64,000 nucleotides of DNA from Streptomyces antnestii. Lineage in GTDB: Bacteria; Actinomycetota; Actinomycetes; Streptomycetales; Streptomycetaceae. The notes below the pieces were generated by a model, which was given only the letters and a program-made list of their open reading frames with translations, was not told the origin of the DNA and ran no database searches. This document shows, piece after piece, positions 1-64,000 of the stretch. Made by a program: the position numbers and the translations under genes. The stretch is taken from the NCBI RefSeq assembly GCF_004005495.1, contig NZ_RZYA01000002.1:434001-498000 (forward strand), in the 5' to 3' direction. Positions within the stretch are counted from its first letter, which is position 1. The number at the start of each line of letters is the position of its first letter.

Positions 1-509
1 CCGCGGCGATCTGCACGGGGCCCGACGCCCACCGCGACCCGGGCAAGCGCTGGGTCGCGGGCGTGAGCTGCGGCATCGGCTACCTCGTCGTCGGCTGCTT
101 CGGCTCGACGCTGGTCGCGCTGTTCACCGGGCTGCCCAAGGCGCTCGTGGCGACGCTCGCGGGACTCGCGCTGCTTGGCGCGCTGTCCGGCAGTCTCGCG
201 AGGACCGTCGCCGACGAACGCGACCGCGAGGCCTCCGTCATCACCTTCCTGGCGACGGCCTCCGGAGTGACGATCGCCGGAATCGGCTCACCCTTCTGGG
301 GCCTGCTCGCCGGAGTCCTCGCGCACGTACTGCTCAATGTCGCCCGTTCCCGGCGAGAGCCAGTCGGCGCGCTCGGCGAGGACCGCGACCTGGAACCGGC
401 TCGTGGCACCCAGACGGGTCGTCAGTTCGCCGACCATACGGCGGACCGTACGGTCGGAGACGCCGAGCCTGCGCCCGACCGCCTCGTCGGTGAGGCCCTC
501 CGCGAGTAG
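1..509 (+). CDS. BenE-family benzoate/H+ symporter, C-terminal part (5' end outside window)
   Basis: The open frame runs in from the left edge (codons in frame with base 3) and stops at 507-509. It begins inside a transporter with a BenE-like segment (AAICTGPDAH near bases 3-32), then hydrophobic stretches and the motif ITFLATASG, as in the last membrane segments of benzoate transporters that import benzoate with protons. After GSPFWGLLAGVLAHVLL (about base 345) similarity to the family should end, yet the frame continues about 55 codons as a charged hydrophilic tail. That tail is antisense to the next gene's helix-turn-helix. Family assignment is from recalled motifs; substrate is inferred. 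Confidence 0.72.
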   Translation, partial: AAICTGPDAHRDPGKRWVAGVSCGIGYLVVGCFGSTLVALFTGLPKALVATLAGLALLGALSGSLARTVADERDREASVITFLATASGVTIAGIGSPFWGLLAGVLAHVLLNVARSRREPVGALGEDRDLEPARGTQTGRQFADHTADRTVGDAEPAPDRLVGEALRE

Positions 510-1352
510 CCGCAGCACCGCCCGGTGCCGCCGGTCGGTCAGACCGTCGCTCTCGTCGCCGGGACCGTCGGACCGGCCGAACCCGGCGGCCTCGGTCCAG
601 GCGTGCTCGAACTGCACACGGAACACCTCGACCAGCGAAGGGTCGTACACGACCACGGCGGCCGACTGCCCCTCGGTCCCCGTGGCGGGCACGACCGCGA
701 GGTGCCGGTCGATCACGATCATCCAGTGCGGCAGCGTCACCGCCGTCCTGACCTGCCCGCCCGCCCTCCTCAACTCCCGTACGTGCGGACCGATCTCGGG
801 CGTCGCGGCGGACGACGTGAGATACACGGCGCGCATCGCGACCCCGCGCCGCAGCACCCGCAGGTCCCGCGCGAGTCCGTCCTCCAGCAGATGCTGGGGC
901 ACCCCGCGTCCCGGGCGCAGTGTGAGGACCTCGTCGCGGGCCTGCTGGGCGGCGTCCTCGAGCGCGGCCGCGATGTTGGCGGTGCCCTCCACGAGCACCG
1001 CCTGGGTGCCGGACACGCGCTGGGCGTGGATCGGCGCGAAGTCGGTCAGCATCCGCACGAGCGCGTCGCGGGTACGGGTGCTCTGCTCGATGAGCGCGTC
1101 CACGCGTGACGCGTCGGCGGCGAGGAGGTGGCCGAGCGCGGACTCGGAGGACATGCACGCCCAGCCGCTCGGCGTCGCGGTGGTCCGCACCAGAAGGCCC
1201 AGCTCCGAAAGGACCTGCACGGCCGCCACGTACTCGTCGCTGCCCCAGCCGAGCCGCCGGCAGACGGTGGCGGGTGTCCAGGACGCGTCCTGGACGGCGA
1301 TCACGTACAGCTGCCGGGCCAGCTTCTGGTCAACGGTCGCGACCTTGCCCAT
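288..1352 (-). CDS. TrmB-like / LuxR C-terminal HTH transcriptional regulator
   Basis: A 354-residue regulator. The N-terminal 60 or so residues form a winged helix (CRRLGWGSDEYVAAVQVLSE), the middle resembles the phospholipase-D-like domain seen in TrmB-type sensors (ALVEGTANIAA..., HWMIVIDRHLAVVPA), and residues 270-335 are a LuxR-type HTH (LLAEGLTDEAVGRRLGVSDR). The ATG at 1352 is preceded by AGGGGGA at good spacing. Its tail overlaps the convergent BenE frame by 222 bp. The same architecture recurs at 26911-27861, where it is divergent from a secreted protease. Target unknown; nearest candidates are the transporter and the phosphoesterase operon behind it. Confidence 0.8.
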   Translation of the reverse strand: MGKVATVDQKLARQLYVIAVQDASWTPATVCRRLGWGSDEYVAAVQVLSELGLLVRTTATPSGWACMSSESALGHLLAADASRVDALIEQSTRTRDALVRMLTDFAPIHAQRVSGTQAVLVEGTANIAAALEDAAQQARDEVLTLRPGRGVPQHLLEDGLARDLRVLRRGVAMRAVYLTSSAATPEIGPHVRELRRAGGQVRTAVTLPHWMIVIDRHLAVVPATGTEGQSAAVVVYDPSLVEVFRVQFEHAWTEAAGFGRSDGPGDESDGLTDRRHRAVLRLLAEGLTDEAVGRRLGVSDRTVRRMVGELTTRLGATSRFQVAVLAERADWLSPGTGDIEQYVREDSGEQAPEG

Positions 1353-1388
1353 GAAAATCCCCCTTGTTCATCCCGTGCGCGCGCGACG

Positions 1389-1426
1389 AAGGGCCGCCAC
1401 TCCTGTGCGGAGGAGTGACGGCCCTT
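1389..1426 (-). terminator. Hairpin terminator after the phosphoesterase operon
   Basis: The 16-bp arms 1389-1404 and 1411-1426 are complementary except at one position, with a 6-nt loop (GTGCGG). The hairpin lies 66 bp past the phosphoesterase stop and before the next minus-strand gene at 1352. There is no U-tract, as is usual in Streptomyces. Confidence 0.75.
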
Positions 1427-1491
1427 GTCACACGACGGGGCTCAGGGTACGCGAACTGCCCATGGCGCCCGAGGGGTTGTCCCCTTCAGTG

Positions 1492-4248
1492 TCAGCCGTC
1501 GGACTCCGCCGACGGGATGTAGGCGCCGGGGACGTCCTTCGGCGCGTAGAGCTTCTTCTCGCCCGGGTACGGCTTCGACCACTCGTGCGTCTGGTACCAC
1601 GTGAAGTGGTTCATCTGCGCGGGGTTCGCGTAGTCCGGTACGGCGCCCGGCCCGGTGAGCCGCTGGTGCGACTTCCAGTCGTCCCACTGCGCCGCGAGCT
1701 CCTGCTTGTCAGCCGGCACCTTCGTGGAAGGCACGGCCGCGGCGCTGGGGTTCTGCGGGGCAGGGGTGTCCACGCCGCAGGACGGCGGGGTCTTGAGGCC
1801 GTCGGTCAGCGAGGTCCGGTTGGGCAGCGCCTTGAACGGCGTGAGGTCCGGGGTCTTCGTGAACGCCCCGCGCATCGGGGTGGCCGCGCTGTCCTTCTGG
1901 TTCATCGGGTGGACACCGAGGATCTGCTCGATGGTCCGGATCATCGTGATCTGGGAGTAGTACCGGCTGTCGACGACGCCGTGCCGGGCGTAGGGGCTGA
2001 TGATCTGGATGGGGGCGCGGTGGCCGTCCACGTGGTCGAGCCCGGCCTGGGAGTCGTCCTCGACGACGAAGATCGCGGAGTCCTTCCAGTACTTGCTGTG
2101 CGAGATCTTGTCGACCATCTTGCCGACCGCGAGGTCGTTGTCCGCGACCTGGGCGGACGGGCTGGCGGGACCGCCGGTGTGGTCGTTGGAGAACCAGAAC
2201 ATGTTCAGGTTCGCCGGACCGTTCTTCTCGAAGTCCTGGTTCCAGATCTGGTACTTGTAGACATCCGGGACATTGAGGTCGAACATCGGGAAGCCCTGCA
2301 CCGAGACGTCGTTGAGCGAGGGGATCGCCGAACCCGTCTTGATGGGGTAGGCCGTGGACCGGCCCGTCGCGTCCATGTCCTTGGCGTCGCAGTACAGGTT
2401 CTGCCAGGACGCGCCGGAGGGCTTGCTCTCCATCGACTGGAACTCGCCGAAGTCCTTGACGGACCGGCCCGCCGCCTGCGCACCGGTCCACAGGAAACCG
2501 GACTTCTGGTGGCCGAGAGCGTCGTCCTCGGTGTCGTAACTGCGCGCGTACTCACCGGCCGAGGACTCGGTGTACTCCGGGTTGTCCGCCTGCATCAGCC
2601 AGTTGTGGCCCTCGGCGGAGTTCGTGCCGATGTCGTACGTGTTGTCGTACAGGCCGAACTGGTCCGCCAGCGCGTGCTGGTTGGGGGTCACGTTCTCGCC
2701 GAACTGCGCCAGCTTCGGGTCGCCGTTGCCCTTGGCGATGTCGCCGAAGACCTGGTCGTAGGTCCGGTTCTCCTTGACGATCATGAAGACGTGCTTGATC
2801 GTCGAGGGGTCACCGAGCCGCTGGGGGACCGGTACCGGGTCGGCGTGGCTCGTGCCCTTTGCCACCTTGACCGAGCCGCCCGTCCAGCCGTTCTGCTGGA
2901 AGACCTTGTCCGTCTGGGACTTGATGTCACGGTCGCTCGGCAGCGTGAACCGCTGCAGGCTGGACGTCGTGTCGTGGGTGGCGTGCCCCGCGTTGTTCGT
3001 GGCGCGACGGGCGTCGACGCCACGGGTGTTGGAGACCACGACCTGATCGCCGACGGTGGCGATCTCGGACGGGAAGTAGTCCGTCGGCAGCAGACCGACG
3101 TAACTGACCGGCTCCTGCGGGCTCGTGTACCGGTAGACGGCCACCGCGTTGGCGCGGCCGAGCGTCACCAGCAGATGGCCGTCGTCGGTCACCGTCACCG
3201 CGTCGGGCTCGTAGCCGACCGACGCCTCGGGCCACGGCTGGGTGTTGACGGTCTGCACGACCTTGTTCTTGGTCGTGTCGATGACCGACACGTCGTTGGT
3301 CGCCGTGTTGGTGACGAACAGCGCGTTCTTCTTCGCGTACAGCGCCGTCGGATGCAGGCCGACGTCGATGCTAGTCACGTTGGCCGCCGGGTCCGCGAGG
3401 TCGATGACGCTGACCGTGCCCGTGGTCGTGGCGGCCGTCTTCGGGTCGGCCGGCACCTGGGTGTTGTACGAGTTGACGGTGCTCTCACCGGGCTTCGCCG
3501 GGCGCCCGCCCTCGTTGCTGACGTAGAGCTTGGAGCCGACCTTCGCCAGGTCGCGCGGGGCGTTGCCGACGGCCCAGCTGTGCTGGACGGAGCCGGTCGC
3601 CGCGTCGATGGCCACGACCCGGTTCTGGCCGTTGACCGCCGAGTACACGGTCGAGCCGTCGGGGGAGAAGACCGCCTCGCCCACCAGCGCGTGCTTGGGC
3701 CCGTCCGCCGGGATCGGCACGGACTTCGGGTCGGCGAGACTGCCGTCCGCCTTCACCGTGAACCTGGTGTACCCGTCGGCCTGCCCCAGCCACAGCTGCG
3801 ACCCGTCGGGCGAGTACGTGGGGCCTTCCTGGCCCACGCTGTTGCCGCTGATGCGCAGGTCCGCGGCAGCGTTGTTGCCGACGTACTGCTGCACCTTCCA
3901 CGACTTCAGGTCGACGATGGACAGCGCCATGCCGCCGTCCGTGACCGAGGCCGCGAGGTGGGTGCCGTCCGGGCTGACCGACGACGACATGATCTTGCCC
4001 TTCTGGAGGACGAGACGGTCACCGTACGGCGCGATGTACTGGTTGCTGGAGATGACCTGGCCGCGGTCGGTGACCTGGCCGACCTGGTCGCTGCCGAACT
4101 GCTGGGTCTGGGCGAAGGCGGTGCCGGCGGCGGCGAGCCCGAGCACGGTGACGCCTGCCACGGCCAGAGGTATTCGACGTCCGGTGCGTCTGCCGGGAAG
4201 ACCGGAAAGGTCTCCAGCGGCACGCCTGCGACGGCGCGTTACCTGCAT
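1492..4248 (-). CDS. Secreted bifunctional YncE-type beta-propeller / alkaline-phosphatase-family phosphoesterase
   Basis: 918 residues from the ATG at 4248, preceded by GAAGGGAC; longer upstream extensions are in antisense-like sequence. The N-terminus is arginine-rich, then hydrophobic (RRTGRRIPLAVAGVTVLGLA), ending in AFA, an export signal perhaps using Tat. Residues about 60-450 carry YncE/YVTN propeller blades (VSPDGTHLAA, YSPDGSQLWLG, FSPDGSTVYSA, VSVIDTTKNKVV). From about residue 480 a phosphoesterase domain begins (HVFMIVKENRTYDQVFGD) and ends with FVVEDDSQAGLDHVDGHR, which holds the metal-binding Asp/His residues of the family. It probably hydrolyses a phosphoester outside the cell; substrate unknown. 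It follows the ABC genes on the same strand across a 98-bp G-rich gap, so it may be co-transcribed. Confidence 0.88.
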   Translation of the reverse strand: MQVTRRRRRAAGDLSGLPGRRTGRRIPLAVAGVTVLGLAAAGTAFAQTQQFGSDQVGQVTDRGQVISSNQYIAPYGDRLVLQKGKIMSSSVSPDGTHLAASVTDGGMALSIVDLKSWKVQQYVGNNAAADLRISGNSVGQEGPTYSPDGSQLWLGQADGYTRFTVKADGSLADPKSVPIPADGPKHALVGEAVFSPDGSTVYSAVNGQNRVVAIDAATGSVQHSWAVGNAPRDLAKVGSKLYVSNEGGRPAKPGESTVNSYNTQVPADPKTAATTTGTVSVIDLADPAANVTSIDVGLHPTALYAKKNALFVTNTATNDVSVIDTTKNKVVQTVNTQPWPEASVGYEPDAVTVTDDGHLLVTLGRANAVAVYRYTSPQEPVSYVGLLPTDYFPSEIATVGDQVVVSNTRGVDARRATNNAGHATHDTTSSLQRFTLPSDRDIKSQTDKVFQQNGWTGGSVKVAKGTSHADPVPVPQRLGDPSTIKHVFMIVKENRTYDQVFGDIAKGNGDPKLAQFGENVTPNQHALADQFGLYDNTYDIGTNSAEGHNWLMQADNPEYTESSAGEYARSYDTEDDALGHQKSGFLWTGAQAAGRSVKDFGEFQSMESKPSGASWQNLYCDAKDMDATGRSTAYPIKTGSAIPSLNDVSVQGFPMFDLNVPDVYKYQIWNQDFEKNGPANLNMFWFSNDHTGGPASPSAQVADNDLAVGKMVDKISHSKYWKDSAIFVVEDDSQAGLDHVDGHRAPIQIISPYARHGVVDSRYYSQITMIRTIEQILGVHPMNQKDSAATPMRGAFTKTPDLTPFKALPNRTSLTDGLKTPPSCGVDTPAPQNPSAAAVPSTKVPADKQELAAQWDDWKSHQRLTGPGAVPDYANPAQMNHFTWYQTHEWSKPYPGEKKLYAPKDVPGAYIPSAESDG

Positions 4249-4276
4249 TGATTTGTCCCTTCTGGACGGGAGAGCT

Positions 4277-4324
4277 GGGGGGTGGCGGTATGGGGGTATC
4301 TGGGGGGTGGGATCTGGGGGGGGG
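4277..4324 (+). other. G-run tract (possible G-quadruplex) upstream of the phosphoesterase
   Basis: Runs of 6, 5, 6, 3 and 9 G at 4277-4282, 4292-4296, 4302-4307, 4309-4311 and 4316-4324 lie on the plus strand, which is the template for the minus-strand operon. They fill most of the gap between the permease stop and the phosphoesterase start. Confidence 0.5.
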
Positions 4325-4325
4325 C

Positions 4326-4355
4326 GGCGATCTACGGGGCGGCGATCTACGGGGT
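4326..4355. repeat. 15-bp tandem duplication across the permease stop codon
   Basis: Two 15-bp copies (4326-4340 and 4341-4355; GGCGATCTACGGGG then C or T). The second copy contains the permease stop codon (4347-4349), so the gene's last codons and stop have been duplicated downstream. Confidence 0.8.
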
Positions 4356-5696
4356 GGCGAGCAGTCCGACCGTGCCGTCGAACTGCCAGAGCGGGTTGGG
4401 CTCGTCCCCGGTCGGGGTGCGCACCAGGAAGTAGCCGTTGACTTCCTTCGGCCCGTCGCCGTCGGCCAGGAACCGGCCGTCCGCGGTGATGTCCAGCTGG
4501 TAGATGGCCGAACCGGTGGCCTCGACGCCGGGGAGATGCCACGACACGACGCAGCGCCAGTCGTTGCCGGGCCCCTTGGCGTCGTCGCTCACATCGCCCT
4601 TGGTGCACGCGGCCGAGGCCTTGAGCTGCTTCTCGGTGACGGCGGGCCGGTGGAGCTGCGTGGTCTGCAGGCGGTACAGGTGGGCGAACGCCGTGGCGAC
4701 CGCACGCTGCACCTTCTTCTGCTCGATCCCGGAACCCGTGCCCGTACTCGTCGGCGCGAGCGCCCCGACCGTCACCGCCATGAGGGCGACGAGGGGGAGG
4801 ACGGCGGTGGCGACCGCGCCGCGCCCCGCGCCGTCGTGGGCCGGGTTGGTGAAGTCCCGCCGCAGGAAGAGCCGGTAGGCGAGGGCCGTCGCGGTCACGG
4901 CCCACAGCAGGCTGACCGCGAGGGAGATGAGGAGGGGGCCCAGCTGCACCGGGTCGGTGAACAGGCCGTTCCAGGCGATGAACGCGTAGCCGGGCAGGGC
5001 GAGTCGTACGGCGACGGGCAGCGGAAGCAGCTGCGCGAGCTGCATCGCCAGCGCGACGAGCGCCGGCAGCAGGAGGCCCATCGGGGACCGGCCCAGGGCC
5101 ACGGACCCGAGAAGTCCGACCGCGGCCAGAGCGAGGGTCGGCGCGAGGACGCACACCCACGCGAGGAGGACCTTGACCGCCGCGTCCCCCGGAGTCAGGA
5201 GGTGGCCGTCGAGGCCAGGCAGCGGCTGGTCGCCGACCGCCACCACGCCGCCGGCCGTGCTGGAACAGACGAGCCCGGCGAAGAGCAGAAGGATCACGGT
5301 CAGGCCGGCCAGCGTCTTCGCCGCGAAGATCCGCCGGGGCGAGCGCACCGCCACGAGCAGATGCCGCCACGTGCCGAGCCGGTCCTCGGAGGCGAACACG
5401 TCACCGGCGACCATCGACGTCAGCAGCGGGAGCGCCCACGACCCCGCGAAGCCGAGCGTCACCAGCGGCCCGGCCCACCCCGTGGCGTGCATCCAGCGGC
5501 CGAACAGCGTGTCCACGGGGAGCGAACTCTGCCGGCTGACCGCGGCGACGAACAGCGCCGGAGCGATCCAGCACACGAGCAGCAGCAGACGGATCCGCCA
5601 CTGCGAGACCAGCTTGACCAGTTCGAAGCGGTAGCCGCGCGCCATGGACACGCCGCGCGCCTTTGTGGGTCGGGGCGCGGTGACGGTCGCGGTCAC
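4347..5696 (-). CDS. ABC transporter permease, ABC-2-like
   Basis: 449 residues from a GTG that overlaps the ATPase stop (GTGA). A second start at MARGYRFELVKL (residue 19) is possible. About six hydrophobic segments occupy residues 30-300 (for example LLLLVCWIAPALFVAAV, LLISLAVSLLWAVTATALAY), followed by a further segment and an outward-facing region of about 140 residues with a DUF-like fold. This is the ABC-2 layout, with the family's conserved loop VFASEDRLGTWRHLLVA. It pairs with the ATPase at 5693-6706. Such pairs export lipids, antibiotics or cell-wall precursors; the linked phosphoesterase may act on the product, but that is inference. Confidence 0.82.
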   Translation of the reverse strand: MTATVTAPRPTKARGVSMARGYRFELVKLVSQWRIRLLLLVCWIAPALFVAAVSRQSSLPVDTLFGRWMHATGWAGPLVTLGFAGSWALPLLTSMVAGDVFASEDRLGTWRHLLVAVRSPRRIFAAKTLAGLTVILLLFAGLVCSSTAGGVVAVGDQPLPGLDGHLLTPGDAAVKVLLAWVCVLAPTLALAAVGLLGSVALGRSPMGLLLPALVALAMQLAQLLPLPVAVRLALPGYAFIAWNGLFTDPVQLGPLLISLAVSLLWAVTATALAYRLFLRRDFTNPAHDGAGRGAVATAVLPLVALMAVTVGALAPTSTGTGSGIEQKKVQRAVATAFAHLYRLQTTQLHRPAVTEKQLKASAACTKGDVSDDAKGPGNDWRCVVSWHLPGVEATGSAIYQLDITADGRFLADGDGPKEVNGYFLVRTPTGDEPNPLWQFDGTVGLLATP

Positions 5697-6706
5697 AGGC
5701 CGGCCTCCTGCTGCTCGGTGAGCTCTTGCTGTCCGGTGAGCTCCTGTTGCTCGGTGAGCTCCTGCTGTTCGGCGAGCTCCTGCTGTTCGGTGAGGGAGAG
5801 GAACGCCGCCTCGAGCGGCGACACCAGGGGGGCGAGTTCGCGCAGCGCGATGCCGTCCCGGACGAGCCGCACCACCAGTGCGTCGAGGGCGGGAACGAGC
5901 GCGCGGACGACGAGCATGTCCGCGTCGTGGCGCGTCCCGGCGTCGTCGACCACCTGGATCCCGGGGGTGTCGGCTGCCAGCCGGCGCGCTGCTCGGGCGT
6001 CACCGGTCAGCAGGCGGTAGTCGAGTTCACGGTTCTCGGCGGCCAGCTTGCCGAGCGGGCCGGAGAACACGACGCGTCCCGTGGCGACGATGGTGACCTC
6101 GGAGCACAACGCCTCCAGGTCGTCCATGCGGTGACTCGAAAGGACGACGGTCGTCCCCTCCTCCGCGAGCCGGGACAGGACGCCGTGCACGTGCTTCTTG
6201 CCCGCCGGGTCGAGACCGTTGGCGGGCTCGTCGAGCACGAGCAGCCGGGGCCGGGTGAGCAGGGCGGCGGCCAGGCCGAGCCGCTGACGCATGCCCAGAG
6301 AGAAGCCGCGGGCCCGGTCGTCGGCGACGTCGGTGAGACCGACCTGGTGCAGTACGTCGTCGATCCCCGCCGTCCGCGCGTCGTGGCCCCGCAGGGCGGC
6401 CAGCGCGGCGAGGTTCTGCCGGGCGGTGAGCCAGGGGTACAGGCCGGGGCCGTCGACGAAGCCCGAGACGCCCTCGGCCGCGGTCAGCGCGCGCCCGACC
6501 GGTGTGCCCAGAATCTCCAGGCTGCCGCTGTCGGCGACGGCGAGGCCCAGCAAGAGACCGAGCAGTGTGGTCTTGCCGGCGCCGTTCGGACCGACCAGAC
6601 CGTGGATCTGACCCTGTGCCACATCCAGGTCGATGCCGTCGAGCGCGACGACGTCGCCGAAACATTTGGTGATCCCGCGGGCCCGGATGGCGAGCTGTAC
6701 GTCCAT
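5693..6706 (-). CDS. ABC transporter ATP-binding protein with repetitive C-terminal tail
   Basis: 337 residues from MDVQLAIRARG; the ATG at 6706 has GGAAGGGAC upstream. Walker A is GLVGPNGAGKTTLLG, the signature is FSLGMRQRLGLA, Walker B is RLLVLDEPANGLDPAG, and the H-loop is VVLSSHRMDD. This is a nucleotide-binding domain of the drug/lipid exporter class. Residues about 215-300 are the usual C-terminal domain. The protein ends in five copies of a six-residue unit (LTEQQE and variants) then AGL. The tail is unusual and predicted helical. It is translationally coupled to the permease by GTGA. Confidence 0.92.
   Translation of the reverse strand: MDVQLAIRARGITKCFGDVVALDGIDLDVAQGQIHGLVGPNGAGKTTLLGLLLGLAVADSGSLEILGTPVGRALTAAEGVSGFVDGPGLYPWLTARQNLAALAALRGHDARTAGIDDVLHQVGLTDVADDRARGFSLGMRQRLGLAAALLTRPRLLVLDEPANGLDPAGKKHVHGVLSRLAEEGTTVVLSSHRMDDLEALCSEVTIVATGRVVFSGPLGKLAAENRELDYRLLTGDARAARRLAADTPGIQVVDDAGTRHDADMLVVRALVPALDALVVRLVRDGIALRELAPLVSPLEAAFLSLTEQQELAEQQELTEQQELTGQQELTEQQEAGL
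5705..5794. repeat. Five in-frame 18-bp repeats in the ATPase C-terminus
   Basis: Five 18-bp units encode LTEQQE, LAEQQE, LTEQQE, LTGQQE and LTEQQE. Because each unit is six codons, gain or loss of a unit leaves the frame intact. Confidence 0.9.
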
Positions 6707-6957
6707 GAGTCCCTTCCTTCGAACCTCCGAGGACCTTAGGGACGGCACGCGACGCAGGCAGGGACAGCTACTTGACAACCATGGAACGGAAGACGACGGG
6801 TTACCGACGCGCGGCCGAACTGATGTTTGTGCGCGGCAAGTTGACCACGGTGGTCCGAGAGGCGTCTACCATTCCAAACCCGGTCATTCGGTGCGGAGCG
6901 GGAGCGGAGGTGCGCCCGGTACCGCACACGTCCGACACCCGTCTATAGGCTGGCCGG
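6707..6957. promoter_or_regulatory. Divergent promoter region between the ABC operon and the FMN reductase
   Basis: A 251-bp gap with no gene. TATAGG at 6944-6949 lies 8 bp before the FMN reductase ATG, which has no Shine-Dalgarno sequence, so that transcript may be leaderless. The promoter for the ABC operon must also lie here, but I could not place it. Confidence 0.45.
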
Positions 6958-7533
6958 ATGTCGACGACGCCGGTCATCTTGTTGCTGTCGGGGAGCCTGC
7001 GGGACGGCTCCACCAACGAAGCGGTACTGCGCACGGCGCAGGCCGCGGCCCCCGGGCGGCTGCGCACCGTCCTGTACGACGGCCTCGCCGGGCTCCCGCA
7101 CTTCAACCCCGACCACGACACCGACCCGCTCCCCGCCCCCGTGGCCCGGCTGCGGGAGGCGATCGACGCGGCGACCGGAATCCTGATCTGCGCCCCGGAG
7201 TACGCGGGCACCCTGCCGGGCTCGTTCAAGAACCTGCTGGACTGGACGGTCGGCGGCACCGAGATCTGCGACAAACCGGTGGCCTGGATCAACGCGGCGG
7301 GCCCCGGACGGGGCGACGGCGCCGCCGCCACGCTCCGCACCGTCCTCGGCTACACCGGCGCAGCCGTCGTGGAACCGGCCTGCGCGAGAATCCCGGTGGA
7401 CCGGGGGGCGCTCGACGCGGACGGCCTGATCACCGACCCGGCCGTCCGCGCCCGACTGGCCGACGTGCTGGACCTGTTGGCGGCGCACCATGCGGAGCTT
7501 CAGGAAGCGCCGCAGGAACTGCGGGCCACGTAA
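6958..7533 (+). CDS. NADPH-dependent FMN reductase (flavodoxin-like)
   Basis: 191 residues. The N-terminus VILLLSGSLRDGSTNEAVLR is the FMN phosphate-binding loop of the family, and ICAPEYAGTLPGSFKNLLDW matches its PEYNxxxPGxLKNxxDW motif. It reduces FMN or quinones with NADPH in the cytosol. The ATG at 6958 has no ribosome-binding site, and a TATAGG hexamer 8 bp upstream suggests a leaderless message. It stands alone ahead of the GH15 gene with a 167-bp gap. Physiological acceptor unknown. Confidence 0.9.
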   Translation: MSTTPVILLLSGSLRDGSTNEAVLRTAQAAAPGRLRTVLYDGLAGLPHFNPDHDTDPLPAPVARLREAIDAATGILICAPEYAGTLPGSFKNLLDWTVGGTEICDKPVAWINAAGPGRGDGAAATLRTVLGYTGAAVVEPACARIPVDRGALDADGLITDPAVRARLADVLDLLAAHHAELQEAPQELRAT

Positions 7534-7700
7534 CTCGCGGCCTCCTCCTCGATCTCGTCGATGTCTGTGCCGGGACACCGTCGTACGGAGTGACCCGGTC
7601 GGCCCATCCGCGTGGACGACCGGCATCCGGGAGGGTTGCGTGGGAGGGGACGAGTGCCGCGAACGCGCGCACCCGCCCGGCAAGAGAGACGAGGCCCCGC

Positions 7701-9524
7701 ATGGGCGGCTACCCGCCGATCGCCGACCACGGGCTGATCGGCGACCTCCAGACCGCCGCGCTCGTCTCCGGCACCGGCGCCGTCGACTGGTTCTGCGTGC
7801 CCCGCTTCGACTCGCCGAGCATCTTCGCCGCCCTCCTCGACCACGAGCGCGGCGGCCACTTCACCATCGCGCCGGACACGGACGACGTGACCGTGCACCA
7901 GATCTACCTGGCCGACACGGCCGTCCTCATCACCAGGTTCCTGACCCCGGACGGCGTCGGCGAGGTCGTCGACTTCATGCCCGTCGACCCGCACCCCGAC
8001 GTGCCGAGCGACCGGCACCGGCTGGTGCGCGCACTGCGCGTGGTCCGGGGAACGGTCACCTTCCGCCTCGAATGCAGGCCCCGCTTCGACTACGGCCGCG
8101 CCCCGCACACCCTGGTCCTGGACGGGCGCGGCGCCGCCTTCCACGGCCCCGGCCTCGACGTCCACCTGCGGAGCACCTTCCCGCTGGACGAGGACGGAGA
8201 CGACGTGCGCGCCACCGTGACCCTCGGGGCGGGACAGCTCGCGGGCGTCGTGCTCGACACCCGCGCCCAGGGAGCCGCGGGGCCGGGGCCGGTCGATGAG
8301 ACGCAACTCCAGGCGGAGTTCCACGCGACCCGCCTCTTCTGGCACGACTGGATCCGCCGCTGCCGCTACCGGGGCCGCTGGCAGCAGATGGTGAACCGCT
8401 CGGCGATCACCCTCAAACTGCTCACCTACGCGCCGTCCGGAGCCCCGGTCGCCGCCGCCACCATGGGCCTGCCCGAACAGGTCGGTGGCGAGCGCAACTG
8501 GGACTACCGCTACACGTGGATCCGCGACGCCTCCCTCTCGATGAGGGTCCTGCTCGATCTCGGCTACGTCGACGAGGCCGACGCGTTCCGGAAGTGGCTC
8601 GGCGCCCGCCTGCGCGCGCCCCGCCCGGCCGGAGCGGAACCGATGCAGATCATGTACAGGATCGACGGCGACCCCGAGCTGGCCGAGGAGATCCTGGAAC
8701 ACCTCAGCGGCTACCGGGACTCGTACCCCGTACGGGCCGGGAACGGCGCCGCGGGCCAGCTGCAGCTCGACATCTACGGCGAGTTCGCCTACGCGATGAC
8801 GCACTCACCGGACCTGGCCGAGGTCGCGGGCTACGAGGGGTGGAAGGCGTTCGCCGCGCTGCTCGACTGGCTCGCCGGCACCTGGGACCGCCCCGACGAG
8901 GGCATCTGGGAGACCCGGGGCGGGCGCAAGGACTTCACGTACAGCCGGCTCATGTGCTGGGTCGCCCTCGATCGAGGGATCCGCCTCGCCACCGAGTACG
9001 CGCGGCCCGCCGACCTGGCCCGCTGGACGGCAGAACGCGACGCCATCCTCCACCAGGTCATGGCACGCGGCTGGAACCCGGACCGCAAGGCGTTCGTCCA
9101 GCACTACGACGGCGACGTCCTCGACGCGTCGCTCCTGCTGATGCCGCTGGTCGGCTTCGTCTCACCCAAGGCCTCGCAGTGGCTGGACACGCTCGACGCC
9201 ATGGACCGCGAACTGGTCACCGACAGCCTCGTCTACCGCTACAACCCCCAGGCATCCCCCGACGGCCTGCGCGGCAGCGAGGGCACGTTCTCGCTGTGCA
9301 GCTTCCTCTACGTGTACGCGCTGGCCAGGGCGGGCCGCCTCGAACAGGCCCGCTACGCGATGGACAAGATGCTCACCTACGCCAACCACGTGGGCCTCTT
9401 CGCCGAGGAGATCGGCCCGACGGGCGAGCAGCTCGGCAACTTCCCCCAGGCCTTCACCCACCTCGCCCTGATCACCGCCGCGCTGGCCCTCGACGAGGAA
9501 CTCGACAAGGCCGACGGGCGCTGA
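7701..9524 (+). CDS. Glycoside hydrolase family 15 protein (glucoamylase/trehalase type)
   Basis: 607 residues from the ATG at 7701 (ACGAGG upstream). The N-terminus GYPPIADHGLIGDLQTAALV is typical of the actinobacterial GH15 family, whose members include the trehalases of Mycobacterium and Streptomyces as well as glucoamylases. Conserved (alpha/alpha)6-barrel motifs follow: RNWDYRYTWIRDAS, DEGIWETRGG (likely catalytic acid Glu) and GLFAEEIGPTGEQLGNFPQAF (likely catalytic base Glu). There is no signal peptide, so it acts in the cytosol, on trehalose or an alpha-glucan. It probably ends at the hairpin just downstream. Confidence 0.93.
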   Translation: MGGYPPIADHGLIGDLQTAALVSGTGAVDWFCVPRFDSPSIFAALLDHERGGHFTIAPDTDDVTVHQIYLADTAVLITRFLTPDGVGEVVDFMPVDPHPDVPSDRHRLVRALRVVRGTVTFRLECRPRFDYGRAPHTLVLDGRGAAFHGPGLDVHLRSTFPLDEDGDDVRATVTLGAGQLAGVVLDTRAQGAAGPGPVDETQLQAEFHATRLFWHDWIRRCRYRGRWQQMVNRSAITLKLLTYAPSGAPVAAATMGLPEQVGGERNWDYRYTWIRDASLSMRVLLDLGYVDEADAFRKWLGARLRAPRPAGAEPMQIMYRIDGDPELAEEILEHLSGYRDSYPVRAGNGAAGQLQLDIYGEFAYAMTHSPDLAEVAGYEGWKAFAALLDWLAGTWDRPDEGIWETRGGRKDFTYSRLMCWVALDRGIRLATEYARPADLARWTAERDAILHQVMARGWNPDRKAFVQHYDGDVLDASLLLMPLVGFVSPKASQWLDTLDAMDRELVTDSLVYRYNPQASPDGLRGSEGTFSLCSFLYVYALARAGRLEQARYAMDKMLTYANHVGLFAEEIGPTGEQLGNFPQAFTHLALITAALALDEELDKADGR

Positions 9525-9536
9525 GCCCGGACACAG

Positions 9537-9573
9537 ACGTCGGCGCCGCTACGGGGGGAAGCGGCGCCGACGT
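9537..9573 (+). terminator. Intrinsic terminator after the GH15 gene
   Basis: Perfect 14-bp inverted repeat (ACGTCGGCGCCGCT, 9537-9550, with 9560-9573) and a 9-nt loop, 13 bp past the GH15 stop. It can also serve the convergent DUF4232 gene. Confidence 0.88.
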
Positions 9574-9650
9574 GTTCGGTGAGTGTGGCATATGCCGAGG
9601 GCGCGATGGAAGCCTCGGCCGAGGGGCGAGACGGCGAAACGGCGCAATGT

Positions 9651-10184
9651 TCAGGACGGGGTCGGCGCGGTGACCGGAGCGACCGTGAAGACGTTCGAGC
9701 AGACGCGGAACGGCGCCGGGATGAGAAGGGCGTCGTACGAGGCCGGCGGATAGACCCGCACGTACGTGCCCGTGGTCCGGCAGGGACCGCCGACGGGACC
9801 GTTCGTGGTGTGGAGGACCGCACCGACCGTACGGGCCGGCTGGATCGTGACCGTGCTGTACGTCTGCCCCGAGCGTCCCGCGGCCCCGCCGATCTGCTGG
9901 TGGGCGGTGTTCAGGACGCTCACACCCGGATAGCCGCGCAGCGAGCAGGCGGTGGTGCTGGTGTTGGTGAACTCGACGGGCCAGTACAGCTGGCCGGCCC
10001 CCGTGCCCTTGGCGCCCATCGACCCGTACAGGTCGTGGACGGTGCACGTACGGACGCTGCTCGCGGCCTGTGTCCGGGCGGTCCCGGACGTGGCACCGGC
10101 CGCGACGCCGCCGGTGGCCAGGGCCACGAGGGCCCCGATGGCCGCGAGTTTGCCGAGAAGAGGGATTCTGGAAGGAAGGAACAT
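9651..10184 (-). CDS. Secreted DUF4232-domain protein (paralogue of 58713-59234)
   Basis: 177 residues starting MFLPSRIP; GGAGGCG precedes the ATG. A signal peptide (LLGKLAAIGALVALATGGVAAGA) is followed by a DUF4232 domain with four cysteines (CTVHDL, CSLRGYPGV, PCRTTGTYV, VCSNVF) likely to form disulfides. The domain, common in actinobacteria, has no known activity. It is convergent with the GH15 gene. A close relative starting MFLPSEL lies 49 kb away, matching most strongly at SMGAKG-GAGQL-WP and GVSVLNTAHQQIG. Confidence 0.85.
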   Translation of the reverse strand: MFLPSRIPLLGKLAAIGALVALATGGVAAGATSGTARTQAASSVRTCTVHDLYGSMGAKGTGAGQLYWPVEFTNTSTTACSLRGYPGVSVLNTAHQQIGGAAGRSGQTYSTVTIQPARTVGAVLHTTNGPVGGPCRTTGTYVRVYPPASYDALLIPAPFRVCSNVFTVAPVTAPTPS

Positions 10185-10318
10185 GGCAACACGCCTCCGT
10201 CGCCGTATTCCGACATGGTGTCGGCTGTGAACGGTGACCCGCGAGCGCGCCGAATGGTTGTACCGGCCGCGGCGGCCGCGGCGGCCGACGCGGTCGGGCG
10301 CGGGCGCGTGACCGTGGA
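10185..10318. other. 134-bp gap between helR and the DUF4232 gene
   Basis: Holds the DUF4232 ribosome-binding site and, near 10267-10293, a GC-only stretch of CGGC/GCCG repeats able to fold on itself, which may end helR transcription. No gene seen. Confidence 0.35.
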
Positions 10319-12496
10319 TCAGCTCGTGAGGACCACCAGTTGCTGGGTCGCCCGCGTCATCGCGACGTAATGGTCGACCGCTCCCTCGATGCCGTCGCCG
10401 AACGTGGCCGGGTCGACGAGGACGACCAGGTCGAACTCAAGCCCCTTCGACAGCTCGGGGGTGAGCGACCGGACGCGGGGCGTCGACCGGAACGTCGGAT
10501 CGCCGATGACGCACGCGATTCCTTCGGCGTGCCCGGCGAGCCAGGTTTCCAGGACGGCGTCCAGGTCCGAGAGGGAACCATGGACGACGGGGACACCGCT
10601 GCTGCGGACGGAGGTCGGGACGTTGGCGTCCGGGAGCACGGCCCGGATGACCGGCTCGGCCTCCGTCATGACCTCTTCCGGCGTGCGGTAGTTGATGCTC
10701 AGGGAGGCCACGTCGATCCGGTCGAGGCCCACCCGCTCGAGCCGTTCCTCCCACGACTCGGTGAACCCGTGCCGTGCCTGGGCGCGGTCCCCGACGATCG
10801 TGAAGCTGCGGGACGGGCAGCGGAACAGCAGCATCTGCCACTCCGCGTCGGTCAGTTCCTGCGCCTCGTCCACGACCACGTGGGCGAACGGGCCCGCGAG
10901 GCGGTCCGGTTCGACGGTGGGCAGGGCGCTCTCGTCGATCAGCGTGTCCTGGAGGTCCTTGCCGCGCAGCATCCGCACCGCGCCCTCGCTGTCGTCGCCG
11001 GCCGAGGAGAAGTCGGCGGCCGACAGGATCTCGTCGATGACGCCGGCCATGCGTTCGCGCTCGGCGGCGACCGCCGCGTCGTGGCGGCGCTGACGACGTG
11101 CCGTCTCCGGGTCGCCGAGCCGCTGCCGCGCCGCGTCAAGCAGCGGCAGGTCGGACACCGTCCACGCCCGGGCGTCCGCACGCTGTAGCGTCCGGACGTC
11201 GTCGCGGCTCAGCCAGGGAGCGCACAGCCGCAGATAGGCGGGCACCGTCCACAGATCGCCGACGAGGTCGGTCGCTTCGAGGAGCGGCCACGCGCGATGG
11301 AGGGCCGTGACCAGTTCCCTGTCCTGGCGCAGCGACCGCAGGAACCGCTCGGGCGAGATGCCGTCCTCGTCCTCGTCCATCCCCTGCTTGTCCATGAGGA
11401 TCGACGCCAGCTCCTCCCAGATCTGCTCGCGCGCCTCGTTGTGCGGGGTGCCCGGGCCCGGAGCGCGGAACGCCTCGGCCCAGTCGGCGGCGCTCACCCG
11501 GACGTCGGACCAGGCCGTCGTGACGGTCATGGCTTCGGTGGGCGGCTCTTCGTAGATGGAGACGGCCTTCTCGATCGCCTGCACCATGTTCGCGGACGAC
11601 TTCAGACGCGCCACCTCCGGATCGGCCTCGGCCGGCGCTCCGGAGCCCTCGGCGACGAGGTCCCGCAGCGTGCAGATCTGGACCCCCTCCTCACCGAGGC
11701 TGGGGAGGACATCGGCGACGTAGGCCAGATACGGCTCGTGCGGGCCGACGAACAGGACACCACCCCTGTTGTGGCTGAGGCGCGGGTCCGAGTAGAGGAG
11801 GTAGGCGGAGCGGTGCAGGGCGACGACCGTCTTGCCCGTACCGGGACCGCCGTCGACGACGAGAGCGCCGCGGGAACCGGCCCGGATGATGGCGTCCTGG
11901 TCGGCCTGGATGGTGGAGAGCACGTCCCGCATCCGTTCGGAGCGGTTGGTGCCCAGGCTGGCGATGAAGGCGGACTGGTCGTCGAGCGCGGCGTGCCGTT
12001 CGAACCCGTCGGCGGTGAACACCTCGTCCCAGTAGTCGCTGATCCTGCCGCCCGTCCAGCGGTATCTGCGGCGGCTCGCGAGACCCATCGGGTTGGCGTG
12101 GGTCGCCGCGAAGAACGGCTCGGCCGCGGGGGAGCGCCAGTCGATCAGCAGCCGGCGCCCCTCGTTGTCGGTGAGCCCGAGCCGCCCGACGTACAGCGGC
12201 TCGGAGCCGTCCGCGCCAACGACGCGTCCGAGGCAGAGGTCCAGGCCGAAGCGCCGCAAGGTACGCAGGCGACCGGTCAGGCGGTGGATCTCCAGGTCCC
12301 GGTCCATCGCCTCCCGGCCGATCCCGCCGGGGGCCCGCCGCTCGGCGTCGAGACGGTCGGACAGCTCGTCGATCGACTGCCGGAGGCTGTGCGCGATGGC
12401 CGCGAAATGCCGCTCGTCGTCGGCGATCAGGGTCGGGTCGGCCTTGGGGGAGAGGTTCGTGGGGAGGGCGAACGCGCTGGTGGTGAGGGGTTCCAT
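10319..12496 (-). CDS. helR: HelR: RNA polymerase-recycling motor ATPase, rifamycin tolerance
   Basis: 725 residues from MEPLTTSAFALPT; the ATG at 12496 has AGGAG upstream. An N-terminal charged helical region (residues about 20-85) fits the coiled-coil arm that HelD-type proteins insert into RNA polymerase. Walker A GGPGTGKT is at 216-223; Walker B is VVVDEAQELT, with GDRAQARHG, SINYRTPEEV and VAMTRATQQL as the other superfamily-1 motifs. HelR is known to displace rifamycins from RNA polymerase and to be induced through the rifamycin-associated element. A match to that element is 54 bp upstream of this start. I call HelR rather than HelD or UvrD because of the size, the arm and that element. 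Confidence 0.93.
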   Translation of the reverse strand: MEPLTTSAFALPTNLSPKADPTLIADDERHFAAIAHSLRQSIDELSDRLDAERRAPGGIGREAMDRDLEIHRLTGRLRTLRRFGLDLCLGRVVGADGSEPLYVGRLGLTDNEGRRLLIDWRSPAAEPFFAATHANPMGLASRRRYRWTGGRISDYWDEVFTADGFERHAALDDQSAFIASLGTNRSERMRDVLSTIQADQDAIIRAGSRGALVVDGGPGTGKTVVALHRSAYLLYSDPRLSHNRGGVLFVGPHEPYLAYVADVLPSLGEEGVQICTLRDLVAEGSGAPAEADPEVARLKSSANMVQAIEKAVSIYEEPPTEAMTVTTAWSDVRVSAADWAEAFRAPGPGTPHNEAREQIWEELASILMDKQGMDEDEDGISPERFLRSLRQDRELVTALHRAWPLLEATDLVGDLWTVPAYLRLCAPWLSRDDVRTLQRADARAWTVSDLPLLDAARQRLGDPETARRQRRHDAAVAAERERMAGVIDEILSAADFSSAGDDSEGAVRMLRGKDLQDTLIDESALPTVEPDRLAGPFAHVVVDEAQELTDAEWQMLLFRCPSRSFTIVGDRAQARHGFTESWEERLERVGLDRIDVASLSINYRTPEEVMTEAEPVIRAVLPDANVPTSVRSSGVPVVHGSLSDLDAVLETWLAGHAEGIACVIGDPTFRSTPRVRSLTPELSKGLEFDLVVLVDPATFGDGIEGAVDHYVAMTRATQQLVVLTS

Positions 12497-12545
12497 GTCT
12501 CCTGTTTCTGCAGGTCCCGGCCTTAAGGTCAGGGATTCTGCAGCA

Positions 12546-12576
12546 CAGTGGGGGCCTTGCCGCAAGCCCCCCACTG
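12546..12576 (-). promoter_or_regulatory. Rifamycin-associated element (RAE) in an extended palindrome upstream of helR
   Basis: On the minus strand 12551-12570 reads GGGGCTTGCGGCAAGGCCCC, matching the published 19-bp RAE (GGGGCTTGCGGCAAGGCCC) that marks rifamycin-inducible genes. The symmetry extends outward: arms 12546-12560 and 12562-12576 match at 14 of 15 positions. TTGCGG within it and CAGAAT 19 nt downstream could be the helR -35 and -10. Confidence 0.92.
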
Positions 12577-12624
12577 CGCTATAAGTTGAAAGTGGCAAGG
12601 AGTGGGTTCTCCTCCTGCCCCTCT

Positions 12625-12649
12625 CCTCCCTCCCTCCCTCCCTCCCTCC
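12625..12649. repeat. CTCC tetranucleotide microsatellite
   Basis: About six copies of a CTCC/CCCT unit between the RAE and the DUF998 start. If the coding start lay further upstream it would be read as Pro/Ser-rich, so I treat it as leader sequence. Confidence 0.75.
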
Positions 12650-12705
12650 TCTCCCTCGCCTGCGTGTACACGGCGGAGCGATGGGTGGCGTTTTATCGTG
12701 GATTG

Positions 12706-13305
12706 ATGCGGCATGTTCCGAAATGGGCCCTGTTCACGTCGGGGTGCGCGCCCGTCCTGCTGATCGGCGGCTGGACGATGGCGGCCAGACTGGAGGGGCC
12801 CGCGTACAACCCCGTCACGCAGACGATCAGCGTCCTCGCGGCCTATGGCTCCGCCGGATTCTGGTGGATGACCGGAGCGCTGCTCGCCCTCGGCACGTGC
12901 CATCTGCTGACCGCCTTGGGGCTGCGTACGGCGGCGCTCGCGGGACGCCTCGCCCTCGGCGCGGGCGGGGTGGCCGCACTGGTCGTGACCCTCTTCCCGG
13001 CGCCGAGCAGCGGAGGCTCCTACCGCCACGGCTCGGTCACCGCGGTCGGCTTCGCCCTCCTGACCGTGTGGCCCATCCTGGCCGCCGCCCGCGACGGAAC
13101 CAAACCGTGGGGACTCCGCCTCGTCCCCTCCGTCACGGCGACGGCCTGCATGTGCGCGGCCGCGGTCTGGTACCTGGTCGAAACACAGAGTCACGGCGCC
13201 GCGGGCATCGCCGAACGCCTCGTCACCGTCCTGCAGTCCGTATGGCCGTTCGTGGTCGTGGCGTCATGTCTCCTGCATCGCGTCGACGACAGCGCGTCGA
13301 CCTGA
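12706..13305 (+). CDS. DUF998 family integral membrane protein
   Basis: 199 residues from MRHVPKWALFTSG. About six hydrophobic segments (FTSGCAPVLLIGGWTMA, GALLALGTCHLLTALGL, GVAALVVTLFPA, AVGFALLTVWPILAAA and others) and the motif YNPVTQTISVLAAYG are typical of DUF998 proteins. The start is uncertain: no strong ribosome-binding site is seen, and the frame extends up to 12586 across a microsatellite. Function unknown. It is divergent from helR with the RAE between them, so it could share rifamycin control. Its 3' end overlaps the convergent MmgE/PrpD gene by 42 bp. Confidence 0.75.
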   Translation: MRHVPKWALFTSGCAPVLLIGGWTMAARLEGPAYNPVTQTISVLAAYGSAGFWWMTGALLALGTCHLLTALGLRTAALAGRLALGAGGVAALVVTLFPAPSSGGSYRHGSVTAVGFALLTVWPILAAARDGTKPWGLRLVPSVTATACMCAAAVWYLVETQSHGAAGIAERLVTVLQSVWPFVVVASCLLHRVDDSAST

Positions 13306-14706
13306 CAGCCCGGGCGGCCGCGCGCCGCTCAGGTGTCGTACGAGCTCGCGCGCGTCACGCATCGTGTCGAGCCCCTCGACGGCGTCGGCGACGGACCCGG
13401 CCTGGCGCGGAGCCATGACCCGTCCGGCGAGTCCGTGGAACTTGGCGGCGACGGCGTGCGCGTCCAGGGGATTGGTCGCTGACCCGAGAGGGTCGGCGAC
13501 CTGTCGCGTATGGACTGTTCCCGCGCGAGTGGTGAGCGTGATGACCGGCTCGGCGTCCGAGTGCATCGCCGTGTCGACGTCCAGCACGATCCGGTCCAGG
13601 ACGGAACGCACGTGTGGAGAGCGCCGGTTGTCCAGGTCGTAGGCGGTGAGGTCGGCCCGGCCCAGGGCGATGCGTGCTGCGATCGCGTACGGAAGACTCA
13701 ACTGCGCGGCAGGCAGGGAGTCCACCTCGGTTCCGCCGCACATACCGTGGACGAAAGTGCTGAGGCGTACGTGGACACCGGTGACGTCGTCACGGCCGAG
13801 GCCGTGAGCGTCGAGGACCGCGCCGACCGCGTCGACGGCGGAGTGGGTGCTGCGGCATGAGGCGTACGGCTTGATCGAGCAGCGGGAGATCCGCCACCGT
13901 CGGCCGAGACCTGCGGTGAGCGCGTCCGGTGCCTGGTGTGCGGGCGCGAGGGTGCGCAGGAAACCGCCCCATACGTCTTCGAAGACGTGGGCCGGGCCGG
14001 TGACGCCGTGCGCGGCCAGCAGCGCGGCCGTGAGCCCGGATTCCGCGGCGCGTCCCGCGTGCAGTCGCTTGCTCATCGCCCCGTCGTGGACGAAGGCCCA
14101 CACGCCACCGCTGGAACTGGCCGACAGGGCGAGGGCGTGGGCGGTCCGTGGTGCGTCAAGGCCCAGGACATGGGCGGCGGCCGCCGCGGCGCCGAAGGGC
14201 CCACAGGTTCCGGTGGAGTGCCACCCCGCCTGATTGTGGGGTGTGTATCCGCCGAGCGCTTCGAGGACGCGGCGGGCCACGTCGTAACCGAGGACGACCG
14301 CGGTGAGGAGTCGCGCTCCGGAGACGACGCGGTCGGTGGCCTGGAGTGCGGCGAGGGCCGCGGGCACGACGACGGCTCCCGAGTGGTCGCAGCCTCCCGA
14401 GTCGTCGAGTTCGAATGCGTGCGCAGACACGCCGTTGACCAGCGCCGCACTGCGCGGTGTGAGGGTGAGGCACGTTCCCCAGACGGCGGCTTCGCCCGTA
14501 GGTTCCGTGGCCGTGAGGGCGGCACACAGGGCTGAGGTTTCCGCGCTGTCCGTGCCGGCCAGCGCGGCCCCGAGAGTGTCCAGGAGATGGTGCTTGGCCT
14601 TGGTGACGACAGGCGCGGGCAGGTCATCGATCCGGGTACGGACGGTGAAGCGAGCGAGGGCGCCGAGGGCGTCGGCGGCCCCGTCCCGGTGGTCCGCGGC
14701 CGTCAT
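13264..14706 (-). CDS. MmgE/PrpD family protein (possible epimerase or hydratase)
   Basis: 480 residues. Family motifs are present: HAFELDDSGGCDHSGAVVVP (the HAxxxDD box) and IKPYASCRSTHSAVDAV (the KPYxxCRxxH box). The family includes 2-methylcitrate dehydratase, cis-aconitate decarboxylase and the iminodisuccinate epimerase of Agrobacterium tumefaciens BY6. No propionate genes (prpB or prpC) are nearby; it is the last gene of the operon that begins with an ArgH-family lyase, and it overlaps the preceding deacetylase gene by 4 bp (ATGA). That context favours an epimerase or isomerase acting on an aspartate-derived substrate over a role in propionate use. This is inference. Confidence 0.85.
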   Translation of the reverse strand: MTAADHRDGAADALGALARFTVRTRIDDLPAPVVTKAKHHLLDTLGAALAGTDSAETSALCAALTATEPTGEAAVWGTCLTLTPRSAALVNGVSAHAFELDDSGGCDHSGAVVVPAALAALQATDRVVSGARLLTAVVLGYDVARRVLEALGGYTPHNQAGWHSTGTCGPFGAAAAAAHVLGLDAPRTAHALALSASSSGGVWAFVHDGAMSKRLHAGRAAESGLTAALLAAHGVTGPAHVFEDVWGGFLRTLAPAHQAPDALTAGLGRRWRISRCSIKPYASCRSTHSAVDAVGAVLDAHGLGRDDVTGVHVRLSTFVHGMCGGTEVDSLPAAQLSLPYAIAARIALGRADLTAYDLDNRRSPHVRSVLDRIVLDVDTAMHSDAEPVITLTTRAGTVHTRQVADPLGSATNPLDAHAVAAKFHGLAGRVMAPRQAGSVADAVEGLDTMRDARELVRHLSGARPPGLSGRRAVVDAMQET

Positions 14707-15620
14707 GTGCCCACCCGGGTGAGACGGGCGAACACCTCGGCGGGGTGGTCGGGTTCGTTGCTGTCATGGGTGGCTGCCCACCAGTCGGCGATCTCGCCCA
14801 CGGTCGCGAGCCACACGTCGTCGTGGCCACGGATGTGGGCGAGCAGTTCGCGCACCAGGGAGATGCGCCCGGGAGTGCCGGTGACCTCGGGCTGGAGGCG
14901 CAGGACATAGCAGAGCCCGAACCGGTGGTAGGCGGTGAACTCGGTCGTCCAGTTGCCCAGGACCTCGCGGTAGGAGGCGATACGCGACTGTCCGGACGGG
15001 AAGGCCGGGTCCAGGTTGAAGAAGAAGTAGGGGTGGTCCTCCAGCTCGAAATGGACCGGGACCTCGACAAGGCGTCGCGCTGAGCCCGCTGTTGCGGGAT
15101 GCAGGTGGGGGAGGTCGTCACCGCGCAGGGACGACGACCATGTGAACCCCAACTCTCCCAGAACCTCCGGCAGTTCGGGTGCCCAGTCCCCGTCCGGGAT
15201 GCGGAATCCCCTGGGGTGCCGGCCGGTCACCTCTGCGAGGGCCGCGCTGCCACGCTCGACGACGGCGCGCTGGCCGGCCAGGTCAAGGAGGTCGAAGTTC
15301 TCGTGCGCGTGGCCGTGGTGGGCGATCTCGTGGCCGGCCTGTGCGATGTCATGGACCAGTGCGGGGCGGAGCTCGGCCTGGCGTCCTGGCACGAACCACG
15401 TGGTGCGCACGTCCAGTTCACCGAAGGCCGCCAACAGCCGGTGCACGCCACGGGTGGCGCCGTAGCGGCCCACGGAGAGCGTCTTCTCGCGGCGTGCGAT
15501 GTCGGGGGACGAGGCGAGAAGGGGGAGTTCCGCGTCGAAGTCGACCGTGACGGCGACCGCGCAACGGGCCCCGCCGGGCCAGCGGCCCTGTGCCGCACTC
15601 GGCTCAGACACGCTGATCAC
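14703..15620 (-). CDS. Polysaccharide-deacetylase (NodB) family amidohydrolase, second copy
   Basis: 305 residues. NodB motifs: VTVDFDAELP (catalytic and metal Asp), HEIAHHGHAHENFD (metal His pair) and GFRIPDGDWAPE (active-site Arg). There is no signal peptide, so it is cytosolic, like PuuE allantoinase and related small-molecule hydrolases and unlike secreted cell-wall deacetylases. It overlaps the neighbouring deacetylase by 17 bp and MmgE/PrpD by 4 bp. Most likely it hydrolyses an amide or imide bond in the compound imported by the operon's ABC transporter; the substrate cannot be read from the sequence. Confidence 0.88.
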   Translation of the reverse strand: MISVSEPSAAQGRWPGGARCAVAVTVDFDAELPLLASSPDIARREKTLSVGRYGATRGVHRLLAAFGELDVRTTWFVPGRQAELRPALVHDIAQAGHEIAHHGHAHENFDLLDLAGQRAVVERGSAALAEVTGRHPRGFRIPDGDWAPELPEVLGELGFTWSSSLRGDDLPHLHPATAGSARRLVEVPVHFELEDHPYFFFNLDPAFPSGQSRIASYREVLGNWTTEFTAYHRFGLCYVLRLQPEVTGTPGRISLVRELLAHIRGHDDVWLATVGEIADWWAATHDSNEPDHPAEVFARLTRVGT

Positions 15621-16488
15621 CCCGCTGCGGGTTCACGGGCGCCTCCGTACGCGACCACCATGCGGCCACCTCACGGCAGGTGGCGAACCAGACCTCACCG
15701 CTGGAGCGCATGTGGGCGAGAAAGCGTTCGAGCAGGAGCAGCCGTCCGGGCTTTCCGCACACCTTCGGATGGAACAGGGTGGTCATGCACAGCCCTTCGG
15801 CGTGTGAGCCGTCGAACTCGCGTATCCAGTTGTCGAGCGTCAGCTCGTAACTGGCGATACGGTCCTGGCCGGCCGGGTAGTCGGGATTGCGGGTGTAGGC
15901 GAGGGACGCGTAGTCGTCGAGGTCCCAGCGCCCGGGTATCTCGACCAGCGGGGTGAGCGCGCCGTCGACCTCGTGCAGATACGGCCGGTCGTCGCCGCGC
16001 ATCGAGCTGGAGTAGGTGAAACCCGCCTCGACGAGCAGCCGGGGTGTGTCTGGGTGCCAGTCGCCCGAGGGGGTGCGGAAGCCGACCGCCGGGGCGCCGA
16101 GCACATCGTGGAAGATCCGCTGGCTGCGTTCGACGACCTCGGCCTGCTGGTCGGGCTCCAGATCCCAGTACCGTTCGTGCCGGTAGCCGTGGTGGGCCAT
16201 CTCGTGACCGCGTTCGATCACGGCGCGGCAGGCGTCGGGCCAGATCTCCACGACCCAGGCGGGGGTGAAGAACGTCGCGCTCACGCCGGCCTCGTCGAGC
16301 AGGTCCAGGATGCGGGGCAGCGCACGGTGGGGGCCGTAGGCGCCGAGGGCGAAGTAGCTGGGCTTGTGCCAGATGGAGCCGTCCAGCATGGCGTCGCCGG
16401 TGGGTCCGTCGAGGTCGAAGGCGAGCGCGACCGCGCTGCGGTGACCGGTCGGCCAGTACCCGGGTGTGCCGGGCTCGGTGGTGCTCAC
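15604..16488 (-). CDS. Polysaccharide-deacetylase (NodB) family amidohydrolase, first copy
   Basis: 294 residues from a GTG with AGGA upstream. Motifs are ALAFDLDGPTGD, HEMAHHGYRHERYW and GFRTPSGDWHPDT. No signal peptide. It is similar in plan and length to the neighbour at 14703-15620 (both share a GRY/GAYG...R block, the HHG box, and SSS-RGDD, RIASY and WxxEF motifs), so the two arose by duplication or form a heteromer. A hairpin at 16515-16551 separates it from the binding-protein gene. A cytosolic hydrolase of a small nitrogen compound is the best guess. Confidence 0.88.
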   Translation of the reverse strand: MSTTEPGTPGYWPTGHRSAVALAFDLDGPTGDAMLDGSIWHKPSYFALGAYGPHRALPRILDLLDEAGVSATFFTPAWVVEIWPDACRAVIERGHEMAHHGYRHERYWDLEPDQQAEVVERSQRIFHDVLGAPAVGFRTPSGDWHPDTPRLLVEAGFTYSSSMRGDDRPYLHEVDGALTPLVEIPGRWDLDDYASLAYTRNPDYPAGQDRIASYELTLDNWIREFDGSHAEGLCMTTLFHPKVCGKPGRLLLLERFLAHMRSSGEVWFATCREVAAWWSRTEAPVNPQRGDQRV

Positions 16489-16514
16489 ACGTGGTCCTAG
16501 GGGAGGAGGGAGGG

Positions 16515-16551
16515 GCGCGGTGGGGCCCCGGAGGCCGGGACTCCACCGCGC
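16515..16551 (-). terminator. Hairpin between the binding-protein and deacetylase genes (attenuator or terminator)
   Basis: 9-bp arms GCGCGGTGG (16515-16523) and CCACCGCGC (16543-16551) enclose a further GGCC...GGCC stem. Placed just after the binding-protein stop, it could stabilise that part of the message or lower downstream expression. Confidence 0.55.
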
Positions 16552-16563
16552 GGGCGGCGCTTG

Positions 16564-17439
16564 CTACTTGGAGCCGTTCAGAGCCGGGGCGACGAGGGCG
16601 TACTTCATGCCCGCGTCAGTCAGGATGCGGCCGTAGGTACCGTCCTTGACCAGGGCGTTCATGGCCTTCAGGACCGCGCCGGACATCTTGGTGTCGCCCT
16701 TCTTCAGGACTATCCCGAAGGGCGTGGACGGCAGCGGTGCCAGAACGGGCTCGAACTTGGCCGGGTCCTTCTTCTCGAAGTACGTGAGGTTCTCCGCGCC
16801 CTGCAGGGCGATGTCCACGCGGCCCTGTTCGAGCTGGAGGCGGGCCGCGGAGCCGGAGTCGGTCGGCAGCAGGGTGATCGCCCGCTTGCCGGCGCCGGAA
16901 CAGTTCTTCCTGCTGAAGTCCTGGGCCTGCTCGTAGTAGTCGGTCTTCTTGCTCACGGCGAGCGTCTTGCCGCAGGCGTCGCCGGCTTCCTTGTACTTCG
17001 TGGCGTCCATCTGGCGGGTGTAGAAACGGCCCTGGGAACCGAAGTAGTCGATGAAGTCGACCGTCTTCTGACGCTCGGGGGTGTCCGAGAGGCCCGACAT
17101 GACGAGGTCGACGCGGCCGGTCTGGACGGAGTTGAGAAGCTGGTCGAAGGACTGCTGGACGATCTGGACCTTCACACCCAGCTGCTTCCCGAGCGCGTGG
17201 GCCAGCTGGACGTCGACGCCGGTGACACCCTTGGTCTTCTCGTCGAGGTACTCCATCGGCGGGAAGTCGGGAGACATGCCCACGCGAAGGGTGCCGGACT
17301 GGGCGACGGCGGCGGGCAGTCCGCTCTTCGCGGCGGCGTCGCTGTTCGCGGCGCTGTTACCGCCGCAGGCGGAGGCGAGCAGGATCGTGCCCACCGCGAG
17401 CACGGGCAGGGGCTTGATGGCACGGACGAATCGGGACAC
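16564..17439 (-). CDS. Polar amino acid ABC transporter substrate-binding lipoprotein
   Basis: 291 residues from a GTG (GGAG upstream). A lipoprotein signal ends LLASACGGN with Cys as lipidation site. The rest is a family-3 solute-binding protein: TLRVGMSPDFPPMEYLDEKT, VDVQLAHALGKQLG, FDQLLNSVQTGRVDLVMSGL and FGIVLKKG. Such proteins bind amino acids, opines and similar small polar anions. It is in the ArgH-family operon, downstream of its permease and ATPase across a 132-bp gap with 15-bp repeats. The ligand is unknown. Confidence 0.92.
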   Translation of the reverse strand: MSRFVRAIKPLPVLAVGTILLASACGGNSAANSDAAAKSGLPAAVAQSGTLRVGMSPDFPPMEYLDEKTKGVTGVDVQLAHALGKQLGVKVQIVQQSFDQLLNSVQTGRVDLVMSGLSDTPERQKTVDFIDYFGSQGRFYTRQMDATKYKEAGDACGKTLAVSKKTDYYEQAQDFSRKNCSGAGKRAITLLPTDSGSAARLQLEQGRVDIALQGAENLTYFEKKDPAKFEPVLAPLPSTPFGIVLKKGDTKMSGAVLKAMNALVKDGTYGRILTDAGMKYALVAPALNGSK

Positions 17440-17537
17440 GGCGCAACTCCAAGGGGGACGAGCGGAGATGAGGGACTGTGGCGCTGAGTGCGGTGCGGGC
17501 TTCGCTCACCGGTGTGAACCGGATGCGCAGCAGGACA

Positions 17538-17590
17538 GGGACGAGAGGACCCGGGACGAGAGGACCCGGGACTAGAGGACCCGGGACAGG
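17538..17590. repeat. 15-bp tandem repeats (three copies plus part) across the ATPase stop codon
   Basis: Units 17538-17552, 17553-17567 and 17568-17582 read GGGACGAGAGGACCC, the same again, and GGGACTAGAGGACCC, then a partial unit. The ATPase stop (17572-17574) is the one base that differs, CTA in place of CGA; without it the frame would read on through the repeats. Confidence 0.9.
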
Positions 17591-18351
17591 AACGCCTTCG
17601 TGCGGTCGTGCCGAGGGGCGTCGAGGACCTCGGCGGGAGTCCCGGTCTCGACGATCCGGCCGCCGTCCATGAAGGCGACGCGGTCGGCCACCTCGCGGGC
17701 GAAGCCGATCTCGTGCGTGACGACGATCATGGTGAGACCGGTTGCCGCCAGGTCCTTCATCACCGTGAGGACCTCGCCGACGAGCTCGGGGTCGAGCGCC
17801 GAGGTGGGTTCGTCGAAGAGCATCAGCTCCGGCTCCATCGCCAGGGCCCGCGCGATGGCCACCCGCTGCTGCTGGCCACCGGACAGCTGCCGGGGATAGG
17901 CATGGAGCTTGTCGCCGAGACCCACCCGCTCCAGGAGCAGGGTGCCGCGCTCCTTGGCCGACCTGGAGTTCTCGCCCTTGACCTGTACGGGGCCCTCGAT
18001 GACGTTCTCCAGGGCGGTGCGGTGCGGGAACAGGTTGAACCGCTGGAAGACCATGCCCATGGACCGGCGCTGACGGATGATCTCCCGCTCGGGCCGCTCG
18101 ACGAGCCTGGTGCCCTGCAGGCGGTAGCCGATGGTCTCGTCGCCGAGCCAGATCTGACCCGAGTGGATCGTCTCCAGGTGGTTGATGCAGCGCAGGAACG
18201 TGCTCTTCCCCGAACCCGAAGGCCCGAGCAGACACAGCACTTCACCGGGCGCGATGTCCAGGTCCACGCCCTTGAGGACATGGTGGTCGCCGAAGTACTT
18301 GTGGACCGCCTCGGCGCGCACGAGGGGGGACGGAGTGGTCGAAGTGGTCAT
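17572..18351 (-). CDS. Polar amino acid ABC transporter ATP-binding protein
   Basis: 259 residues from the ATG at 18351, which overlaps the permease stop (ATGA). Walker [17 protein letters not shown]-loop [10 protein letters not shown], signature [16 protein letters not shown], Walker [15 protein letters not shown] and H-loop VVTHEIGFA are intact; the Q-loop to signature region is that of GlnQ/HisP-type ATPases. The stop codon lies in a 15-bp tandem repeat. It powers uptake with the neighbouring permease and binding protein. Confidence 0.95.
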
Positions 18352-19274
18352 CGCAGCACGGGCTTTCGTCCGGCGGCCGCGCGCAGCCGCTGCAGGGGAG
18401 TGGGGGGCAGCGGGCGGGAGGAACCCTTGGCGAAGTGCCGCTCGACGTAGAACTGCGCCACGCTCAGAACCGAGACGGCGGCCAGGTACCACACGGCGCA
18501 GACGATCAGCAGTTCCATGATGCGGTTGTTGACGTAGTACGCGTGCTGGGCCTCCAGCAGGATCTCCGTCACGCCGACCGCCGACGCCAGCGACGTGGTC
18601 TTGAGCATGCCGATGGTCTCGTTGCCGATCGGAGGCACGATGACGCGCATGGCCTGCGGGAGGACGACCCGGTACATCGTCTTGATGCGGCCCATACCGA
18701 TCGCGTACGCGGCCTCCACCTGCCCCTCGTCGACGGAGAGGATGCCCGCGCGTACGACCTCCGAGGTGTACGCGCCCTGGTTGATGCCGAGGCCGAGGGC
18801 GGCGGCGACGAACGGCGTCATGACCTCGACGGTGCGGGCGCTGTAGACGCCGGGGATGGACACCATCGGGAAGATCAGCGCGAGGTTGAACCACATCAGC
18901 AGCTGGAGATAGACCGGGGTGCCCCGGAAGACCCAGACGTAGAACCAGGCGATCCCGCTGGTGACCGGGTTCTTCGACAGGCGCATCACGGCGATCAGCA
19001 CACCGAGGACCACGCCAAGGAGCATGGCCACCACTGTGAGGAGGATCGTCATCCCCAGGCCCTGGAGGAGGAATCCCGCGCCGAGGTAGTGGCGTACGAC
19101 GCCCCAGTCGATCGCCGCGCCGGCGAAGGCGTTGACGAGGAAGACGGCGACCAGCAGCACTGCGACGGCGCCCGCCCAGCGGCCGGGATGTTTGCGCGGC
19201 GCGGTCAGCAACTCCTCGGTGGCACACGGCGGATCGGTGCTGCTCGCGGTCTTCGTGACGGATGTGCTGGGCAT
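18348..19274 (-). CDS. Polar amino acid ABC transporter permease (HisM/GlnP type)
   Basis: 308 residues from MPSTSVTK, chosen because GAGGAG lies 7 bp upstream; an ATG five codons earlier overlaps that site. It has a first membrane segment [17 protein letters not shown], then the conserved permease core ([35 protein letters not shown]) and the ATPase-contact loop [23 protein letters not shown]. Only one permease is encoded, so it would act as a homodimer. It follows the ArgH-family gene across 131 bp containing 10-bp tandem repeats. Confidence 0.92.
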
Positions 19275-19326
19275 CGGGGGGCTCCTCATGGCGCGGTCCT
19301 GGGGGTGGACCGGGGGACGGGGACGA

Positions 19327-19366
19327 GGGGAGATGCGGGGAGACGCCGGGAGACGCGGGGAGATGA
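19327..19366. repeat. Four 10-bp tandem repeats between the lyase and permease genes
   Basis: GGGGAGATGC, GGGGAGACGC, CGGGAGACGC and GGGGAGATGA follow in register. No gene covers them. Confidence 0.8.
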
Positions 19367-19405
19367 AGCGGTCGGCCGGGAGGGGAGGGAGCGGGCGCCG
19401 GGGCG

Positions 19406-20833
19406 TCAGACGCGCGGGCCCGCGTACGCGGCGACCCAGTCGCGGTGGGCGACGATCCGCTCCGTGAACTCGTCGATCTGTTCGGCGACGCGTGCGGGTG
19501 AGGTCCCGCCGCGGCCGGAGCGCGCCGCGAGCGCTGCCTCCACCGTCAGGACCGAGCGGACCTCGGGTGTGAGGCGCGGGTCGACGGCGGCGAGGTCGTC
19601 GTCGCTGAGATCCGGGAGGTCGATGCCGAGGTCCTCGCAGCGCCGCACCACCGAGCCGGTGATCTCGTGCGCGTCCTGGAACGGCACCCCGCGCAGGGCG
19701 AGCCAGTCGGCCATCTCGGTGGCCAGGGTGAAACCGGCGGTGGCCTGCGCGCGCATTTCGGCGGTGTTCACCGTGAGCGTGCGCATCAGGCCGGCCATGG
19801 CGGGCAGCACGGTCAGCAGGGTGTCGACGCTGTCCATCGCCGCGCGCTTGTCCTCGGCGAGGTCACGGTTGTAGGCGAGCGGAAGTCCCTTGAGCGCGCC
19901 CATCAGGCCGGTGAGGTTGCCCAGCAGCCGGCCGGCCTTACCGCGGGCGAGCTCGGCGATGTCCGGGTTCTTCTTCTGCGGCATGATCGACGACCCGGTG
20001 GCGAACCGGTCGTCGAGGGCGACCCAGCGGAACTGGCGCGACGCCCACAGGCACACCTCCTCGGCGAGCCGGGAGATGTCGACAGCGAGCATCGAGGCGG
20101 CGAAGGCGAACTCGGCGACGTGGTCGCGGGAGGCGACCGCGTCGATCGAGTTGCGGCACACCCGGTCGTAGCCCAACTCCTCGGCCGCGAGCTCCGGTCG
20201 CCGGGCTACCGCGGACCCGGCCAGCGCGGCGGCGCCGAGCGGGGACTGTGCCGCGCGCCGGTCCCAGTCCCGGAAGCGATCCGCGTCCCGGTCCAAGGCG
20301 TGGGCGTGTGCGAGGAGTTGGTGCCCGAAGGTGATCGGCTGCGCCGGCTGCAGATGGGTGAAGCCCGGTGCGGGTGTGTCCGTGTGCTCGGCGGCCTGCG
20401 CGAGGAGCGCCTCGATGAGACCGACGGCGGCGAGGACGACAGCGCGGGACTGGTCGCGCAGATAGAGGCGAAGATCGTTCGCGGCCTGGTCGTTGCGGGA
20501 GCGGCCCGCCCTCAGTTTGCCGCCCAGCGGGCCGAGGCGCTGCGTGAGGACGCGCTCCAGGAACGTGTGGACGTCCTCGTCGTCGGGTGACGGGGCGACC
20601 GTGCCGGCGCGGTAGTCGGTGTCGAGCTGGTCCATGCCCGTGAGCACCGTGGTGAGTTCGGCTTCGTCGAGGATTCCCGCCCGCAGGAGTTCGCGGGCGT
20701 GAGCCCGGGATCCGGCGAGGTCGTACGGGGCCATGTCGAAGTACCCGGGCTCCGAACGGGAGAGTTTGGCCAGCGCCGGATCGGAGGCCTCGCGGAAGCG
20801 GCCGCCCCACAGCTTGGTCGTCGTACTCGTCAC
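19406..20833 (-). CDS. Argininosuccinate lyase (ArgH) family C-N lyase
   Basis: 475 residues from a GTG with GAAGGGTG upstream ([13 protein letters not shown]). It has the ArgH N-terminal motif [30 protein letters not shown] (base/acid His) and the fumarase-superfamily signature [16 protein letters not shown] with the catalytic Ser. In biosynthetic ArgH the motif is usually RNDQxxTD; here it is RNDQAAND. The gene heads an operon with an amino acid importer, two NodB hydrolases and an MmgE/PrpD protein; no other arginine-synthesis gene is near. EDDS lyase of Chelativorans is also ArgH-related, so a catabolic C-N lyase releasing fumarate is likely. A second biosynthetic ArgH remains possible. 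Confidence 0.9.
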
Positions 20834-20853
20834 AGAACACCCTTCGTTTGCGC

Positions 20854-20879
20854 GTCCGGAGCCGAATTCGGCACCGGAC
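20854..20879. promoter_or_regulatory. 26-bp near-perfect palindrome in the lyase leader
   Basis: GTCCGG-A-GCCGAATTCGGC-A-CCGGAC is symmetrical apart from the A:A pair. It begins 21 bp before the lyase GTG. It may be a third regulator site, since its ends share GTCCG/CGGAC with the operators upstream, or an RNA hairpin close to the ribosome-binding site. Confidence 0.6.
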
Positions 20880-20890
20880 ACTCGACACGC

Positions 20891-20905
20891 GTCTGATCGT
20901 CGGAC
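20891..20905. promoter_or_regulatory. Lyase-proximal GntR operator (imperfect)
   Basis: GTCTGA-TCG-TCGGAC, one mismatch in the arms. It is the same pattern as the perfect site at 20940-20960, centred 52 bp away (about five helical turns). Confidence 0.68.
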
Positions 20906-20939
20906 AATGTTGTGGATGTGAGGTCCTGGGAGTCAATAC

Positions 20940-20960
20940 ATCGTCCGACATTCGGACGAT
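20940..20960. promoter_or_regulatory. Perfect GntR operator overlapping the regulator's promoter
   Basis: Perfect inverted repeat ATCGTCCGA-CAT-TCGGACGAT (9-bp arms). It overlaps a possible -35 (CCGACA) placed 17 bp before TAGATT at 20968-20973, which lies 6 bp before the regulator's ATG. This fits autoregulation and a leaderless message. Confidence 0.8.
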
Positions 20961-20979
20961 CGTGCGTTAGATTGCCTGC

Positions 20980-21630
20980 ATGGAACCGATCAACCTCGAT
21001 CGCTCCAGCGTGGTGGAGCAGGTGGCGTCCGCGCTGAGGGAGCAACTGTTCACCGGGCGCCTGAAGCCCGGTGCCGCGCTGCGTGAAGGGACTCTCGTGG
21101 AGAGCCTCAACGTGTCACGGAGTACGGTCCGCGAGGCGATGCAGCTGCTCATCGGCGAGAAGCTGCTCGTCAGGGTGCCCAACAAAGGTGTGCTGGTACG
21201 TCAGCTCACCGAGGACGACGTCGAGGACATCTTCCGCGCCCGGCGCATCCTCGAACTCTCCGGCGTCCGCGCGGTCGTCAGCGCGAGCCGGCGGGATCTG
21301 ACGACTCTGAACACCAGGCTCGAGGAGTACGAGGCCGCCGTCAGGGGCGGTGGGCCGGTCGAGATCGCGCGGACCCACATGCGGTTCCACGTGGCCATCG
21401 TCGGACTGCTCGGCAGCCCGCGCCTGACCGAGGTCGCCGGATCCCTGCTGGCCGAACTCCAGCTCGCCATCTCCTCGGTGGACCAGACCAGCGACGACCT
21501 GCCCGAGATGCTCCAGGCGCACCGGAAGATCGGCGAGATGATCAGAAAGGCCAAGGTCGACGAGGCGGTCCAGCTCCTCGACCAGCACATCTCCAACGCC
21601 AAGGCCTTCGTGCCCGCGTCGCCGGACTGA
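20980..21630 (+). CDS. GntR-family (FCD/FadR subfamily) regulator of the lyase operon
   Basis: 216 residues. The N-terminal winged helix includes LREQLFTGRLKPGAALREGT and LNVSRSTVREAMQLL; the FCD effector domain follows with RARRILELSG, the MRFHVAIV metal/ligand His and HRKIGEM. FCD regulators usually bind carboxylates through a metal, which suits a dicarboxylate or fumarate-related inducer. It is divergent from the seven-gene operon, and the 146-bp gap holds two matching operators. The ATG at 20980 has no Shine-Dalgarno sequence and lies 6 bp past a -10-like hexamer. Confidence 0.93.
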   Translation: MEPINLDRSSVVEQVASALREQLFTGRLKPGAALREGTLVESLNVSRSTVREAMQLLIGEKLLVRVPNKGVLVRQLTEDDVEDIFRARRILELSGVRAVVSASRRDLTTLNTRLEEYEAAVRGGGPVEIARTHMRFHVAIVGLLGSPRLTEVAGSLLAELQLAISSVDQTSDDLPEMLQAHRKIGEMIRKAKVDEAVQLLDQHISNAKAFVPASPD

Positions 21631-21637
21631 AGGCCGT

Positions 21638-21664
21638 ACGTCGGATTGCCGCACGTCGGATTGC
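21638..21664. repeat. 15-bp-period direct repeat after the GntR stop
   Basis: ACGTCGGATTGC at 21638-21649 and 21653-21664, 8 bp past the GntR stop. Same period as repeats near 4.3 and 17.5 kb. Confidence 0.75.
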
Positions 21665-21716
21665 GGTGCGCCGTGGCCGGGCGCCGCAACAAAGAGGGAA
21701 AGGGCAGAGGTCCCGC

Positions 21717-22655
21717 TCAGCGCATCAGCACGTCGCGTACGGCGATGTTGTGGTGCGCGCGGAGCCGGTGAAGTTCCCACAGGCCGACGGCGGTCACGGA
21801 GAGGGGGGCGCCGAGGATGAGCAGCGCCCGCAGCGCGCCGGGCACGCCCGGGTAGGCGCCGGTGAACACGTCGATCGCCGCCATCTCCCACACCAGCGTG
21901 ATGGCCAGCAGCGGCGGCACGGTCTCGTGGATGTCGGCCGTGCGGAAGACGTGGGTGAGTGCCAGGCCGAGGCCCCAGACGATGAAGGGCAGTACCCACA
22001 CCAAGGTCAGTACGATCGCGGTGTAGGTGACGACGGTCATCAACGGGGTCGTGGCGAACCGGCCGTTGTAGAAGCCGGTGAGCACGGACGCGGGAAAGAC
22101 GGCGACCGCGGCGAAGAGAGCGACGATCGCACCGAAGCACCTGCCGGCGCGGCGCAGCAGCTCACGGCGGGCCGTGGGCGAGGCGAGGGCCAGCAGGACG
22201 CCGACCGCGACAGGGAAGGTCACGGACAGCATCAGGAAGCTGAGCCACGACTGGTCGGCACGGTCGTTCGCGACGTCACCCACGGAGTGGGCCAGGTTGG
22301 TCGACATCGACACCCAGACCACGGCGCCCAGTCCGACCAGGGTGCGGATCTTCTGGATGCGGGCGACGAACGGGTCGTCGATGATGCCGGGGCGCGACGG
22401 CTTGAACACGCGCCGCGCGGTGTGGATCGGCCCGATCCTCTGCCGGAGCCTTCGCGTGAGGGTGGGGGCGGGAGCCGGCGGGAAAGGGTGCGGCGGGTAG
22501 GGATGCGGAGGGAACGGCTGCGGGGAGGGATGCGGGATCTGCGGCGGCCTGCCCCCGTTGGGCACCGGTGGCGGCGGGGGGTACGGGCCGGGCTGTGGCT
22601 GGGGAGCGCCGTGCGGGTCATAAGGCGGTTGCCCGCCCGGGTTCCATGCGTTCAT
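21717..22655 (-). CDS. Membrane protein with proline-rich cytoplasmic N-terminus, function unknown
   Basis: 312 residues. Residues 1-70 are rich in Pro, His and Gln (PYPPPPPVPNGGRPP, PPHPYPPHPFPPAPAP); then come six hydrophobic segments, for example GLGAVVWVSMSTNLAHSVG, FLMLSVTFPVAVGVLLALA, CFGAIVALFAAVAVFPASV and AIVLTLVWVLPFIVWGLGLAL. Proline-rich leaders of this kind are common in Streptomyces membrane proteins and may bind partners or the cell wall. I do not recognise the family. It is convergent with the GntR gene. Confidence 0.75.
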   Translation of the reverse strand: MNAWNPGGQPPYDPHGAPQPQPGPYPPPPPVPNGGRPPQIPHPSPQPFPPHPYPPHPFPPAPAPTLTRRLRQRIGPIHTARRVFKPSRPGIIDDPFVARIQKIRTLVGLGAVVWVSMSTNLAHSVGDVANDRADQSWLSFLMLSVTFPVAVGVLLALASPTARRELLRRAGRCFGAIVALFAAVAVFPASVLTGFYNGRFATTPLMTVVTYTAIVLTLVWVLPFIVWGLGLALTHVFRTADIHETVPPLLAITLVWEMAAIDVFTGAYPGVPGALRALLILGAPLSVTAVGLWELHRLRAHHNIAVRDVLMR

Positions 22656-22815
22656 CCGTGATTCCCCCGAGGTGACTGATGGAGCGTGAGCGTCAACAGG
22701 ATAGGCGGATCTGTGTCCTGGGTCACTCCTGCCCGGCGGCGGCTGGATGACGGGCGATCAGACCGGGGGTGAGCGTCGGGTGTTGATGTCGGCCGGCTCG
22801 GCCCCGGCGCGCCAT

Positions 22816-22847
22816 CCCGGCAGGGGATTTCCCTGGGGTCTGCCGGG
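22816..22847 (-). terminator. Hairpin after the cupredoxin gene
   Basis: 8-bp arms CCCGGCAG (22816-22823) and CTGCCGGG (22840-22847), about 30 bp past the cupredoxin stop. The rest of 22656-22878 shows no gene. Confidence 0.55.
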
Positions 22848-22878
22848 TGGAGGTCGCCGGGTGAAAGGTGCTCCGGGG

Positions 22879-23313
22879 TCAGCGCACCGTGAGCGTGCCG
22901 TGCATGGTCGGGTGGATGGTGCAGTGGTAGGAGTACGGGCCCGACTTCGACGGCGCGGTGAACGTGGCTGACTTCCCCGGCGCGATGTGGCCGGTGTCGA
23001 ACGACTTGTCGTCGGCGGTCAGCGTGTGGGCGGTCGTGTCCTGGTTCGTGACGGTGATCTTCGTCCCGGGGGCGGCCTCGGCCTTGGCCGGGTGGAAGGC
23101 GAAGTTCTGGATCGTGATCTTCACCCCGGTCCTGCCGCTCGCGGACGCCGCCGGGGAGGAGGCCGAGGTGCGGGGAGCGGCGGAGGGCGACGAGTTCGGG
23201 GTGCTGCTCGACGAGTACCCGCCGCCCGAGTCGGAGCAGCCGGTGAGCGAGGGGAGGAGGCACAGGGCGGCGACGACGAGGGCCGCGTGCGTTCGGCGGT
23301 GACGGATCTTCAT
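22879..23313 (-). CDS. Cupredoxin-domain lipoprotein (copper-binding)
   Basis: 144 residues from MKIRHRRTHAA. A lipoprotein signal ends LPSLTGCSDSG, then a Ser/Ala/Pro linker to about residue 65, then a plastocyanin-like domain: VKITIQNFAFHPAKAEAAPG, VTNQDTTAHTLTADD and SYHCTIHPTMHGTLTV. The type-1 copper ligands are visible as His (AHTL), Cys (YHC), His (IHP) and Met (TMH). It is anchored outside the membrane and likely carries electrons or copper. The redox partner is not evident nearby. Confidence 0.9.
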   Translation of the reverse strand: MKIRHRRTHAALVVAALCLLPSLTGCSDSGGGYSSSSTPNSSPSAAPRTSASSPAASASGRTGVKITIQNFAFHPAKAEAAPGTKITVTNQDTTAHTLTADDKSFDTGHIAPGKSATFTAPSKSGPYSYHCTIHPTMHGTLTVR

Positions 23314-23520
23314 CGGAACTCCGGAGGGGCTGAGGCTTCCTGCCGCGGGCCGGGCGGTGGCGCGTACGCCCGACCCGTTCGGGGCGGTCACAAGGTCACG
23401 ACGCCTTCGCCGGCGGTTCGGCCGGTTCGGGCGTCGCTATGAGACTTCGGCAGGAGCACGTCCTCGCGCGAGCGGGGCGGCCCGAATGGCCTACGCGCCG
23501 TACGGAGACGCCGGTGCGCC
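23314..23520. other. 207-bp gap with no gene seen
   Basis: Leader of the cupredoxin gene and 3' flank of the hypothetical gene at 23521. I see no clear hairpin or promoter. Confidence 0.3.
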
Positions 23521-24675
23521 CTACTTGTTCGGGTCGCGGAAGCGGCCGAACGCCTTCGTGAGCGCGCCGAGCGGTGAGCCGCCGTCCCTCCCGGCCGGCC
23601 CCGGCACGGGCAGCCGCGGCACACCGTTGCCGCCGGTCGCCTCGGCCAGCGCGGCCTGCGCCGCCTCGGCCGCCTGCTGGTACAGGTCACGGGACTTCGT
23701 CATGGCGGTCAGCGCGTCGGCGTACTTGGTGACCATGCCCTGGGCGTGGACCAGCTCCTCCTCCGGGGTGAGCAGGTGCCAGCCCCGCCGCAGACGGGCC
23801 AGGGCCTGCTCGGCGTCGGCCGGCAGCGGCCTGGGCAGCGCGGCGAACTCCCTGATCCGGTCGAGGAGTTCGGTCGGTTCGGTGCCGTCGAGGAAGACGC
23901 TGCGCACCGTGAACCGCTCGGCGTCGTACCCCTGGGTCTGTGGCGTCGTGGGCAGGACGGTGGCGCCGCCGCGCGGCATCCGCACGCTCAGCTCCCGCTT
24001 CAGCGCGAAGTCGGCGATCTGCGCCTGCTCGGGCGTGGCCCGGTGCTCGACCACCCGGTGCCGCAGGCTCGGCGGCAGGAACGCCGACACCGGCCGCTGT
24101 CCCAGGGCGTCCGGCGTCATCGCCTCGTGCACCACGACGTGGATGAACCAGCTCCTGCGGGTGCAGTCCCGCAGCCGGTGGCGCAGCTCGTCGTCGTCCT
24201 TCGGCAGCTGGTTCGTCGCCCGCAGGCGCACGCCCGGCACAGTGTCGTGGTCCCAGGCGACCTGGTCGCTGTCCGGCCAGAACATGGTGGCGGGCGAGGG
24301 CCAGTGCGCGTCCCACGCCCGCTCCGCCTCGGCGACCAGTACCCAGATGACGCCCTCACCGTCCTTGCGGCGGGCCTCGGGGTCGTACGTGGTGAGCTGC
24401 GCGCGCACCGTGACGTCGTCGGCCACGCGCCAGCGCGCCTCGAAGAGGCGGCGGGCCGAGGGGCCGGGGTCGGCGGACTCGTCCCGCGGGTGCAGGACGG
24501 TGGAGCGGGCCGCTTCGACGGGGTCGAGGTCCAGGAAGTCGTCGAGCACCCCGGCCGCCTTGAGGGCGATCAGGTTGCGCCGGACGTCCTGTTCGGGCTC
24601 GGGCCCGAGGTGGCGCCCGCGCCCCAGCCACGCGGTGTCGGGGACGATGGTCGAGGAGCTGCTGTTCTTGGCCAT
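23521..24675 (-). CDS. Hypothetical protein, cytosolic, about 384 residues
   Basis: Starts MAKNSSSSTIVPD at 24675; ribosome-binding site weak. It has no signal or membrane segment, is rich in Arg, Ala and Asp, and holds AWLGRGRHLGPEPEQDVRRN, TRRSWFIHVVVHEAMTPDAL and TPEEELVHAQGMVTKYADAL, the last part of a helical C-terminus. I do not recognise a domain; the composition suggests a real protein (third-position GC pattern, one long frame). It stands alone between the cupredoxin and SRPBCC genes. Confidence 0.7.
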   Translation of the reverse strand: MAKNSSSSTIVPDTAWLGRGRHLGPEPEQDVRRNLIALKAAGVLDDFLDLDPVEAARSTVLHPRDESADPGPSARRLFEARWRVADDVTVRAQLTTYDPEARRKDGEGVIWVLVAEAERAWDAHWPSPATMFWPDSDQVAWDHDTVPGVRLRATNQLPKDDDELRHRLRDCTRRSWFIHVVVHEAMTPDALGQRPVSAFLPPSLRHRVVEHRATPEQAQIADFALKRELSVRMPRGGATVLPTTPQTQGYDAERFTVRSVFLDGTEPTELLDRIREFAALPRPLPADAEQALARLRRGWHLLTPEEELVHAQGMVTKYADALTAMTKSRDLYQQAAEAAQAALAEATGGNGVPRLPVPGPAGRDGGSPLGALTKAFGRFRDPNK

Positions 24676-24829
24676 GGAATCGTTCTGTGGGTGATCAGGA
24701 CCCGACCAGTATGGTCCGTGCGCCTGCCGATCGAAACGGTGCCCCGGCGACAAAATTCGCCACGCCGGGACGGGATGCCCGCCCGGGAACGGCGCGGCGG
24801 CCGGACACCGCCGGTCCTAGACTCGGGTC

Positions 24830-25297
24830 ATGGCCAGAACCGATCGCGTCAGCCGGGTGATCGCCGCGCCGCCCGCCGCCGTCTACGGAGCGCTCCTCGA
24901 CCGGGAGTCCGTCGAGGCCTGGCTGCCGCCGGAGGGCATGCGCGGGCGGGTCGAGCGATGGGATCCCCGGCCGGGCGGAGGGTTCCGGATGGTCCTCACG
25001 TATCTCGACCCCGCCGGCAGCCCCGGCAAGACCGCGGACGCGACGGACGTCGTCGACATCGGGTTCGCCGACCTGGTGCCGCCGGAGCGTGTCGTGCAGC
25101 GGGCCGTGTTCGAGTCCGACGACCCGTCGTACGCGGGCACCATGACGATGACCTGGCAGCTGGCCGCCGCCGGTGACGGGACGGAAGTGACCGTCACCGC
25201 CACCGACGTGCCACCCGGCATCGATAAAGAGGCCCATGAGACCGGGATCGCCTCGTCGCTCGCGCATCTCGCGTCGTACGTCGAAACGGCGGCCTGA
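24830..25297 (+). CDS. SRPBCC (AHSA1/START-like) family protein
   Basis: 155 residues. The motif VIAAPPAAVYGALLDRESVEAWLPPEGM and later PGGGFRMVLTYLD, PERVVQRAVFESDD and GTEVTVTATDVP are typical of the Activator-of-Hsp90-like SRPBCC fold, which makes a deep ligand pocket. Members bind hydrophobic ligands or act as small enzymes; nothing here tells which. It is convergent with nadE. Confidence 0.88.
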   Translation: MARTDRVSRVIAAPPAAVYGALLDRESVEAWLPPEGMRGRVERWDPRPGGGFRMVLTYLDPAGSPGKTADATDVVDIGFADLVPPERVVQRAVFESDDPSYAGTMTMTWQLAAAGDGTEVTVTATDVPPGIDKEAHETGIASSLAHLASYVETAA

Positions 25298-25310
25298 CGC
25301 ACGTCGGCGT

Positions 25311-25366
25311 GACCGAAAGACTTCGGTCAGGGCGCGACCGGACGACTCCGGTCAGGGCGCGACCGG
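25311..25366. terminator. Terminator and 25-bp duplication between the SRPBCC and nadE genes
   Basis: GACCGAA (25311-25317) pairs with TTCGGTC (25322-25328) around AGAC. A 23-bp element (25319-25341) recurs at 25344-25366 (one mismatch). The second copy contains the nadE stop codon at 25352-25354, so the last codons of nadE were duplicated past the gene. Confidence 0.72.
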
Positions 25367-26182
25367 CAGCTGACGCTTGTGCTCGGTGAGGCGGTAGCGG
25401 CGCACGATCGACTCGAACGCGGGCTCGCTGACCGGCTTGCCCTCCAGGAAGTCGTCGATGTCGTCGTACGTCACACCGAGCGCGTCCTCGTCGGGCTTGC
25501 CCGGCTCGAGCGTCTCCAGGTCGGCCGTCGGCGTCTTCCACACCAGCTCGGCCGGGGCGCCCAGCTCGTCGGCGATCGCCCGCACCCGGCGCTTGGTGAG
25601 CCCCGTCAGCGGTACGACGTCCGCGGCGCCGTCACCGTACTTCGTGAAGAACCCGGAGACGGCCTCGGCGGCGTGATCCGTGCCCACGACCAGGCCGGCG
25701 TGCGCGCCCGCGACCGCGTACTGGGCGATCATGCGCTGCCGTGCCTTGATGTTGCCGTGCACGAAGTCCTCGTGATGGGCGTCACGGAAGACGACGCCAC
25801 CGGCGAGCGAGGCCGCGAGGGCGGAGTCGCTCGCGCCCTTCACATCGACGCTCAGCACGTGGTCGGCCTTGATGAACGACAGGGCGAGCTGGGCGTCCTT
25901 CTCGTCGGCCTGGACGCCGTAGGGCAGGCGCATGGCGTAGAACACCGCGTCGTGCCCGGCGGCGCGGGCGCGCTCCACCGCGAGCTGGCACAGCCGGCCG
26001 GCGGTCGTGGAGTCCACGCCGCCACTGATCCCGAGCACGAGGGACCGCAGCCCGGTCGACGTCAGCCGCTCCGTGAGGAAGGCCACCCGGCGCTCGATCT
26101 CCAGCCGGGCGTCGAAGGTCTCGGACACCTGGAGATCGCGGGCGATCTCCTCCTGCAGGGCGCGGGACACCGGCTCGCTCAA
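25352..26182 (-). CDS. nadE: NAD synthetase, ammonia-dependent
   Basis: 276 residues from a TTG (GAGGAG 5 bp upstream), almost the length of E. coli NadE. P-loop LGISGGVDSTTAGRL, RLPYGVQADEKDAQLALSFI, VHGNIKARQRMIAQYAVAG, VVGTDHAAEAVSGFFTKYGD and WKTPTADLE are canonical. It adenylates nicotinate adenine dinucleotide and amidates it with ammonia, the last step of NAD synthesis. No glutaminase domain is present. Confidence 0.96.
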   Translation of the reverse strand: MSEPVSRALQEEIARDLQVSETFDARLEIERRVAFLTERLTSTGLRSLVLGISGGVDSTTAGRLCQLAVERARAAGHDAVFYAMRLPYGVQADEKDAQLALSFIKADHVLSVDVKGASDSALAASLAGGVVFRDAHHEDFVHGNIKARQRMIAQYAVAGAHAGLVVGTDHAAEAVSGFFTKYGDGAADVVPLTGLTKRRVRAIADELGAPAELVWKTPTADLETLEPGKPDEDALGVTYDDIDDFLEGKPVSEPAFESIVRRYRLTEHKRQLPVAP

Positions 26183-26318
26183 GGCTGCTCCTCGTGGTCG
26201 TCGTGAGGCGGGACGTTTTTCCGGTCCAACTGTATGCGGCGTGCGGCCGGGCCCGGCCGCGGAGGTCCTCCCGGCGCCGGGCGGGACGCGACCGGCAGCT
26301 GACCAGGCCCGCGACCCG
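26183..26318. other. 136-bp gap upstream of nadE
   Basis: Contains the GAGGAG site for nadE and the 3' flank of cpt. No distinct promoter assigned. Confidence 0.3.
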
Positions 26319-26858
26319 TCAGCCGACGACCCGGGTCGCGACGGCCCGCGCGCACACCAGGGACTCCGTGTGGGCCGTGTCGACCTCCATGTCGTACGTG
26401 ATCCCCTCGTGCACCGCTTCCGCCTGCGCCGCGGCCATGCCCCGGACCCGGTCCCCCCGCGCGACCTCACGGCCCGCGGCGATCGCGCTCTCGCACCGGA
26501 CGCCGACCCACAGCACCCCCAGGTCCCCCAGTGCCTTCCGCCACCGCTGCTGGGAATCCGGTCCGCCCAGGAAGACGTCGTCGACAATGACGCGGGCGCC
26601 CGCGCGGGCCATCGCCGCGATGCCCTCCGTCCAGGCCGCCTCGAGCGCCCGGAACTCCGCCCCGACACTCACCCCGCCGTCCGCCGCGATCTCGATCCCC
26701 GCGTCCGACGCCTGCATGCTCGCGGGCATCGACGCGACGAAGGAATCGACTCCGAACGCCAGCCACGGATCCGGCAGCACAGCTTGCAGGCACCGTACGA
26801 TCCCGGACTTCCCCGAGCTGGAACCACCATTGAGAATGATCACCTGAGTCGTCGTCAC
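26319..26858 (-). CDS. cpt: Chloramphenicol 3-O-phosphotransferase family protein
   Basis: 179 residues from GTG at 26858; the Streptomyces venezuelae enzyme is 178. P-loop [17 protein letters not shown], catalytic Asp in WLAFGVDSF, the block [15 protein letters not shown] (here VDDVFLGG) and [19 protein letters not shown] align with the venezuelae protein over the whole length. The known enzyme phosphorylates the 3-hydroxyl of chloramphenicol in the cytosol and protects the producer. No chloramphenicol synthesis gene is in this window, so it acts as stand-alone resistance, or on another substrate. Confidence 0.93.
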
Positions 26859-26910
26859 CGCGCCACACTAGGGGCGCCGGTCACGGTCGCGAAGCGAATT
26901 TCCCAGGACC

Positions 26911-27861
26911 TCAGATCCACCCCCTGCGCGCCGCGATCACGCCCGCCTGGAAGCGGTTCGCCGCGCCCAGTTCCTCGTGGAGACGGCTGATGCGGCGGCG
27001 CATCGTCCGGATCGACCAGCCCAACTGGCGTGCTATCGCCTCGTCCTTGAGGCCCGAGACCAGGAGGGTCAGCAGCCGGCGGTCCTCCTCCCCGAGGGGG
27101 TCCTCCTCCGTCGTGGTGCCGAGCGGGGTCGCCGTGCGCCAGCACAGTTCCCAGTAGTCGATCAGTCCGTCGAGCAGCGCCGACGGACGGATGACCGCGG
27201 CCCGTACCTCGGAGGTGAAGTCCAGGGTCAGCGGCATCAGGGCGAGGCGGCGGTCGGAGATCGCCAGCTTGATACGCAGGCCCGGCAGTACGCGGGCCTG
27301 TTCGCCGTGGGCGACCAACTCGCGGATGTCGCCGAGCACTCCGGGCCACTCCAGCGCCTCGGGTGCGTACACGGCGCGGTAGCGGACACCCCGGGTGAGG
27401 GCGGTCGCCTCGACCGGGTTGGAGGTCGTGAGCGCGTACGGGGGACGGTCGAGGGTGATCACCTCGTCGCGCGCCTCCTGCTGCAGCTGTACGAACCAGC
27501 GGCCCAACGCCTCGCCGCCGGTGATGACTTCGACCTGTTCGGAGTCGCCCTGACGGGCCGCCGTGAACAGCCGTGACAGCTCGCCGGCCGCCGCCCGGAC
27601 GCTGTCGAGGTCGGCGGTGCGGGAGCGGACCAGGGACTCCAGGGCCGCGCCCGGCTCGATGGCCGCGTACCGGCGGCGGGTTCCGGAAAGGCGTCCGACC
27701 AGACCGTTCTCGCGCAGCCGGTCGAGGGCGCGGGCCGCCCGTTCGGTGGAGCAGGACAGGTCGCCGGCCAGTTCGGCGGGTGCGGCGGTGTGCCGGACGA
27801 GGATCGCGCGGTAGACGCTCTCGTCGAAGGCTTCGATTCCTGCAGCGGTCAGCTGGGGCAT
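26911..27861 (-). CDS. TrmB-like / LuxR C-terminal HTH regulator divergent from the S8 protease
   Basis: 316 residues from MPQLTAAGIEAFDE. N-terminal winged helix (LAGDLSCSTERAARALDRLRENGL), a middle sensor-like domain (EVITGGEALGRWFVQLQQEARDEVITLDR), and LuxR HTH at the end (LLVSGLKDEAIARQLGWSIRTMRRRISRL). Same plan as 288-1352. Only 90 bp separate it from the divergent protease gene, making that the likely target. The frame extends upstream antisense to the protease, but the ATG at 27861 sits at the conserved N-terminus. Confidence 0.85.
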   Translation of the reverse strand: MPQLTAAGIEAFDESVYRAILVRHTAAPAELAGDLSCSTERAARALDRLRENGLVGRLSGTRRRYAAIEPGAALESLVRSRTADLDSVRAAAGELSRLFTAARQGDSEQVEVITGGEALGRWFVQLQQEARDEVITLDRPPYALTTSNPVEATALTRGVRYRAVYAPEALEWPGVLGDIRELVAHGEQARVLPGLRIKLAISDRRLALMPLTLDFTSEVRAAVIRPSALLDGLIDYWELCWRTATPLGTTTEEDPLGEEDRRLLTLLVSGLKDEAIARQLGWSIRTMRRRISRLHEELGAANRFQAGVIAARRGWI

Positions 27862-27951
27862 GACCGGATCCTGGCCCGTGTGTGCCAGAGGCAGCAATGG
27901 GCCAGGCCAAATCGTTGTCCGGACCACGGGATTGCGCTTTCTTCGTGTGTC

Positions 27952-30900
27952 ATGACCCCTCGAAGAACGCTCACCGCCGGGCTCACGGCCGCCGTCATCG
28001 GCGGCCTGCTGTCCGCGGTGCCCCAGTCCGCGAACGCGGACCAGCCCAAGGATCCCGGACAGCGCGTCATCGTCACGCTGTCCGGGGACGCCGCCGCGGC
28101 CGGAAGAGGCAGGCTGCGGTCCGCCGACGCGAAGGAGATCGGCGCCGACCGTGCCGTTCTCGCCGCCCGGCAGAGGACGTTCCTCGACGACGCGAAGGAC
28201 GCCGGACTGCACACTGGCTCCCCGCGCAGGCTGAGCCTGCTGCTCAACTCCGTCGCGGTGACCGTGAAGTCCTCCGAGACCGACGCACTGAAGCGGCTGC
28301 CCGGTGTGACCTCCGTGGTCCCCGACGCCAGGATGCACGTCCTCACCGACGACAGCGTGCCGCTGATCAACGCCCCGCAGGTCTGGCAGCGCAAGGACCC
28401 CGCAGGCAACGGCGCCGACGGCAAGGGCGTCACCGTCGCCGTCCTCGACAGCGGTGTCGACTACAGCCACCCCGACCTCGGCGGCGCCCTAGGCGAGGGC
28501 CACAAGGTCGTCGGCGGCCACGACTTCGTCAACGGCGACGACGACCCGATGGACGACAACGGCCACGGCACCCACGTCGCCGGCATCATCGCGGGCAAAG
28601 CCGCCGAGAAGGGCGGCGTCACCGGCGTGGCCCCGGGCGCGAACCTCCTGGCGTACAAGGTCATGGACGACGCCGGGCAGGGCTACACCTCCGACATCGT
28701 CGCCGGTATCGAGGCCGCGATCGACCCGGCGAATCCGCACCGCGCCGATGTGATCAACATGAGCCTCGGCGGTTACGGAGACGGTCACGACCCGCTCGGG
28801 CTCGCCGCGACGGCCGCTGTCAGGGCGGGAGTTGTCGTGGTCGCCTCGGCCGGCAACGAGGGACCGGGCAGCGGCACCGTCGGCACCCCGGCCGCCGCCG
28901 ACGGCGTCATCGCGGTCGGCGCCTCGGTCAGCGGGCTGCGCATACCCGGCGCCACCTACAAGGGTGGCGAGAAGATCCAGACGTACCGGGGCGTGCTCTC
29001 CGCCAATCCGCCCGTCGCCCCCGTCACCACCGAACTCGTCGACGTCGGCCAGGGCACCCCCGAGGACTGGGACCGCGCCGGTGACGTCAAGGGCAAGGCC
29101 GTCCGTATCGACACGCTCGTCGCCGACTCCCAGGAGCACCTGACCGGACGGGATCTGGAGACGGCCCGCGAGGCGGAGCGCCGTGGCGCGCTCGCCGTCG
29201 TCGGCGGCTCGGACTCGGGCGGCGGGCCGGTGCTCGCCGCGCAGCCGGACGCGTCGGGACGGCCGGGCGCGACGGGACAGCCGGACGCGGCGGGACGGTC
29301 TGGCCGGAAGGCCGACGGCACCGTGCCGCTCGCCCCGCAGACCTCCGTCAAGGAGTCGGGCGACTCCCTGCGCATGGACTCCCTCATCCTCCTGGGCGTC
29401 GACTCGACCCAGTACGCTGAGCTCGGCCGACGCCTCGCGGACGGCACGGTCGAGGTGACGATCAGCGGCACCGACGTCACCGACAGCATCGCCTCCTTCT
29501 CCTCCCGCGGCCCCGCCCTGGACTGGAACCTCAAACCGGACCTGGTCGCACCGGGCTACGACATCCGCTCCACGATCCCCAAGTCCCTCTACAAGCCCGG
29601 CTATTACCGCCTGTCCGGTACGTCGATGGCGGGACCGCACGTCGCGGGCTCCGCGGCCCTGCTGCGCCAGCTGCACCCCGGTGAGACCCCGGCGAACGTC
29701 ACGTCCGAACTCGTGGGCAGCGCCCGGCAGGTGAAGGACCAGGCGGCCACGACCGCCGGTTCGGGCCGGCTCGACGTGGCCGCCGCGGCGGACCGGGCGG
29801 ACACCGGCGTCACCACCACGCCGGCCACCCTCTCGTACGGGCTCGCCGACCTCGCCCGGCCCACGGTGGGCGGCAGCAAGAAGCTCACGGTGAGCAACTC
29901 GGGTGCCCGGGCCCGCACCGTCCGCCTGAAGGTGAGCGGCGAGGCGGAGGTCAGCCCGCGCACTCTGCGGATCCCGGCGGGCGGCGGCGCCACCGCGACC
30001 GTGACCCTGAGGGCGAAGCGCCCCGCGGGCGAGGCCGAGATCAGCGGCGCGGTCACCGTCACACCGGAGGGCGGCGCTCCCCTGCGCGTGCCCTATCTCC
30101 TGGTCGTCCGGCAGCTGTTCGTCCAGGCGGGGCCCGACCCGAGCGACGGCACGTCCACCGCGGTGGTGTTCACCCCGGCGCCGCTGGCGAAGCCGCCGGT
30201 GCTGACCGTGACCCCGCCGCACGGCAGGCCGTACAAGGTCACCACCGTACGGCGCTCCGGGAACGTCTACCAGGCCGGGATCACCGGCCGGGGCGTCGGC
30301 GCGCACCTGGTCTCGGCGAGCGGGGTGACCACCGACGGCAAGACCCTGACCGCCAACCGCGACGGCTTCGAGGTCACTCCCGAGGACAGCCGCGACGCCC
30401 GCTGGCAGCCCGTCGGACCCAACTCGGAGAGCGGCGACATCACCACCGCCCAGAGTGATCCGGGGGCCGCCGTCCTCACCCAGTACGGCAAGCTCGGCCC
30501 CTGGTCGACCGAGGACAACGGCGCGACCTGGAAGCAGCACACCCGACTGCCCCTCGGCGACGTGGCGGGCCAGGCCTTCACCGTCGTCGACCCGAAGAAC
30601 GCGAAACGCTGGTGGTACGCCGCGAACAGCGCCTCCGGCATCCCCCGCACCGGCTCGATCCTGCGCACCGAGGACGGCGGCCGTACGTGGCAGACGCTGG
30701 ACACCCCCGACACACCCGTCTACGACTTCCTGGCCGACGAGGCGGCGAAGACGCTCGTCGCCCGCACCGCCACCGAACTGCTGATCAGCAAGGACGGGGG
30801 CGACACCTGGACCCGGGAACCCCTGGGCATCCCCGCCGACCGCGTGTACGGCCTGGCGATCGGCGGTGACAGCCTCTACTTCTCGGCGGGCAAGTCCCTC

Positions 30901-32199
30901 TGGAAGCGCGACGGCCTCTCCACCGGCACGCTCGGCCTGGCCGTCAAGGTCCGTGACGCGGCGAACGGCGGCGTCTCCGTCACCGTCGTCGCGGACAGCC
31001 AGGTCGTGGCGGTCTACGAGATCGGCTCGGGCATCGTCGGCTCCTTCGACGGAGGCAGGACCTGGGCGACCCTGGACAACCACGGCTACGGCGCCAGCGG
31101 CATGACCCTCACGGGGGGAGACCTCTACGTCGGCTACGGCGGTGACATCCGCGTCGGCCGCGACCACGGCCGGAACTGGAGCACCATCCCGAACGTCAAC
31201 CGCGCCTCGACCACGTCCGACTTCGACCGCTGGGCGGACGGCTCACTGACCGTGTCCGCGGACGCGGCCGGTGTGTACCGGGGCACGGCCGACGGCAAGG
31301 ACTACCGGCGCCTGGGCGTCCAGGGCGGCACCGTCAACTCCCTTGCGGTGAGCGGAGACCAGCTCCTCGCGGCCGGCCGGCAGGGCATCCACCGCTCGAA
31401 ACTCCCGGTCTCCGGAGCCGAGTGGGGCACCACCCGCGGCGAGGGCATGATCGGCGTCGCGGCCCGCCTGATGCAGACGTCCCCCAAGGACTCCCGGACG
31501 GTCTGGCAGGTCCGGTACGACGCGTGGGGCGGGTTCCATCTGAAGCGCAGCGGCGACAGCGGCGCCACGTGGCAGGAGAAGGGCGCGAGCGACGGCACGG
31601 TGTTCGCGCTCGCCGTGCACCCCGCCGACCCCGACCGGGTGTACGTCGCGTACGGCAATCTGCGGGGCGTGGGCCTGTTCTCCACGGAGGATGGCGGAGC
31701 GCACTGGAAGAACCGGCTCAACGACAGGACGCACTTCACCGCGGTCGCGGGTGATCCCGGGAACCCGGACCGGCTGTGGCTCGGCGCCCCCGACGGGCTC
31801 TACCGCTCGGACAACGGCGGCGACGACATCACCAAGGTGGCGGACGGACGGGTGGACACCATCGAGTTCGCCGGTGCGCGAATGGTGACCGGTGGTGACA
31901 CCATCAAGGTCTCCACGGACGGCGGGAAGACCTTCCGTACGGCGGACACCGGCAAGCTGCCGGTCCGGGTGAGCGATGTGCTCCAGGTGGACGGCACGCT
32001 GTACGCGGCGACCACCGGTTACTGGGACAAGGCCCTGCCGCGTGGCGGCCGTGGCGTGCTGCGCTCCACGGACGGCGGCCGGAGCTGGCAGAACATCTCC
32101 ACCGGGTTGCAGAACCTCGACGCGACCAGCCTCGCCGCCGACGGCGGATGGCTGTACGTGGGCACGGTCGAAGGAGGTGTGCACCGGCTCAAGCTCTGA
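27952..32199 (+). CDS. Secreted S8 (subtilisin) protease fused to an Asp-box beta-propeller
   Basis: 1,415 residues from MTPRRTLTAGL. Signal peptide ends about ANA (residue 30); a propeptide runs to about 130. Catalytic triad: Asp166 (VAVLDSGVDYSHPDL), His205 (DNGHGTHVAGIIAG), Ser558 (SGTSMAGPHVAG); oxyanion Asn302 (ASAGNEGPG). A PA-type insert sits between Asn and Ser and holds a 6-residue repeat (QPDASG, RPGATG, QPDAAG). Residues about 590-830 look like immunoglobulin-like domains. From about 850 to the end, nine Asp boxes occur (for example STDGGRSW, SKDGGDTW, TEDGGRTW), plus one degenerate copy, making a sialidase/sortilin-like propeller. Probably degrades or binds glycoprotein or polymer outside the cell. 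Confidence 0.94.
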   Translation: MTPRRTLTAGLTAAVIGGLLSAVPQSANADQPKDPGQRVIVTLSGDAAAAGRGRLRSADAKEIGADRAVLAARQRTFLDDAKDAGLHTGSPRRLSLLLNSVAVTVKSSETDALKRLPGVTSVVPDARMHVLTDDSVPLINAPQVWQRKDPAGNGADGKGVTVAVLDSGVDYSHPDLGGALGEGHKVVGGHDFVNGDDDPMDDNGHGTHVAGIIAGKAAEKGGVTGVAPGANLLAYKVMDDAGQGYTSDIVAGIEAAIDPANPHRADVINMSLGGYGDGHDPLGLAATAAVRAGVVVVASAGNEGPGSGTVGTPAAADGVIAVGASVSGLRIPGATYKGGEKIQTYRGVLSANPPVAPVTTELVDVGQGTPEDWDRAGDVKGKAVRIDTLVADSQEHLTGRDLETAREAERRGALAVVGGSDSGGGPVLAAQPDASGRPGATGQPDAAGRSGRKADGTVPLAPQTSVKESGDSLRMDSLILLGVDSTQYAELGRRLADGTVEVTISGTDVTDSIASFSSRGPALDWNLKPDLVAPGYDIRSTIPKSLYKPGYYRLSGTSMAGPHVAGSAALLRQLHPGETPANVTSELVGSARQVKDQAATTAGSGRLDVAAAADRADTGVTTTPATLSYGLADLARPTVGGSKKLTVSNSGARARTVRLKVSGEAEVSPRTLRIPAGGGATATVTLRAKRPAGEAEISGAVTVTPEGGAPLRVPYLLVVRQLFVQAGPDPSDGTSTAVVFTPAPLAKPPVLTVTPPHGRPYKVTTVRRSGNVYQAGITGRGVGAHLVSASGVTTDGKTLTANRDGFEVTPEDSRDARWQPVGPNSESGDITTAQSDPGAAVLTQYGKLGPWSTEDNGATWKQHTRLPLGDVAGQAFTVVDPKNAKRWWYAANSASGIPRTGSILRTEDGGRTWQTLDTPDTPVYDFLADEAAKTLVARTATELLISKDGGDTWTREPLGIPADRVYGLAIGGDSLYFSAGKSLWKRDGLSTGTLGLAVKVRDAANGGVSVTVVADSQVVAVYEIGSGIVGSFDGGRTWATLDNHGYGASGMTLTGGDLYVGYGGDIRVGRDHGRNWSTIPNVNRASTTSDFDRWADGSLTVSADAAGVYRGTADGKDYRRLGVQGGTVNSLAVSGDQLLAAGRQGIHRSKLPVSGAEWGTTRGEGMIGVAARLMQTSPKDSRTVWQVRYDAWGGFHLKRSGDSGATWQEKGASDGTVFALAVHPADPDRVYVAYGNLRGVGLFSTEDGGAHWKNRLNDRTHFTAVAGDPGNPDRLWLGAPDGLYRSDNGGDDITKVADGRVDTIEFAGARMVTGGDTIKVSTDGGKTFRTADTGKLPVRVSDVLQVDGTLYAATTGYWDKALPRGGRGVLRSTDGGRSWQNISTGLQNLDATSLAADGGWLYVGTVEGGVHRLKL
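29242..29313. repeat. Four 18-bp in-frame repeats in the protease insert
   Basis: Units encode QPDASG, RPGATG, QPDAAG and a degenerate RSGRKA. Same unit length as the repeats in the ABC ATPase tail. Confidence 0.7.
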
Positions 32200-32231
32200 C
32201 CGTTCCCTCGAAGGCCGTTCCCCTCGAACCC

Positions 32232-32268
32232 GCGCCGCACACGACCCTGCCCAGGGCGTGTGCGGCGC
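32232..32268. terminator. Bidirectional terminator between the protease and rubredoxin genes
   Basis: GCGCCGCACACG (32232-32243) pairs perfectly with 32257-32268, and CCCTG/CAGGG extends the stem inward. The genes on both sides converge on it. Confidence 0.9.
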
Positions 32269-32289
32269 ACGGGTGTGTGGGCGGAGGGA

Positions 32290-32478
32290 TCAGGGGGTGC
32301 CGGTCCCGGTCTGCGCCTCTGCGGGTTCGAAATCGATCTTCTCCCGGACGCCGCAGTCCGGACAGCACCAGTCGTCCGGGACGGCGCTCCAGGGCGTTCC
32401 GGCGGGGAAGCCCTCGCGGGGCACGCCGGCCTGTTCGTCGTAGACGAAGTCGCAGACCGGGCAGACGTATCGCGTCAT
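32290..32478 (-). CDS. Rubredoxin
   Basis: 62 residues. Two iron-binding pairs, CPVCDFVYD and CCPDCGV, and the aromatic core PWSAVPDDWCCPDC define the fold; a single Fe is held by four Cys. Start ATG at 32478 overlaps the AlkB stop (ATGA), so it is translationally coupled. It carries electrons to AlkB. No rubredoxin reductase gene follows; that function must come from elsewhere. Confidence 0.95.
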   Translation of the reverse strand: MTRYVCPVCDFVYDEQAGVPREGFPAGTPWSAVPDDWCCPDCGVREKIDFEPAEAQTGTGTP

Positions 32479-33653
32479 GAGGCCTGCTCCGCCTTTCCGT
32501 AACGGGTCAGGATGGCACGGGACTTGGAGGGCTGGATGTTCGCGCGGGTCACGTCGCCGTCGTAGTGCGCCAGGACGCGGTGGTCCATGGTGCGGCGCCA
32601 CAGCGGCGGGAAGTAGGCCAGGACGATCATGCCGGCGTATCCGGTGGGCAGTTCGGGCGCCTCTTCGAAGTGCCGCAGGGCCTGGTAGCGGCGGGTGGGG
32701 TTGGCGTGGTGGTCGCTGTGCCGCTGGAGGTGGTACAGGAACACGTTCGTGGCGACGTTGTCGCTGTTCCAGCTGTGCCGCGGGGCGCAGCGTTCGTAGC
32801 GTCCGGTCGCCGTGCGGGCCCGGAGCAGGCCGTAGTGCTCCGTGTAGTTGATGACCTCCAGCAGACAGAACCCGAAGACCGCCTGGACGGCCAGATAGGG
32901 CAGGATGCCCGGGCCGAACGCCACCGTGAGCGCCGCGAAGAGCACGACGGACATCGCCCACGCGTTCAGTACGTCGTTGTGCACGGTCCAGGGGCTCCTG
33001 CCCCGGCGGTTCAGGCGGGCCTTCTCCAGGTGCAGGGCGTTGCGCAGGCTGCCGACGACGGTGCGCGGCAGGAACCGCCAGAAGCTCTCGCCGAGCCGGG
33101 CGCTCGCCGGGTCCTCGGGCGTGGCCACGCGGACGTGATGGCCGCGGTTGTGCTCGATGAAGAAGTGCCCGTAGAAGGTCTGGGCGAGAGCGATCTTGGA
33201 CATCCAGCGCTCCACGCTCTCCTTCTTGTGGCCCAGTTCGTGGGCGGTGTTGATGCCGATGCCCGCGACGCCGCCGAGGGTGATGGTGAGTCCGAGGCGG
33301 TCGGGCAGGCCGAGGCCGCCGTGGGTCAGCAGCCAGCAGCCGGTGACGAGTCCCGCGTACTGGAGGGGGAGGTACAGGAAGATGCACCACCGGTAGTAGC
33401 GGTCCTGTTCGAGCCAGGTGAGGGCCTTGTCCGGCGGGTTGGCGGAGTCCTTGCCGAACAGGTGGTCGACGACTGGGAAGATCACGTAGAGGAGGACGAT
33501 CCCCGTCCACCAGAAGGCTCCCAGTCCGGTGAACGTCACGAGTCCCCAGGAGATGAAGGGGAAGAGAGGGACGACGAGTCCGATGAGCCAGAGGTAGCGC
33601 TTGGGGTCGCGCCAGGTGACCTGCCCGCTCTCGGCTCCGGTGGGTGCCGTCAT
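32475..33653 (-). CDS. alkB: Alkane 1-monooxygenase (AlkB)
   Basis: 392 residues; ATG with AGGAG upstream. Six or so membrane helices. The eight-histidine diiron site is complete: HELGH (138, 142), EHNRGHH (168, 172, 173) and HSDHH (312, 315, 316), at the same numbers as in the Pseudomonas GPo1 enzyme, with NYTEHYG at 269-275. It hydroxylates terminal carbons of medium or long alkanes with O2. Residue 55 is Leu; in GPo1 Trp55 limits chain length, so longer chains may be accepted (inference, assumes colinear numbering). Confidence 0.96.
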   Translation of the reverse strand: MTAPTGAESGQVTWRDPKRYLWLIGLVVPLFPFISWGLVTFTGLGAFWWTGIVLLYVIFPVVDHLFGKDSANPPDKALTWLEQDRYYRWCIFLYLPLQYAGLVTGCWLLTHGGLGLPDRLGLTITLGGVAGIGINTAHELGHKKESVERWMSKIALAQTFYGHFFIEHNRGHHVRVATPEDPASARLGESFWRFLPRTVVGSLRNALHLEKARLNRRGRSPWTVHNDVLNAWAMSVVLFAALTVAFGPGILPYLAVQAVFGFCLLEVINYTEHYGLLRARTATGRYERCAPRHSWNSDNVATNVFLYHLQRHSDHHANPTRRYQALRHFEEAPELPTGYAGMIVLAYFPPLWRRTMDHRVLAHYDGDVTRANIQPSKSRAILTRYGKAEQAS

Positions 33654-33701
33654 GTGCCAACTCCTTGATGTGGAAGGGCAGTTGAGCGACCGATGGTCCA
33701 G

Positions 33702-33731
33702 TATTTAGACACTTCGGGGGTGGAGTGTCAA
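33702..33731 (-). promoter_or_regulatory. alkB promoter with operator in the spacer
   Basis: On the minus strand TTGACA (33731-33726), an 18-bp spacer and TAAATA (33707-33702). GACACT (33708-33713) and AGTGTC (33724-33729) form an inverted repeat that fills the spacer and overlaps the -35, so a bound repressor would block RNA polymerase. Likely the TetR site. Confidence 0.8.
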
Positions 33732-33770
33732 TGATGTGGACATGAGGGGAGTCGGTAGAGTGAGGACACG

Positions 33771-34403
33771 ATGACAAGATTTCGTGAAAGCGTCCGATCG
33801 CTGCTCCGTGAGCAGGTGTTGAACGCCGCCTATGACCTTGTCGCGGCCCGGGGGTGGAGCGGGCTGCGACTGGCGCCCGTGGCCCGGATCGCGGGCATCA
33901 GCCGGCAGACCCTCTACAACGAGTTCGGCTCGAAGGAAGCCGTCGGCCGGGCCCTCGTCGAGCGGGAGGCGGAGCGTTTTCTGCTCGGCATCCAGCAGGA
34001 ACTGGACGCCCATCGCGACGACTTGGAGGCGGCCGCCGCGGCCGGCGTCGGCTTCACCCTGCAGCAGGCCGCGGACAACTCGCTCATCAAGGCCGTACTC
34101 ACCGCCGCCCGCGGTGGCGACGACCATCTGCTCGCCTACCTGACCACCCGTCCCGAGCCCGTCTTCAACACCGCGACCGCCATGCTCGACGCGTACGCGG
34201 CCGACGCCTGGCCCGAGGTCGACGAGGAGTCCCGTCATCTCGCCGTCGAGGTGATCGTCCGGCTCACGGTCAGTCACATCGTGCAGCCCGCGGCCTCTCC
34301 AGAGGAGTCGGCACGGCGGATCGCGAAGATCACCGTGCGCACGGCCCAGTACGTCCGCCCCGACCCGGCCCCCGGCGCCGCCGACGATTCCCTGCCCGCC
34401 TGA
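33771..34403 (+). CDS. TetR-family repressor divergent from alkB
   Basis: 210 residues. HTH at residues about 25-55: LVAARGWSGLRLAPVARIAG then ISRQTLYNEFGSKEAVGRAL. The C-terminal ligand domain is typical in size. It is divergent from alkB-rubredoxin with a shared 117-bp gap holding a clear operator. AlkX-type TetR proteins control alkB in related bacteria and are released by fatty acids, the products of alkane oxidation; I infer the same role. Confidence 0.9.
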   Translation: MTRFRESVRSLLREQVLNAAYDLVAARGWSGLRLAPVARIAGISRQTLYNEFGSKEAVGRALVEREAERFLLGIQQELDAHRDDLEAAAAAGVGFTLQQAADNSLIKAVLTAARGGDDHLLAYLTTRPEPVFNTATAMLDAYAADAWPEVDEESRHLAVEVIVRLTVSHIVQPAASPEESARRIAKITVRTAQYVRPDPAPGAADDSLPA

Positions 34404-34439
34404 GGTCCGGCGCTCGAGCTGCCGGCGACGGGCATCGCC

Positions 34440-35375
34440 TCACGGCGTCGGCAGCAGCCGGTCCGCAGTCGCCGTGATCGCCTCCACCGCGTGGACGAGC
34501 GCGGGGTGCTCGCGGGCGCCGAGGCGGGTGACGGACATGATGCGCCGGGCCGGGGCGGGCTCCCCGCTGAGCGGGATACGGGCCACCGGGCCCTCCTCGT
34601 GCAGCTGCGCGAGGCGCGGCACGAGCATCACGCCGAAGCCGTGGGCGACCAGCGCCGTTCCCGTGGCCCACTCGTCCGCGTAGTGCGCGATGTGCGGGGT
34701 GAAACCGGCGCTCATGCAGGACGCGAGCACGAGCCGGTGGTACGTCGTACCCGGGTTGCCCAGGACCCACGGTTCGTGCGCGGCGTCGGCGAGAGTGACC
34801 CGCGACCGCCGGGTCAACGGGTGGTCCCGCGGCACGACCAGGTCCAACGGGTCGTCCAGCAGCGGCCGTTGGTCGAAGCGCCCGTCCGTCATGGGCGGCG
34901 AGTCCGCCGTCACCACCAGGAGCGCGAGGTCCGCCTCCTCCGACAGCAGCAGGTCGAAACACCGGTCGGGCTCCGCCTCGATGATCCGTACGCCGATGAG
35001 CGGGTGGGCGTCACGCAGGGCGGCAGCGGCGGCCGGGAGCAGCCGGCTCGCGGCCGTGGAGAAACCGCAGAGCGTGATCCGGCCGGTGGGCTGGGTGCCG
35101 AGCGCGGCCAGTTCGGCGCGGGCCAGCTCCCACTGCTCGTGCAGCCGCTCGGCGTGACGCAGCAGGACGCGGGCCGCGTGCGTCAGGCGTATGCCCCGGC
35201 CCTGCTGCACGACCAGTTCGGCACCCACGGCGGCGGACAGCTGACGCAACTGGTAGGAGACGGCGGACGGCGTGTAGTGCAGGGTCTGCGCGGCGGCGGT
35301 CACCGTGCCGTGCTCGGCGACCATCTGCAGGATGCGGAGCCGGGGGTCGATCATGCCGACAGTCTGGGCGCTCAT
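34440..35375 (-). CDS. LysR-family regulator of the demethylation genes
   Basis: 311 residues from MSAQTVGMIDPRLRIL (GGAG upstream). HTH VAEHGTVTAAAQTLHYTPSA then VSYQLRQLSAAVGAELV; the substrate domain begins TGRITLCGFSTAASRLLPAA. It lies 37 bp after the reductase gene on the same strand, so it may be transcribed with the operon it regulates; LysR proteins are more often divergent. The inducer is likely a betaine or its breakdown product (inference from the neighbours). Confidence 0.88.
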   Translation of the reverse strand: MSAQTVGMIDPRLRILQMVAEHGTVTAAAQTLHYTPSAVSYQLRQLSAAVGAELVVQQGRGIRLTHAARVLLRHAERLHEQWELARAELAALGTQPTGRITLCGFSTAASRLLPAAAAALRDAHPLIGVRIIEAEPDRCFDLLLSEEADLALLVVTADSPPMTDGRFDQRPLLDDPLDLVVPRDHPLTRRSRVTLADAAHEPWVLGNPGTTYHRLVLASCMSAGFTPHIAHYADEWATGTALVAHGFGVMLVPRLAQLHEEGPVARIPLSGEPAPARRIMSVTRLGAREHPALVHAVEAITATADRLLPTP

Positions 35376-35412
35376 GTGCGGCTCCGTTCGGGCTTCCACC
35401 GCGCCGGGTGGG

Positions 35413-36519
35413 TCAGGCATCGATCACCAGGTTCTCCAGCGGAGTGGAGCAGCACAAGAGGATCTTGTTCTGGGCCCTGTCCCTGGGACGGAGGCCGCCG
35501 TTGTCCCGCATGTCGACCGACCCCTTCTCCAGAGTGGTCACACAGGAACCGCACAGGCCCTGCCCGCACGAGGAGGGGAGCGTGATGCCCGCACGCGCGG
35601 CGGCGTCGAGCACCGGCACGCCGGCCTCGCACTCGATGGTCGTCCCACTGCGGGACAGCGCCACGGAGAACGTGGTGCTCGCGCCCGGATCGGCCGCCCC
35701 TGCCGGAGCGGCCGGGCCCGTGAAGCTCTCCTGGTGATACCGGTCCTCCGGCAGGCCGGCCGCGGAGAGCAGCCGACGGGCCGCGTCCATGTATCCCGCC
35801 GGACCGCACACGAACACCTCCCGCGCCAGGAAGTCGGGGGCGACCCGCAGGAGCACGTCGGAGGTGAGACGTCCGCGCTCCCCGGCCCACCCCGCCACCG
35901 CCCCGTCGGCCTCGCAGACGTGGATGACGCGCAGGCCCGGCGCAGTCGCCGCCAACACCTCCAGCTCACGCCGGAAGGGGATGTCCTCGGGGGTGCGTGC
36001 GCTGTGTACGAAGATCACGTCCGCCGGGGCGGCCCCGTCATGGAGCGCCCGCGTCATCGACATCAGCGGTGTCACCCCGCTGCCGGCCGACAGGAACAGA
36101 TAGGCGGGTGCCGGATGCCGTGCTGTCGAGAAGTCGCCGAACGGTCCTCGGGCCCGGACCGCTCTGCCCGGCGCCAGGTGGTCGTGCAGCCAGTTCGACA
36201 CCAGGCCGCCGGGGACACGTTTAACGGTGATGGCGAGCGTGCCGGGCCGCGTCGGGGGTGACGAGATCGTGTAGCAGCGGACCGCCTCCCGGCCGCCGAC
36301 GTCGAAGGTGAACGTCAGGTACTGGCCCGGGTCATGAGTCCCCGGACCGGACCCCGGACCGGCCGGTTCGAAGGCGAAGGTACGCATGTCGTGGGTGACG
36401 TCCTCGAACCCGGTGCACACCAGCACGTGTTCGGGCGCACCCTCCTGGGGTCCGCCGTCCGCACCGGCATTGGACGACGCGAGGGATTCCGGGCCGGGCC
36501 GGGCCAGCATCTCGGTCAA
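35413..36519 (-). CDS. Ferredoxin-NADP-reductase-type subunit of the Rieske demethylase (GbcB-like)
   Basis: 368 residues from a TTG that overlaps the Rieske gene's stop (TTGA), with GAGGAG upstream; an ATG at 36510 is an alternative. FAD motif RCYTISSPP, NAD motif SAGSGVTPLMSM, VFVCGPAGYMDAAR, and a C-terminal plant-type 2Fe-2S domain SSCGQGLCGSC...LLCCS. It passes electrons from NAD(P)H through FAD and Fe-S to the Rieske partner encoded just upstream. Order and fold are those of GbcB and related reductases. Confidence 0.9.
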   Translation of the reverse strand: MTEMLARPGPESLASSNAGADGGPQEGAPEHVLVCTGFEDVTHDMRTFAFEPAGPGSGPGTHDPGQYLTFTFDVGGREAVRCYTISSPPTRPGTLAITVKRVPGGLVSNWLHDHLAPGRAVRARGPFGDFSTARHPAPAYLFLSAGSGVTPLMSMTRALHDGAAPADVIFVHSARTPEDIPFRRELEVLAATAPGLRVIHVCEADGAVAGWAGERGRLTSDVLLRVAPDFLAREVFVCGPAGYMDAARRLLSAAGLPEDRYHQESFTGPAAPAGAADPGASTTFSVALSRSGTTIECEAGVPVLDAAARAGITLPSSCGQGLCGSCVTTLEKGSVDMRDNGGLRPRDRAQNKILLCCSTPLENLVIDA

Positions 36520-37784
36520 CGCTGCAACTCCTCGCTCAGGCGGGCCAGATACCAGGCGCAGAACGCCTCGACCTGGTACTCGCCGGGGGCGTACGGGCCC
36601 GGTTCGTAGGCCGGGCCACCGACACCCTGCTGGGCGCGCGCGACGAGCCGGGCGTCCTGTTCGTTCGTCGCGGTCCACACCTTGAGCAGGGTGTCCCGGT
36701 CGTAGTCCACACCCTCCTCGGCCTCCGGATGGACGAGCCACGTGGTGCGCAGGAGCGTCTTGTCCGGGGTGAGCGGCAGAACGCTGAACGTGATCGCGTG
36801 GTCGCCCACGACGTGGAACCACGCGTTGGGCTGCATGTGCAGGGACAGGTGTCCCAGGCGCGGAGTCGGCAGATCCCCGAGGCGGCGGCGGCACGCGGCC
36901 GTGCCGTCCGGGGTGAAGGACTCGCCGGCCAGGTCGAGCGCGTCGCGCTGGATGCGGAACCCGGTGGGGCGTTCCGCCAGTTCCTCGATCAGGCCGTACG
37001 GCAGGCCGAGCCCGGTGTACGTGGCGCGCATCTCGGCGTCGGCCCGCAGGTAGCGCTCGTGCGCCGGGCGCAGCCGCGCGGGGACGTCCGCCTCCGTGTA
37101 GCCGTAGGTGGGGAAGAACGTGCGGAGCAGTTCGGGGTGGCCGTCGCAGTGGTAACACTCGCGGTTGTTCTCCATCACGAGCTTCCAGTTGCCGTCCTCG
37201 ACGAGCTCCGTGCGTGCCGCGACCCTGGTCCGGCGCAGGTCGTGGGGGAGGAGGTAAGGCTCGATACGGGAGGCGACCTCGTCGAAGTCCGCCGGGGGAC
37301 GTTCGGCGAGGCAGATGAACACGAGCCCGCCGACACCACGCACGTGCACGGGCTTCAGGACGAAGCAGGAGCGGTCGAAGTCCGCGGCCTGGGACGGCGC
37401 GTGCAGCAGCGAGCCGTCGGTCGCGTACGTCCACTTGTGGTAGCCGCAGACGAGGTTGCCGCCCGACGCCTGTCCCGGGTCGAGGAGCCGGGCGCCGCGG
37501 TGCCGGCACACGTTGTGGAACGCCCGGAGCCCCTCGTCGTCGTCACGCAGCACGATGACGGAGTACGGGCCGAACTCCACGGTGGTGCGGTCGCCCGGCT
37601 CGGGCAGGTCGGCTTCCACGGCCACGAAGATCCACTGCCGGGCGAACACCGCCTCGATGTCGAAGTCGAAGAAGTCCCGGTCGGTGTAGAAGGGGCCGTC
37701 GAGGCTGTGGCCCGCCCTGCGTGCCGCCACCGCGTCCGAAATCCGTTCCTGTGCGGGGGAGATGATGCCTGTCCGCGTGGTCAC
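36516..37784 (-). CDS. Rieske non-heme iron oxygenase, betaine N-demethylase type (GbcA-like)
   Basis: 422 residues from GTG (GAGGAGAG upstream). Rieske motif CRHRGARLL...CGYHKWTY (CxH-17-CxxH) at about 90-115; mononuclear iron site in VMENNRECYHCDGHPELL (two His), with a distal Asp. This arrangement is that of glycine betaine and stachydrine demethylases. The enzyme removes an N-methyl group as formaldehyde using O2 and electrons from the GbcB-like reductase. Whether the substrate is glycine betaine, proline betaine or carnitine-like cannot be told by eye. The neighbouring OYE enzyme and the sox operon fit successive demethylations. Confidence 0.88.
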   Translation of the reverse strand: MTTRTGIISPAQERISDAVAARRAGHSLDGPFYTDRDFFDFDIEAVFARQWIFVAVEADLPEPGDRTTVEFGPYSVIVLRDDDEGLRAFHNVCRHRGARLLDPGQASGGNLVCGYHKWTYATDGSLLHAPSQAADFDRSCFVLKPVHVRGVGGLVFICLAERPPADFDEVASRIEPYLLPHDLRRTRVAARTELVEDGNWKLVMENNRECYHCDGHPELLRTFFPTYGYTEADVPARLRPAHERYLRADAEMRATYTGLGLPYGLIEELAERPTGFRIQRDALDLAGESFTPDGTAACRRRLGDLPTPRLGHLSLHMQPNAWFHVVGDHAITFSVLPLTPDKTLLRTTWLVHPEAEEGVDYDRDTLLKVWTATNEQDARLVARAQQGVGGPAYEPGPYAPGEYQVEAFCAWYLARLSEELQR

Positions 37785-37838
37785 TTCGCTCTCCTCTCGT
37801 CGCTGCGGATGGGCCGGTCGTCGCTGCGCCTCTGCCGG

Positions 37839-39884
37839 TCAGACGGACCGGCAGAGCCGCAGCGCGTCCAGCACCGCGGCATGGATGTTGCGGCTGGTGA
37901 CGGCGTCACCGATCCGGAACAGCTGATACGTGCCCTGCGGGTTGCCGGCCGTGCGCTGCGGCCGGCCGGCGAGGAGGGCGTCGTGGTCGACCTCGCCGAG
38001 GTTGCTCGAACCGGGGAGCAGATCCCAGTACAGATCGGCGTGGGGCAGCGTGCCGTGCTCCACCACCACGTGGTCGACGGTGCGCTGCACCTCCCTCTCC
38101 GCGTACTCGCCGCGCAGCGTCGCGGACAGCCGCCCGCCTTCCGCCCGGCGTACGGACACGAGCCGGTGGGTCAGCGTGGTGCGCACGTCGTGTTCCGTGA
38201 ACACCCGTAGATAGGCAGGGGAGTTCATGCTGCCGACGTCGGGGGCGAGGGTGCGCTCGGGTGTGACGTACTCGACGGCTATGCCCTGACGGGCCATCAC
38301 CTCTACGGCGTCCAGTGCGGGGTAGGAGCCGTTGTCGTCGTAGACCAGCACGCTGCCGCGCGGGCGCAGGGTCCTGCCGAGGACGTCCCAGGTGTCGGCG
38401 ACGAGTCCGGCGCCCTCGGTGAGGAACGACGTGTCGGGCAGGCCCCCGGTGGCGATCAGGACGATGTCGGGGTGCTCGGCGCGGACGTCGGCGGCCTCGG
38501 CGGGCGTACCGAGCCGCAGCTCGACACCGAGGGTCTTGCACTCGTCGACACGCCAGTCGACGATGCCGAGCAGATCGCGCCTGCGGGGGTTGGCGGCGGC
38601 GATGCGCAGCTGGCCGCCGGGCTGGTCGCCCGCCTCGAACAGGACGACGTCGTGCCCGCGCTCGCCCAGGACGCGGGCCGCTTCGAGGCCGGCGGGACCC
38701 CCGCCGACGACCACCGCCCGACGGCGCTCGGCCGCCCGCGCGACCGTGTGCGGCAGGGTGAGCTCGCGTCCCGTGGAAGGATTGTGGACACACTTGGCGT
38801 CCCCGGACGCGTAGATGGCGTCGAGACAGTAACTCGCGCCCACACACGGCCGGATGCGGTCCTCCGCCCCGGCGGCGACCTTGGCCACGAGGTGCGGGTC
38901 GGCCATCTGCGCCCGTGTCATCCCGACCAGATCGAGCAGCCCCTCCCGCACGGCGTGCCGGGCGGTGGCCACGTCGGCTATCCGGGCCGCGTGCATCACC
39001 GGGACGCCGAGGCGGCGCCTGACCTCCGCGGTGAAGTCGAGGAACGGCGCCGAAGGCGTGCCCATGGACGGGATCGCCCTGGCCAGGGCCGCGTCACTCT
39101 CGATCGTGCCGCGGACGGTGCTGACGAAGTCGATGCCGTCCTCGACGTACCGACGGGCCGCCGCCAGCGCGTCCTCGAAGATGAGCCCGTCCGGCCGGTC
39201 CTCGTCCAGCGACATCCGGATACCCACGACGAACCCGGGCCCCACCGCCGACCTGATCGCGCGGATCACCCGCCGGGGGAAGGCGGTCCGGTTCGCGAGA
39301 CCGCCGCCGAGCGCGTCCTGCCGCCGGTTCGTCGCCGGAGACACGAACCCGTCGAGGAAATGGCCGTACGACTGGATCTCGATGCCGTCGAGACCGCCCG
39401 CCTCACATCGCGCGGCGGCGTCCGCGTAGTGCCGCACGATCCGGTCGAGGTCCCAGGGCTCGGCCTCTTTCGGGAACGCGCGGTGCGCGGGCTCCCGCAG
39501 CGGTGACGCCGCGAGCACGGGCAGCCAGTCGCCCGCGTAGTTGCTGGTGCGCCGCCCCAGATGGGTGACCTGACACATGACCGCGGCCCCGGCCTCGTGG
39601 ACGTCGTCGGAAAGGCGGCGCAGCCACGGCACCACCTCGTCGCGGTAGAGCAGCAGGTTGCCGAAGGACGGCGGACTGTCGGGCGACACGACGGCCGAGC
39701 CGCCGATCATGGTCAGGCCGACCCCGCCCCTGGCCTTCTCCAAGTGATACGCGCGGTAGCGGTCCTTGGGCAGGCCGTCCTCCCCGAAAGCCGGTTCGTG
39801 CGACGTGCTGACCACCCTGTTGCGCAGGGTGAGGTCTTTGATCGTGAAGGGCTGCAGTAAGGGATCCGACGCTCGCGTAGGCAT
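37839..39884 (-). CDS. Old-yellow-enzyme/trimethylamine-dehydrogenase-type demethylase (StcD/DgcA-like)
   Basis: 681 residues from MPTRASDPLL; a GTG at 39917 is an alternative and no clear ribosome-binding site is seen. Residues 1-350 form an FMN TIM barrel (LLQPFTIKDLTLRNRVV, HLGRRTSNY, GLDGIEIQSYGHFLDGFVSP). Next is a cysteine cluster RPCVGASYCLDAIY...KCVHNP, then an FAD/NAD domain (AVVVGGGPAGLEAARVLGERG). TMADH holds a 4Fe-4S centre with CxxCxxxCx11C; here the second Cys is Ala, CVGASYC. It is first of an operon with the Rieske pair (54-bp gap) and likely removes a methyl group from N-methylproline or dimethylglycine. Confidence 0.85.
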   Translation of the reverse strand: MPTRASDPLLQPFTIKDLTLRNRVVSTSHEPAFGEDGLPKDRYRAYHLEKARGGVGLTMIGGSAVVSPDSPPSFGNLLLYRDEVVPWLRRLSDDVHEAGAAVMCQVTHLGRRTSNYAGDWLPVLAASPLREPAHRAFPKEAEPWDLDRIVRHYADAAARCEAGGLDGIEIQSYGHFLDGFVSPATNRRQDALGGGLANRTAFPRRVIRAIRSAVGPGFVVGIRMSLDEDRPDGLIFEDALAAARRYVEDGIDFVSTVRGTIESDAALARAIPSMGTPSAPFLDFTAEVRRRLGVPVMHAARIADVATARHAVREGLLDLVGMTRAQMADPHLVAKVAAGAEDRIRPCVGASYCLDAIYASGDAKCVHNPSTGRELTLPHTVARAAERRRAVVVGGGPAGLEAARVLGERGHDVVLFEAGDQPGGQLRIAAANPRRRDLLGIVDWRVDECKTLGVELRLGTPAEAADVRAEHPDIVLIATGGLPDTSFLTEGAGLVADTWDVLGRTLRPRGSVLVYDDNGSYPALDAVEVMARQGIAVEYVTPERTLAPDVGSMNSPAYLRVFTEHDVRTTLTHRLVSVRRAEGGRLSATLRGEYAEREVQRTVDHVVVEHGTLPHADLYWDLLPGSSNLGEVDHDALLAGRPQRTAGNPQGTYQLFRIGDAVTSRNIHAAVLDALRLCRSV

Positions 39885-40133
39885 GGCGCCAGCGTGGCGC
39901 CCGTCCGGCCTCGGCACAATCAAGGGAAGTTCGACGAAATCGTGCGAACCGCCTCCACGATCAACAGCCGTCGCCCCTCTTCCCGGGACGCCCGACGCCT
40001 GCTAGCCGACCGCGGATCAAGCGATCGGGGGCAAGCAATCCGGATCAAGTAATCCAGATCACACCGCCGGGGTGTCACAGCCCGGCCGGGCGCGGCGTCC
40101 AGTGTCCGACAACCGTCGAGACCAGGAGGAAGC
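39885..40133. promoter_or_regulatory. Divergent control region between the demethylase operon and the ECF41 pair
   Basis: 249 bp without a gene. Holds direct repeats AATCCGGATCA (40037-40047) and AATCCAGATCA (40051-40061), 14 bp apart, just before the ECF41-type promoter at 40073-40099. Confidence 0.6.
40073..40099 (+). promoter_or_regulatory. ECF41-type promoter
   Basis: TGTCACA at 40073-40079, exactly 16 bp, then CGTC at 40096-40099. This equals the consensus I recall for ECF41 targets (TGTCACA-N16-CGTC). It precedes the oxidoreductase and sigma factor genes, implying autoregulation. Confidence 0.85.
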
Positions 40134-41234
40134 ATGAAGGTCGTGGTGGTGGGCGCCGGCTACGCGGGGACGATCGCGGCGAACCGGCTGGCCAGGAAGG
40201 TGCCGGGAGCGGAGATCACGATGGTCAACCCGCGCCCGGAATTCGTCGAACGCGTACGGCTGCACCAGCACATCGCCGCGAGCGGCGCGGTCGCCACGCC
40301 GCTGACCCGGATGCTGGGCGACGGCATCCGGGTGCACCAGGGCACCGCGGACAAGATCGGCGACGGCACCGTCACCCTCACCGACGGCGAGAGCCTCGAC
40401 TTCGACCACCTGTTCCTCGCCGTGGGCAGCACCGTCGTACCCCTGCTGGGCTCGATCCCGATCGGGACGTGGGAAGGGGCGGAACAGGCGCGTGAGGCGC
40501 TGACCCGGCTCCCCGACGGCAGTCGTGTCACCGTCGTCGGCGGCGGACTGACCGGCATCGAGACCGCGGCCGAGATCGCCGGGTCCCGCCCCGCCCTGAG
40601 CATCCGCCTCGTGGCCCAGGCGATCGCCCCGAGCCTGTCGGCGGGCGCGCGGGCCCGGGTGCGTACCGCTCTGGACCGCTTCGGCGTGGACGTCGTGACC
40701 GACACGGTCACGGAGGTGGCGGACGGGGGCGGCCCGGAGAACGGCAAGGGTGTGGTGCGTCTGAGCTCCGGAGCCGAACTCGACACGGATCTCACCCTGT
40801 GGGGAATCGCGGCGAGCGTGCCCGACCTGGCCGCGCGCAGCGGCCTGGAGGTGAACGCCGAAGGCCGCGCACTGGTCGACGAGTTCCTGCGCAGCGTGAG
40901 CGATCCCCGGATCTTCGTCATCGGTGACTGCGCCGCCGTTCCGGGCGCGCGGCTGTCCTGCGCCACCGCCATGCCGCAGGGCGCGCACGCGGCGGACACG
41001 CTCGCCCGCATCGTCAAGGGCCGTACGCCCGAGCCGTATTCGATGAGCTACGTCGGACAGGCTGTCAGCCTCGGCCGGCGCGACGGACTGCTGCAGGTCA
41101 GCCGTCGCGACGACACGGTGAGGCGACTGTACGTCTCAGGGCGCGCCGCGGCCCTGGTCAAGGAAGGTGTGTGCCGGGTCGTGAAGTACGGTGCCAGGAC
41201 TGCTAATTACGCGTGGCTGCCGGGGAAGAAGTGA
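40134..41234 (+). CDS. FAD-dependent NAD(P)H oxidoreductase (NDH-2-like) linked to an ECF41 sigma factor
   Basis: 366 residues; ATG with AGGAGG upstream. FAD motif VVVVGAGYAGTIAANRLA, NAD motif VTVVGGGLTGIETAAEIAG, and FVIGDCAAVPG near the C-terminus. It resembles type II NADH dehydrogenases and AIF-like proteins, without an obvious membrane helix. Its stop overlaps the sigma factor's GTG (GTGA). ECF41 genes are typically next to an oxidoreductase or carboxymuconolactone decarboxylase-like partner, which this is. Substrate unknown. Confidence 0.9.
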   Translation: MKVVVVGAGYAGTIAANRLARKVPGAEITMVNPRPEFVERVRLHQHIAASGAVATPLTRMLGDGIRVHQGTADKIGDGTVTLTDGESLDFDHLFLAVGSTVVPLLGSIPIGTWEGAEQAREALTRLPDGSRVTVVGGGLTGIETAAEIAGSRPALSIRLVAQAIAPSLSAGARARVRTALDRFGVDVVTDTVTEVADGGGPENGKGVVRLSSGAELDTDLTLWGIAASVPDLAARSGLEVNAEGRALVDEFLRSVSDPRIFVIGDCAAVPGARLSCATAMPQGAHAADTLARIVKGRTPEPYSMSYVGQAVSLGRRDGLLQVSRRDDTVRRLYVSGRAAALVKEGVCRVVKYGARTANYAWLPGKK

Positions 41235-42118
41235 CCGACGTACCGAAGCCGATGGATGTCTTTACGTCCCACCGGCCGCTGTTGTTCTCGATCGCCTACG
41301 AGATCCTGGGGTCGGTGGCCGACGCCGAGGACGTGCTGCAGGACAGCTATCTGCGCTGGCAGACGGTGGACGAGACGTCCGTGAAGAACCCGCGGGCCTA
41401 CATCGCGCAGATCGTCACGCGCCAGTCGCTCAGCGCCCTGCGGTCGGCCGCCCGCCGCCGGGAGGAGTACGTGGGGCCATGGCTCCCCGAACCCCTCGAC
41501 ACCGACCCGAACCGGGCACCCGACGGCGTCACCCACCTGCTCACCGGCGAGGCCGTGACCACGGCGATGCTGCTGGTGCTCGAATCCCTGACGCCGACCG
41601 AGCGGGCCGTGTTCGTCCTGCGCGAGGTCTTCGACTTCGGCTACGCGGAGATCGCCGCCGCGGTGGGGAAGTCCGAGCCGGCGGTGCGACAGGTCAACCA
41701 CCGCGCCCGGAACCACGTGCACGCGCGGCGCCAGGTGGCGGTCGCCGCGCCGAAGGAGGCACAGTCGGTCGCCGAGCGGTTCATGGTCGCGGCGGCAACC
41801 GGTGACGTCCAGTCACTCATGGACGTGCTCGCCCCCGAGGTGGTGTTCATCGGTGACGGCGGCGGCAAGGTGACGGCGGTGATGCGGCCCGTGCGCGGGG
41901 CCGACAAGGTGGGCCGCCTTGTCCGGGGCCTGCTGGAGAAGGGGGCGCGGATGGGCGAGGTCGACGTGCGCGTGGGCGTGTACAACGGGATGCCCGCGGT
42001 CATCGGCCTGCTCGACGGAGAGCTCGATCAGGTGACCTGCATCGAGGTGCGCGGCGGCCTCGTCACCGCGCTGTACTGCACGCGGAACCCGGACAAGCTC
42101 AAGGCCGTACGGATCTGA
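41231..42118 (+). CDS. ECF41-family RNA polymerase sigma factor with fused SnoaL-like domain
   Basis: 295 residues from GTG at 41231, coupled to the oxidoreductase. Sigma region 2 (AYEILGSVADAEDVLQDSYL) and region 4 (LTPTERAVFVLREVFDFGYA) are followed by a C-terminal domain of about 110 residues. The ECF41 signatures WLPEP (linker) and DGGGK (C-terminal domain) are both present. In this family the fused domain regulates the sigma factor itself, with no separate anti-sigma. A matching promoter lies ahead of its operon. The signal sensed is unknown. Confidence 0.94.
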   Translation: MTDVPKPMDVFTSHRPLLFSIAYEILGSVADAEDVLQDSYLRWQTVDETSVKNPRAYIAQIVTRQSLSALRSAARRREEYVGPWLPEPLDTDPNRAPDGVTHLLTGEAVTTAMLLVLESLTPTERAVFVLREVFDFGYAEIAAAVGKSEPAVRQVNHRARNHVHARRQVAVAAPKEAQSVAERFMVAAATGDVQSLMDVLAPEVVFIGDGGGKVTAVMRPVRGADKVGRLVRGLLEKGARMGEVDVRVGVYNGMPAVIGLLDGELDQVTCIEVRGGLVTALYCTRNPDKLKAVRI

Positions 42119-42120
42119 GG

Positions 42121-42152
42121 GTGGAGGGCACGCCGAAAGGCGTGCCCTCCAC
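42121..42152. terminator. Bidirectional terminator
   Basis: Perfect 14-bp stem GTGGAGGGCACGCC and its complement around a GAAA tetraloop, 2 bp after the sigma factor stop and 20 bp before the convergent gene's end. Confidence 0.95.
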
Positions 42153-42171
42153 TTGCCGTTGCCACGTGCCG

Positions 42172-42888
42172 CTACCGTCCGCGCAGCCAGACCCGTAGCG
42201 GGCCGACCGGTTCGAAGCCGTGACGGAGGGCGCCCGCCAGGTCCTCCCCGTGCTCGTAGCCGACCACCGGCAAGGCGGGGAACAGGGAGTTGACCGCGTC
42301 CAGGACGACCGGCCAGGCCGCGTCGGGACCGCCGTCGCGCGCGAAGACGTTGGAGACGCCGACCACCTCGTCGCTCCTGCTCGCCACCGCTCCGGCAACC
42401 ACGTGACCGCCGGCCGACCGTGCGGCGAGCACGAAATGCCCTGCCGCATCGAGGAGTTCGGGCCGGAACAGGTCCGCGTCGCCCTGTCCGCCGTCCCAGG
42501 CCACCGCCCACGCGCGCAGGGTTTCCGGGGTGTCGGCCACGCCCCAGTCCCAGGAAAGCTCCGGAGTGACGGCGGGCGGACCGGCGGGGCGGTGGATCCA
42601 ATGGGCCTCGAACAGCACGTGGAAACCGGCCTCGGTGAGGTCGAGGTCGGCGAAGCTGTCCTTCACGGTGGCCCCGGCCGTGGCGTCGATCGCGGCGGTC
42701 ACGGCCGGCGCGGCGACGCCCGGCGCGAGGGTCACGGCGTCCGGGTGGAAGAGCGGAGTGCGCGAGGGGGCGGCCCAGGCGTGAGCGCCGAACTCCCCGG
42801 CCAGGCCGTGGGATCGGCACATCGCGGCGCACCACTCGGCGTTGTTGCGCGCCGCGGCCCGGACCAGGTGCTGCTCTGTCGTCGTCAC
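42172..42888 (-). CDS. GNAT-like hypothetical protein
   Basis: 238 residues. The last 90 residues look like a GNAT acetyltransferase core (HFVLAARSAGGHVVAGAVAS, VGVSNVFARDG, DLAGALRHGFEPVGPLRVWL), and the first part has no clear family. The acetyl-CoA loop (Q/RxxGxG/A) is not evident, so activity is doubtful. It is convergent with the ECF41 gene and shares the hairpin there. Confidence 0.68.
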   Translation of the reverse strand: MTTTEQHLVRAAARNNAEWCAAMCRSHGLAGEFGAHAWAAPSRTPLFHPDAVTLAPGVAAPAVTAAIDATAGATVKDSFADLDLTEAGFHVLFEAHWIHRPAGPPAVTPELSWDWGVADTPETLRAWAVAWDGGQGDADLFRPELLDAAGHFVLAARSAGGHVVAGAVASRSDEVVGVSNVFARDGGPDAAWPVVLDAVNSLFPALPVVGYEHGEDLAGALRHGFEPVGPLRVWLRGR

Positions 42889-42948
42889 AAGGGGCGATCA
42901 TGGCGCGTACGCCCGGGCCCGTCGAGCGACTTTCGTGCGTTCACCCCG

Positions 42949-43533
42949 TCACGTGGCCGACGCGGGGCCGGGTGGCAGATGGACCGTCATGATCAGGTGG
43001 CAGGTCTCGGTGCCTGAGCCGAGATAGGTGTGCGCGGTGTCGCCGTCGAACGTGGCGGTCTGTCCGGCGCCGACGGTGTGCTCGGTGCCGTCGACGATCA
43101 GCGTGACGCTGCCGGAGGTGACGCTGACGGTTTCGACGACGCCGGCCTGGTGGGGGTGGCTGGGGTAGTCCTCGCCCGGCTCCAGTCGCCAGCGCCAGAC
43201 CTCGACGGGAGCCGGCCCGGAGGTCGTCAGCATGAGGCGCGCCTCGCTGCCCTTCTCGCCGGTCCACAGCGGTGCCACGTCGTCGGCGGTCACCACGCGG
43301 ACGCGACCTTGGGGCGGGCCCTGCATCAGGGCGGACACCGAGATGCCGAGCGTGTCGGCCAGCCGGACCAGGGTCGCCAGATTGGGGTTGCCCTGGGCCC
43401 TCTCCAGGGCGACCAGAGCGCCCTTGCTGACCTGGGCGCGGCGGCTGAGCTCGTCCAGGGACAGGCCCGCGCGGGTGCGGGCCGCCCTGACGTTGTGGGC
43501 GACCGTCCGCAGGGCCGCGGCCGTCTCGGTCAC
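42949..43533 (-). CDS. XRE-family regulator with C-terminal cupin domain
   Basis: 194 residues from GTG. HTH at 10-65: RAARTRAGLSLDELSRRAQV then SKGALVALERAQGNPNLATL. Cupin in the second half: PGEDYPSHPHQAGVVETVSV, SVTLIVDGTEHTVGAGQTA, DTAHTYLGSG, with His/Glu residues able to hold a metal or effector. Such fusions sense small ligands (as in PuuR). It is divergent from an EamA transporter across 153 bp with three CGGTCG direct repeats. Confidence 0.92.
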   Translation of the reverse strand: MTETAAALRTVAHNVRAARTRAGLSLDELSRRAQVSKGALVALERAQGNPNLATLVRLADTLGISVSALMQGPPQGRVRVVTADDVAPLWTGEKGSEARLMLTTSGPAPVEVWRWRLEPGEDYPSHPHQAGVVETVSVTSGSVTLIVDGTEHTVGAGQTATFDGDTAHTYLGSGTETCHLIMTVHLPPGPASAT

Positions 43534-43607
43534 GTGATCACCATCCTCGCCTCACCACTGCCGGTGGAACAGCGCCGAACGCCCACGGCACAGTCGAATG
43601 CACCGTG

Positions 43608-43656
43608 CGGTCGTTTGGTTGACATCTATCGGTCGGTTCACTGTACGATCCGGTCG
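43608..43656. promoter_or_regulatory. Three CGGTCG iterons in the XRE-cupin/EamA intergenic region
   Basis: CGGTCG at 43608-43613, 43630-43635 and 43651-43656, 22 and 21 bp apart, so on one face of the helix; each is followed by TT-containing sequence. TTGACA at 43619-43624 and TACGAT at 43644-43649 (spacing 19) lie among them as a likely EamA promoter. Confidence 0.7.
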
Positions 43657-43686
43657 TTCGAGTAGATAGTAAGGGATGTACGTACC

Positions 43687-44523
43687 GTGATCGCTCTGCT
43701 GCTGGCTCTGGGCAGCTCCCTCGCCTACGGGTGCGCCGACTTCCTCGGCGGCCTCGGCGCCCGGAAAGCCCATGTGCTGCGCACCGTGATGGTGGCCGCG
43801 CCGGCCAGTCTCGCGGTCGAGCTGCTGCTCTGGCCGTTCCTCGGGGCCTCGTTCAGTGCGGACGCCGTCGGCTGGGGTGCCGCGTCGGGAATCGCCTCGG
43901 CCGCCGCGTTCGCCCTGCTCTACCGGACCCTGGCGATCGGCCCGATGAACGTGCTCTCGCCCGTGACCGCGCTGGTGTCCGCCGCCCTGCCCGTCGGCGT
44001 CGGCCTGATGCAGGGCGAGCACCTGGCCCTCGCCGGAATCGTGGGTCTGCCGCTCGCGCTGGTCGCGGTGGTGCTGGTCAGCGCCGGACATGGCGCGGGC
44101 TCGGCGCGCCCGTCCCGTACGGCGCTGCTCCTGGCCTTCGGCGCGGGCGCCGCGATCGCGCTGCAGCTGGTCTTTCTGCACCAGGCGCCGTCCGACAGCG
44201 GTGTCGCCCCGCTGATCATCGGGCGGGCCGTCTCCTCCGCCGTCACCCTGGCCGCGGCGGGACTCATGCGCCGCAGGCTCGGCACCGAGCGCCCCGCCTA
44301 CGCGATGTCGGCCGGCGCCGGGGCCCTGGACTCCGTGGCGAACCTGATGTTCCTGCTCGCCGCCCGCAGCGGGGACCTCACCGTCGTCGCGGTGATCACC
44401 GCCCTCTACCCGGCCGGCACCGTCCTCCTCGCCCGCAGCGTGCTGGCCGAACGCATCCACCGCAGCCAGCTCGTGGGCCTCGGCACCGCCGCCGTCGCCG
44501 TAGGCCTCCTCGCCCTGACCTGA
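43687..44523 (+). CDS. EamA/DMT-family transporter
   Basis: 278 residues from GTG (AAGGGA upstream). Ten hydrophobic segments in two EamA repeats, for example IALLLALGSSLAYGCADFLG, VTALVSAALPVGVGLM, GIVGLPLALVAVVLVSAG and VIGLYPAGTVLL-like (VITALYPAGTVLLARSVLAE), ending LVGLGTAAVAVGLLAL. The family exports amino acids, nucleotide-like compounds and drugs. Control by the divergent XRE-cupin protein suggests efflux of a small ligand it senses. Confidence 0.92.
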   Translation: MIALLLALGSSLAYGCADFLGGLGARKAHVLRTVMVAAPASLAVELLLWPFLGASFSADAVGWGAASGIASAAAFALLYRTLAIGPMNVLSPVTALVSAALPVGVGLMQGEHLALAGIVGLPLALVAVVLVSAGHGAGSARPSRTALLLAFGAGAAIALQLVFLHQAPSDSGVAPLIIGRAVSSAVTLAAAGLMRRRLGTERPAYAMSAGAGALDSVANLMFLLAARSGDLTVVAVITALYPAGTVLLARSVLAERIHRSQLVGLGTAAVAVGLLALT

Positions 44524-44611
44524 CGACCTGAGCATCCCGGGGCCCCTGGAAGTCCTGACCCCCACCACTCGCCCGTACGTCCGCACGTCCGAAGGAAACG
44601 GAACCTCGCTC

Positions 44612-45319
44612 ATGACCGCCTTCCGCCTCGCCCCCGCCGTCGCCGACGCCTTCCCCGACACGCTCATCGCCCTGGTCACCGCCAAGGGACTGCGCGGCCG
44701 TGAGGCCTGGCCCGACACCGCCGCGGCAGTGGCGGACCTGGAGCAGCAACTCGCCCTCGGCGCCTGGCAGCCCGCGGACGAGCACGACCCCCGCATCGAG
44801 GCCTGGCACACCGCCTACCGCTCCTTCGGCACGAACCCGCGCCGCGTCCGCCCCAGCGTCGACGCGCTCGGCCGCCGCCTCGCGAAGAAGGGCGCCCTGC
44901 CCCGCATCAATCCGGCCGTCGACACCTACAACACCGTCTCCGTGCGCCACGGCCTTCCGGCCGGCGCCTTCGACCTCGACCAGGTGTCCGGCGACGTCGA
45001 GATCCGGTACGCGGACGGCACCGAGTCCTTCACACCGCTCGGCGAACCCGACACCGTGGAGACCCCCAAGCCCGGCGAGGTCGTCTACGCCGACGCCGCC
45101 GGAGTCCTGACCCGTCACTGGAACCATCGCGACGCCCACCGCACCCGGGTCGGCGAGGACTCCACCCATGTCGTCTTCATCCTCGAAACCCTCCACGAGA
45201 CCCGTGACGGCCACCTCCTCAAGACCGCGGCGGAGGAACTGCGGGGCTTGCTGATGCCGCACGCCGAACAGACCGCCGTGCACCAACTCGGCCCGGCGCA
45301 GCCCCGGATCACCGTCTGA
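44612..45319 (+). CDS. B3/B4 tRNA-binding (PheT editing-like) domain protein
   Basis: 235 residues. The B3/B4 fold of phenylalanyl-tRNA synthetase beta is seen in EAWHTAYRSFGTNPRRVRPSV (family YRxxGxxPxxxRPS motif), ALPRINPAVDTYNTVSVRHG and VVYADAAGVLTRHWNHRD. Stand-alone proteins of this kind may edit misacylated tRNA or act on free amino acids. GAAGGA precedes the start at some distance. It follows the EamA gene by 88 bp and is convergent with the amidase. Confidence 0.9.
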   Translation: MTAFRLAPAVADAFPDTLIALVTAKGLRGREAWPDTAAAVADLEQQLALGAWQPADEHDPRIEAWHTAYRSFGTNPRRVRPSVDALGRRLAKKGALPRINPAVDTYNTVSVRHGLPAGAFDLDQVSGDVEIRYADGTESFTPLGEPDTVETPKPGEVVYADAAGVLTRHWNHRDAHRTRVGEDSTHVVFILETLHETRDGHLLKTAAEELRGLLMPHAEQTAVHQLGPAQPRITV

Positions 45320-45348
45320 GGCCGCGCAGCCGAAGCCAGCAAGGGGAC

Positions 45349-46800
45349 TTACTCCTGGACGCCCGGCAGAGGCGGCCTGCGGTGGGACCACGGCGCCGCT
45401 TCCTCGTAGGCCGCACAGGCGTCAAGCAGCAGGTCGTCGGCGAGATGGCGGCCGATGAGGTGGAGTCCGACGGGGCGCCCGTCCGCGGTCCAGCCGGCCG
45501 GCACGTTCGCGGCGGGGAGGCCGGCGAGGTTGGCGAGGGGCGTGAACGACGTCCAGTGGTCGGCGCCGACCATGCGGCCGTCGATGACCTCGGGCCCGTG
45601 GAACCCGACCGGGAAGGCGGCGGAGGACGTGGTCGGGGTGACGATCAGGTCGTAGTCGGCCAGCAGGCGGGCGAGCCGGTTGACGACCCGCTTGCGCATG
45701 ATGTTCGCGTCGGTCAGCTGCTCCGCGGTCCACGGGGTGCGGACGAATTCGAGCAGGCGCGGTGACATCTCGTCGCCGTACCGGTCGGCGAGGGCGCGCA
45801 GGCCCGTGAGGTCGGTGTCCGCGGCGATGATCGCGCCGAACGTGTCCTCGAAGTGGGGGAGTCGGAGGTCCGGCTGCTCCACCTTGGCGCCCAGGTCGCG
45901 CTCGAGGACGGACACGGCGGCGTCCGTGACGCGGCGTACCTCGGGATCGACGGCGATGCGTCCCAGGTCGGGGCTGTAGGCGACGCGGAGTTCGGAGACC
46001 GGGCGGCGGCGCGTCCAGTCGACATCGCCACCGGGGACGGAGTGCCGGTCGCGCGGGTCGGGCCCGGCGAGCACGGACAGGGCGAGGGCCGCGTCGGCGA
46101 CGGTGCGGGACAGCGGGCCGATGTGCTCGATCGACTCCCAGCCGGAGACGCCGGGGTAGCGGTCGTCGCGGCAGCCCGGGTAGACCGGCACGCGCCCCAT
46201 CGACGCCTTGAAGCCGAACAGGCCGCACAGCGCCGCGGGGATGCGGATCGAGCCGCCCCCGTCGCTGCCGAGGGCGAGCGGGCCGAGCCCGGCGGCGACC
46301 GCGGCCGCGGAACCGGCACTGGAACCGCCCGGCGTGAGGCCGGTGTTCCAGGGGTTGCGGGTCGTGGGGAAGAGCGGGTTCTGGCCCACCGGGCCGAAGC
46401 CGAACTCGGAGGCGTTGGTCTTGCCGAGCACCACCGCGCCCGCGGCGACGGCACGCTCGACGACGATGTCGTCCTCGTCGGGCACGAAGTCGCGGTAGGC
46501 GGGGGAACCGGAGGTCGTGCGGATGCCCTGGGTGGAGATCAGGTCCTTGATCCCCATCGGAACTCCGGCGAGCGGGCCGGGATCTCGTCCGGCGGCCACG
46601 TCGTCGGCCACGCGGCGGGCCTGGGCGCGAGCCTGTTCGGGGACGACGGTGCAGAAGGCGTGCAGGTGCGGGTCGACGGCCTCGATGCGCGCCAGGACCG
46701 CGTCGGTCACCTCGACGGGGGAGAGTTCACCGGCACGCACTCCGGCGGCCGTCTCGGTGGCGGTCAGGGCGCAGATCTCGTCGCGTTCCGCGGCGTTCAC
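45349..46800 (-). CDS. Amidase (amidase-signature family)
   Basis: 483 residues from GTG (AGGAG upstream). Ser-cisSer-Lys triad: Lys in GVPMGIKDLIS, and PGGSSAGSAAAVAAGLGPL plus GSDGGGSIRIPAALCG with the serines. It hydrolyses carboxamides to acid and ammonia in the cytosol. It lies downstream of an NCS1 permease on the same strand, separated by a hairpin, which suggests that the permease imports the amide, ureide or hydantoin-type substrate. Exact substrate unknown. Confidence 0.92.
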   Translation of the reverse strand: MNAAERDEICALTATETAAGVRAGELSPVEVTDAVLARIEAVDPHLHAFCTVVPEQARAQARRVADDVAAGRDPGPLAGVPMGIKDLISTQGIRTTSGSPAYRDFVPDEDDIVVERAVAAGAVVLGKTNASEFGFGPVGQNPLFPTTRNPWNTGLTPGGSSAGSAAAVAAGLGPLALGSDGGGSIRIPAALCGLFGFKASMGRVPVYPGCRDDRYPGVSGWESIEHIGPLSRTVADAALALSVLAGPDPRDRHSVPGGDVDWTRRRPVSELRVAYSPDLGRIAVDPEVRRVTDAAVSVLERDLGAKVEQPDLRLPHFEDTFGAIIAADTDLTGLRALADRYGDEMSPRLLEFVRTPWTAEQLTDANIMRKRVVNRLARLLADYDLIVTPTTSSAAFPVGFHGPEVIDGRMVGADHWTSFTPLANLAGLPAANVPAGWTADGRPVGLHLIGRHLADDLLLDACAAYEEAAPWSHRRPPLPGVQE

Positions 46801-46840
46801 GTCGTTACTCCTTCTGAAGGGGGCGAGTTGGTGCAGGAGA

Positions 46841-46879
46841 GGCGCCGCACCGGCCCGTCGTACGGGCGGGTGCGGCGCC
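46841..46879 (-). terminator. Hairpin between the permease and amidase genes
   Basis: 18-bp arms 46841-46858 and 46862-46879 match at 17 positions with a 3-nt loop, in the 112-bp gap. Strong enough to terminate or to stabilise the upstream message. Confidence 0.8.
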
Positions 46880-46912
46880 GGCGCTACCGGGACGGCGGCC
46901 GCGCTTCGGGTG

Positions 46913-48262
46913 CTACGCGGACAGCGCGGGGTCGGGCCGTCCGGCGGTGGGCCGGCGCCGCATGACCGTCTCGGCGGCCGCGTACACCACAGCCGCCGTG
47001 ATCATGCCGATCACCGGGTCCACGAGCTCGGGCAGCGTGTAGTGCGCGAGGCCCGCCGCGGCGGCTCCGGCCGCCCAGGACGCGAGCGCGGTGACGCGGA
47101 ACGCCCCGGCGGGGCGGTCGCCCGTACGGGCCTTCAGCAGACGGTCGGTGATCAGCACCGCGCCGATCGGCGGGACGAACACGCCCAGCAGGTTGAGCCA
47201 GTTGAGGAAGTAGCCCCACACGCCGCTCAGGGCGAAGGCCACGCCGACCGTTCCGAGGATGACGGTGAGGGAGCGCATCCGGAGCGGGGTGAGGGCCGAC
47301 CAGCCGACGGCACCGTTGTAGAGACAGTGGGAGGCCACGGAGCCCAGGTTGACGAAGACGAAGATGATCGCGATGCCGGTGAGCAGGGTGCTGTGGCCGG
47401 TGAGCAGATTGAGGAAGCCGCCGCCGTCCTTGGCGGGGTTGGCCGTGGCGCCCACGGCCACGATCAGGCCGCCGGCCCCGTTGGCGAGGAAGTTGGCGAA
47501 GGGGAAGGCGGTGAGCGTGGCGAGGACCGCGGAACGGCCGTCCTTGGACCAGCGGGTGAAGTCGGCCGTCATGGTGCCCGAGTCGGCGAATCCGGCGATG
47601 ATGATGGCGACGGCGCCGCCGAAGCCGAGGGCGGTGCCCGCACCCTGGTATCCGATGGTGTCGCCCAGGGTGGTGTGCGCGTCCAGGCCGTAGGCCAGTG
47701 CCACCACGGTCAGTACGAGGAACAGGGGCGTGGCGATCATCCCGATGAGGGAGAGCGCGCGGATCCCGGCCATGGTCAGGAGCGTGTACAGGACGCCGCC
47801 GACGGCCGCGCCGCCCAGGGCCGACCAGCCGAGGGAGCCACTGAGGGTGGTGCCGGTGAGGCCGACCTGGAAGGAGAACCAGCCGATGACGACGGTGGCG
47901 AGCAGTCCGGCGGGCAGGTTGCGGCCGCGGCTGCCGAAGGTGTCGGCGGTCAGGAGGGCGAAGTTCTTGCCGGTGCTGCCCGCGTGGTGGCTGAGCGCAC
48001 CCACGTAGCAGAAGAGCACCAGGTTGCCGACCAGGATGGCGAGGGAGCCCTTGGCCAGGCCGAGGTTGTAGACGATGACTCCGCCGAAGACCGCGCTGCC
48101 CAGGTTCATCGGGAAGCCGAACCAGGTGGCTGCCACGGACATCAGGCTGCGCCGGGCCGACGCGGGGACGGGTTCGTGCTCGTACTCCTCCGCGTGGGAG
48201 GAGTGGTGGGGGTTGCTTCCTTCGGGCTTTGCGGGTGCTGCGGGGCGGTGCGCTGTGGTCAT
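46913..48262 (-). CDS. NCS1-family purine/cytosine/allantoin-type permease
   Basis: 449 residues from MTTAHRPAAP (GGAGG upstream). About twelve membrane segments: SLMSVAATWFGFPMNLGSAV, IVYNLGLAKGSLAILVGNLV, ADFTRWSKDGR and WGYFLNWLNLLGVFVPPIGAV fit NCS1 transporters (CodB-like motif SxxxADFTRY). It imports a nucleobase or related compound with Na+ or H+. The amidase next in line likely acts on what is imported. Its promoter is flanked by two inverted GGTATACC-like sites. Confidence 0.92.
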   Translation of the reverse strand: MTTAHRPAAPAKPEGSNPHHSSHAEEYEHEPVPASARRSLMSVAATWFGFPMNLGSAVFGGVIVYNLGLAKGSLAILVGNLVLFCYVGALSHHAGSTGKNFALLTADTFGSRGRNLPAGLLATVVIGWFSFQVGLTGTTLSGSLGWSALGGAAVGGVLYTLLTMAGIRALSLIGMIATPLFLVLTVVALAYGLDAHTTLGDTIGYQGAGTALGFGGAVAIIIAGFADSGTMTADFTRWSKDGRSAVLATLTAFPFANFLANGAGGLIVAVGATANPAKDGGGFLNLLTGHSTLLTGIAIIFVFVNLGSVASHCLYNGAVGWSALTPLRMRSLTVILGTVGVAFALSGVWGYFLNWLNLLGVFVPPIGAVLITDRLLKARTGDRPAGAFRVTALASWAAGAAAAGLAHYTLPELVDPVIGMITAAVVYAAAETVMRRRPTAGRPDPALSA

Positions 48263-48397
48263 GACGCCTCCGTGCTGGCAAATGGAACCTGAGGACATGG
48301 GGGGGAGCGTGCACGCGTGCGGGACCGGTCCGAGCAGGGCGGATGGCTGTGCACCGGCCGGATGCACTGTGCCCTTGACGTCGCCGTTCCGCGCTAT

Positions 48398-48450
48398 GGC
48401 ATACCAAATACTGTGGGTGCGTCAGGCCGCCGTCAAGAGTTTGGTATACC
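48398..48450 (-). promoter_or_regulatory. NCS1 permease promoter bracketed by an inverted operator pair
   Basis: On the minus strand TTGACG (48436-48431), 17 bp and CAGTAT (48413-48408). GGCATACCAAA (48398-48408) and TTTGGTATACC (48440-48450) are inverted copies, 10 of 11 matching, centred 42 bp apart. One abuts the -10 and the other is just upstream of the -35. GGTATACC is itself a palindrome, as in many GntR sites. Confidence 0.75.
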
Positions 48451-48518
48451 GTAATGAGTTCTTTACGGAGAGGGGTTCGCCGCGGATTAGGGTGCTTTGC
48501 CCCGGGTACTCGGCAGCC

Positions 48519-48896
48519 ATGATCACAGCGCAGACTGGAATGTACGAGCTGGCCTCGGCCAACACGCTCCTGTCGGCGATCGGCGCCTTCGCCGGCGGAA
48601 TGGTGATCGCCGGAGCGCTGATCTGGATAGTGCGCGGCGGCATCAGGGTGCGACGGGAAGAGCTGCCGACGCCCAGCCCGGAGGAGCAGCCCAGACTCCC
48701 CGACACCGGTCCCGTCCGTGAGGAACGGGAGATGCGCGACCCGGACGAGATGCCGGTAGCCACGAACGAGAGCGAACGGATGTACCCGTACGAGCTCCAT
48801 CACTCGGGAAGCAAACGCAGTGAGAACCAGGAGCCACGGCACTGGCGTCCCGGCTCGAGCGGCGGCTTCGGCAGCGGCGGACCGGGCAGGACATAG
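48519..48896 (+). CDS. DUF6479-like small membrane protein
   Basis: 125 residues. A single membrane segment near the N-terminus (LLSAIGAFAGGMVIAGALIWIV) is followed by a charged cytoplasmic tail rich in Pro, Glu and Arg, ending GSSGGFGSGGPGRT. This is the plan of the DUF6479 family of Streptomyces, as I recall it. A start at MYELASANT, seven codons later, is possible. Function unknown. Confidence 0.72.
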   Translation: MITAQTGMYELASANTLLSAIGAFAGGMVIAGALIWIVRGGIRVRREELPTPSPEEQPRLPDTGPVREEREMRDPDEMPVATNESERMYPYELHHSGSKRSENQEPRHWRPGSSGGFGSGGPGRT

Positions 48897-49135
48897 AAGG
48901 GGAGGCGCCGTTCGGCGCGCAGGTCTCACGTGGGGTGTCGAAGCGGTGCCGCGGGGAACCCGGAGGCGGCACGGCAGGTCATCAGCAGCGGAGGAAGGAG
49001 GCGGTGAGCCGCCCGAGCAGATACGCCGACTTCGGGGATCGGAGGCGGGTCGGCCCGCTCCTCGGCCGTTTCGTGGCGGCACGGTACACGTGGGGAGGAC
49101 ACCAGTCACGTGGTGACCACACCTGGAGGAGAGGC
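48897..49135. other. 239-bp gap before the pterin dehydratase-like gene
   Basis: A short hairpin GCGCCG-TTC-GGCGC (near 48906-48919) can end the upstream gene. GGAGGA just before 49136 is the ribosome-binding site for the next. No other gene supported. Confidence 0.4.
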
Positions 49136-49444
49136 ATGGTGGCAACCCGACTCGACGAGTCCCAGATCGAACAGCGAATGTCCGGCGCAGACATGGCGGA
49201 CTGGCACCGGACGGGCGACGTCCTGCGCCGCAGCATCGAGGTGTACGACTTCTCCACGGCCGTCAACGTCGTCCACGACATCGTCTACCACGTCAAGACG
49301 CTCGACCGGCACCCCGAAGTCCACATCCGGGGCAACCAGGTGAGCTTCGTCATCCGCTCCGACGGCGGTCTCACGGACACGGACCTGGAACTGGCCCACC
49401 GCATCGAGAGGGCGGCGGGCTCACACGTACGGGGCTACGCGTAG
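49136..49444 (+). CDS. Pterin-4a-carbinolamine dehydratase (DCoH)-like protein
   Basis: 102 residues; ATG with GGAGGA upstream. The fold is visible in FSTAVNVVHDIVYHVKTLDRHP and EVHIRGNQVSFVIRSDGGLT. The family active site is normally HHPE with a later THD; here it is RHPE and the THD is missing, so dehydratase activity is doubtful. Length is right for the family. It may bind a pterin or act as a partner protein. Confidence 0.75.
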   Translation: MVATRLDESQIEQRMSGADMADWHRTGDVLRRSIEVYDFSTAVNVVHDIVYHVKTLDRHPEVHIRGNQVSFVIRSDGGLTDTDLELAHRIERAAGSHVRGYA

Positions 49445-49590
49445 GCGTCGCTGGAGAATGGGACGCGAGGCGAGGGCCGGTGCGCCGCCGGCCCTCACCG
49501 CTCGCCACAACGGGCGGCAATCTGTGAGATTCGGGTAAGAACGGTCCGCGCCCCTCGAGTTCCCGTGTAGTGCCTACGTATATTCCGCAT

Positions 49591-49642
49591 GCGTGCGCGC
49601 AGGGACCTCGACGGTCGGCGATCGAGGCCCCTGCGCGCACGC
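49591..49642 (+). other. Long hairpin in the leader of the maleylpyruvate isomerase-like gene
   Basis: 21-bp arms 49591-49611 and 49622-49642 match at 20 positions around a 10-nt loop. It lies just after a TATATT-like element (49579-49584) and 70 bp before the ATG, so it probably forms in the 5' untranslated RNA. Confidence 0.75.
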
Positions 49643-49711
49643 GTCGTGTACTACCCAACCCGGCTACCCGGCGGTAAGGTGCGGGCCCCGTCCGCACTAT
49701 GGGGGAGTGGC

Positions 49712-50572
49712 ATGGGTTCCGTCACGAGATTCGATCGCGCCGCCGAGCACGAGAGGACCCGCGCCGCGCTGGGCGCCGTCGTCCCGCGACTGGTCCGGCT
49801 GCTGCGCGAAGTACCCGACCAGGACGCGGCCTCGGGCGTCCCGGTGTGGTCCGTGGGCGACGTCGGAGCGCACCTCGCGGCCGTGTATCTCGCGTACTGC
49901 TCAGCAGTCTCCCTCGAGGAGGCTGTCGACTGGGACAGTGTCCTGCCGCCGGGCGACGGGCCGCTCGCCGAGCGCCTCAGGGCTGTGAACGCCGAGTCCA
50001 TCCGTCTGTTCGGCGGTCAGGAGCGCGCCCGGCTCGGTGACTTCCTCACCGAGCGGGCCGAGGCGTACCTGCGGGCCACCGAGGGCGTCGCGCCGGACAC
50101 CCCGGTGGCCGCGCCCTGGTACGGGCCGGGGCGGACGATCCCGCTGGCGGCCGCGACCGGCCTCATGCTCAGCGAGAGTCTGGTGCACGGCCTGGACATC
50201 GCGCGCGGCGCCGGACTTCCCTGGGCGATCGGCCCGGACGAGGCACGCCTGGTCATCGGGCAGTCGATGCCGACGATGATGCCCCTCGCCCTCGACACGG
50301 AGAAGGCGCGGGGCGTCAGCGTCGCGTTCGACCTCGCGGTCAGGGGCGGTCCACGGCTCGCGGTCGTCGTCGACGACGGGACGATGACCGTGACCCGCGA
50401 CGCCCCGCCGCGCGCCTACGACTGCAGGATCATGGTGGACCCGACCGCGTTCCTGTTGGTCGCCTTCCGGCGCACACCGATGTGGAAGCCGATCGCCCGG
50501 GGCCGGATGAGGGCCGGAGGGCGCCGGCCGTGGCTCGCCACACGGCTCGGCGCACTCATGGCCACACCCTGA
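49712..50572 (+). CDS. Maleylpyruvate isomerase-type / SCP2 domain protein
   Basis: 286 residues from MGSVTRFDRAAEHERTRAAL (GGGGGAG upstream). The N-terminal half is the DinB-like mycothiol-dependent maleylpyruvate isomerase domain (VWSVGDVGAHLAAVYLAY, ESLVHGLDIARGAGLPWAI with the His/Glu metal residues); the C-terminal half looks like a sterol carrier protein-2 fold (VAFDLAVRGGPRLAVVVDDG, RIMVDPTAFLLVAF). The combination is common in actinobacteria and expected to use mycothiol. Substrate unknown. Confidence 0.85.
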   Translation: MGSVTRFDRAAEHERTRAALGAVVPRLVRLLREVPDQDAASGVPVWSVGDVGAHLAAVYLAYCSAVSLEEAVDWDSVLPPGDGPLAERLRAVNAESIRLFGGQERARLGDFLTERAEAYLRATEGVAPDTPVAAPWYGPGRTIPLAAATGLMLSESLVHGLDIARGAGLPWAIGPDEARLVIGQSMPTMMPLALDTEKARGVSVAFDLAVRGGPRLAVVVDDGTMTVTRDAPPRAYDCRIMVDPTAFLLVAFRRTPMWKPIARGRMRAGGRRPWLATRLGALMATP

Positions 50573-50609
50573 TCACTCAGGACGCGGGGGCTCCGGGACG
50601 CTCTCGGCC

Positions 50610-51464
50610 TCAGCTGAAGACCACGGTCCGGTTGCCGTGCAGCAGGATCCGGCCCTGGCAGTGCCAGTTGACGGCGCGGGCCAGTGCCAGGCGTTCGGCG
50701 TCGCGGCCGACGGTGACGAGGCGTTCGGGTCCCGCGCGGTGGTCGACGCGGATGATCTCCTGCTCGATGATCGGACCCTCGTCCAGGTCGGCGGTGACGT
50801 AGTGGGCGGTCGCGCCGACCAGCTTCACCCCGCGCCGGTGGGCCTGGTGGTACGGCTTGGCTCCGGCGAAGCTCGGCAGGAAGGAGTGGTGGATGTTGAT
50901 GGCCCGCCCCTCCAACTGCTTGCACAGGTCGTCGGAGAGCACCTGCATGTAGCGGGCGAGGACCACGAGGTCGATGCGGTGTTCCTCGACCAGGTCCAGA
51001 AGCAGGGCCTCCGCCTCCGGCTTGGTCGCGGCCGTGACCGGGACGTGCTGGAACGGCACGCCCTCGGCCGCCGCCAGCGGCTCCAGGTCGGGATGGTTGG
51101 AGACCACCAGGACGATCTCGGCGTCCAGGGCGTCGCTGCGCCACCGGTAGAGCAGGTCCGCGAGGCAGTGGTCGAACTTCGACACCATCACCAGGACGCG
51201 CGGCTTGACCGCCGCGTCCCTGAGCTGCCACTCCATCCCGAAGCCGGCGGCCACGGGGGCGAATTCGTCCCGCAGGCCGTCGAGGGTGACCCCGTCGGTG
51301 GGGGCGCTGAAACTGGTGCGCAGGAAGACGCTGCCGTGCTCGGTGTCGTCGAACTGCTGGTGTTCCGTGATGTCGCAGCCGTGCCCGAGGAGGAAGGACG
51401 TCACGGCATGGAGGATGCCGGGGCGTTCGGGGCAGCTGAGGGTGAGGACGAACTCGCTGTTCAT
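50610..51464 (-). CDS. purU: Formyltetrahydrofolate deformylase
   Basis: 284 residues, as usual for PurU. N-terminal ACT domain (FVLTLSCPERPGILHAVTSFL) and formyl-hydrolase domain with catalytic INIHHSFLPSFAGAKPYHQA and the Asp in YVTADLDEGPIIEQ. It releases formate and tetrahydrofolate from 10-formyl-THF. It is last in the sox-sda operon (10-bp gap after sdaA), where it recycles folate loaded by sarcosine oxidation. The same association (soxBDAG with purU) is known in Pseudomonas. Confidence 0.96.
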   Translation of the reverse strand: MNSEFVLTLSCPERPGILHAVTSFLLGHGCDITEHQQFDDTEHGSVFLRTSFSAPTDGVTLDGLRDEFAPVAAGFGMEWQLRDAAVKPRVLVMVSKFDHCLADLLYRWRSDALDAEIVLVVSNHPDLEPLAAAEGVPFQHVPVTAATKPEAEALLLDLVEEHRIDLVVLARYMQVLSDDLCKQLEGRAINIHHSFLPSFAGAKPYHQAHRRGVKLVGATAHYVTADLDEGPIIEQEIIRVDHRAGPERLVTVGRDAERLALARAVNWHCQGRILLHGNRTVVFS

Positions 51465-51474
51465 GCAGGGCCCT

Positions 51475-52854
51475 TCAGCACTCGACGACGTTGAGAGCGA
51501 GACCGCCGCGGGCGGTCTCCTTGTACTTGTCCTTCATGTCGGCCCCGGTCTCGCGCATGGTCTTGATCGCCTTGTCGAGCGAGACATGGTGGGTGCCGTC
51601 ACCGTGCAGCGCCATGCGCGCCGCGGTGATCGCCTTGAGGGAGGCGACCGCGTTGCGTTCGATGCAGGGGATCTGGACCAGACCGCCGACCGGGTCGCAG
51701 GTGAGGCCGAGGTTGTGCTCGATGCCGATCTCGGCGGCGTTCTCCACCTGTTCCGGGGTTCCGCCCAGGATCTCGGCCAGGCCCGCCGCGGCCATCGAGC
51801 ACGCGGAACCGACCTCGCCCTGGCAGCCGACCTCGGCGCCCGAGATCGAGGCGTTCTCCTTGAACAGCACGCCGATCGCGGCCGCGGTCAGCAGGAAGCG
51901 GACGATGCCGTCCGGGCTCGCGCCCCGCACGAAACGGTCGTAGTAGTGCAGGACCGCGGGGACGATGCCGGCCGCCCCGTTCGTCGGGGCGGTCGCCACC
52001 CGCCCGCCCGCCGCGTTCTCCTCGTTGACCGCAAGGGCGTACAGCGTCACCCACTCCATGGCGTGCAGGGAGTCGGTCTCGGCCTCGGCGTCCGCCGTCA
52101 GGAGCTTGCGGTGCAGGGCGGCCGCCCTGCGGCGCACCTTCAGGCCGCCCGGCAGCACCCCGTCGATTCCGCACCCCTTGCGTACGCACTCCTGCATCAC
52201 CGACCAGATGTGCAGGAGGCCGGCGCGCACGTCGTCCTCACTGCGCCAGGCCAGCTCGTTCGCCATCATGATCGAGCTGATCGGCAGTCCGGTGGCCCGG
52301 GTGTGGGCCAGCAACTCGGCGCCGGTGGTGAACGGATAGCGCACCGGTGTGCTGTCCGGGACGATCTGCGGACCGCCGGCCTCCGTCTCGTCCAGCACGA
52401 AGCCGCCGCCCACGGAGTAGTACGTCCGCGACGCCAGACGGCGCCCGTCGTCGGCCGTGGCCTCGAAGGTCATCGCGTTGGAGTGGAAGTCGAGGCGCTT
52501 GTTGCGGTGCAGCACCACATCGTCGTCGAGGTGGAACGCGATCGTGTGCTTGCCGAGGAGTCGCAGGGACCGCGTCGCCTCCACGCGGTCCATCGTCGGC
52601 TGCGCGACGGCGGGGTCGACGAGTTCGGGTGTCTCGCCCTCGAGTCCCAGGACTACGGCCTTCACACTGCCGTGTCCGTGCCCGGTGGCGCCCAGCGAGC
52701 CGAACAGCTCGACGTGGACGTGGCTCGTCTCCGCCAGCAGACCGTCCTGCTCCAGGGCGTACGCGAAGGTGTGCGCCGCCCGCATCGGGCCCACCGTGTG
52801 GGAACTGGAGGGCCCGATGCCGACCTTGAACATGTCGAAGACGCTGATGGTCAT
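51475..52854 (-). CDS. sdaA: L-serine ammonia-lyase (iron-sulfur type)
   Basis: 459 residues; ATG overlaps the soxG stop (ATGA). Fused beta and alpha domains: [20 protein letters not shown], then [33 protein letters not shown] and [16 protein letters not shown]. The 4Fe-4S cysteines are in [12 protein letters not shown] and LTCDPVGG. It turns L-serine into pyruvate and ammonia. In this operon serine comes from the glycine and C1 unit that sarcosine oxidase makes, by GlyA, which is not in the window. Confidence 0.97.
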
Positions 52855-53444
52855 GCGGTGCTTCCCCGGTACTCGGTGCACGCGTCGACGAGCCAGGTCG
52901 CCAGGTAGGTCGCGAACGAGGAGCGGACCAGCAGCCAGACGGCGGACGCCGCCTCCTCGCGTACGACGAGGGTGACGGGGGCCTGCGCCAGGACCGTCGT
53001 GAGGCACGAACCCACGGGCGTCACGCGCGGATCGAGGTCGATGGCACACCCCTGGGCGAGCACGTCGCGGACGAGGTCCCCGGACAGGGACAGCGTGGTG
53101 CGCTGCGCGGACACGTCGGTGACGGTGGCGAACTCGTCACCGATCGCGGCCCGCAACTTCCCTGCCAGGTCGTCCTGCTGGCCCTCGGGAGCTACCAGCA
53201 GCCATTCGTCCGGGCCCATCCACAGCGCCTTGACGTCCCCCGCCATCTCGCTGCCCGAGGGACCCGGCAGCGTGATGCCGAGCGTCGCCTCGACGGCGGC
53301 GGCCGCGGGGCTGCCGGGCCGCACCCGCAGCGTGAGCTGGGTCAGGAAGGGCAGTTCCGTCGCCCGCAGGCCGGCGGGCAGCTGCGCGAGTTCGTCCCGC
53401 CAGGCGGCGAGCGGGCTGAAGCGAGTGGGCGTCTCAACCGTCAC
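52851..53444 (-). CDS. soxG: Sarcosine oxidase gamma subunit
   Basis: 197 residues from GTG (GGAGG upstream). Small subunit with typical motifs [49 protein letters not shown] and [20 protein letters not shown]-like ([19 protein letters not shown]). It overlaps soxA by 11 bp and sdaA by 4 bp. It is part of the heterotetrameric enzyme and has no cofactor of its own. Confidence 0.95.
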
Positions 53445-56295
53445 GGCGAGCTCCCTCCTTGTCGAAGAGCACGGGTTCGGTCACGGTCACGGCGACGGTC
53501 TGTCCGTCCAGTGGCACGTAGAGGGTTTCGCCGATGCGCTGCGTTCCCGAGCGCACCAGGGCCAGGGCGAACGTCCGTTGCAGGGCGTCGCTGCGGTAGC
53601 TGGAGGTGACATGACCCAGCATCGGAACGGGCGGCGCCGGAATGTCGCTGGTGGCGATGATCTGGGCGCCTTCCGGAAGGAGCGTCCGCTCGTCGGCAGG
53701 CAGCAGGCCCACCAGCTGCTTGCGGTCACCCCGCTGGTTCTCCTCGCGGGCGAAGGACCGCTTGCCCACGAAATCCGGCTTCTTCTTCGACACGACCCAC
53801 GACATGCCCAGGTCCTGCGGCGTCACGGTGCCGTCGGTGTCCTGCCCGATGATCGGGTACGCCTTCTCGGCGCGCAGCACGTGCATGGTCTCGGTGCCGT
53901 ACGGGGTGATGCCGAAGCTGTCGCCCGCCGCAATCAGGGCCTTCCACACGGTGATGGCGTCCCACGCGGGCACGTTGACCTCGTAGGCGAGTTCACCGGA
54001 GAAGCTGATGCGGCACACCCGCGCGGGGATGCCGGCGACGGGTGTGTCCCGCCACGACATGAACGGGAACGCCTCGTTGTCGACGTCGAGTTCGGGAGCC
54101 ACCAGGGCCAGCACGTCCCGGGAGCGGGGGCCGACCAGGGGGATGGTCGCCCAGTGCTCGGTGACGGAGGTGAGATGGACGCGCAGGTCGGGCCACTCCG
54201 TCTGGAGCCACTCCTCCATCCATTCGAGGATCCTGGCCGCGTTGCCGGTGGTCGTCGTGAGCAGGTACTCCTGCTCGGCCACCCGGATCACCGTGCCGTC
54301 GTCGATGGCCATGCCGTCGACGCCGCACATGACGCCGTAGCGGACCCGGCCCACCTTGAGGGTGCTCATCATGTTCGTGTAGAGCCGGTCCAGGAGCACG
54401 CCGGCGTCCGGGCCCTGCACGTTGATCTTGCCGAGTGTGGAGCCGTCCATCAGCGCGACGCCGGTGCGGGCCGCCCGGCACTCGCGCAGCACGGCCTCGT
54501 CCATGGTCTCGCCCGCCCGCGGGTAGTACCAGGGTCGCTTCCACTGGCCGACGTCCTCGAACAGCGCGCCGTGCTCGACATGCCAGGGGTGCAGCGAGGT
54601 CACGCGGACCGGGTCGAACAGCTCCCCGCGGTTGCGGCCCGCGAAGGCGGCGAAGGGCACAGGCACGGCGGGCGGACGCAGGCGCATGGTTCCCATGTCG
54701 GCGACGTCCACGCCGAGTGCCTCGGCGATGATGCCCGAGGTCATCACGCCGGACGTGCGGCCCTGGTCGTGCGCGGTGCCGATCGTGGTGTACCGCTTGA
54801 CGTGCTCCACCGATCGAAGACCGGCCCCGGTGGCCCGCAGCACGTCGGAGACCAGTGCATCTCGCTGCAGGTCGACGAACTGGTGGGAGCCGTCGGCGCC
54901 GTCCCGCGGACTCGGCACCCGCCACAGCACCCGGCCGGGTGCCGCGTCCGGAAGGGGGTCGGTGGCCGGAAGGGCGACGGGCCCGCCGGTCCTGCCGAGG
55001 GCGGACAGGGCCCGCGCGGCGGCGTCGGCGCCGTCGGCCAGACAGCCGGCCAGGGTGAAGTTCCCGCCGGCCGCTCCGGCCGTGCGGACGCAGGCCAGGG
55101 CCTGCGCCGGCACGAACGCCCCGATCGCGGCGTCGTAGCGCAGGGCGCCGCGGGCCTGGCTGAACAGCGCGACGGCCGGGTTCCAGCCGCCGGAGACGAG
55201 CAGCAGGTCGCAGTCGATGCCCTGCCGTTCGCCCGGACGTCCCTGGCCGAAGGCGGCGACGTGGGCGCGCGAGACACGCTCGATGCCACTGGTCCCGGTG
55301 ACGACATGGCCTGCGCGCACGTCGATGCCCCGCTCGTCGCACGCGGCGCGCCAGTGTGCCGGCACCTCCTCGCGGGCGTCGACCACGGCGGCGATCCGCA
55401 CGCCGGCGTCGGCCAGTTCGAGCGCGGCCGGGTAGGCGCTGTCGTTCGTGGTGAAGACGACGGCCCGCCGTCCGGGCAGTACGCCGAAGCGGTTCAGGTA
55501 GGTGCGCGCCGAGCCGGCCAGCATGATGCCGGGCCGGTCGTTGTCGTCGAACGCGACCGGCCGCTCGTAGGCGCCGGTCGCGAAGACGACCTGCTGGGCG
55601 CGGATGCGCCAGATCCGCTGGCGCGAGACGTGCTCCGGAGCTGCGGCGCCGAGGTGGTCCGTGCGCTTCTCCAGGGCCAGGACGAGCCCGTCGTCGTAGT
55701 GGCCGAAGGCGGTGGTGCGCCGGAGCACCCGCACGTCGGGCAAGGTGTCGAGCTCGGCCACGACGTCGCTGACCCACGCGGCCGAGGGGGCGCCGTCGAG
55801 ACGTTCCTGGCTGCCCAGCAACGACCCGCCGGGGAGCGGGAGTTCGTCGACGAGGATCACCCGGGCCCCGGAGCGGGCCGCCGTCAGCGTCGCGGCGAGC
55901 CCGGCGGGTCCTGCGCCGACGACCAGGACGTCGCAGTGGGCGTGCACGGTGTCGTAGCGGGCGGAGTCCGGCTCGCTGCTCAGGCGGCCCTGCCCGGAGA
56001 GCCCCCGCGCCACGAGACCCTCGTACAGCTCGACGGTCGTGGACGTGAGCATGGGCTCGGGGAAGGGCGCCTCGATCTGGACGAGCGCGTTGGGCTCTTC
56101 GACGCCGGCCGTGAGAATCCCGCGCGGCCTGCGGTACTTGATGCTGTCGGCCACGTGGTGCACGCCGCTCGCGAGCAGGGCCGAGGCGAGGGTGTCGCCG
56201 CGGTGCCCGGTGTAGGCGGTGCCGTCGAACGTGAACGAGAGGGTGATGTCGCGGTCGACGTGGCCGTGGCCGTCGGCACGGAAGGGGGCGTTCAT
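53434..56295 (-). CDS. soxA: Sarcosine oxidase alpha subunit
   Basis: 953 residues, the usual length; ATG overlaps the soxD stop (ATGA) with AGGAGG upstream. The N-terminal part resembles the ferredoxin-like SoxA domain (TFDGTAYTGHRGDTLASALL), then NAD domain (CDVLVVGAGPAGLAATLTAA) and a THF-binding aminomethyltransferase-like half (GVALMDGSTLGKINVQGPDA, VGPRSRDVLALVAPEL, FSGELAYEVNVPAWDA). It gathers C1 units onto tetrahydrofolate. Confidence 0.97.
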   Translation of the reverse strand: MNAPFRADGHGHVDRDITLSFTFDGTAYTGHRGDTLASALLASGVHHVADSIKYRRPRGILTAGVEEPNALVQIEAPFPEPMLTSTTVELYEGLVARGLSGQGRLSSEPDSARYDTVHAHCDVLVVGAGPAGLAATLTAARSGARVILVDELPLPGGSLLGSQERLDGAPSAAWVSDVVAELDTLPDVRVLRRTTAFGHYDDGLVLALEKRTDHLGAAAPEHVSRQRIWRIRAQQVVFATGAYERPVAFDDNDRPGIMLAGSARTYLNRFGVLPGRRAVVFTTNDSAYPAALELADAGVRIAAVVDAREEVPAHWRAACDERGIDVRAGHVVTGTSGIERVSRAHVAAFGQGRPGERQGIDCDLLLVSGGWNPAVALFSQARGALRYDAAIGAFVPAQALACVRTAGAAGGNFTLAGCLADGADAAARALSALGRTGGPVALPATDPLPDAAPGRVLWRVPSPRDGADGSHQFVDLQRDALVSDVLRATGAGLRSVEHVKRYTTIGTAHDQGRTSGVMTSGIIAEALGVDVADMGTMRLRPPAVPVPFAAFAGRNRGELFDPVRVTSLHPWHVEHGALFEDVGQWKRPWYYPRAGETMDEAVLRECRAARTGVALMDGSTLGKINVQGPDAGVLLDRLYTNMMSTLKVGRVRYGVMCGVDGMAIDDGTVIRVAEQEYLLTTTTGNAARILEWMEEWLQTEWPDLRVHLTSVTEHWATIPLVGPRSRDVLALVAPELDVDNEAFPFMSWRDTPVAGIPARVCRISFSGELAYEVNVPAWDAITVWKALIAAGDSFGITPYGTETMHVLRAEKAYPIIGQDTDGTVTPQDLGMSWVVSKKKPDFVGKRSFAREENQRGDRKQLVGLLPADERTLLPEGAQIIATSDIPAPPVPMLGHVTSSYRSDALQRTFALALVRSGTQRIGETLYVPLDGQTVAVTVTEPVLFDKEGARRDG

Positions 56296-56615
56296 CGGCT
56301 GGCCTCCTGACCCTTCCGCTGCGGCGCGGCGGGTGCGGTGCTCGTGGTGGAAGGGGGTGTGGCGCCGGTGTACACCGCGAGGAACTCGTGGGTGACGGTG
56401 TCACGCAGGGCGTTGAACCAGCGGCGGCAGCCGGCCGAGTGCACCCAGCGCTCGGCGAAGGGGCCCTTGGGGTTGTCGCGGAAGAACACGTACTGGGCCC
56501 ACTGCTCGTCGTCGAGCGCGTACGGGTCCTCGGGGTAGGCGATGTGCGCCTGGCCGCCGTAGTGGAATTCCGTTTCCTCGCGCTGACCGCACCAGGGGCA
56601 GGCTATGAGCTGCAT
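56292..56615 (-). CDS. soxD: Sarcosine oxidase delta subunit
   Basis: 107 residues from MQLIACPWCGQREET (GGAG upstream). Zinc site: CPWCG at 6-10 with His and Cys in VHSAGCRRWF. Other family motifs: FHYGGQAHIAYPEDP and RDNPKGPFAERWVHSAGC. Structural subunit. 26 bp after soxB. Confidence 0.95.
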   Translation of the reverse strand: MQLIACPWCGQREETEFHYGGQAHIAYPEDPYALDDEQWAQYVFFRDNPKGPFAERWVHSAGCRRWFNALRDTVTHEFLAVYTGATPPSTTSTAPAAPQRKGQEASR

Positions 56616-56641
56616 GTCGATCTCCTTGCCGTGGACGGCGG

Positions 56642-57889
56642 TCAGTGGGCGACGCCGGCCGCGCCGTGCTCGTCGACGAGGGCGCCGCTGGTGAAGCGGG
56701 AGAGGGTGAAGGGCGCGTTGTACGGGTGCGGTTCGCCGGTGGCGATGGTGTGCGCGTAGCACCAGCCGACGCCCGGTGTGGCCTTGAAACCGCCGGTGCC
56801 CCAGCCGCAGTTGAGGTAGAGGCCCTCGACGGGGGTCGCGCCGACGATGGGCGAGGCGTCGGGGGTGACGTCGACGATGCCGGCCCAGGTGCGCAGCATG
56901 TGGGCGCGGGCGAACACGGGGAAGAGTTCGAGGGCGGCCGCCATCTGGCGCTCCAGGATGTGGAAGGCGCCGCGCTGCCCGTAGCCGTTGTAGCTGTCGA
57001 TGCCGGCGCCCATCACGAGCTCGCCCTTGTGCGCCTGGGAGACGTACACGTGCACGGCGTTGGACATCACCACGGTCGGGTGCACCGGTTCGAGGAGTTC
57101 CGAGACCAGGGCCTGCAGCGGGTGGCTCTGCAGCGGGAGGCGCAGACCGGCCATGGAGGCCAGTACGGAGGTGTGTCCCGCGGCCGCGAGCGCGACCTTT
57201 CCGGCGGCGATGTCACCGCGCGTGGTCCGTACGCCGTGGATCCGGCCGCCGCGGATGTCGAGGCCCGTGACCTCGCAGTCCTGGATCAGGTCGATGCCGT
57301 ACTCGTCGGCCCGGCGGGCGAAGCCCCAGGCCACGTAGTCGTGCTTGGCGATGCCCGCGCGCGGCTGGTAGGTGGCGCCGTGCACCGGATAGCGCACGTC
57401 CTGGGAGGTGTTGACGATGGGACAGACCTTGGCGACCTCTTCCGGCTCCAGCCACTCGGCGTCGATGCCGTTGAGCTGGTTCGCGTAGACGCGGCGCTTG
57501 CTGTCGCGGACGTCCTGGAGGCTGTGCGCGAGGTTGAGCACGCCGCGCTGGCTGAAGAGGATGGGGTAGTCGAGGTCCTCTTCGAGGGTCTCCCACAGCT
57601 TCAGGGAGTGCTCGTAGATGCCGGAGCTCTCGTCCCACAGGTAGTTGGAACGGATGATCGTCGTGTTGCGGGCCATGTTGCCGCCCGCGAGCCAGCCCTT
57701 CTCCAGGACCGCGATGTTCGTGATGCCGTGGTTCTTGGCGAGGTAGTAGGCGGTGGCCAGACCGTGCCCGCCGCCGCCGACGATGACGACGTCGTAGGAC
57801 GGCTTGGGGTCGGGGTTGCGCCACAGGAAGTCGGGATGGTCGGGCAGGACGTCCTCGTGCGCGTCGGGGGCGTTGTCGATCGGGCGCAT
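56642..57889 (-). CDS. soxB: Sarcosine oxidase beta subunit
   Basis: 415 residues; ATG with GGAGG upstream. FAD motif [22 protein letters not shown], then [20 protein letters not shown]. His183 in [12 protein letters not shown] lies where the family attaches FMN covalently. It oxidises sarcosine to glycine, giving H2O2 and a C1 unit passed to SoxA. First gene of the operon, with an operator-like palindrome and a divergent GntR upstream. Confidence 0.97.
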
Positions 57890-57961
57890 TACTGACCAGC
57901 CTCCTGGGCCGCGGGCTGCGGATGAACGGGGTACAGGACTGCCTCAGAGCTAAAAGCCGAC

Positions 57962-57971
57962 TGATATATCA
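57962..57971. promoter_or_regulatory. Operator-like palindrome between soxB and the GntR regulator
   Basis: TGATATATCA, a perfect 10-bp palindrome in the 140-bp divergent gap. Its AT-rich content stands out, and it is the shape of GntR/FCD operators. Confidence 0.65.
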
Positions 57972-58029
57972 ATCTTCTGTTGCGCTACGCTAGGAGGGCG
58001 GAGCGAGCCGCGTCAAGGGAGGGTGTGGA

Positions 58030-58689
58030 GTGACTTCGACTTCTTCGACCGTCACCGGTCAGGGCCAGGGAACGCTGGCCGACCAGGCCTACCGCTCCAT
58101 CTCGGAACGGCTGGTGACCCTGCGGATCCGCCCCGGCGAGCCCATCAACGACGAGCGGATCGCCGCCGAACTCGGCTTCGGGCGCACCCCGGTCCGGGAG
58201 GCGCTCAAACGCCTCGAACACGAACGCCTCATCGTCTCCTACCCCCGGCGCGGAACGTTCGCCACCGAGGTGCAGATCGCCGATCTCGGACACATCTCAG
58301 AGGTCCGCCAGCAGCTGGAGCCACTAGCGGCGGGCCTCGCGGCCCAGCGCGCCGACGAGCGCCACCGCGACGAACTGGGCCAGCTGCTCGCGCAGTTGGC
58401 CGAGACACCCGAGGACGGCGCGGACCTGATCCGGCTCGACATGACGCTGCACCGCGCCATCTACGCCGCGACCCGCAACCCCTACCTGGAAGACACGCTG
58501 GTCAGGTACGACAACCTGGCCACCCGCATCTGGTGCCTCTTCATCGACCGGCTGCCGGGTCTCGCGGGCCACGTCCACGAACACGGACCGCTGTTGCGGG
58601 CCATCATCGACCGTGACCCGGACAAGGCGGCAGCCCTGGCAGCGGGCCACGTGGAAGGGTTCGAGGCGGCGATCCGGGCGGTCATCTGA
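58030..58689 (+). CDS. GntR-family (FCD) regulator divergent from soxB
   Basis: 219 residues from GTG (GGGAGGGTGTGGA upstream). Winged helix: ISERLVTLRIRPGEPINDER, LGFGRTPVREALKRLEHERL. FCD domain: SEVRQQLEPLAAGLAAQRAD, RLDMTLHRAIYAATRNPYLE (metal Asp/His) and the later His in GHVHEHGPLLRAI. It probably represses the sox operon; glyoxylate-like or C1-related inducers are possible. It is also convergent with the DUF4232 gene. Confidence 0.92.
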   Translation: MTSTSSTVTGQGQGTLADQAYRSISERLVTLRIRPGEPINDERIAAELGFGRTPVREALKRLEHERLIVSYPRRGTFATEVQIADLGHISEVRQQLEPLAAGLAAQRADERHRDELGQLLAQLAETPEDGADLIRLDMTLHRAIYAATRNPYLEDTLVRYDNLATRIWCLFIDRLPGLAGHVHEHGPLLRAIIDRDPDKAAALAAGHVEGFEAAIRAVI

Positions 58690-58712
58690 GCACGACTACG
58701 CCCTGTCGTCAC

Positions 58713-59234
58713 CTATGCGGTGACCGGAGTGATGGTGAAGATGTTCGAGCAGACGCGGAGCGCCGCCGGGATCAGGACGGAGTGGGAGGAGCCCGGGGGG
58801 AAGACCTGTATGTAGGTGCCGGTCGGCCGGCAGGAGCCGCCGATGGGACCGTTCGTGGTGTGGATGACCGCGGTGACCGTGTGGGCCGGGCGGACCGTCA
58901 CGGTGTGGATCGGCTGCGTCGTGCGTGTCGCGGGTGCACCGATCTGCTGGTGAGCGGTGTTGAGCACGCTCACGCCGGGGAAGCCGCGCAGCGTGCACGA
59001 GGTGGTGCTGGTATTGGTGAACCTGATGGGCCAGAACAGCTGCCCGGCGCCCAGGCCCTTGGCCCCCATGGACAGATAGAGGTCGCTGACGCCGCAGGCG
59101 CGCGTGCTGCTCACGGTCTGCGCCTGCGGGGCCCCGGTGGCGACCCCGGCGCCGGCGCCACTCGCGGCGAGGGCCAGAGCGACCCCGACGGTCGCGAGCT
59201 TGCCGCGTCGGGAGAGTTCGGAAGGGAGGAACAT
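58713..59234 (-). CDS. Secreted DUF4232-domain protein, second copy
   Basis: 173 residues from MFLPSELSRRGKLATVG; the ATG at 59234 has GGGGGTG upstream, and the same MFLPS start is found in the paralogue at 9651-10184. Signal peptide VALALAASGAGAGVATGA, then four cysteines in the same places (CGVSDLY, CTLRGFPGV, SCRPTGTY, VCSNIF). A longer frame upstream (MPESGNGG...) has no support in the paralogue. Function unknown. Confidence 0.85.
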   Translation of the reverse strand: MFLPSELSRRGKLATVGVALALAASGAGAGVATGAPQAQTVSSTRACGVSDLYLSMGAKGLGAGQLFWPIRFTNTSTTSCTLRGFPGVSVLNTAHQQIGAPATRTTQPIHTVTVRPAHTVTAVIHTTNGPIGGSCRPTGTYIQVFPPGSSHSVLIPAALRVCSNIFTITPVTA

Positions 59235-59392
59235 GGCCACACCCCCGTTGCCTGATTCCGGCATTTCGTCGGCTACTTGTAAAGACTAGTCGGGGGCCCG
59301 GATGGTTGCAGTCGGGGCGCCCGGGCGTCCGGCCGCCTCGCCGTCGCCCTCGCCTGCACCCACTTCGCGCACTGACGGGGACCGGTCGGCGC

Positions 59393-60946
59393 CTACAGGT
59401 GAGGCGGGACGACGGCGTCGATCAGGTGCGGGCCGGGTTCCGCGAGGGCGCGGCGGAACTGCTCGGCGAGTTCCTCGCAGGTGGTCGCCCGTGACGAGGG
59501 GACACCCATGCCTTCCGCGATCCTGGCGAAGTCCAGGCCGGGGGAGGAGAGATCGAGGAGCGTCTTCGCCGCGGGCCCCGAGAGGTCGGCGCCGACCCGC
59601 AGCATCTCGACGCGCAGTACGGCGTAGGCGCTGTTGTTGAGGATGACGGTGGTGACGTCGAGATTCTCGCGGGCCTGGGTCCACAGGGCCGAGATCGTGT
59701 ACATCGCGCTGCCGTCGGCCTCCAGGTTCACCACCGGCCGGTCGGGCGCCGCGATCGCGGCCCCGGTGGCGACCGGGATGCCCTGGCCGATCGCGCCTCC
59801 GGTGAGGGTCAGTACGTCGTGCCGGGGCGCACCGGCCGTGGCCGCGGGCAGGGCCACGCCTGACGTGTTCGCCTCGTCGGAGACGATCGCGCCGTCGGGC
59901 AGCAGGGCGCCGATGACCTCGGCCCAGTTGTTCGCGGTGAGAGGGCCGCTCGGCAGCACGGGGCGGGACGGCTCGGCGAGCGTCGGGAGGGTGTCAGGCG
60001 CCACCTCCTCGGCCAGCGCCTCCAGTGCGGCGACCACGTCCTGCGACGGGTCGGCCAGGGTGTGCATCTGGGCGCCGTCCGGCACCAGGTCGCTCGGCTT
60101 TCCGGGGTAGGCGAAGAACGAGACGGGGGAGCGGGTGCCGGCCACGATCAGGTGCTTGACGCCGTCGAGTTGTTGGGCGGCCTGCTCGGCGAGGTAGCGC
60201 AGACGGTCGAGGGCGGGCAGGCCCGCGCCGCGCTCGAGGCGGGCGGGAAAGGTCTCGACGAGCGCCCGCGCACCGGTGGCGTTCGCGATCCGGCTGGCCG
60301 CCAGGAGCCCTGGCTCACGGCAGGCCTGACCGCCGATCAGCAGCGCGACGGGCTCGCCGCCGCGCAGGACGTCGGCGACGGACGCCACCGCCTGCGGGTC
60401 GGGCGCCGCGGGAGTGCGCGGGGGCAGCGGTTCGGCGACCTGGCCGCCCTCGTCCCAGGATGCGTCGGCGGCCAGGATCAGCGTCGCGACCTGCCCCGGC
60501 GGGTCCATGGACGCGGCCACCGCGGCGGCGGCGACGGAACCGACGTCGGCGACCTGGTCGCCGCGCCGCACCCAGCCGCTCACCGAACCGGCCACCGCGT
60601 CGATGTCGGACTCCAGCGGAGCGTCGTACTTCTTGTGGTGGGTGGCGTGGTCGCCCACGACGTTCACGACGGGGGTGTGGGCGCGGCGCGCGTTGTGGAG
60701 ATTGGCCAGCCCGTTGCCGAGGCCGGGGCCCAGATGCAGCAGGGTCGCGGCCGGCTTCCCGGCGATGCGCGCGTAACCGTCGGCGGCTCCGGTGACCGCA
60801 CCCTCGAACAGGCCGAGCACGCCCCGCATTTCGGGGACGGAGTCGAGCGCGGCGACGAAATGCATCTCCGACGTGCCGGGATTGGCGAAGCACACGTCGA
60901 CGCCGCTGCGGACGAGAGTACGGATCAGCGACTGCGCGCCGTTCAT
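59393..60946 (-). CDS. Thiamine-diphosphate-dependent enzyme, acetolactate synthase large-subunit-like
   Basis: 517 residues; ATG with GAGAGG upstream. ThDP features: catalytic Glu in PGTSEMHFVAAL, LGPGLGNGLANLHNA, and the ThDP-binding VNLEADGSAMYTIS...ILNN. It is shorter than biosynthetic IlvB and, with no regulatory subunit near, closer to benzoylformate decarboxylase-like or uncharacterised ALS-like proteins. The FAD loop is not evident. The substrate is a 2-oxo acid; which one is unknown. Confidence 0.85.
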   Translation of the reverse strand: MNGAQSLIRTLVRSGVDVCFANPGTSEMHFVAALDSVPEMRGVLGLFEGAVTGAADGYARIAGKPAATLLHLGPGLGNGLANLHNARRAHTPVVNVVGDHATHHKKYDAPLESDIDAVAGSVSGWVRRGDQVADVGSVAAAAVAASMDPPGQVATLILAADASWDEGGQVAEPLPPRTPAAPDPQAVASVADVLRGGEPVALLIGGQACREPGLLAASRIANATGARALVETFPARLERGAGLPALDRLRYLAEQAAQQLDGVKHLIVAGTRSPVSFFAYPGKPSDLVPDGAQMHTLADPSQDVVAALEALAEEVAPDTLPTLAEPSRPVLPSGPLTANNWAEVIGALLPDGAIVSDEANTSGVALPAATAGAPRHDVLTLTGGAIGQGIPVATGAAIAAPDRPVVNLEADGSAMYTISALWTQARENLDVTTVILNNSAYAVLRVEMLRVGADLSGPAAKTLLDLSSPGLDFARIAEGMGVPSSRATTCEELAEQFRRALAEPGPHLIDAVVPPHL

Positions 60947-61175
60947 GGGCTGCCTCTCTGTCGTGCTGCCTGCCAGGCGGACCGACTGGCCGACTGCCTG
61001 GGCGGACCGACTGGCCGCCTGCTGGATACTAAGCGGTCGGTAAATGGGGTGTCGAGGGTCCGTCGAGCGCCCGTCCGACGCCCCGGCTCACCCGTACGGG
61101 CCGCCCTCGCGTGCGCACCGACGCCGCGCCGCCGATCGTCGAAGCATCACGATCGGCGCGGTGCGGGGGGACGGT
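60947..61175. promoter_or_regulatory. Divergent region with direct repeats and a TetR-like site
   Basis: GGCGGACCGACTGGCCG occurs at 60976-60992 and 61001-61017, 25 bp apart. TACTAAGCGGTCGGTA (61027-61042) has the partial symmetry of a TetR site. No regulator gene lies next to it. Confidence 0.5.
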
Positions 61176-62390
61176 GTGGCAGAGCCAGGGACGCTCATCC
61201 TCATCATGGCGGCGGCCGTCGTGGCGCCTCTGCTGGCCCACGGCCTCGGCCGCCGGGTACGGGTGCCGCTGGTCATCTTCGAGATCGTGCTCGGCATTCT
61301 CATCGGCCCCGACGTGCTTGGCCTGGCACATCCGGGCCAGGTGATCGACGTCCTGTCGGACCTGGGCCTGTGCATGCTCATCTTCCTCGCCGGCTACGAG
61401 ATCCAGTTCGCCGCCATCCGCGGTGACACGCTGCGCCGCTCCTGCTGGTCCTGGGTGGTCACCCTGCTGCTGGGCCTCGGCGTGGCGCTCGCCATGACCG
61501 GACTGGACTTCTCCCGCAGCGTCATCATCGGCACGGCGCTGACGAGTACGGCGGTGGGCGCGGTGCTGCCGATCCTGCGGGACAACGGCGACCTGCAAGG
61601 GCGGTTCGGCACCGTGACGATGGCGTTCGGAGCGCTCGGCGAATTCGGGCCCATCATCGCCATGTCGGTACTGCTCAGCGGCCGCGCCCCCGGTACGGCC
61701 ACGGTCATTCTCGTGGCCTTCGCCGCGATCACGGCGGCCGCCCTGTACTGGGCCCTGCGCCCACGCCCCGCCTGGTTCAGCCAGGTCATCCGCACCACCC
61801 TGCACACAAGCGGACAGTTCGCCGTGCGGTTCGTCATGCTGCTGCTGGTGTCGATGCTCGCGCTGTCGCAGGCGTTCGGCCTCGATGTGCTCCTCGGTGC
61901 CTTCGCCGCCGGACTGCTCACCCGGCTCGTCCTGCACGGCGCGGTCCCGGAGAGCAGCGAAGAGGTGCTGGCCAAGGTGGAGGCGATGGGCTTCGGCTTC
62001 CTCGTTCCGCTCTTCTACATCGTCACCGGCATCGAGTTCGACCTCGCCTCGCTCCTCGACGGCGGCCGCTACCTGCTGCTGCTCCCCGTGTTCCTCCTCC
62101 TCTTCCTCGTCGTACGGGGACTGCCGGCGTACGTACTCGCTCCGCGCGACCTCACGCCCCTCAGCCGCAGGGCGCTGTCCCTCTACACGTCGACCTGCCT
62201 GCCACTGGTCGTCGCCATCACGACGATCGGGCTCGACGACGGCGTCCTGGGCAAGGGCGAGGCAGCCGCCCTGGTCGGCGCCGCGATGATCTCCGTCCTC
62301 GTCTTCCCCCTCCTGGGCATGGGGGTACGCGCCCGGGAGCAGAAGAAGCAGCCTCAGCTCACGGGTGCGTCGGAGGCGGAGTCGTGGTGA
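61176..62390 (+). CDS. CPA2-family cation:proton antiporter (KefB/NapA-like)
   Basis: 404 residues from GTG at 61176. Twelve or so membrane segments: LILIMAAAVVAPLLAHGLG, VPLVIFEIVLGILIGPDVLG, FLAGYEIQF, GTALTSTAVGAVLPIL, and GLLTRLVLHGA. Conserved Na+/H+ exchanger features are PxxxxEIxLGxxxGP and the transmembrane FxxG. There is no nucleotide-binding (TrkA) domain at the end. It exchanges K+ or Na+ for H+. It precedes nmtR on the same strand by 87 bp. Confidence 0.9.
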   Translation: MAEPGTLILIMAAAVVAPLLAHGLGRRVRVPLVIFEIVLGILIGPDVLGLAHPGQVIDVLSDLGLCMLIFLAGYEIQFAAIRGDTLRRSCWSWVVTLLLGLGVALAMTGLDFSRSVIIGTALTSTAVGAVLPILRDNGDLQGRFGTVTMAFGALGEFGPIIAMSVLLSGRAPGTATVILVAFAAITAAALYWALRPRPAWFSQVIRTTLHTSGQFAVRFVMLLLVSMLALSQAFGLDVLLGAFAAGLLTRLVLHGAVPESSEEVLAKVEAMGFGFLVPLFYIVTGIEFDLASLLDGGRYLLLLPVFLLLFLVVRGLPAYVLAPRDLTPLSRRALSLYTSTCLPLVVAITTIGLDDGVLGKGEAAALVGAAMISVLVFPLLGMGVRAREQKKQPQLTGASEAESW

Positions 62391-62434
62391 CCGCCGGCCG
62401 TTGAGTCCGAGGACAACAACCCCACCGTACGGGA

Positions 62435-62458
62435 ACATGTGAACAGGTCTTCAAGTGT
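62435..62458. promoter_or_regulatory. ArsR/SmtB-type operator ahead of nmtR
   Basis: ACA-n2-TGAA-n6-TTCA-n2-TGT (ACATGTGAACAGGTCTTC and the following AAGTGT). This fits the 12-2-12 SmtB/NmtR operator form. The ATG of nmtR is 20 bp later, so nmtR is likely autoregulated. Confidence 0.82.
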
Positions 62459-62477
62459 CATCAGTAGGATAGGAGCC

Positions 62478-62864
62478 ATGGGCCACGGAGTCGATGACAA
62501 GAACGCCGCCACCACCCGCGAACGCCTGGACGCCGTGGGGAGCGCGGACGTCGCCGCCACCCTCCAGGCCCTCGCCACACCCTCGCGGCTGTACATCCTG
62601 GCCCGGCTCCAGGAAGGGCCGTGCGCCGTCGGCGACCTGGCCGAGGCCGTCGGCATGGAAGCCTCCGCCTGCTCCCACCAGCTACGCCTGCTGCGCAACC
62701 TGGGCCTGGTCGCCGGTGAACGCCGCGGCCGTTCGATCGTCTACGCCCTGTACGACCACCATGTCGCCGAACTCCTCGACCAGGCCCTGTTCCACGTCGA
62801 ACACCTCCGCCTCGGCCTGCCCGACGCCCCCGATTCCGTGGCGGAAGCGACGCACGCGATGTGA
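62478..62864 (+). CDS. nmtR: NmtR-type nickel/cobalt-sensing ArsR repressor
   Basis: 128 residues from MGHGVDDKNAA (AGGAG upstream). HTH GDLAEAVGMEASACSHQLRL with LLRNLGLVAGERRGRSIVYAL. The C-terminal helix has DHHVAELLDQALFHVEH, the alpha5 metal site D-x-H-x10-H-x2-H. The N-terminus MGHGV and this helix match M. tuberculosis NmtR, whose Gly2/His3 and alpha5 residues bind Ni/Co. No nmtA efflux ATPase gene is in the window. Confidence 0.92.
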   Translation: MGHGVDDKNAATTRERLDAVGSADVAATLQALATPSRLYILARLQEGPCAVGDLAEAVGMEASACSHQLRLLRNLGLVAGERRGRSIVYALYDHHVAELLDQALFHVEHLRLGLPDAPDSVAEATHAM

Positions 62865-62871
62865 CCCGGCG

Positions 62872-63849
62872 TCAGTCGGCGATGTGCAGGAGCAGCTTGC
62901 CCGTTGAGGAGCGTCCGCCCATCAACTCGTGCGCTGCGGACGCCTCGGACAGCTCGAACTCGGCGGTGACCGGCACGGTGACGGTGCCGTCGACGACGGT
63001 GCGGAAGGCGCGTTCCGTGAGGGCGCGCAGTGCGTCGGGAGCCGACTGGGCGAGGGCGAGGATGGAGAAGCCCGCGACGGTGACGCCCCGTTCGGCGAGG
63101 TCGGACTGGCCGACCTGCCACGGCTCCGCCCCGCTCGCGTTGCCGTAGGACACCAGGCGCCCGAAGACGGCCAGGGAGCCGAGGCCGCGGCGGAGGGTGT
63201 CGCCGCCCACCGGGTCCAGGATCAGGTCGACGCCCCGTCCGCCGGTGACGCGGAGGATGTCGTCGGTGAACGTGTCGGCCGTGAACACCTCGTCGTAGCC
63301 GTACCTGCGGGCGTAGTCGGCCTTCGCGGCGGAGGAGCTGACGCCGTACACCGCGCCGGCGCCCGCCGCCCTGGCCAGTTGCCCGGCCACCGTGCCGACG
63401 CCTCCCGCGGCGCCGTGCACCAGCACGCTCTCACCCTTGCGCAGCCGGCCCACGTCGTGAATCAGGGCGTACGCGGTGGGCACCACCGTCGGGAGCGCTG
63501 CCGCCGTCCGCAGGTCGAGCCCCTCGGGCAACGGGAAAACGGTGGCGGCGGAGGCGATGACGACCTCCGCGTAGGCGCCACTGTCGACCAGCGCGACGAC
63601 TTCCTGTCCCGGGGCCAGCCCCTCGACGCCCGAGCCGAGGGCCCGGATCCGGCCGGATACCTCCAGGCCCGGGACGAACGGCAGCGAGGGCACCCGGTAC
63701 CCCGCGGCGCGTGCCTTGAGATCCGCGAAGTTCACCCCCGCGTAGGCCACGTCGATGGTCACCTGGCCCGGCCCGGGACCGGGCGTTGCGGTCTCGACCA
63801 CCTTCAGCACCTCGGGGGTGCCGTACTCCTGGAACTCGACTGCACGCAT
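62872..63849 (-). CDS. Quinone oxidoreductase / zinc-independent MDR-family reductase
   Basis: 325 residues from MRAVEFQEYGTPEVLKVVE (a GTG three codons earlier is possible). GroES-like half with GVNFADLKARAAGY and PGLEVSGRIRALG, then NADPH-binding VLVHGAAGGVGTVAGQLARA and LDPVGGDTL. No zinc ligands are seen. It reduces quinones or enones with NADPH. Only 7 bp separate it from the convergent nmtR, without a terminator. Confidence 0.92.
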   Translation of the reverse strand: MRAVEFQEYGTPEVLKVVETATPGPGPGQVTIDVAYAGVNFADLKARAAGYRVPSLPFVPGLEVSGRIRALGSGVEGLAPGQEVVALVDSGAYAEVVIASAATVFPLPEGLDLRTAAALPTVVPTAYALIHDVGRLRKGESVLVHGAAGGVGTVAGQLARAAGAGAVYGVSSSAAKADYARRYGYDEVFTADTFTDDILRVTGGRGVDLILDPVGGDTLRRGLGSLAVFGRLVSYGNASGAEPWQVGQSDLAERGVTVAGFSILALAQSAPDALRALTERAFRTVVDGTVTVPVTAEFELSEASAAHELMGGRSSTGKLLLHIAD

Positions 63850-63876
63850 CGGCGTCACGCACCCTTAGGTCGGGAA

Positions 63877-63925
63877 GTGTTCAACGGAAAGCGAACACCC
63901 AAACTGTATGATGAGCATCGAACAC
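63877..63925. promoter_or_regulatory. GAACAC half-sites before the right-edge gene
   Basis: GTGTTC (63877-63882) and GAACAC (63893-63898) form an inverted repeat; a third GAACAC (63920-63925) is a direct copy 27 bp on. TATGAT at 63907-63912 lies between them as a possible -10. Confidence 0.55.
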
Positions 63926-63953
63926 TCGGCAAGTGGTTCCGGAGGAGAGCGAC

Positions 63954-64000
63954 ATGACAGATCAGGTGGGGGGCGCCGGTCATCGCGCCGCGCCGGTACA
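63954..64000 (+). CDS. Start of a gene cut by the right edge
   Basis: ATG at 63954 with GGAGGAG 7 bp upstream. Only about 15 codons remain (MTDQVGGAGHRAAPV), too few to name. Promoter-like and operator-like sequences upstream support a real start. Confidence 0.6.
   Translation, partial: MTDQVGGAGHRAAPV

Follow-up and report, generated by a model that had tools for sequence, protein, structure and literature searches.

The window analysed here, a stretch of 64,000 nucleotides (64 kb) from the 8.93-Mb, 71-contig genome of Streptomyces antnestii, carries two overlapping plus-strand genes. The upstream gene (40134-41234) encodes a 366-residue FAD/NAD(P)H oxidoreductase and is preceded by the ribosome-binding site AGGAGG (40124-40129). 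The downstream gene (41231-42118, 295 residues from a GTG start) encodes an ECF41 sigma factor of the SigJ type with a SnoaL-like C-terminal extension. A pattern search placed a -35 element, TGTCACA (40073-40079), and 16 bp after it a -10 element, CGTC (40096-40099), on the same strand, 34 bp before the oxidoreductase start codon, in agreement with the ECF41 consensus (PMC3426412). The original prediction had claimed an exact TGTCACA-N16-CGTC target promoter before the two genes and an overlap between them by GTGA; the promoter was recovered at 40073-40099, and the overlap of the sigma GTG start with the oxidoreductase stop codon lies at 41231-41234. Divergent minus-strand genes (35413-39884) have their intergenic region in common with the ECF41 promoter. 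This set includes a ferredoxin-reductase-like region, a Rieske oxygenase that resembles glycine betaine monooxygenase GbcA, and an OYE/FadH oxidoreductase of the mycofactocin type. The latter two fall short of their model cut-offs, with 398 bits against 670 for GbcA and 476 bits against 793 for OYE/FadH.

Comparison of the sigma protein with Pfam revealed Sigma70_r2 and Sigma70_r4_2 domains above cut-off, and no match to Pfam SnoaL was reported at E 0.001. The SigX4 and SigJ models cover nearly the whole protein, with scores above the curated cut-offs (TIGR02957, 345 bits against 323; PRK09636 SigJ, 322 bits against 271). The nearest solved protein is Mycobacterium tuberculosis SigJ (PDB 5xe7, E 9e-55, residues 16-296), which is similar over its full length, SnoaL-like domain included, a likeness of architecture only. 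The protein contains the ECF41 linker motif YVGPWLPEP (41468-41494; PMC3426412, PMC7730460), a DGGGK motif in the C-terminal extension (41855-41869), and an NPDKL motif near the C terminus (42086-42100; PMC7730460), all on the plus strand. Several features that define ECF41 factors are present: sigma2 and sigma4 domains, a SnoaL-like extension of about 100 residues, YVGPWLPEP and NPDKL, and a neighbouring CMD, oxidoreductase or epimerase gene, here the Pyr_redox_2 oxidoreductase. The predicted ECF41 assignment is thus supported by the curated models, the SigJ structure match and the motifs; of the latter, WLPEP and DGGGK had been named beforehand, and NPDKL is an addition.

The oxidoreductase was identified as a Pyr_redox_2 protein in a domain search. 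Its best solved-structure matches are FSP1/AIFM2 (E 4e-21), followed by the NDH-2-like YjlD. With these NAD(P)H quinone oxidoreductases it has its fold family and its FAD/NAD(P)-binding regions in common, at low similarity. Because these are the closest solved structures, it can reasonably be guessed that the enzyme reduces quinones with NAD(P)H.

Within the window, 40073-40099 is the sole TGTCACA-CGTC match on either strand when spacers of N14-18 are allowed. Dinucleotide shuffles of the window gave a mean of 0.21 matches, with at least one match in 20 of 100 shuffles, and the motif alone is therefore weak evidence. What makes the promoter assignment convincing is that the motif lies 34 bp ahead of the start codon, taken together with the outcome of the genome-wide scan. 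A whole-genome scan for further TGTCACA-N16-CGTC promoters, proposed with the original prediction, returned three exact copies (reversed-pattern control, 2), each just upstream of a COE gene, the ECF41-type targets. Besides the copy before the oxidoreductase-sigma operon, one lies at C31:500180, 2.2 kb beyond the window end, before a carboxymuconolactone decarboxylase (CMD) gene, and the other at C7:222319 (L009) before a second CMD gene. The genome encodes three ECF41-like paralogues with at least 49% identity, so more than one candidate sigma factor exists for each of these promoters. The promoter beyond the window end (L011, G000 C31:500157-500206) is canonical and carries a full palindrome, of the kind described below, at spacing 9; no ECF41 sigma gene was found within 1.5 kb on either side of it.

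In gene content and core promoter, the window locus is a textbook ECF41 unit of a kind already known. In a survey of 373 ECF41 proteins, the order >COE>>ECF> occurred in 107 loci, 97 of which had TGTCACA-n16-CGTC before the COE gene; transcription start sites were mapped in two species, and the COE gene was the sole target detected (Wecke et al. 2012, PMC3426412). The window unit resembles these in its gene order, its core before the COE gene, its WLPEP linker and C-terminal extension, and its lack of a neighbouring anti-sigma gene. It differs from them in that its closest orthologues have a CATC -10, and in an upstream palindrome; the text of that study mentions no palindrome, Crp or activator.

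Orthologous operons were compared from Streptomyces, Nocardia, Microtetraspora and Actinocorallia (oxidoreductase 59-71% identical, sigma factor 69-75%). The operon is patchy, with an oxidoreductase match at E 1e-100 in 17 of 393 same-genus genomes. In same-genus orthologues the core has the form CGTCACA-N16-CATC and lies 35 bp before the start codon. At the aligned position, the orthologues mostly carry CGTCACA or CATCACA-N16-CATC, and TGTCACA together with CGTC was found within the closest orthologue set only in the window and in L052. The consensus core claimed in the original prediction is thus exact in the window but not typical, and on this comparison is unusual for the operon type. The sigma alignment was searched for a residue that would explain CGTC versus CATC at the -10, and none was clear. 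Two orthologous loci depart from the common layout. In Nocardia miyunensis (L055), the sigma gene beside the oxidoreductase has lost an internal stretch corresponding to query residues 68-259, and in Streptomyces sp. ASQP_92 (L048) an intact promoter with an intact palindrome is found 149 bp, rather than 35 bp, before the start codon.

The orthologues have a further conserved element upstream of the -35, a GTGA-N6-TCAC palindrome (e.g., GTGATGCAGGTCAC), separated from it by 10 bp in Streptomyces and by 0 bp in several Nocardia. The original prediction had the ECF41 factor, the redox operon and the target promoter of the operon itself right, but it took control to reside entirely in the core promoter, and overlooked both this palindrome and how exceptional the consensus core is among orthologues. 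To survey its occurrence, 80 loci picked by oxidoreductase similarity, not by motif, were combined with the window and one same-genus orthologue, and reduced to 50 promoters by dropping near-identical ones; a palindrome was called at 7 or more of the 8 bases. Over the range of spacings from 0 to 30, such palindromes occurred in the 50 promoters only at 0 (8 promoters), 4-5 (3), 9 (3), 10 (21) and 11 (4). Spacings of 0 or 9-11 thus account for 36 of the 50, against a mean of 0.06 and a maximum of 1 in 2000 shuffle trials. The palindrome therefore has a fixed position relative to the core promoter, with 0 and 9-11 dominant and a 4-bp subgroup, and its consensus is GTGA(C/T)GC(A/G)(G/C)(G/A)TCAC. 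About a quarter of the promoters are without it, among them that of the CMD gene at C7:222319 in the source genome.

The same arrangement was recovered by searching genomes for the composite of palindrome and core. With TGTCACA-N16-CGTC and spacings of 0-20 allowed, 100 genomes gave 15 matches, 12 of them at spacing 9; with spacings of 0-30 allowed, a draw of 394 genomes, which had 1 of its 13 matches in common with the first draw, gave 10 at 9-10. Replacing the -10 by CATC gave 7 matches in 100 genomes, all at spacing 10, and TGTC gave 13, mostly at spacing 4. A scrambled -10 (CTGC) gave no match in 100 genomes, and the reversed controls of the composite pattern gave none in every case. Since the spacing of 4 in the TGTC subgroup differs from both 0 and 10 by half a turn of the helix, strict helical phasing fails. 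The genes behind the composites encode CMDs, epimerases, DoxX proteins, FAD-linked oxidases, FSP1-like oxidoreductases and ECF41 sigma factors themselves (the epimerase, DoxX and oxidase names were read from protein sequences, not from a family search). With such unrelated genes downstream, the palindrome travels with the ECF41 promoter and not with one gene, which led us to reject the idea of an operator local to a single gene family.

In the window, the site is present in a degenerate form, GTAATCCAGATCAC (40049-40062), which matches the palindrome at 7 of 8 bases, with GTAA in place of GTGA, and ends 10 bp before the -35; most orthologues have the full site. The 64 kb contain 21 such matches of 7 of 8 bases, and the chance of one falling at a favoured spacing (four spacings) is about 0.001. 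The window palindrome looks like a weakened form of the conserved site beside a stronger core, and may be inactive. As it is degenerate beside a consensus core, the window copy may depend less on it. A general trade-off between core and palindrome strength, suggested by the window locus, was dropped, as other promoters (e.g., L078) are full in both. The divergent intergenic region also contains three tandem plus-strand copies of CAAGYRATC at exact 14-bp steps (40018-40026, 40032-40040 and 40046-40054), overlapping the degenerate palindrome; these repeats were not seen by eye in the orthologous promoters compared.

CRP sites of class II and class I are classically centred at -41.5 and -61.5. 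With a transcription start assumed 8 nt after the -10, the centre of the palindrome is predicted at about -41.5 for spacing 0, -51 for spacings 9-10 and -61.5 for spacing 20; spacing 4 is outside the class II/class I position series. The Rex site is GTGAA-N4-TTCAC, and Rex was set aside as a binder, as C/T and G/A occupy the flanking positions here. The palindromes fit the Streptomyces Crp motif GTG(N)6GNCAC as it is quoted, from Gao 2012, in PMC10033298. The Streptomyces Crp (SCO3571) and GlxR regulons are the nearest known systems for the palindrome, and the source genome encodes a Crp (recognition helix SRETVNKAL) that is close to M. tuberculosis CRP (3i54), GlxR (4byy) and the fragment 2pqq. 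The genome encodes ten proteins with a cNMP-binding domain, and Crp is therefore not the sole candidate binder. The stringent site GTGAYGCRSRTCAC has 5 matches in the source genome, compared with 2 for the control, and is not clearly enriched. At L148 and L007 (G000 C43:523469-525848), about 1.3 kb separate crp from a gene for a SigJ-like ECF sigma factor.

From these comparisons, we consider it probable that the ECF41 operon of the window is autoregulated and that promoters of its type also receive input from a CRP-family regulator. RNA polymerase with the ECF41 sigma factor would start at TGTCACA-N16-CGTC and produce one transcript for both the oxidoreductase and the sigma factor, which, made through translational coupling, would provide positive feedback. 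Control of the operon by its own sigma factor is probable from the >COE>>ECF> arrangement. The likely sensor, taking the place of an anti-sigma factor, would be the SnoaL-like domain at the C terminus, which packs against the YVGPWLPEP linker. The palindrome, usual at its fixed distance upstream of the -35 in actinobacterial promoters of the ECF41 type, would most likely be bound by a CRP-family protein, for which we infer activation and not repression; the regulator would contact the polymerase and couple the redox response to cAMP or carbon state. The case for CRP-family input appears strong by comparison across promoters, and weak for the window copy. Whether actinobacterial ECF41 promoters are generally two-input, with the sigma factor and a fixed-distance CRP-family regulator both required, is a generalization that we regard as plausible, though leaning slightly to the doubtful side.

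Two other accounts of the palindrome were weighed against CRP-family input. The locus may be a plain ECF41 unit, in which sigma factor and core are the whole control and the degenerate palindrome is idle in the window. The full consensus core and the mismatched palindrome would suit such a unit, and the ECF41 promoters of B. licheniformis and R. sphaeroides responded to sigma overexpression, with no second regulatory protein found (PMC3426412). Against this, the residual palindrome sits at exactly the 10-bp spacing kept by the orthologues, a coincidence as improbable as calculated above, and we view a plain unit as a doubtful but real possibility. It is unlikely, although still to be taken seriously, that the palindrome is instead a conserved operator for a repressor, or for a CRP/FNR-family member other than Crp. 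The ten cNMP-binding-domain proteins offer candidates for such a role, the inner bases GC-R-S are conserved though the published Crp consensus does not demand them, and the lack of enrichment of the stringent form in the source genome points the same way. However, the motif agrees with GTG(N)6GNCAC and is met again in several families of Actinobacteria, and a close Crp is encoded here.

Two further possibilities carry little weight. In this strain, the CAAGYRATC repeats (40018-40054) might act as the true operator in place of the CRP-like site, perhaps serving either the divergent OYE/Rieske operon or the ECF41 operon. Their exact 14-bp steps and their apparent restriction to this promoter among those compared speak for it, but they could be a simple duplication and no regulator was identified, which makes this improbable. 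The palindrome could also be read as a pair of extra ECF41 -35 boxes, forming an extra landing site or a divergent promoter for the same sigma factor, since GTCAC is common to each half and the -35. A -10-like tetramer 16 bp after either half was found in 0 of 41 sites, compared with 39 of 41 for the true core, and the conserved A of the -35 follows the right half in only 8 of 41. Duplicate -35 boxes were rejected on these counts as highly improbable. CRP-family input to an autoregulated ECF41 operon is the reading we retain.

A link between Crp and ECF41 promoters was not found in the open-access literature searched on ECF sigma factors and CRP. The text of PMC7730460 does not mention Crp, and in the RIViT-seq paper E. 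coli CRP and an ECF41 paper appear in the references only. What the comparison appears to add to the known picture is that most of these promoters bear a CRP-like site, conserved and at a precise spacing. ECF41 is among the widespread groups of ECF factors, and the signal that activates it is still being sought. If a CRP-family site is standard, ECF41 regulons may need a second input that was lacking in laboratory tests, and the search for the signal would gain a handle in cAMP or carbon state together with the ligand of the SnoaL domain. ECF41 with its palindrome would then be a candidate case of an activator acting with an ECF sigma factor. Were both inputs generally required, these promoters would define a class of CRP-assisted ECF promoters and place ECF41 redox genes under cAMP or carbon control.

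Among distant relatives, six loci (L104, L106, L108, L111, L112 and L114) have TGTCAG(G/T/C)-N16-CGCT-like cores that are likewise preceded, at a distance of 10 bp, by a GTGA-N6-TCAC palindrome. The link between palindrome and core may thus extend to a further ECF subgroup.
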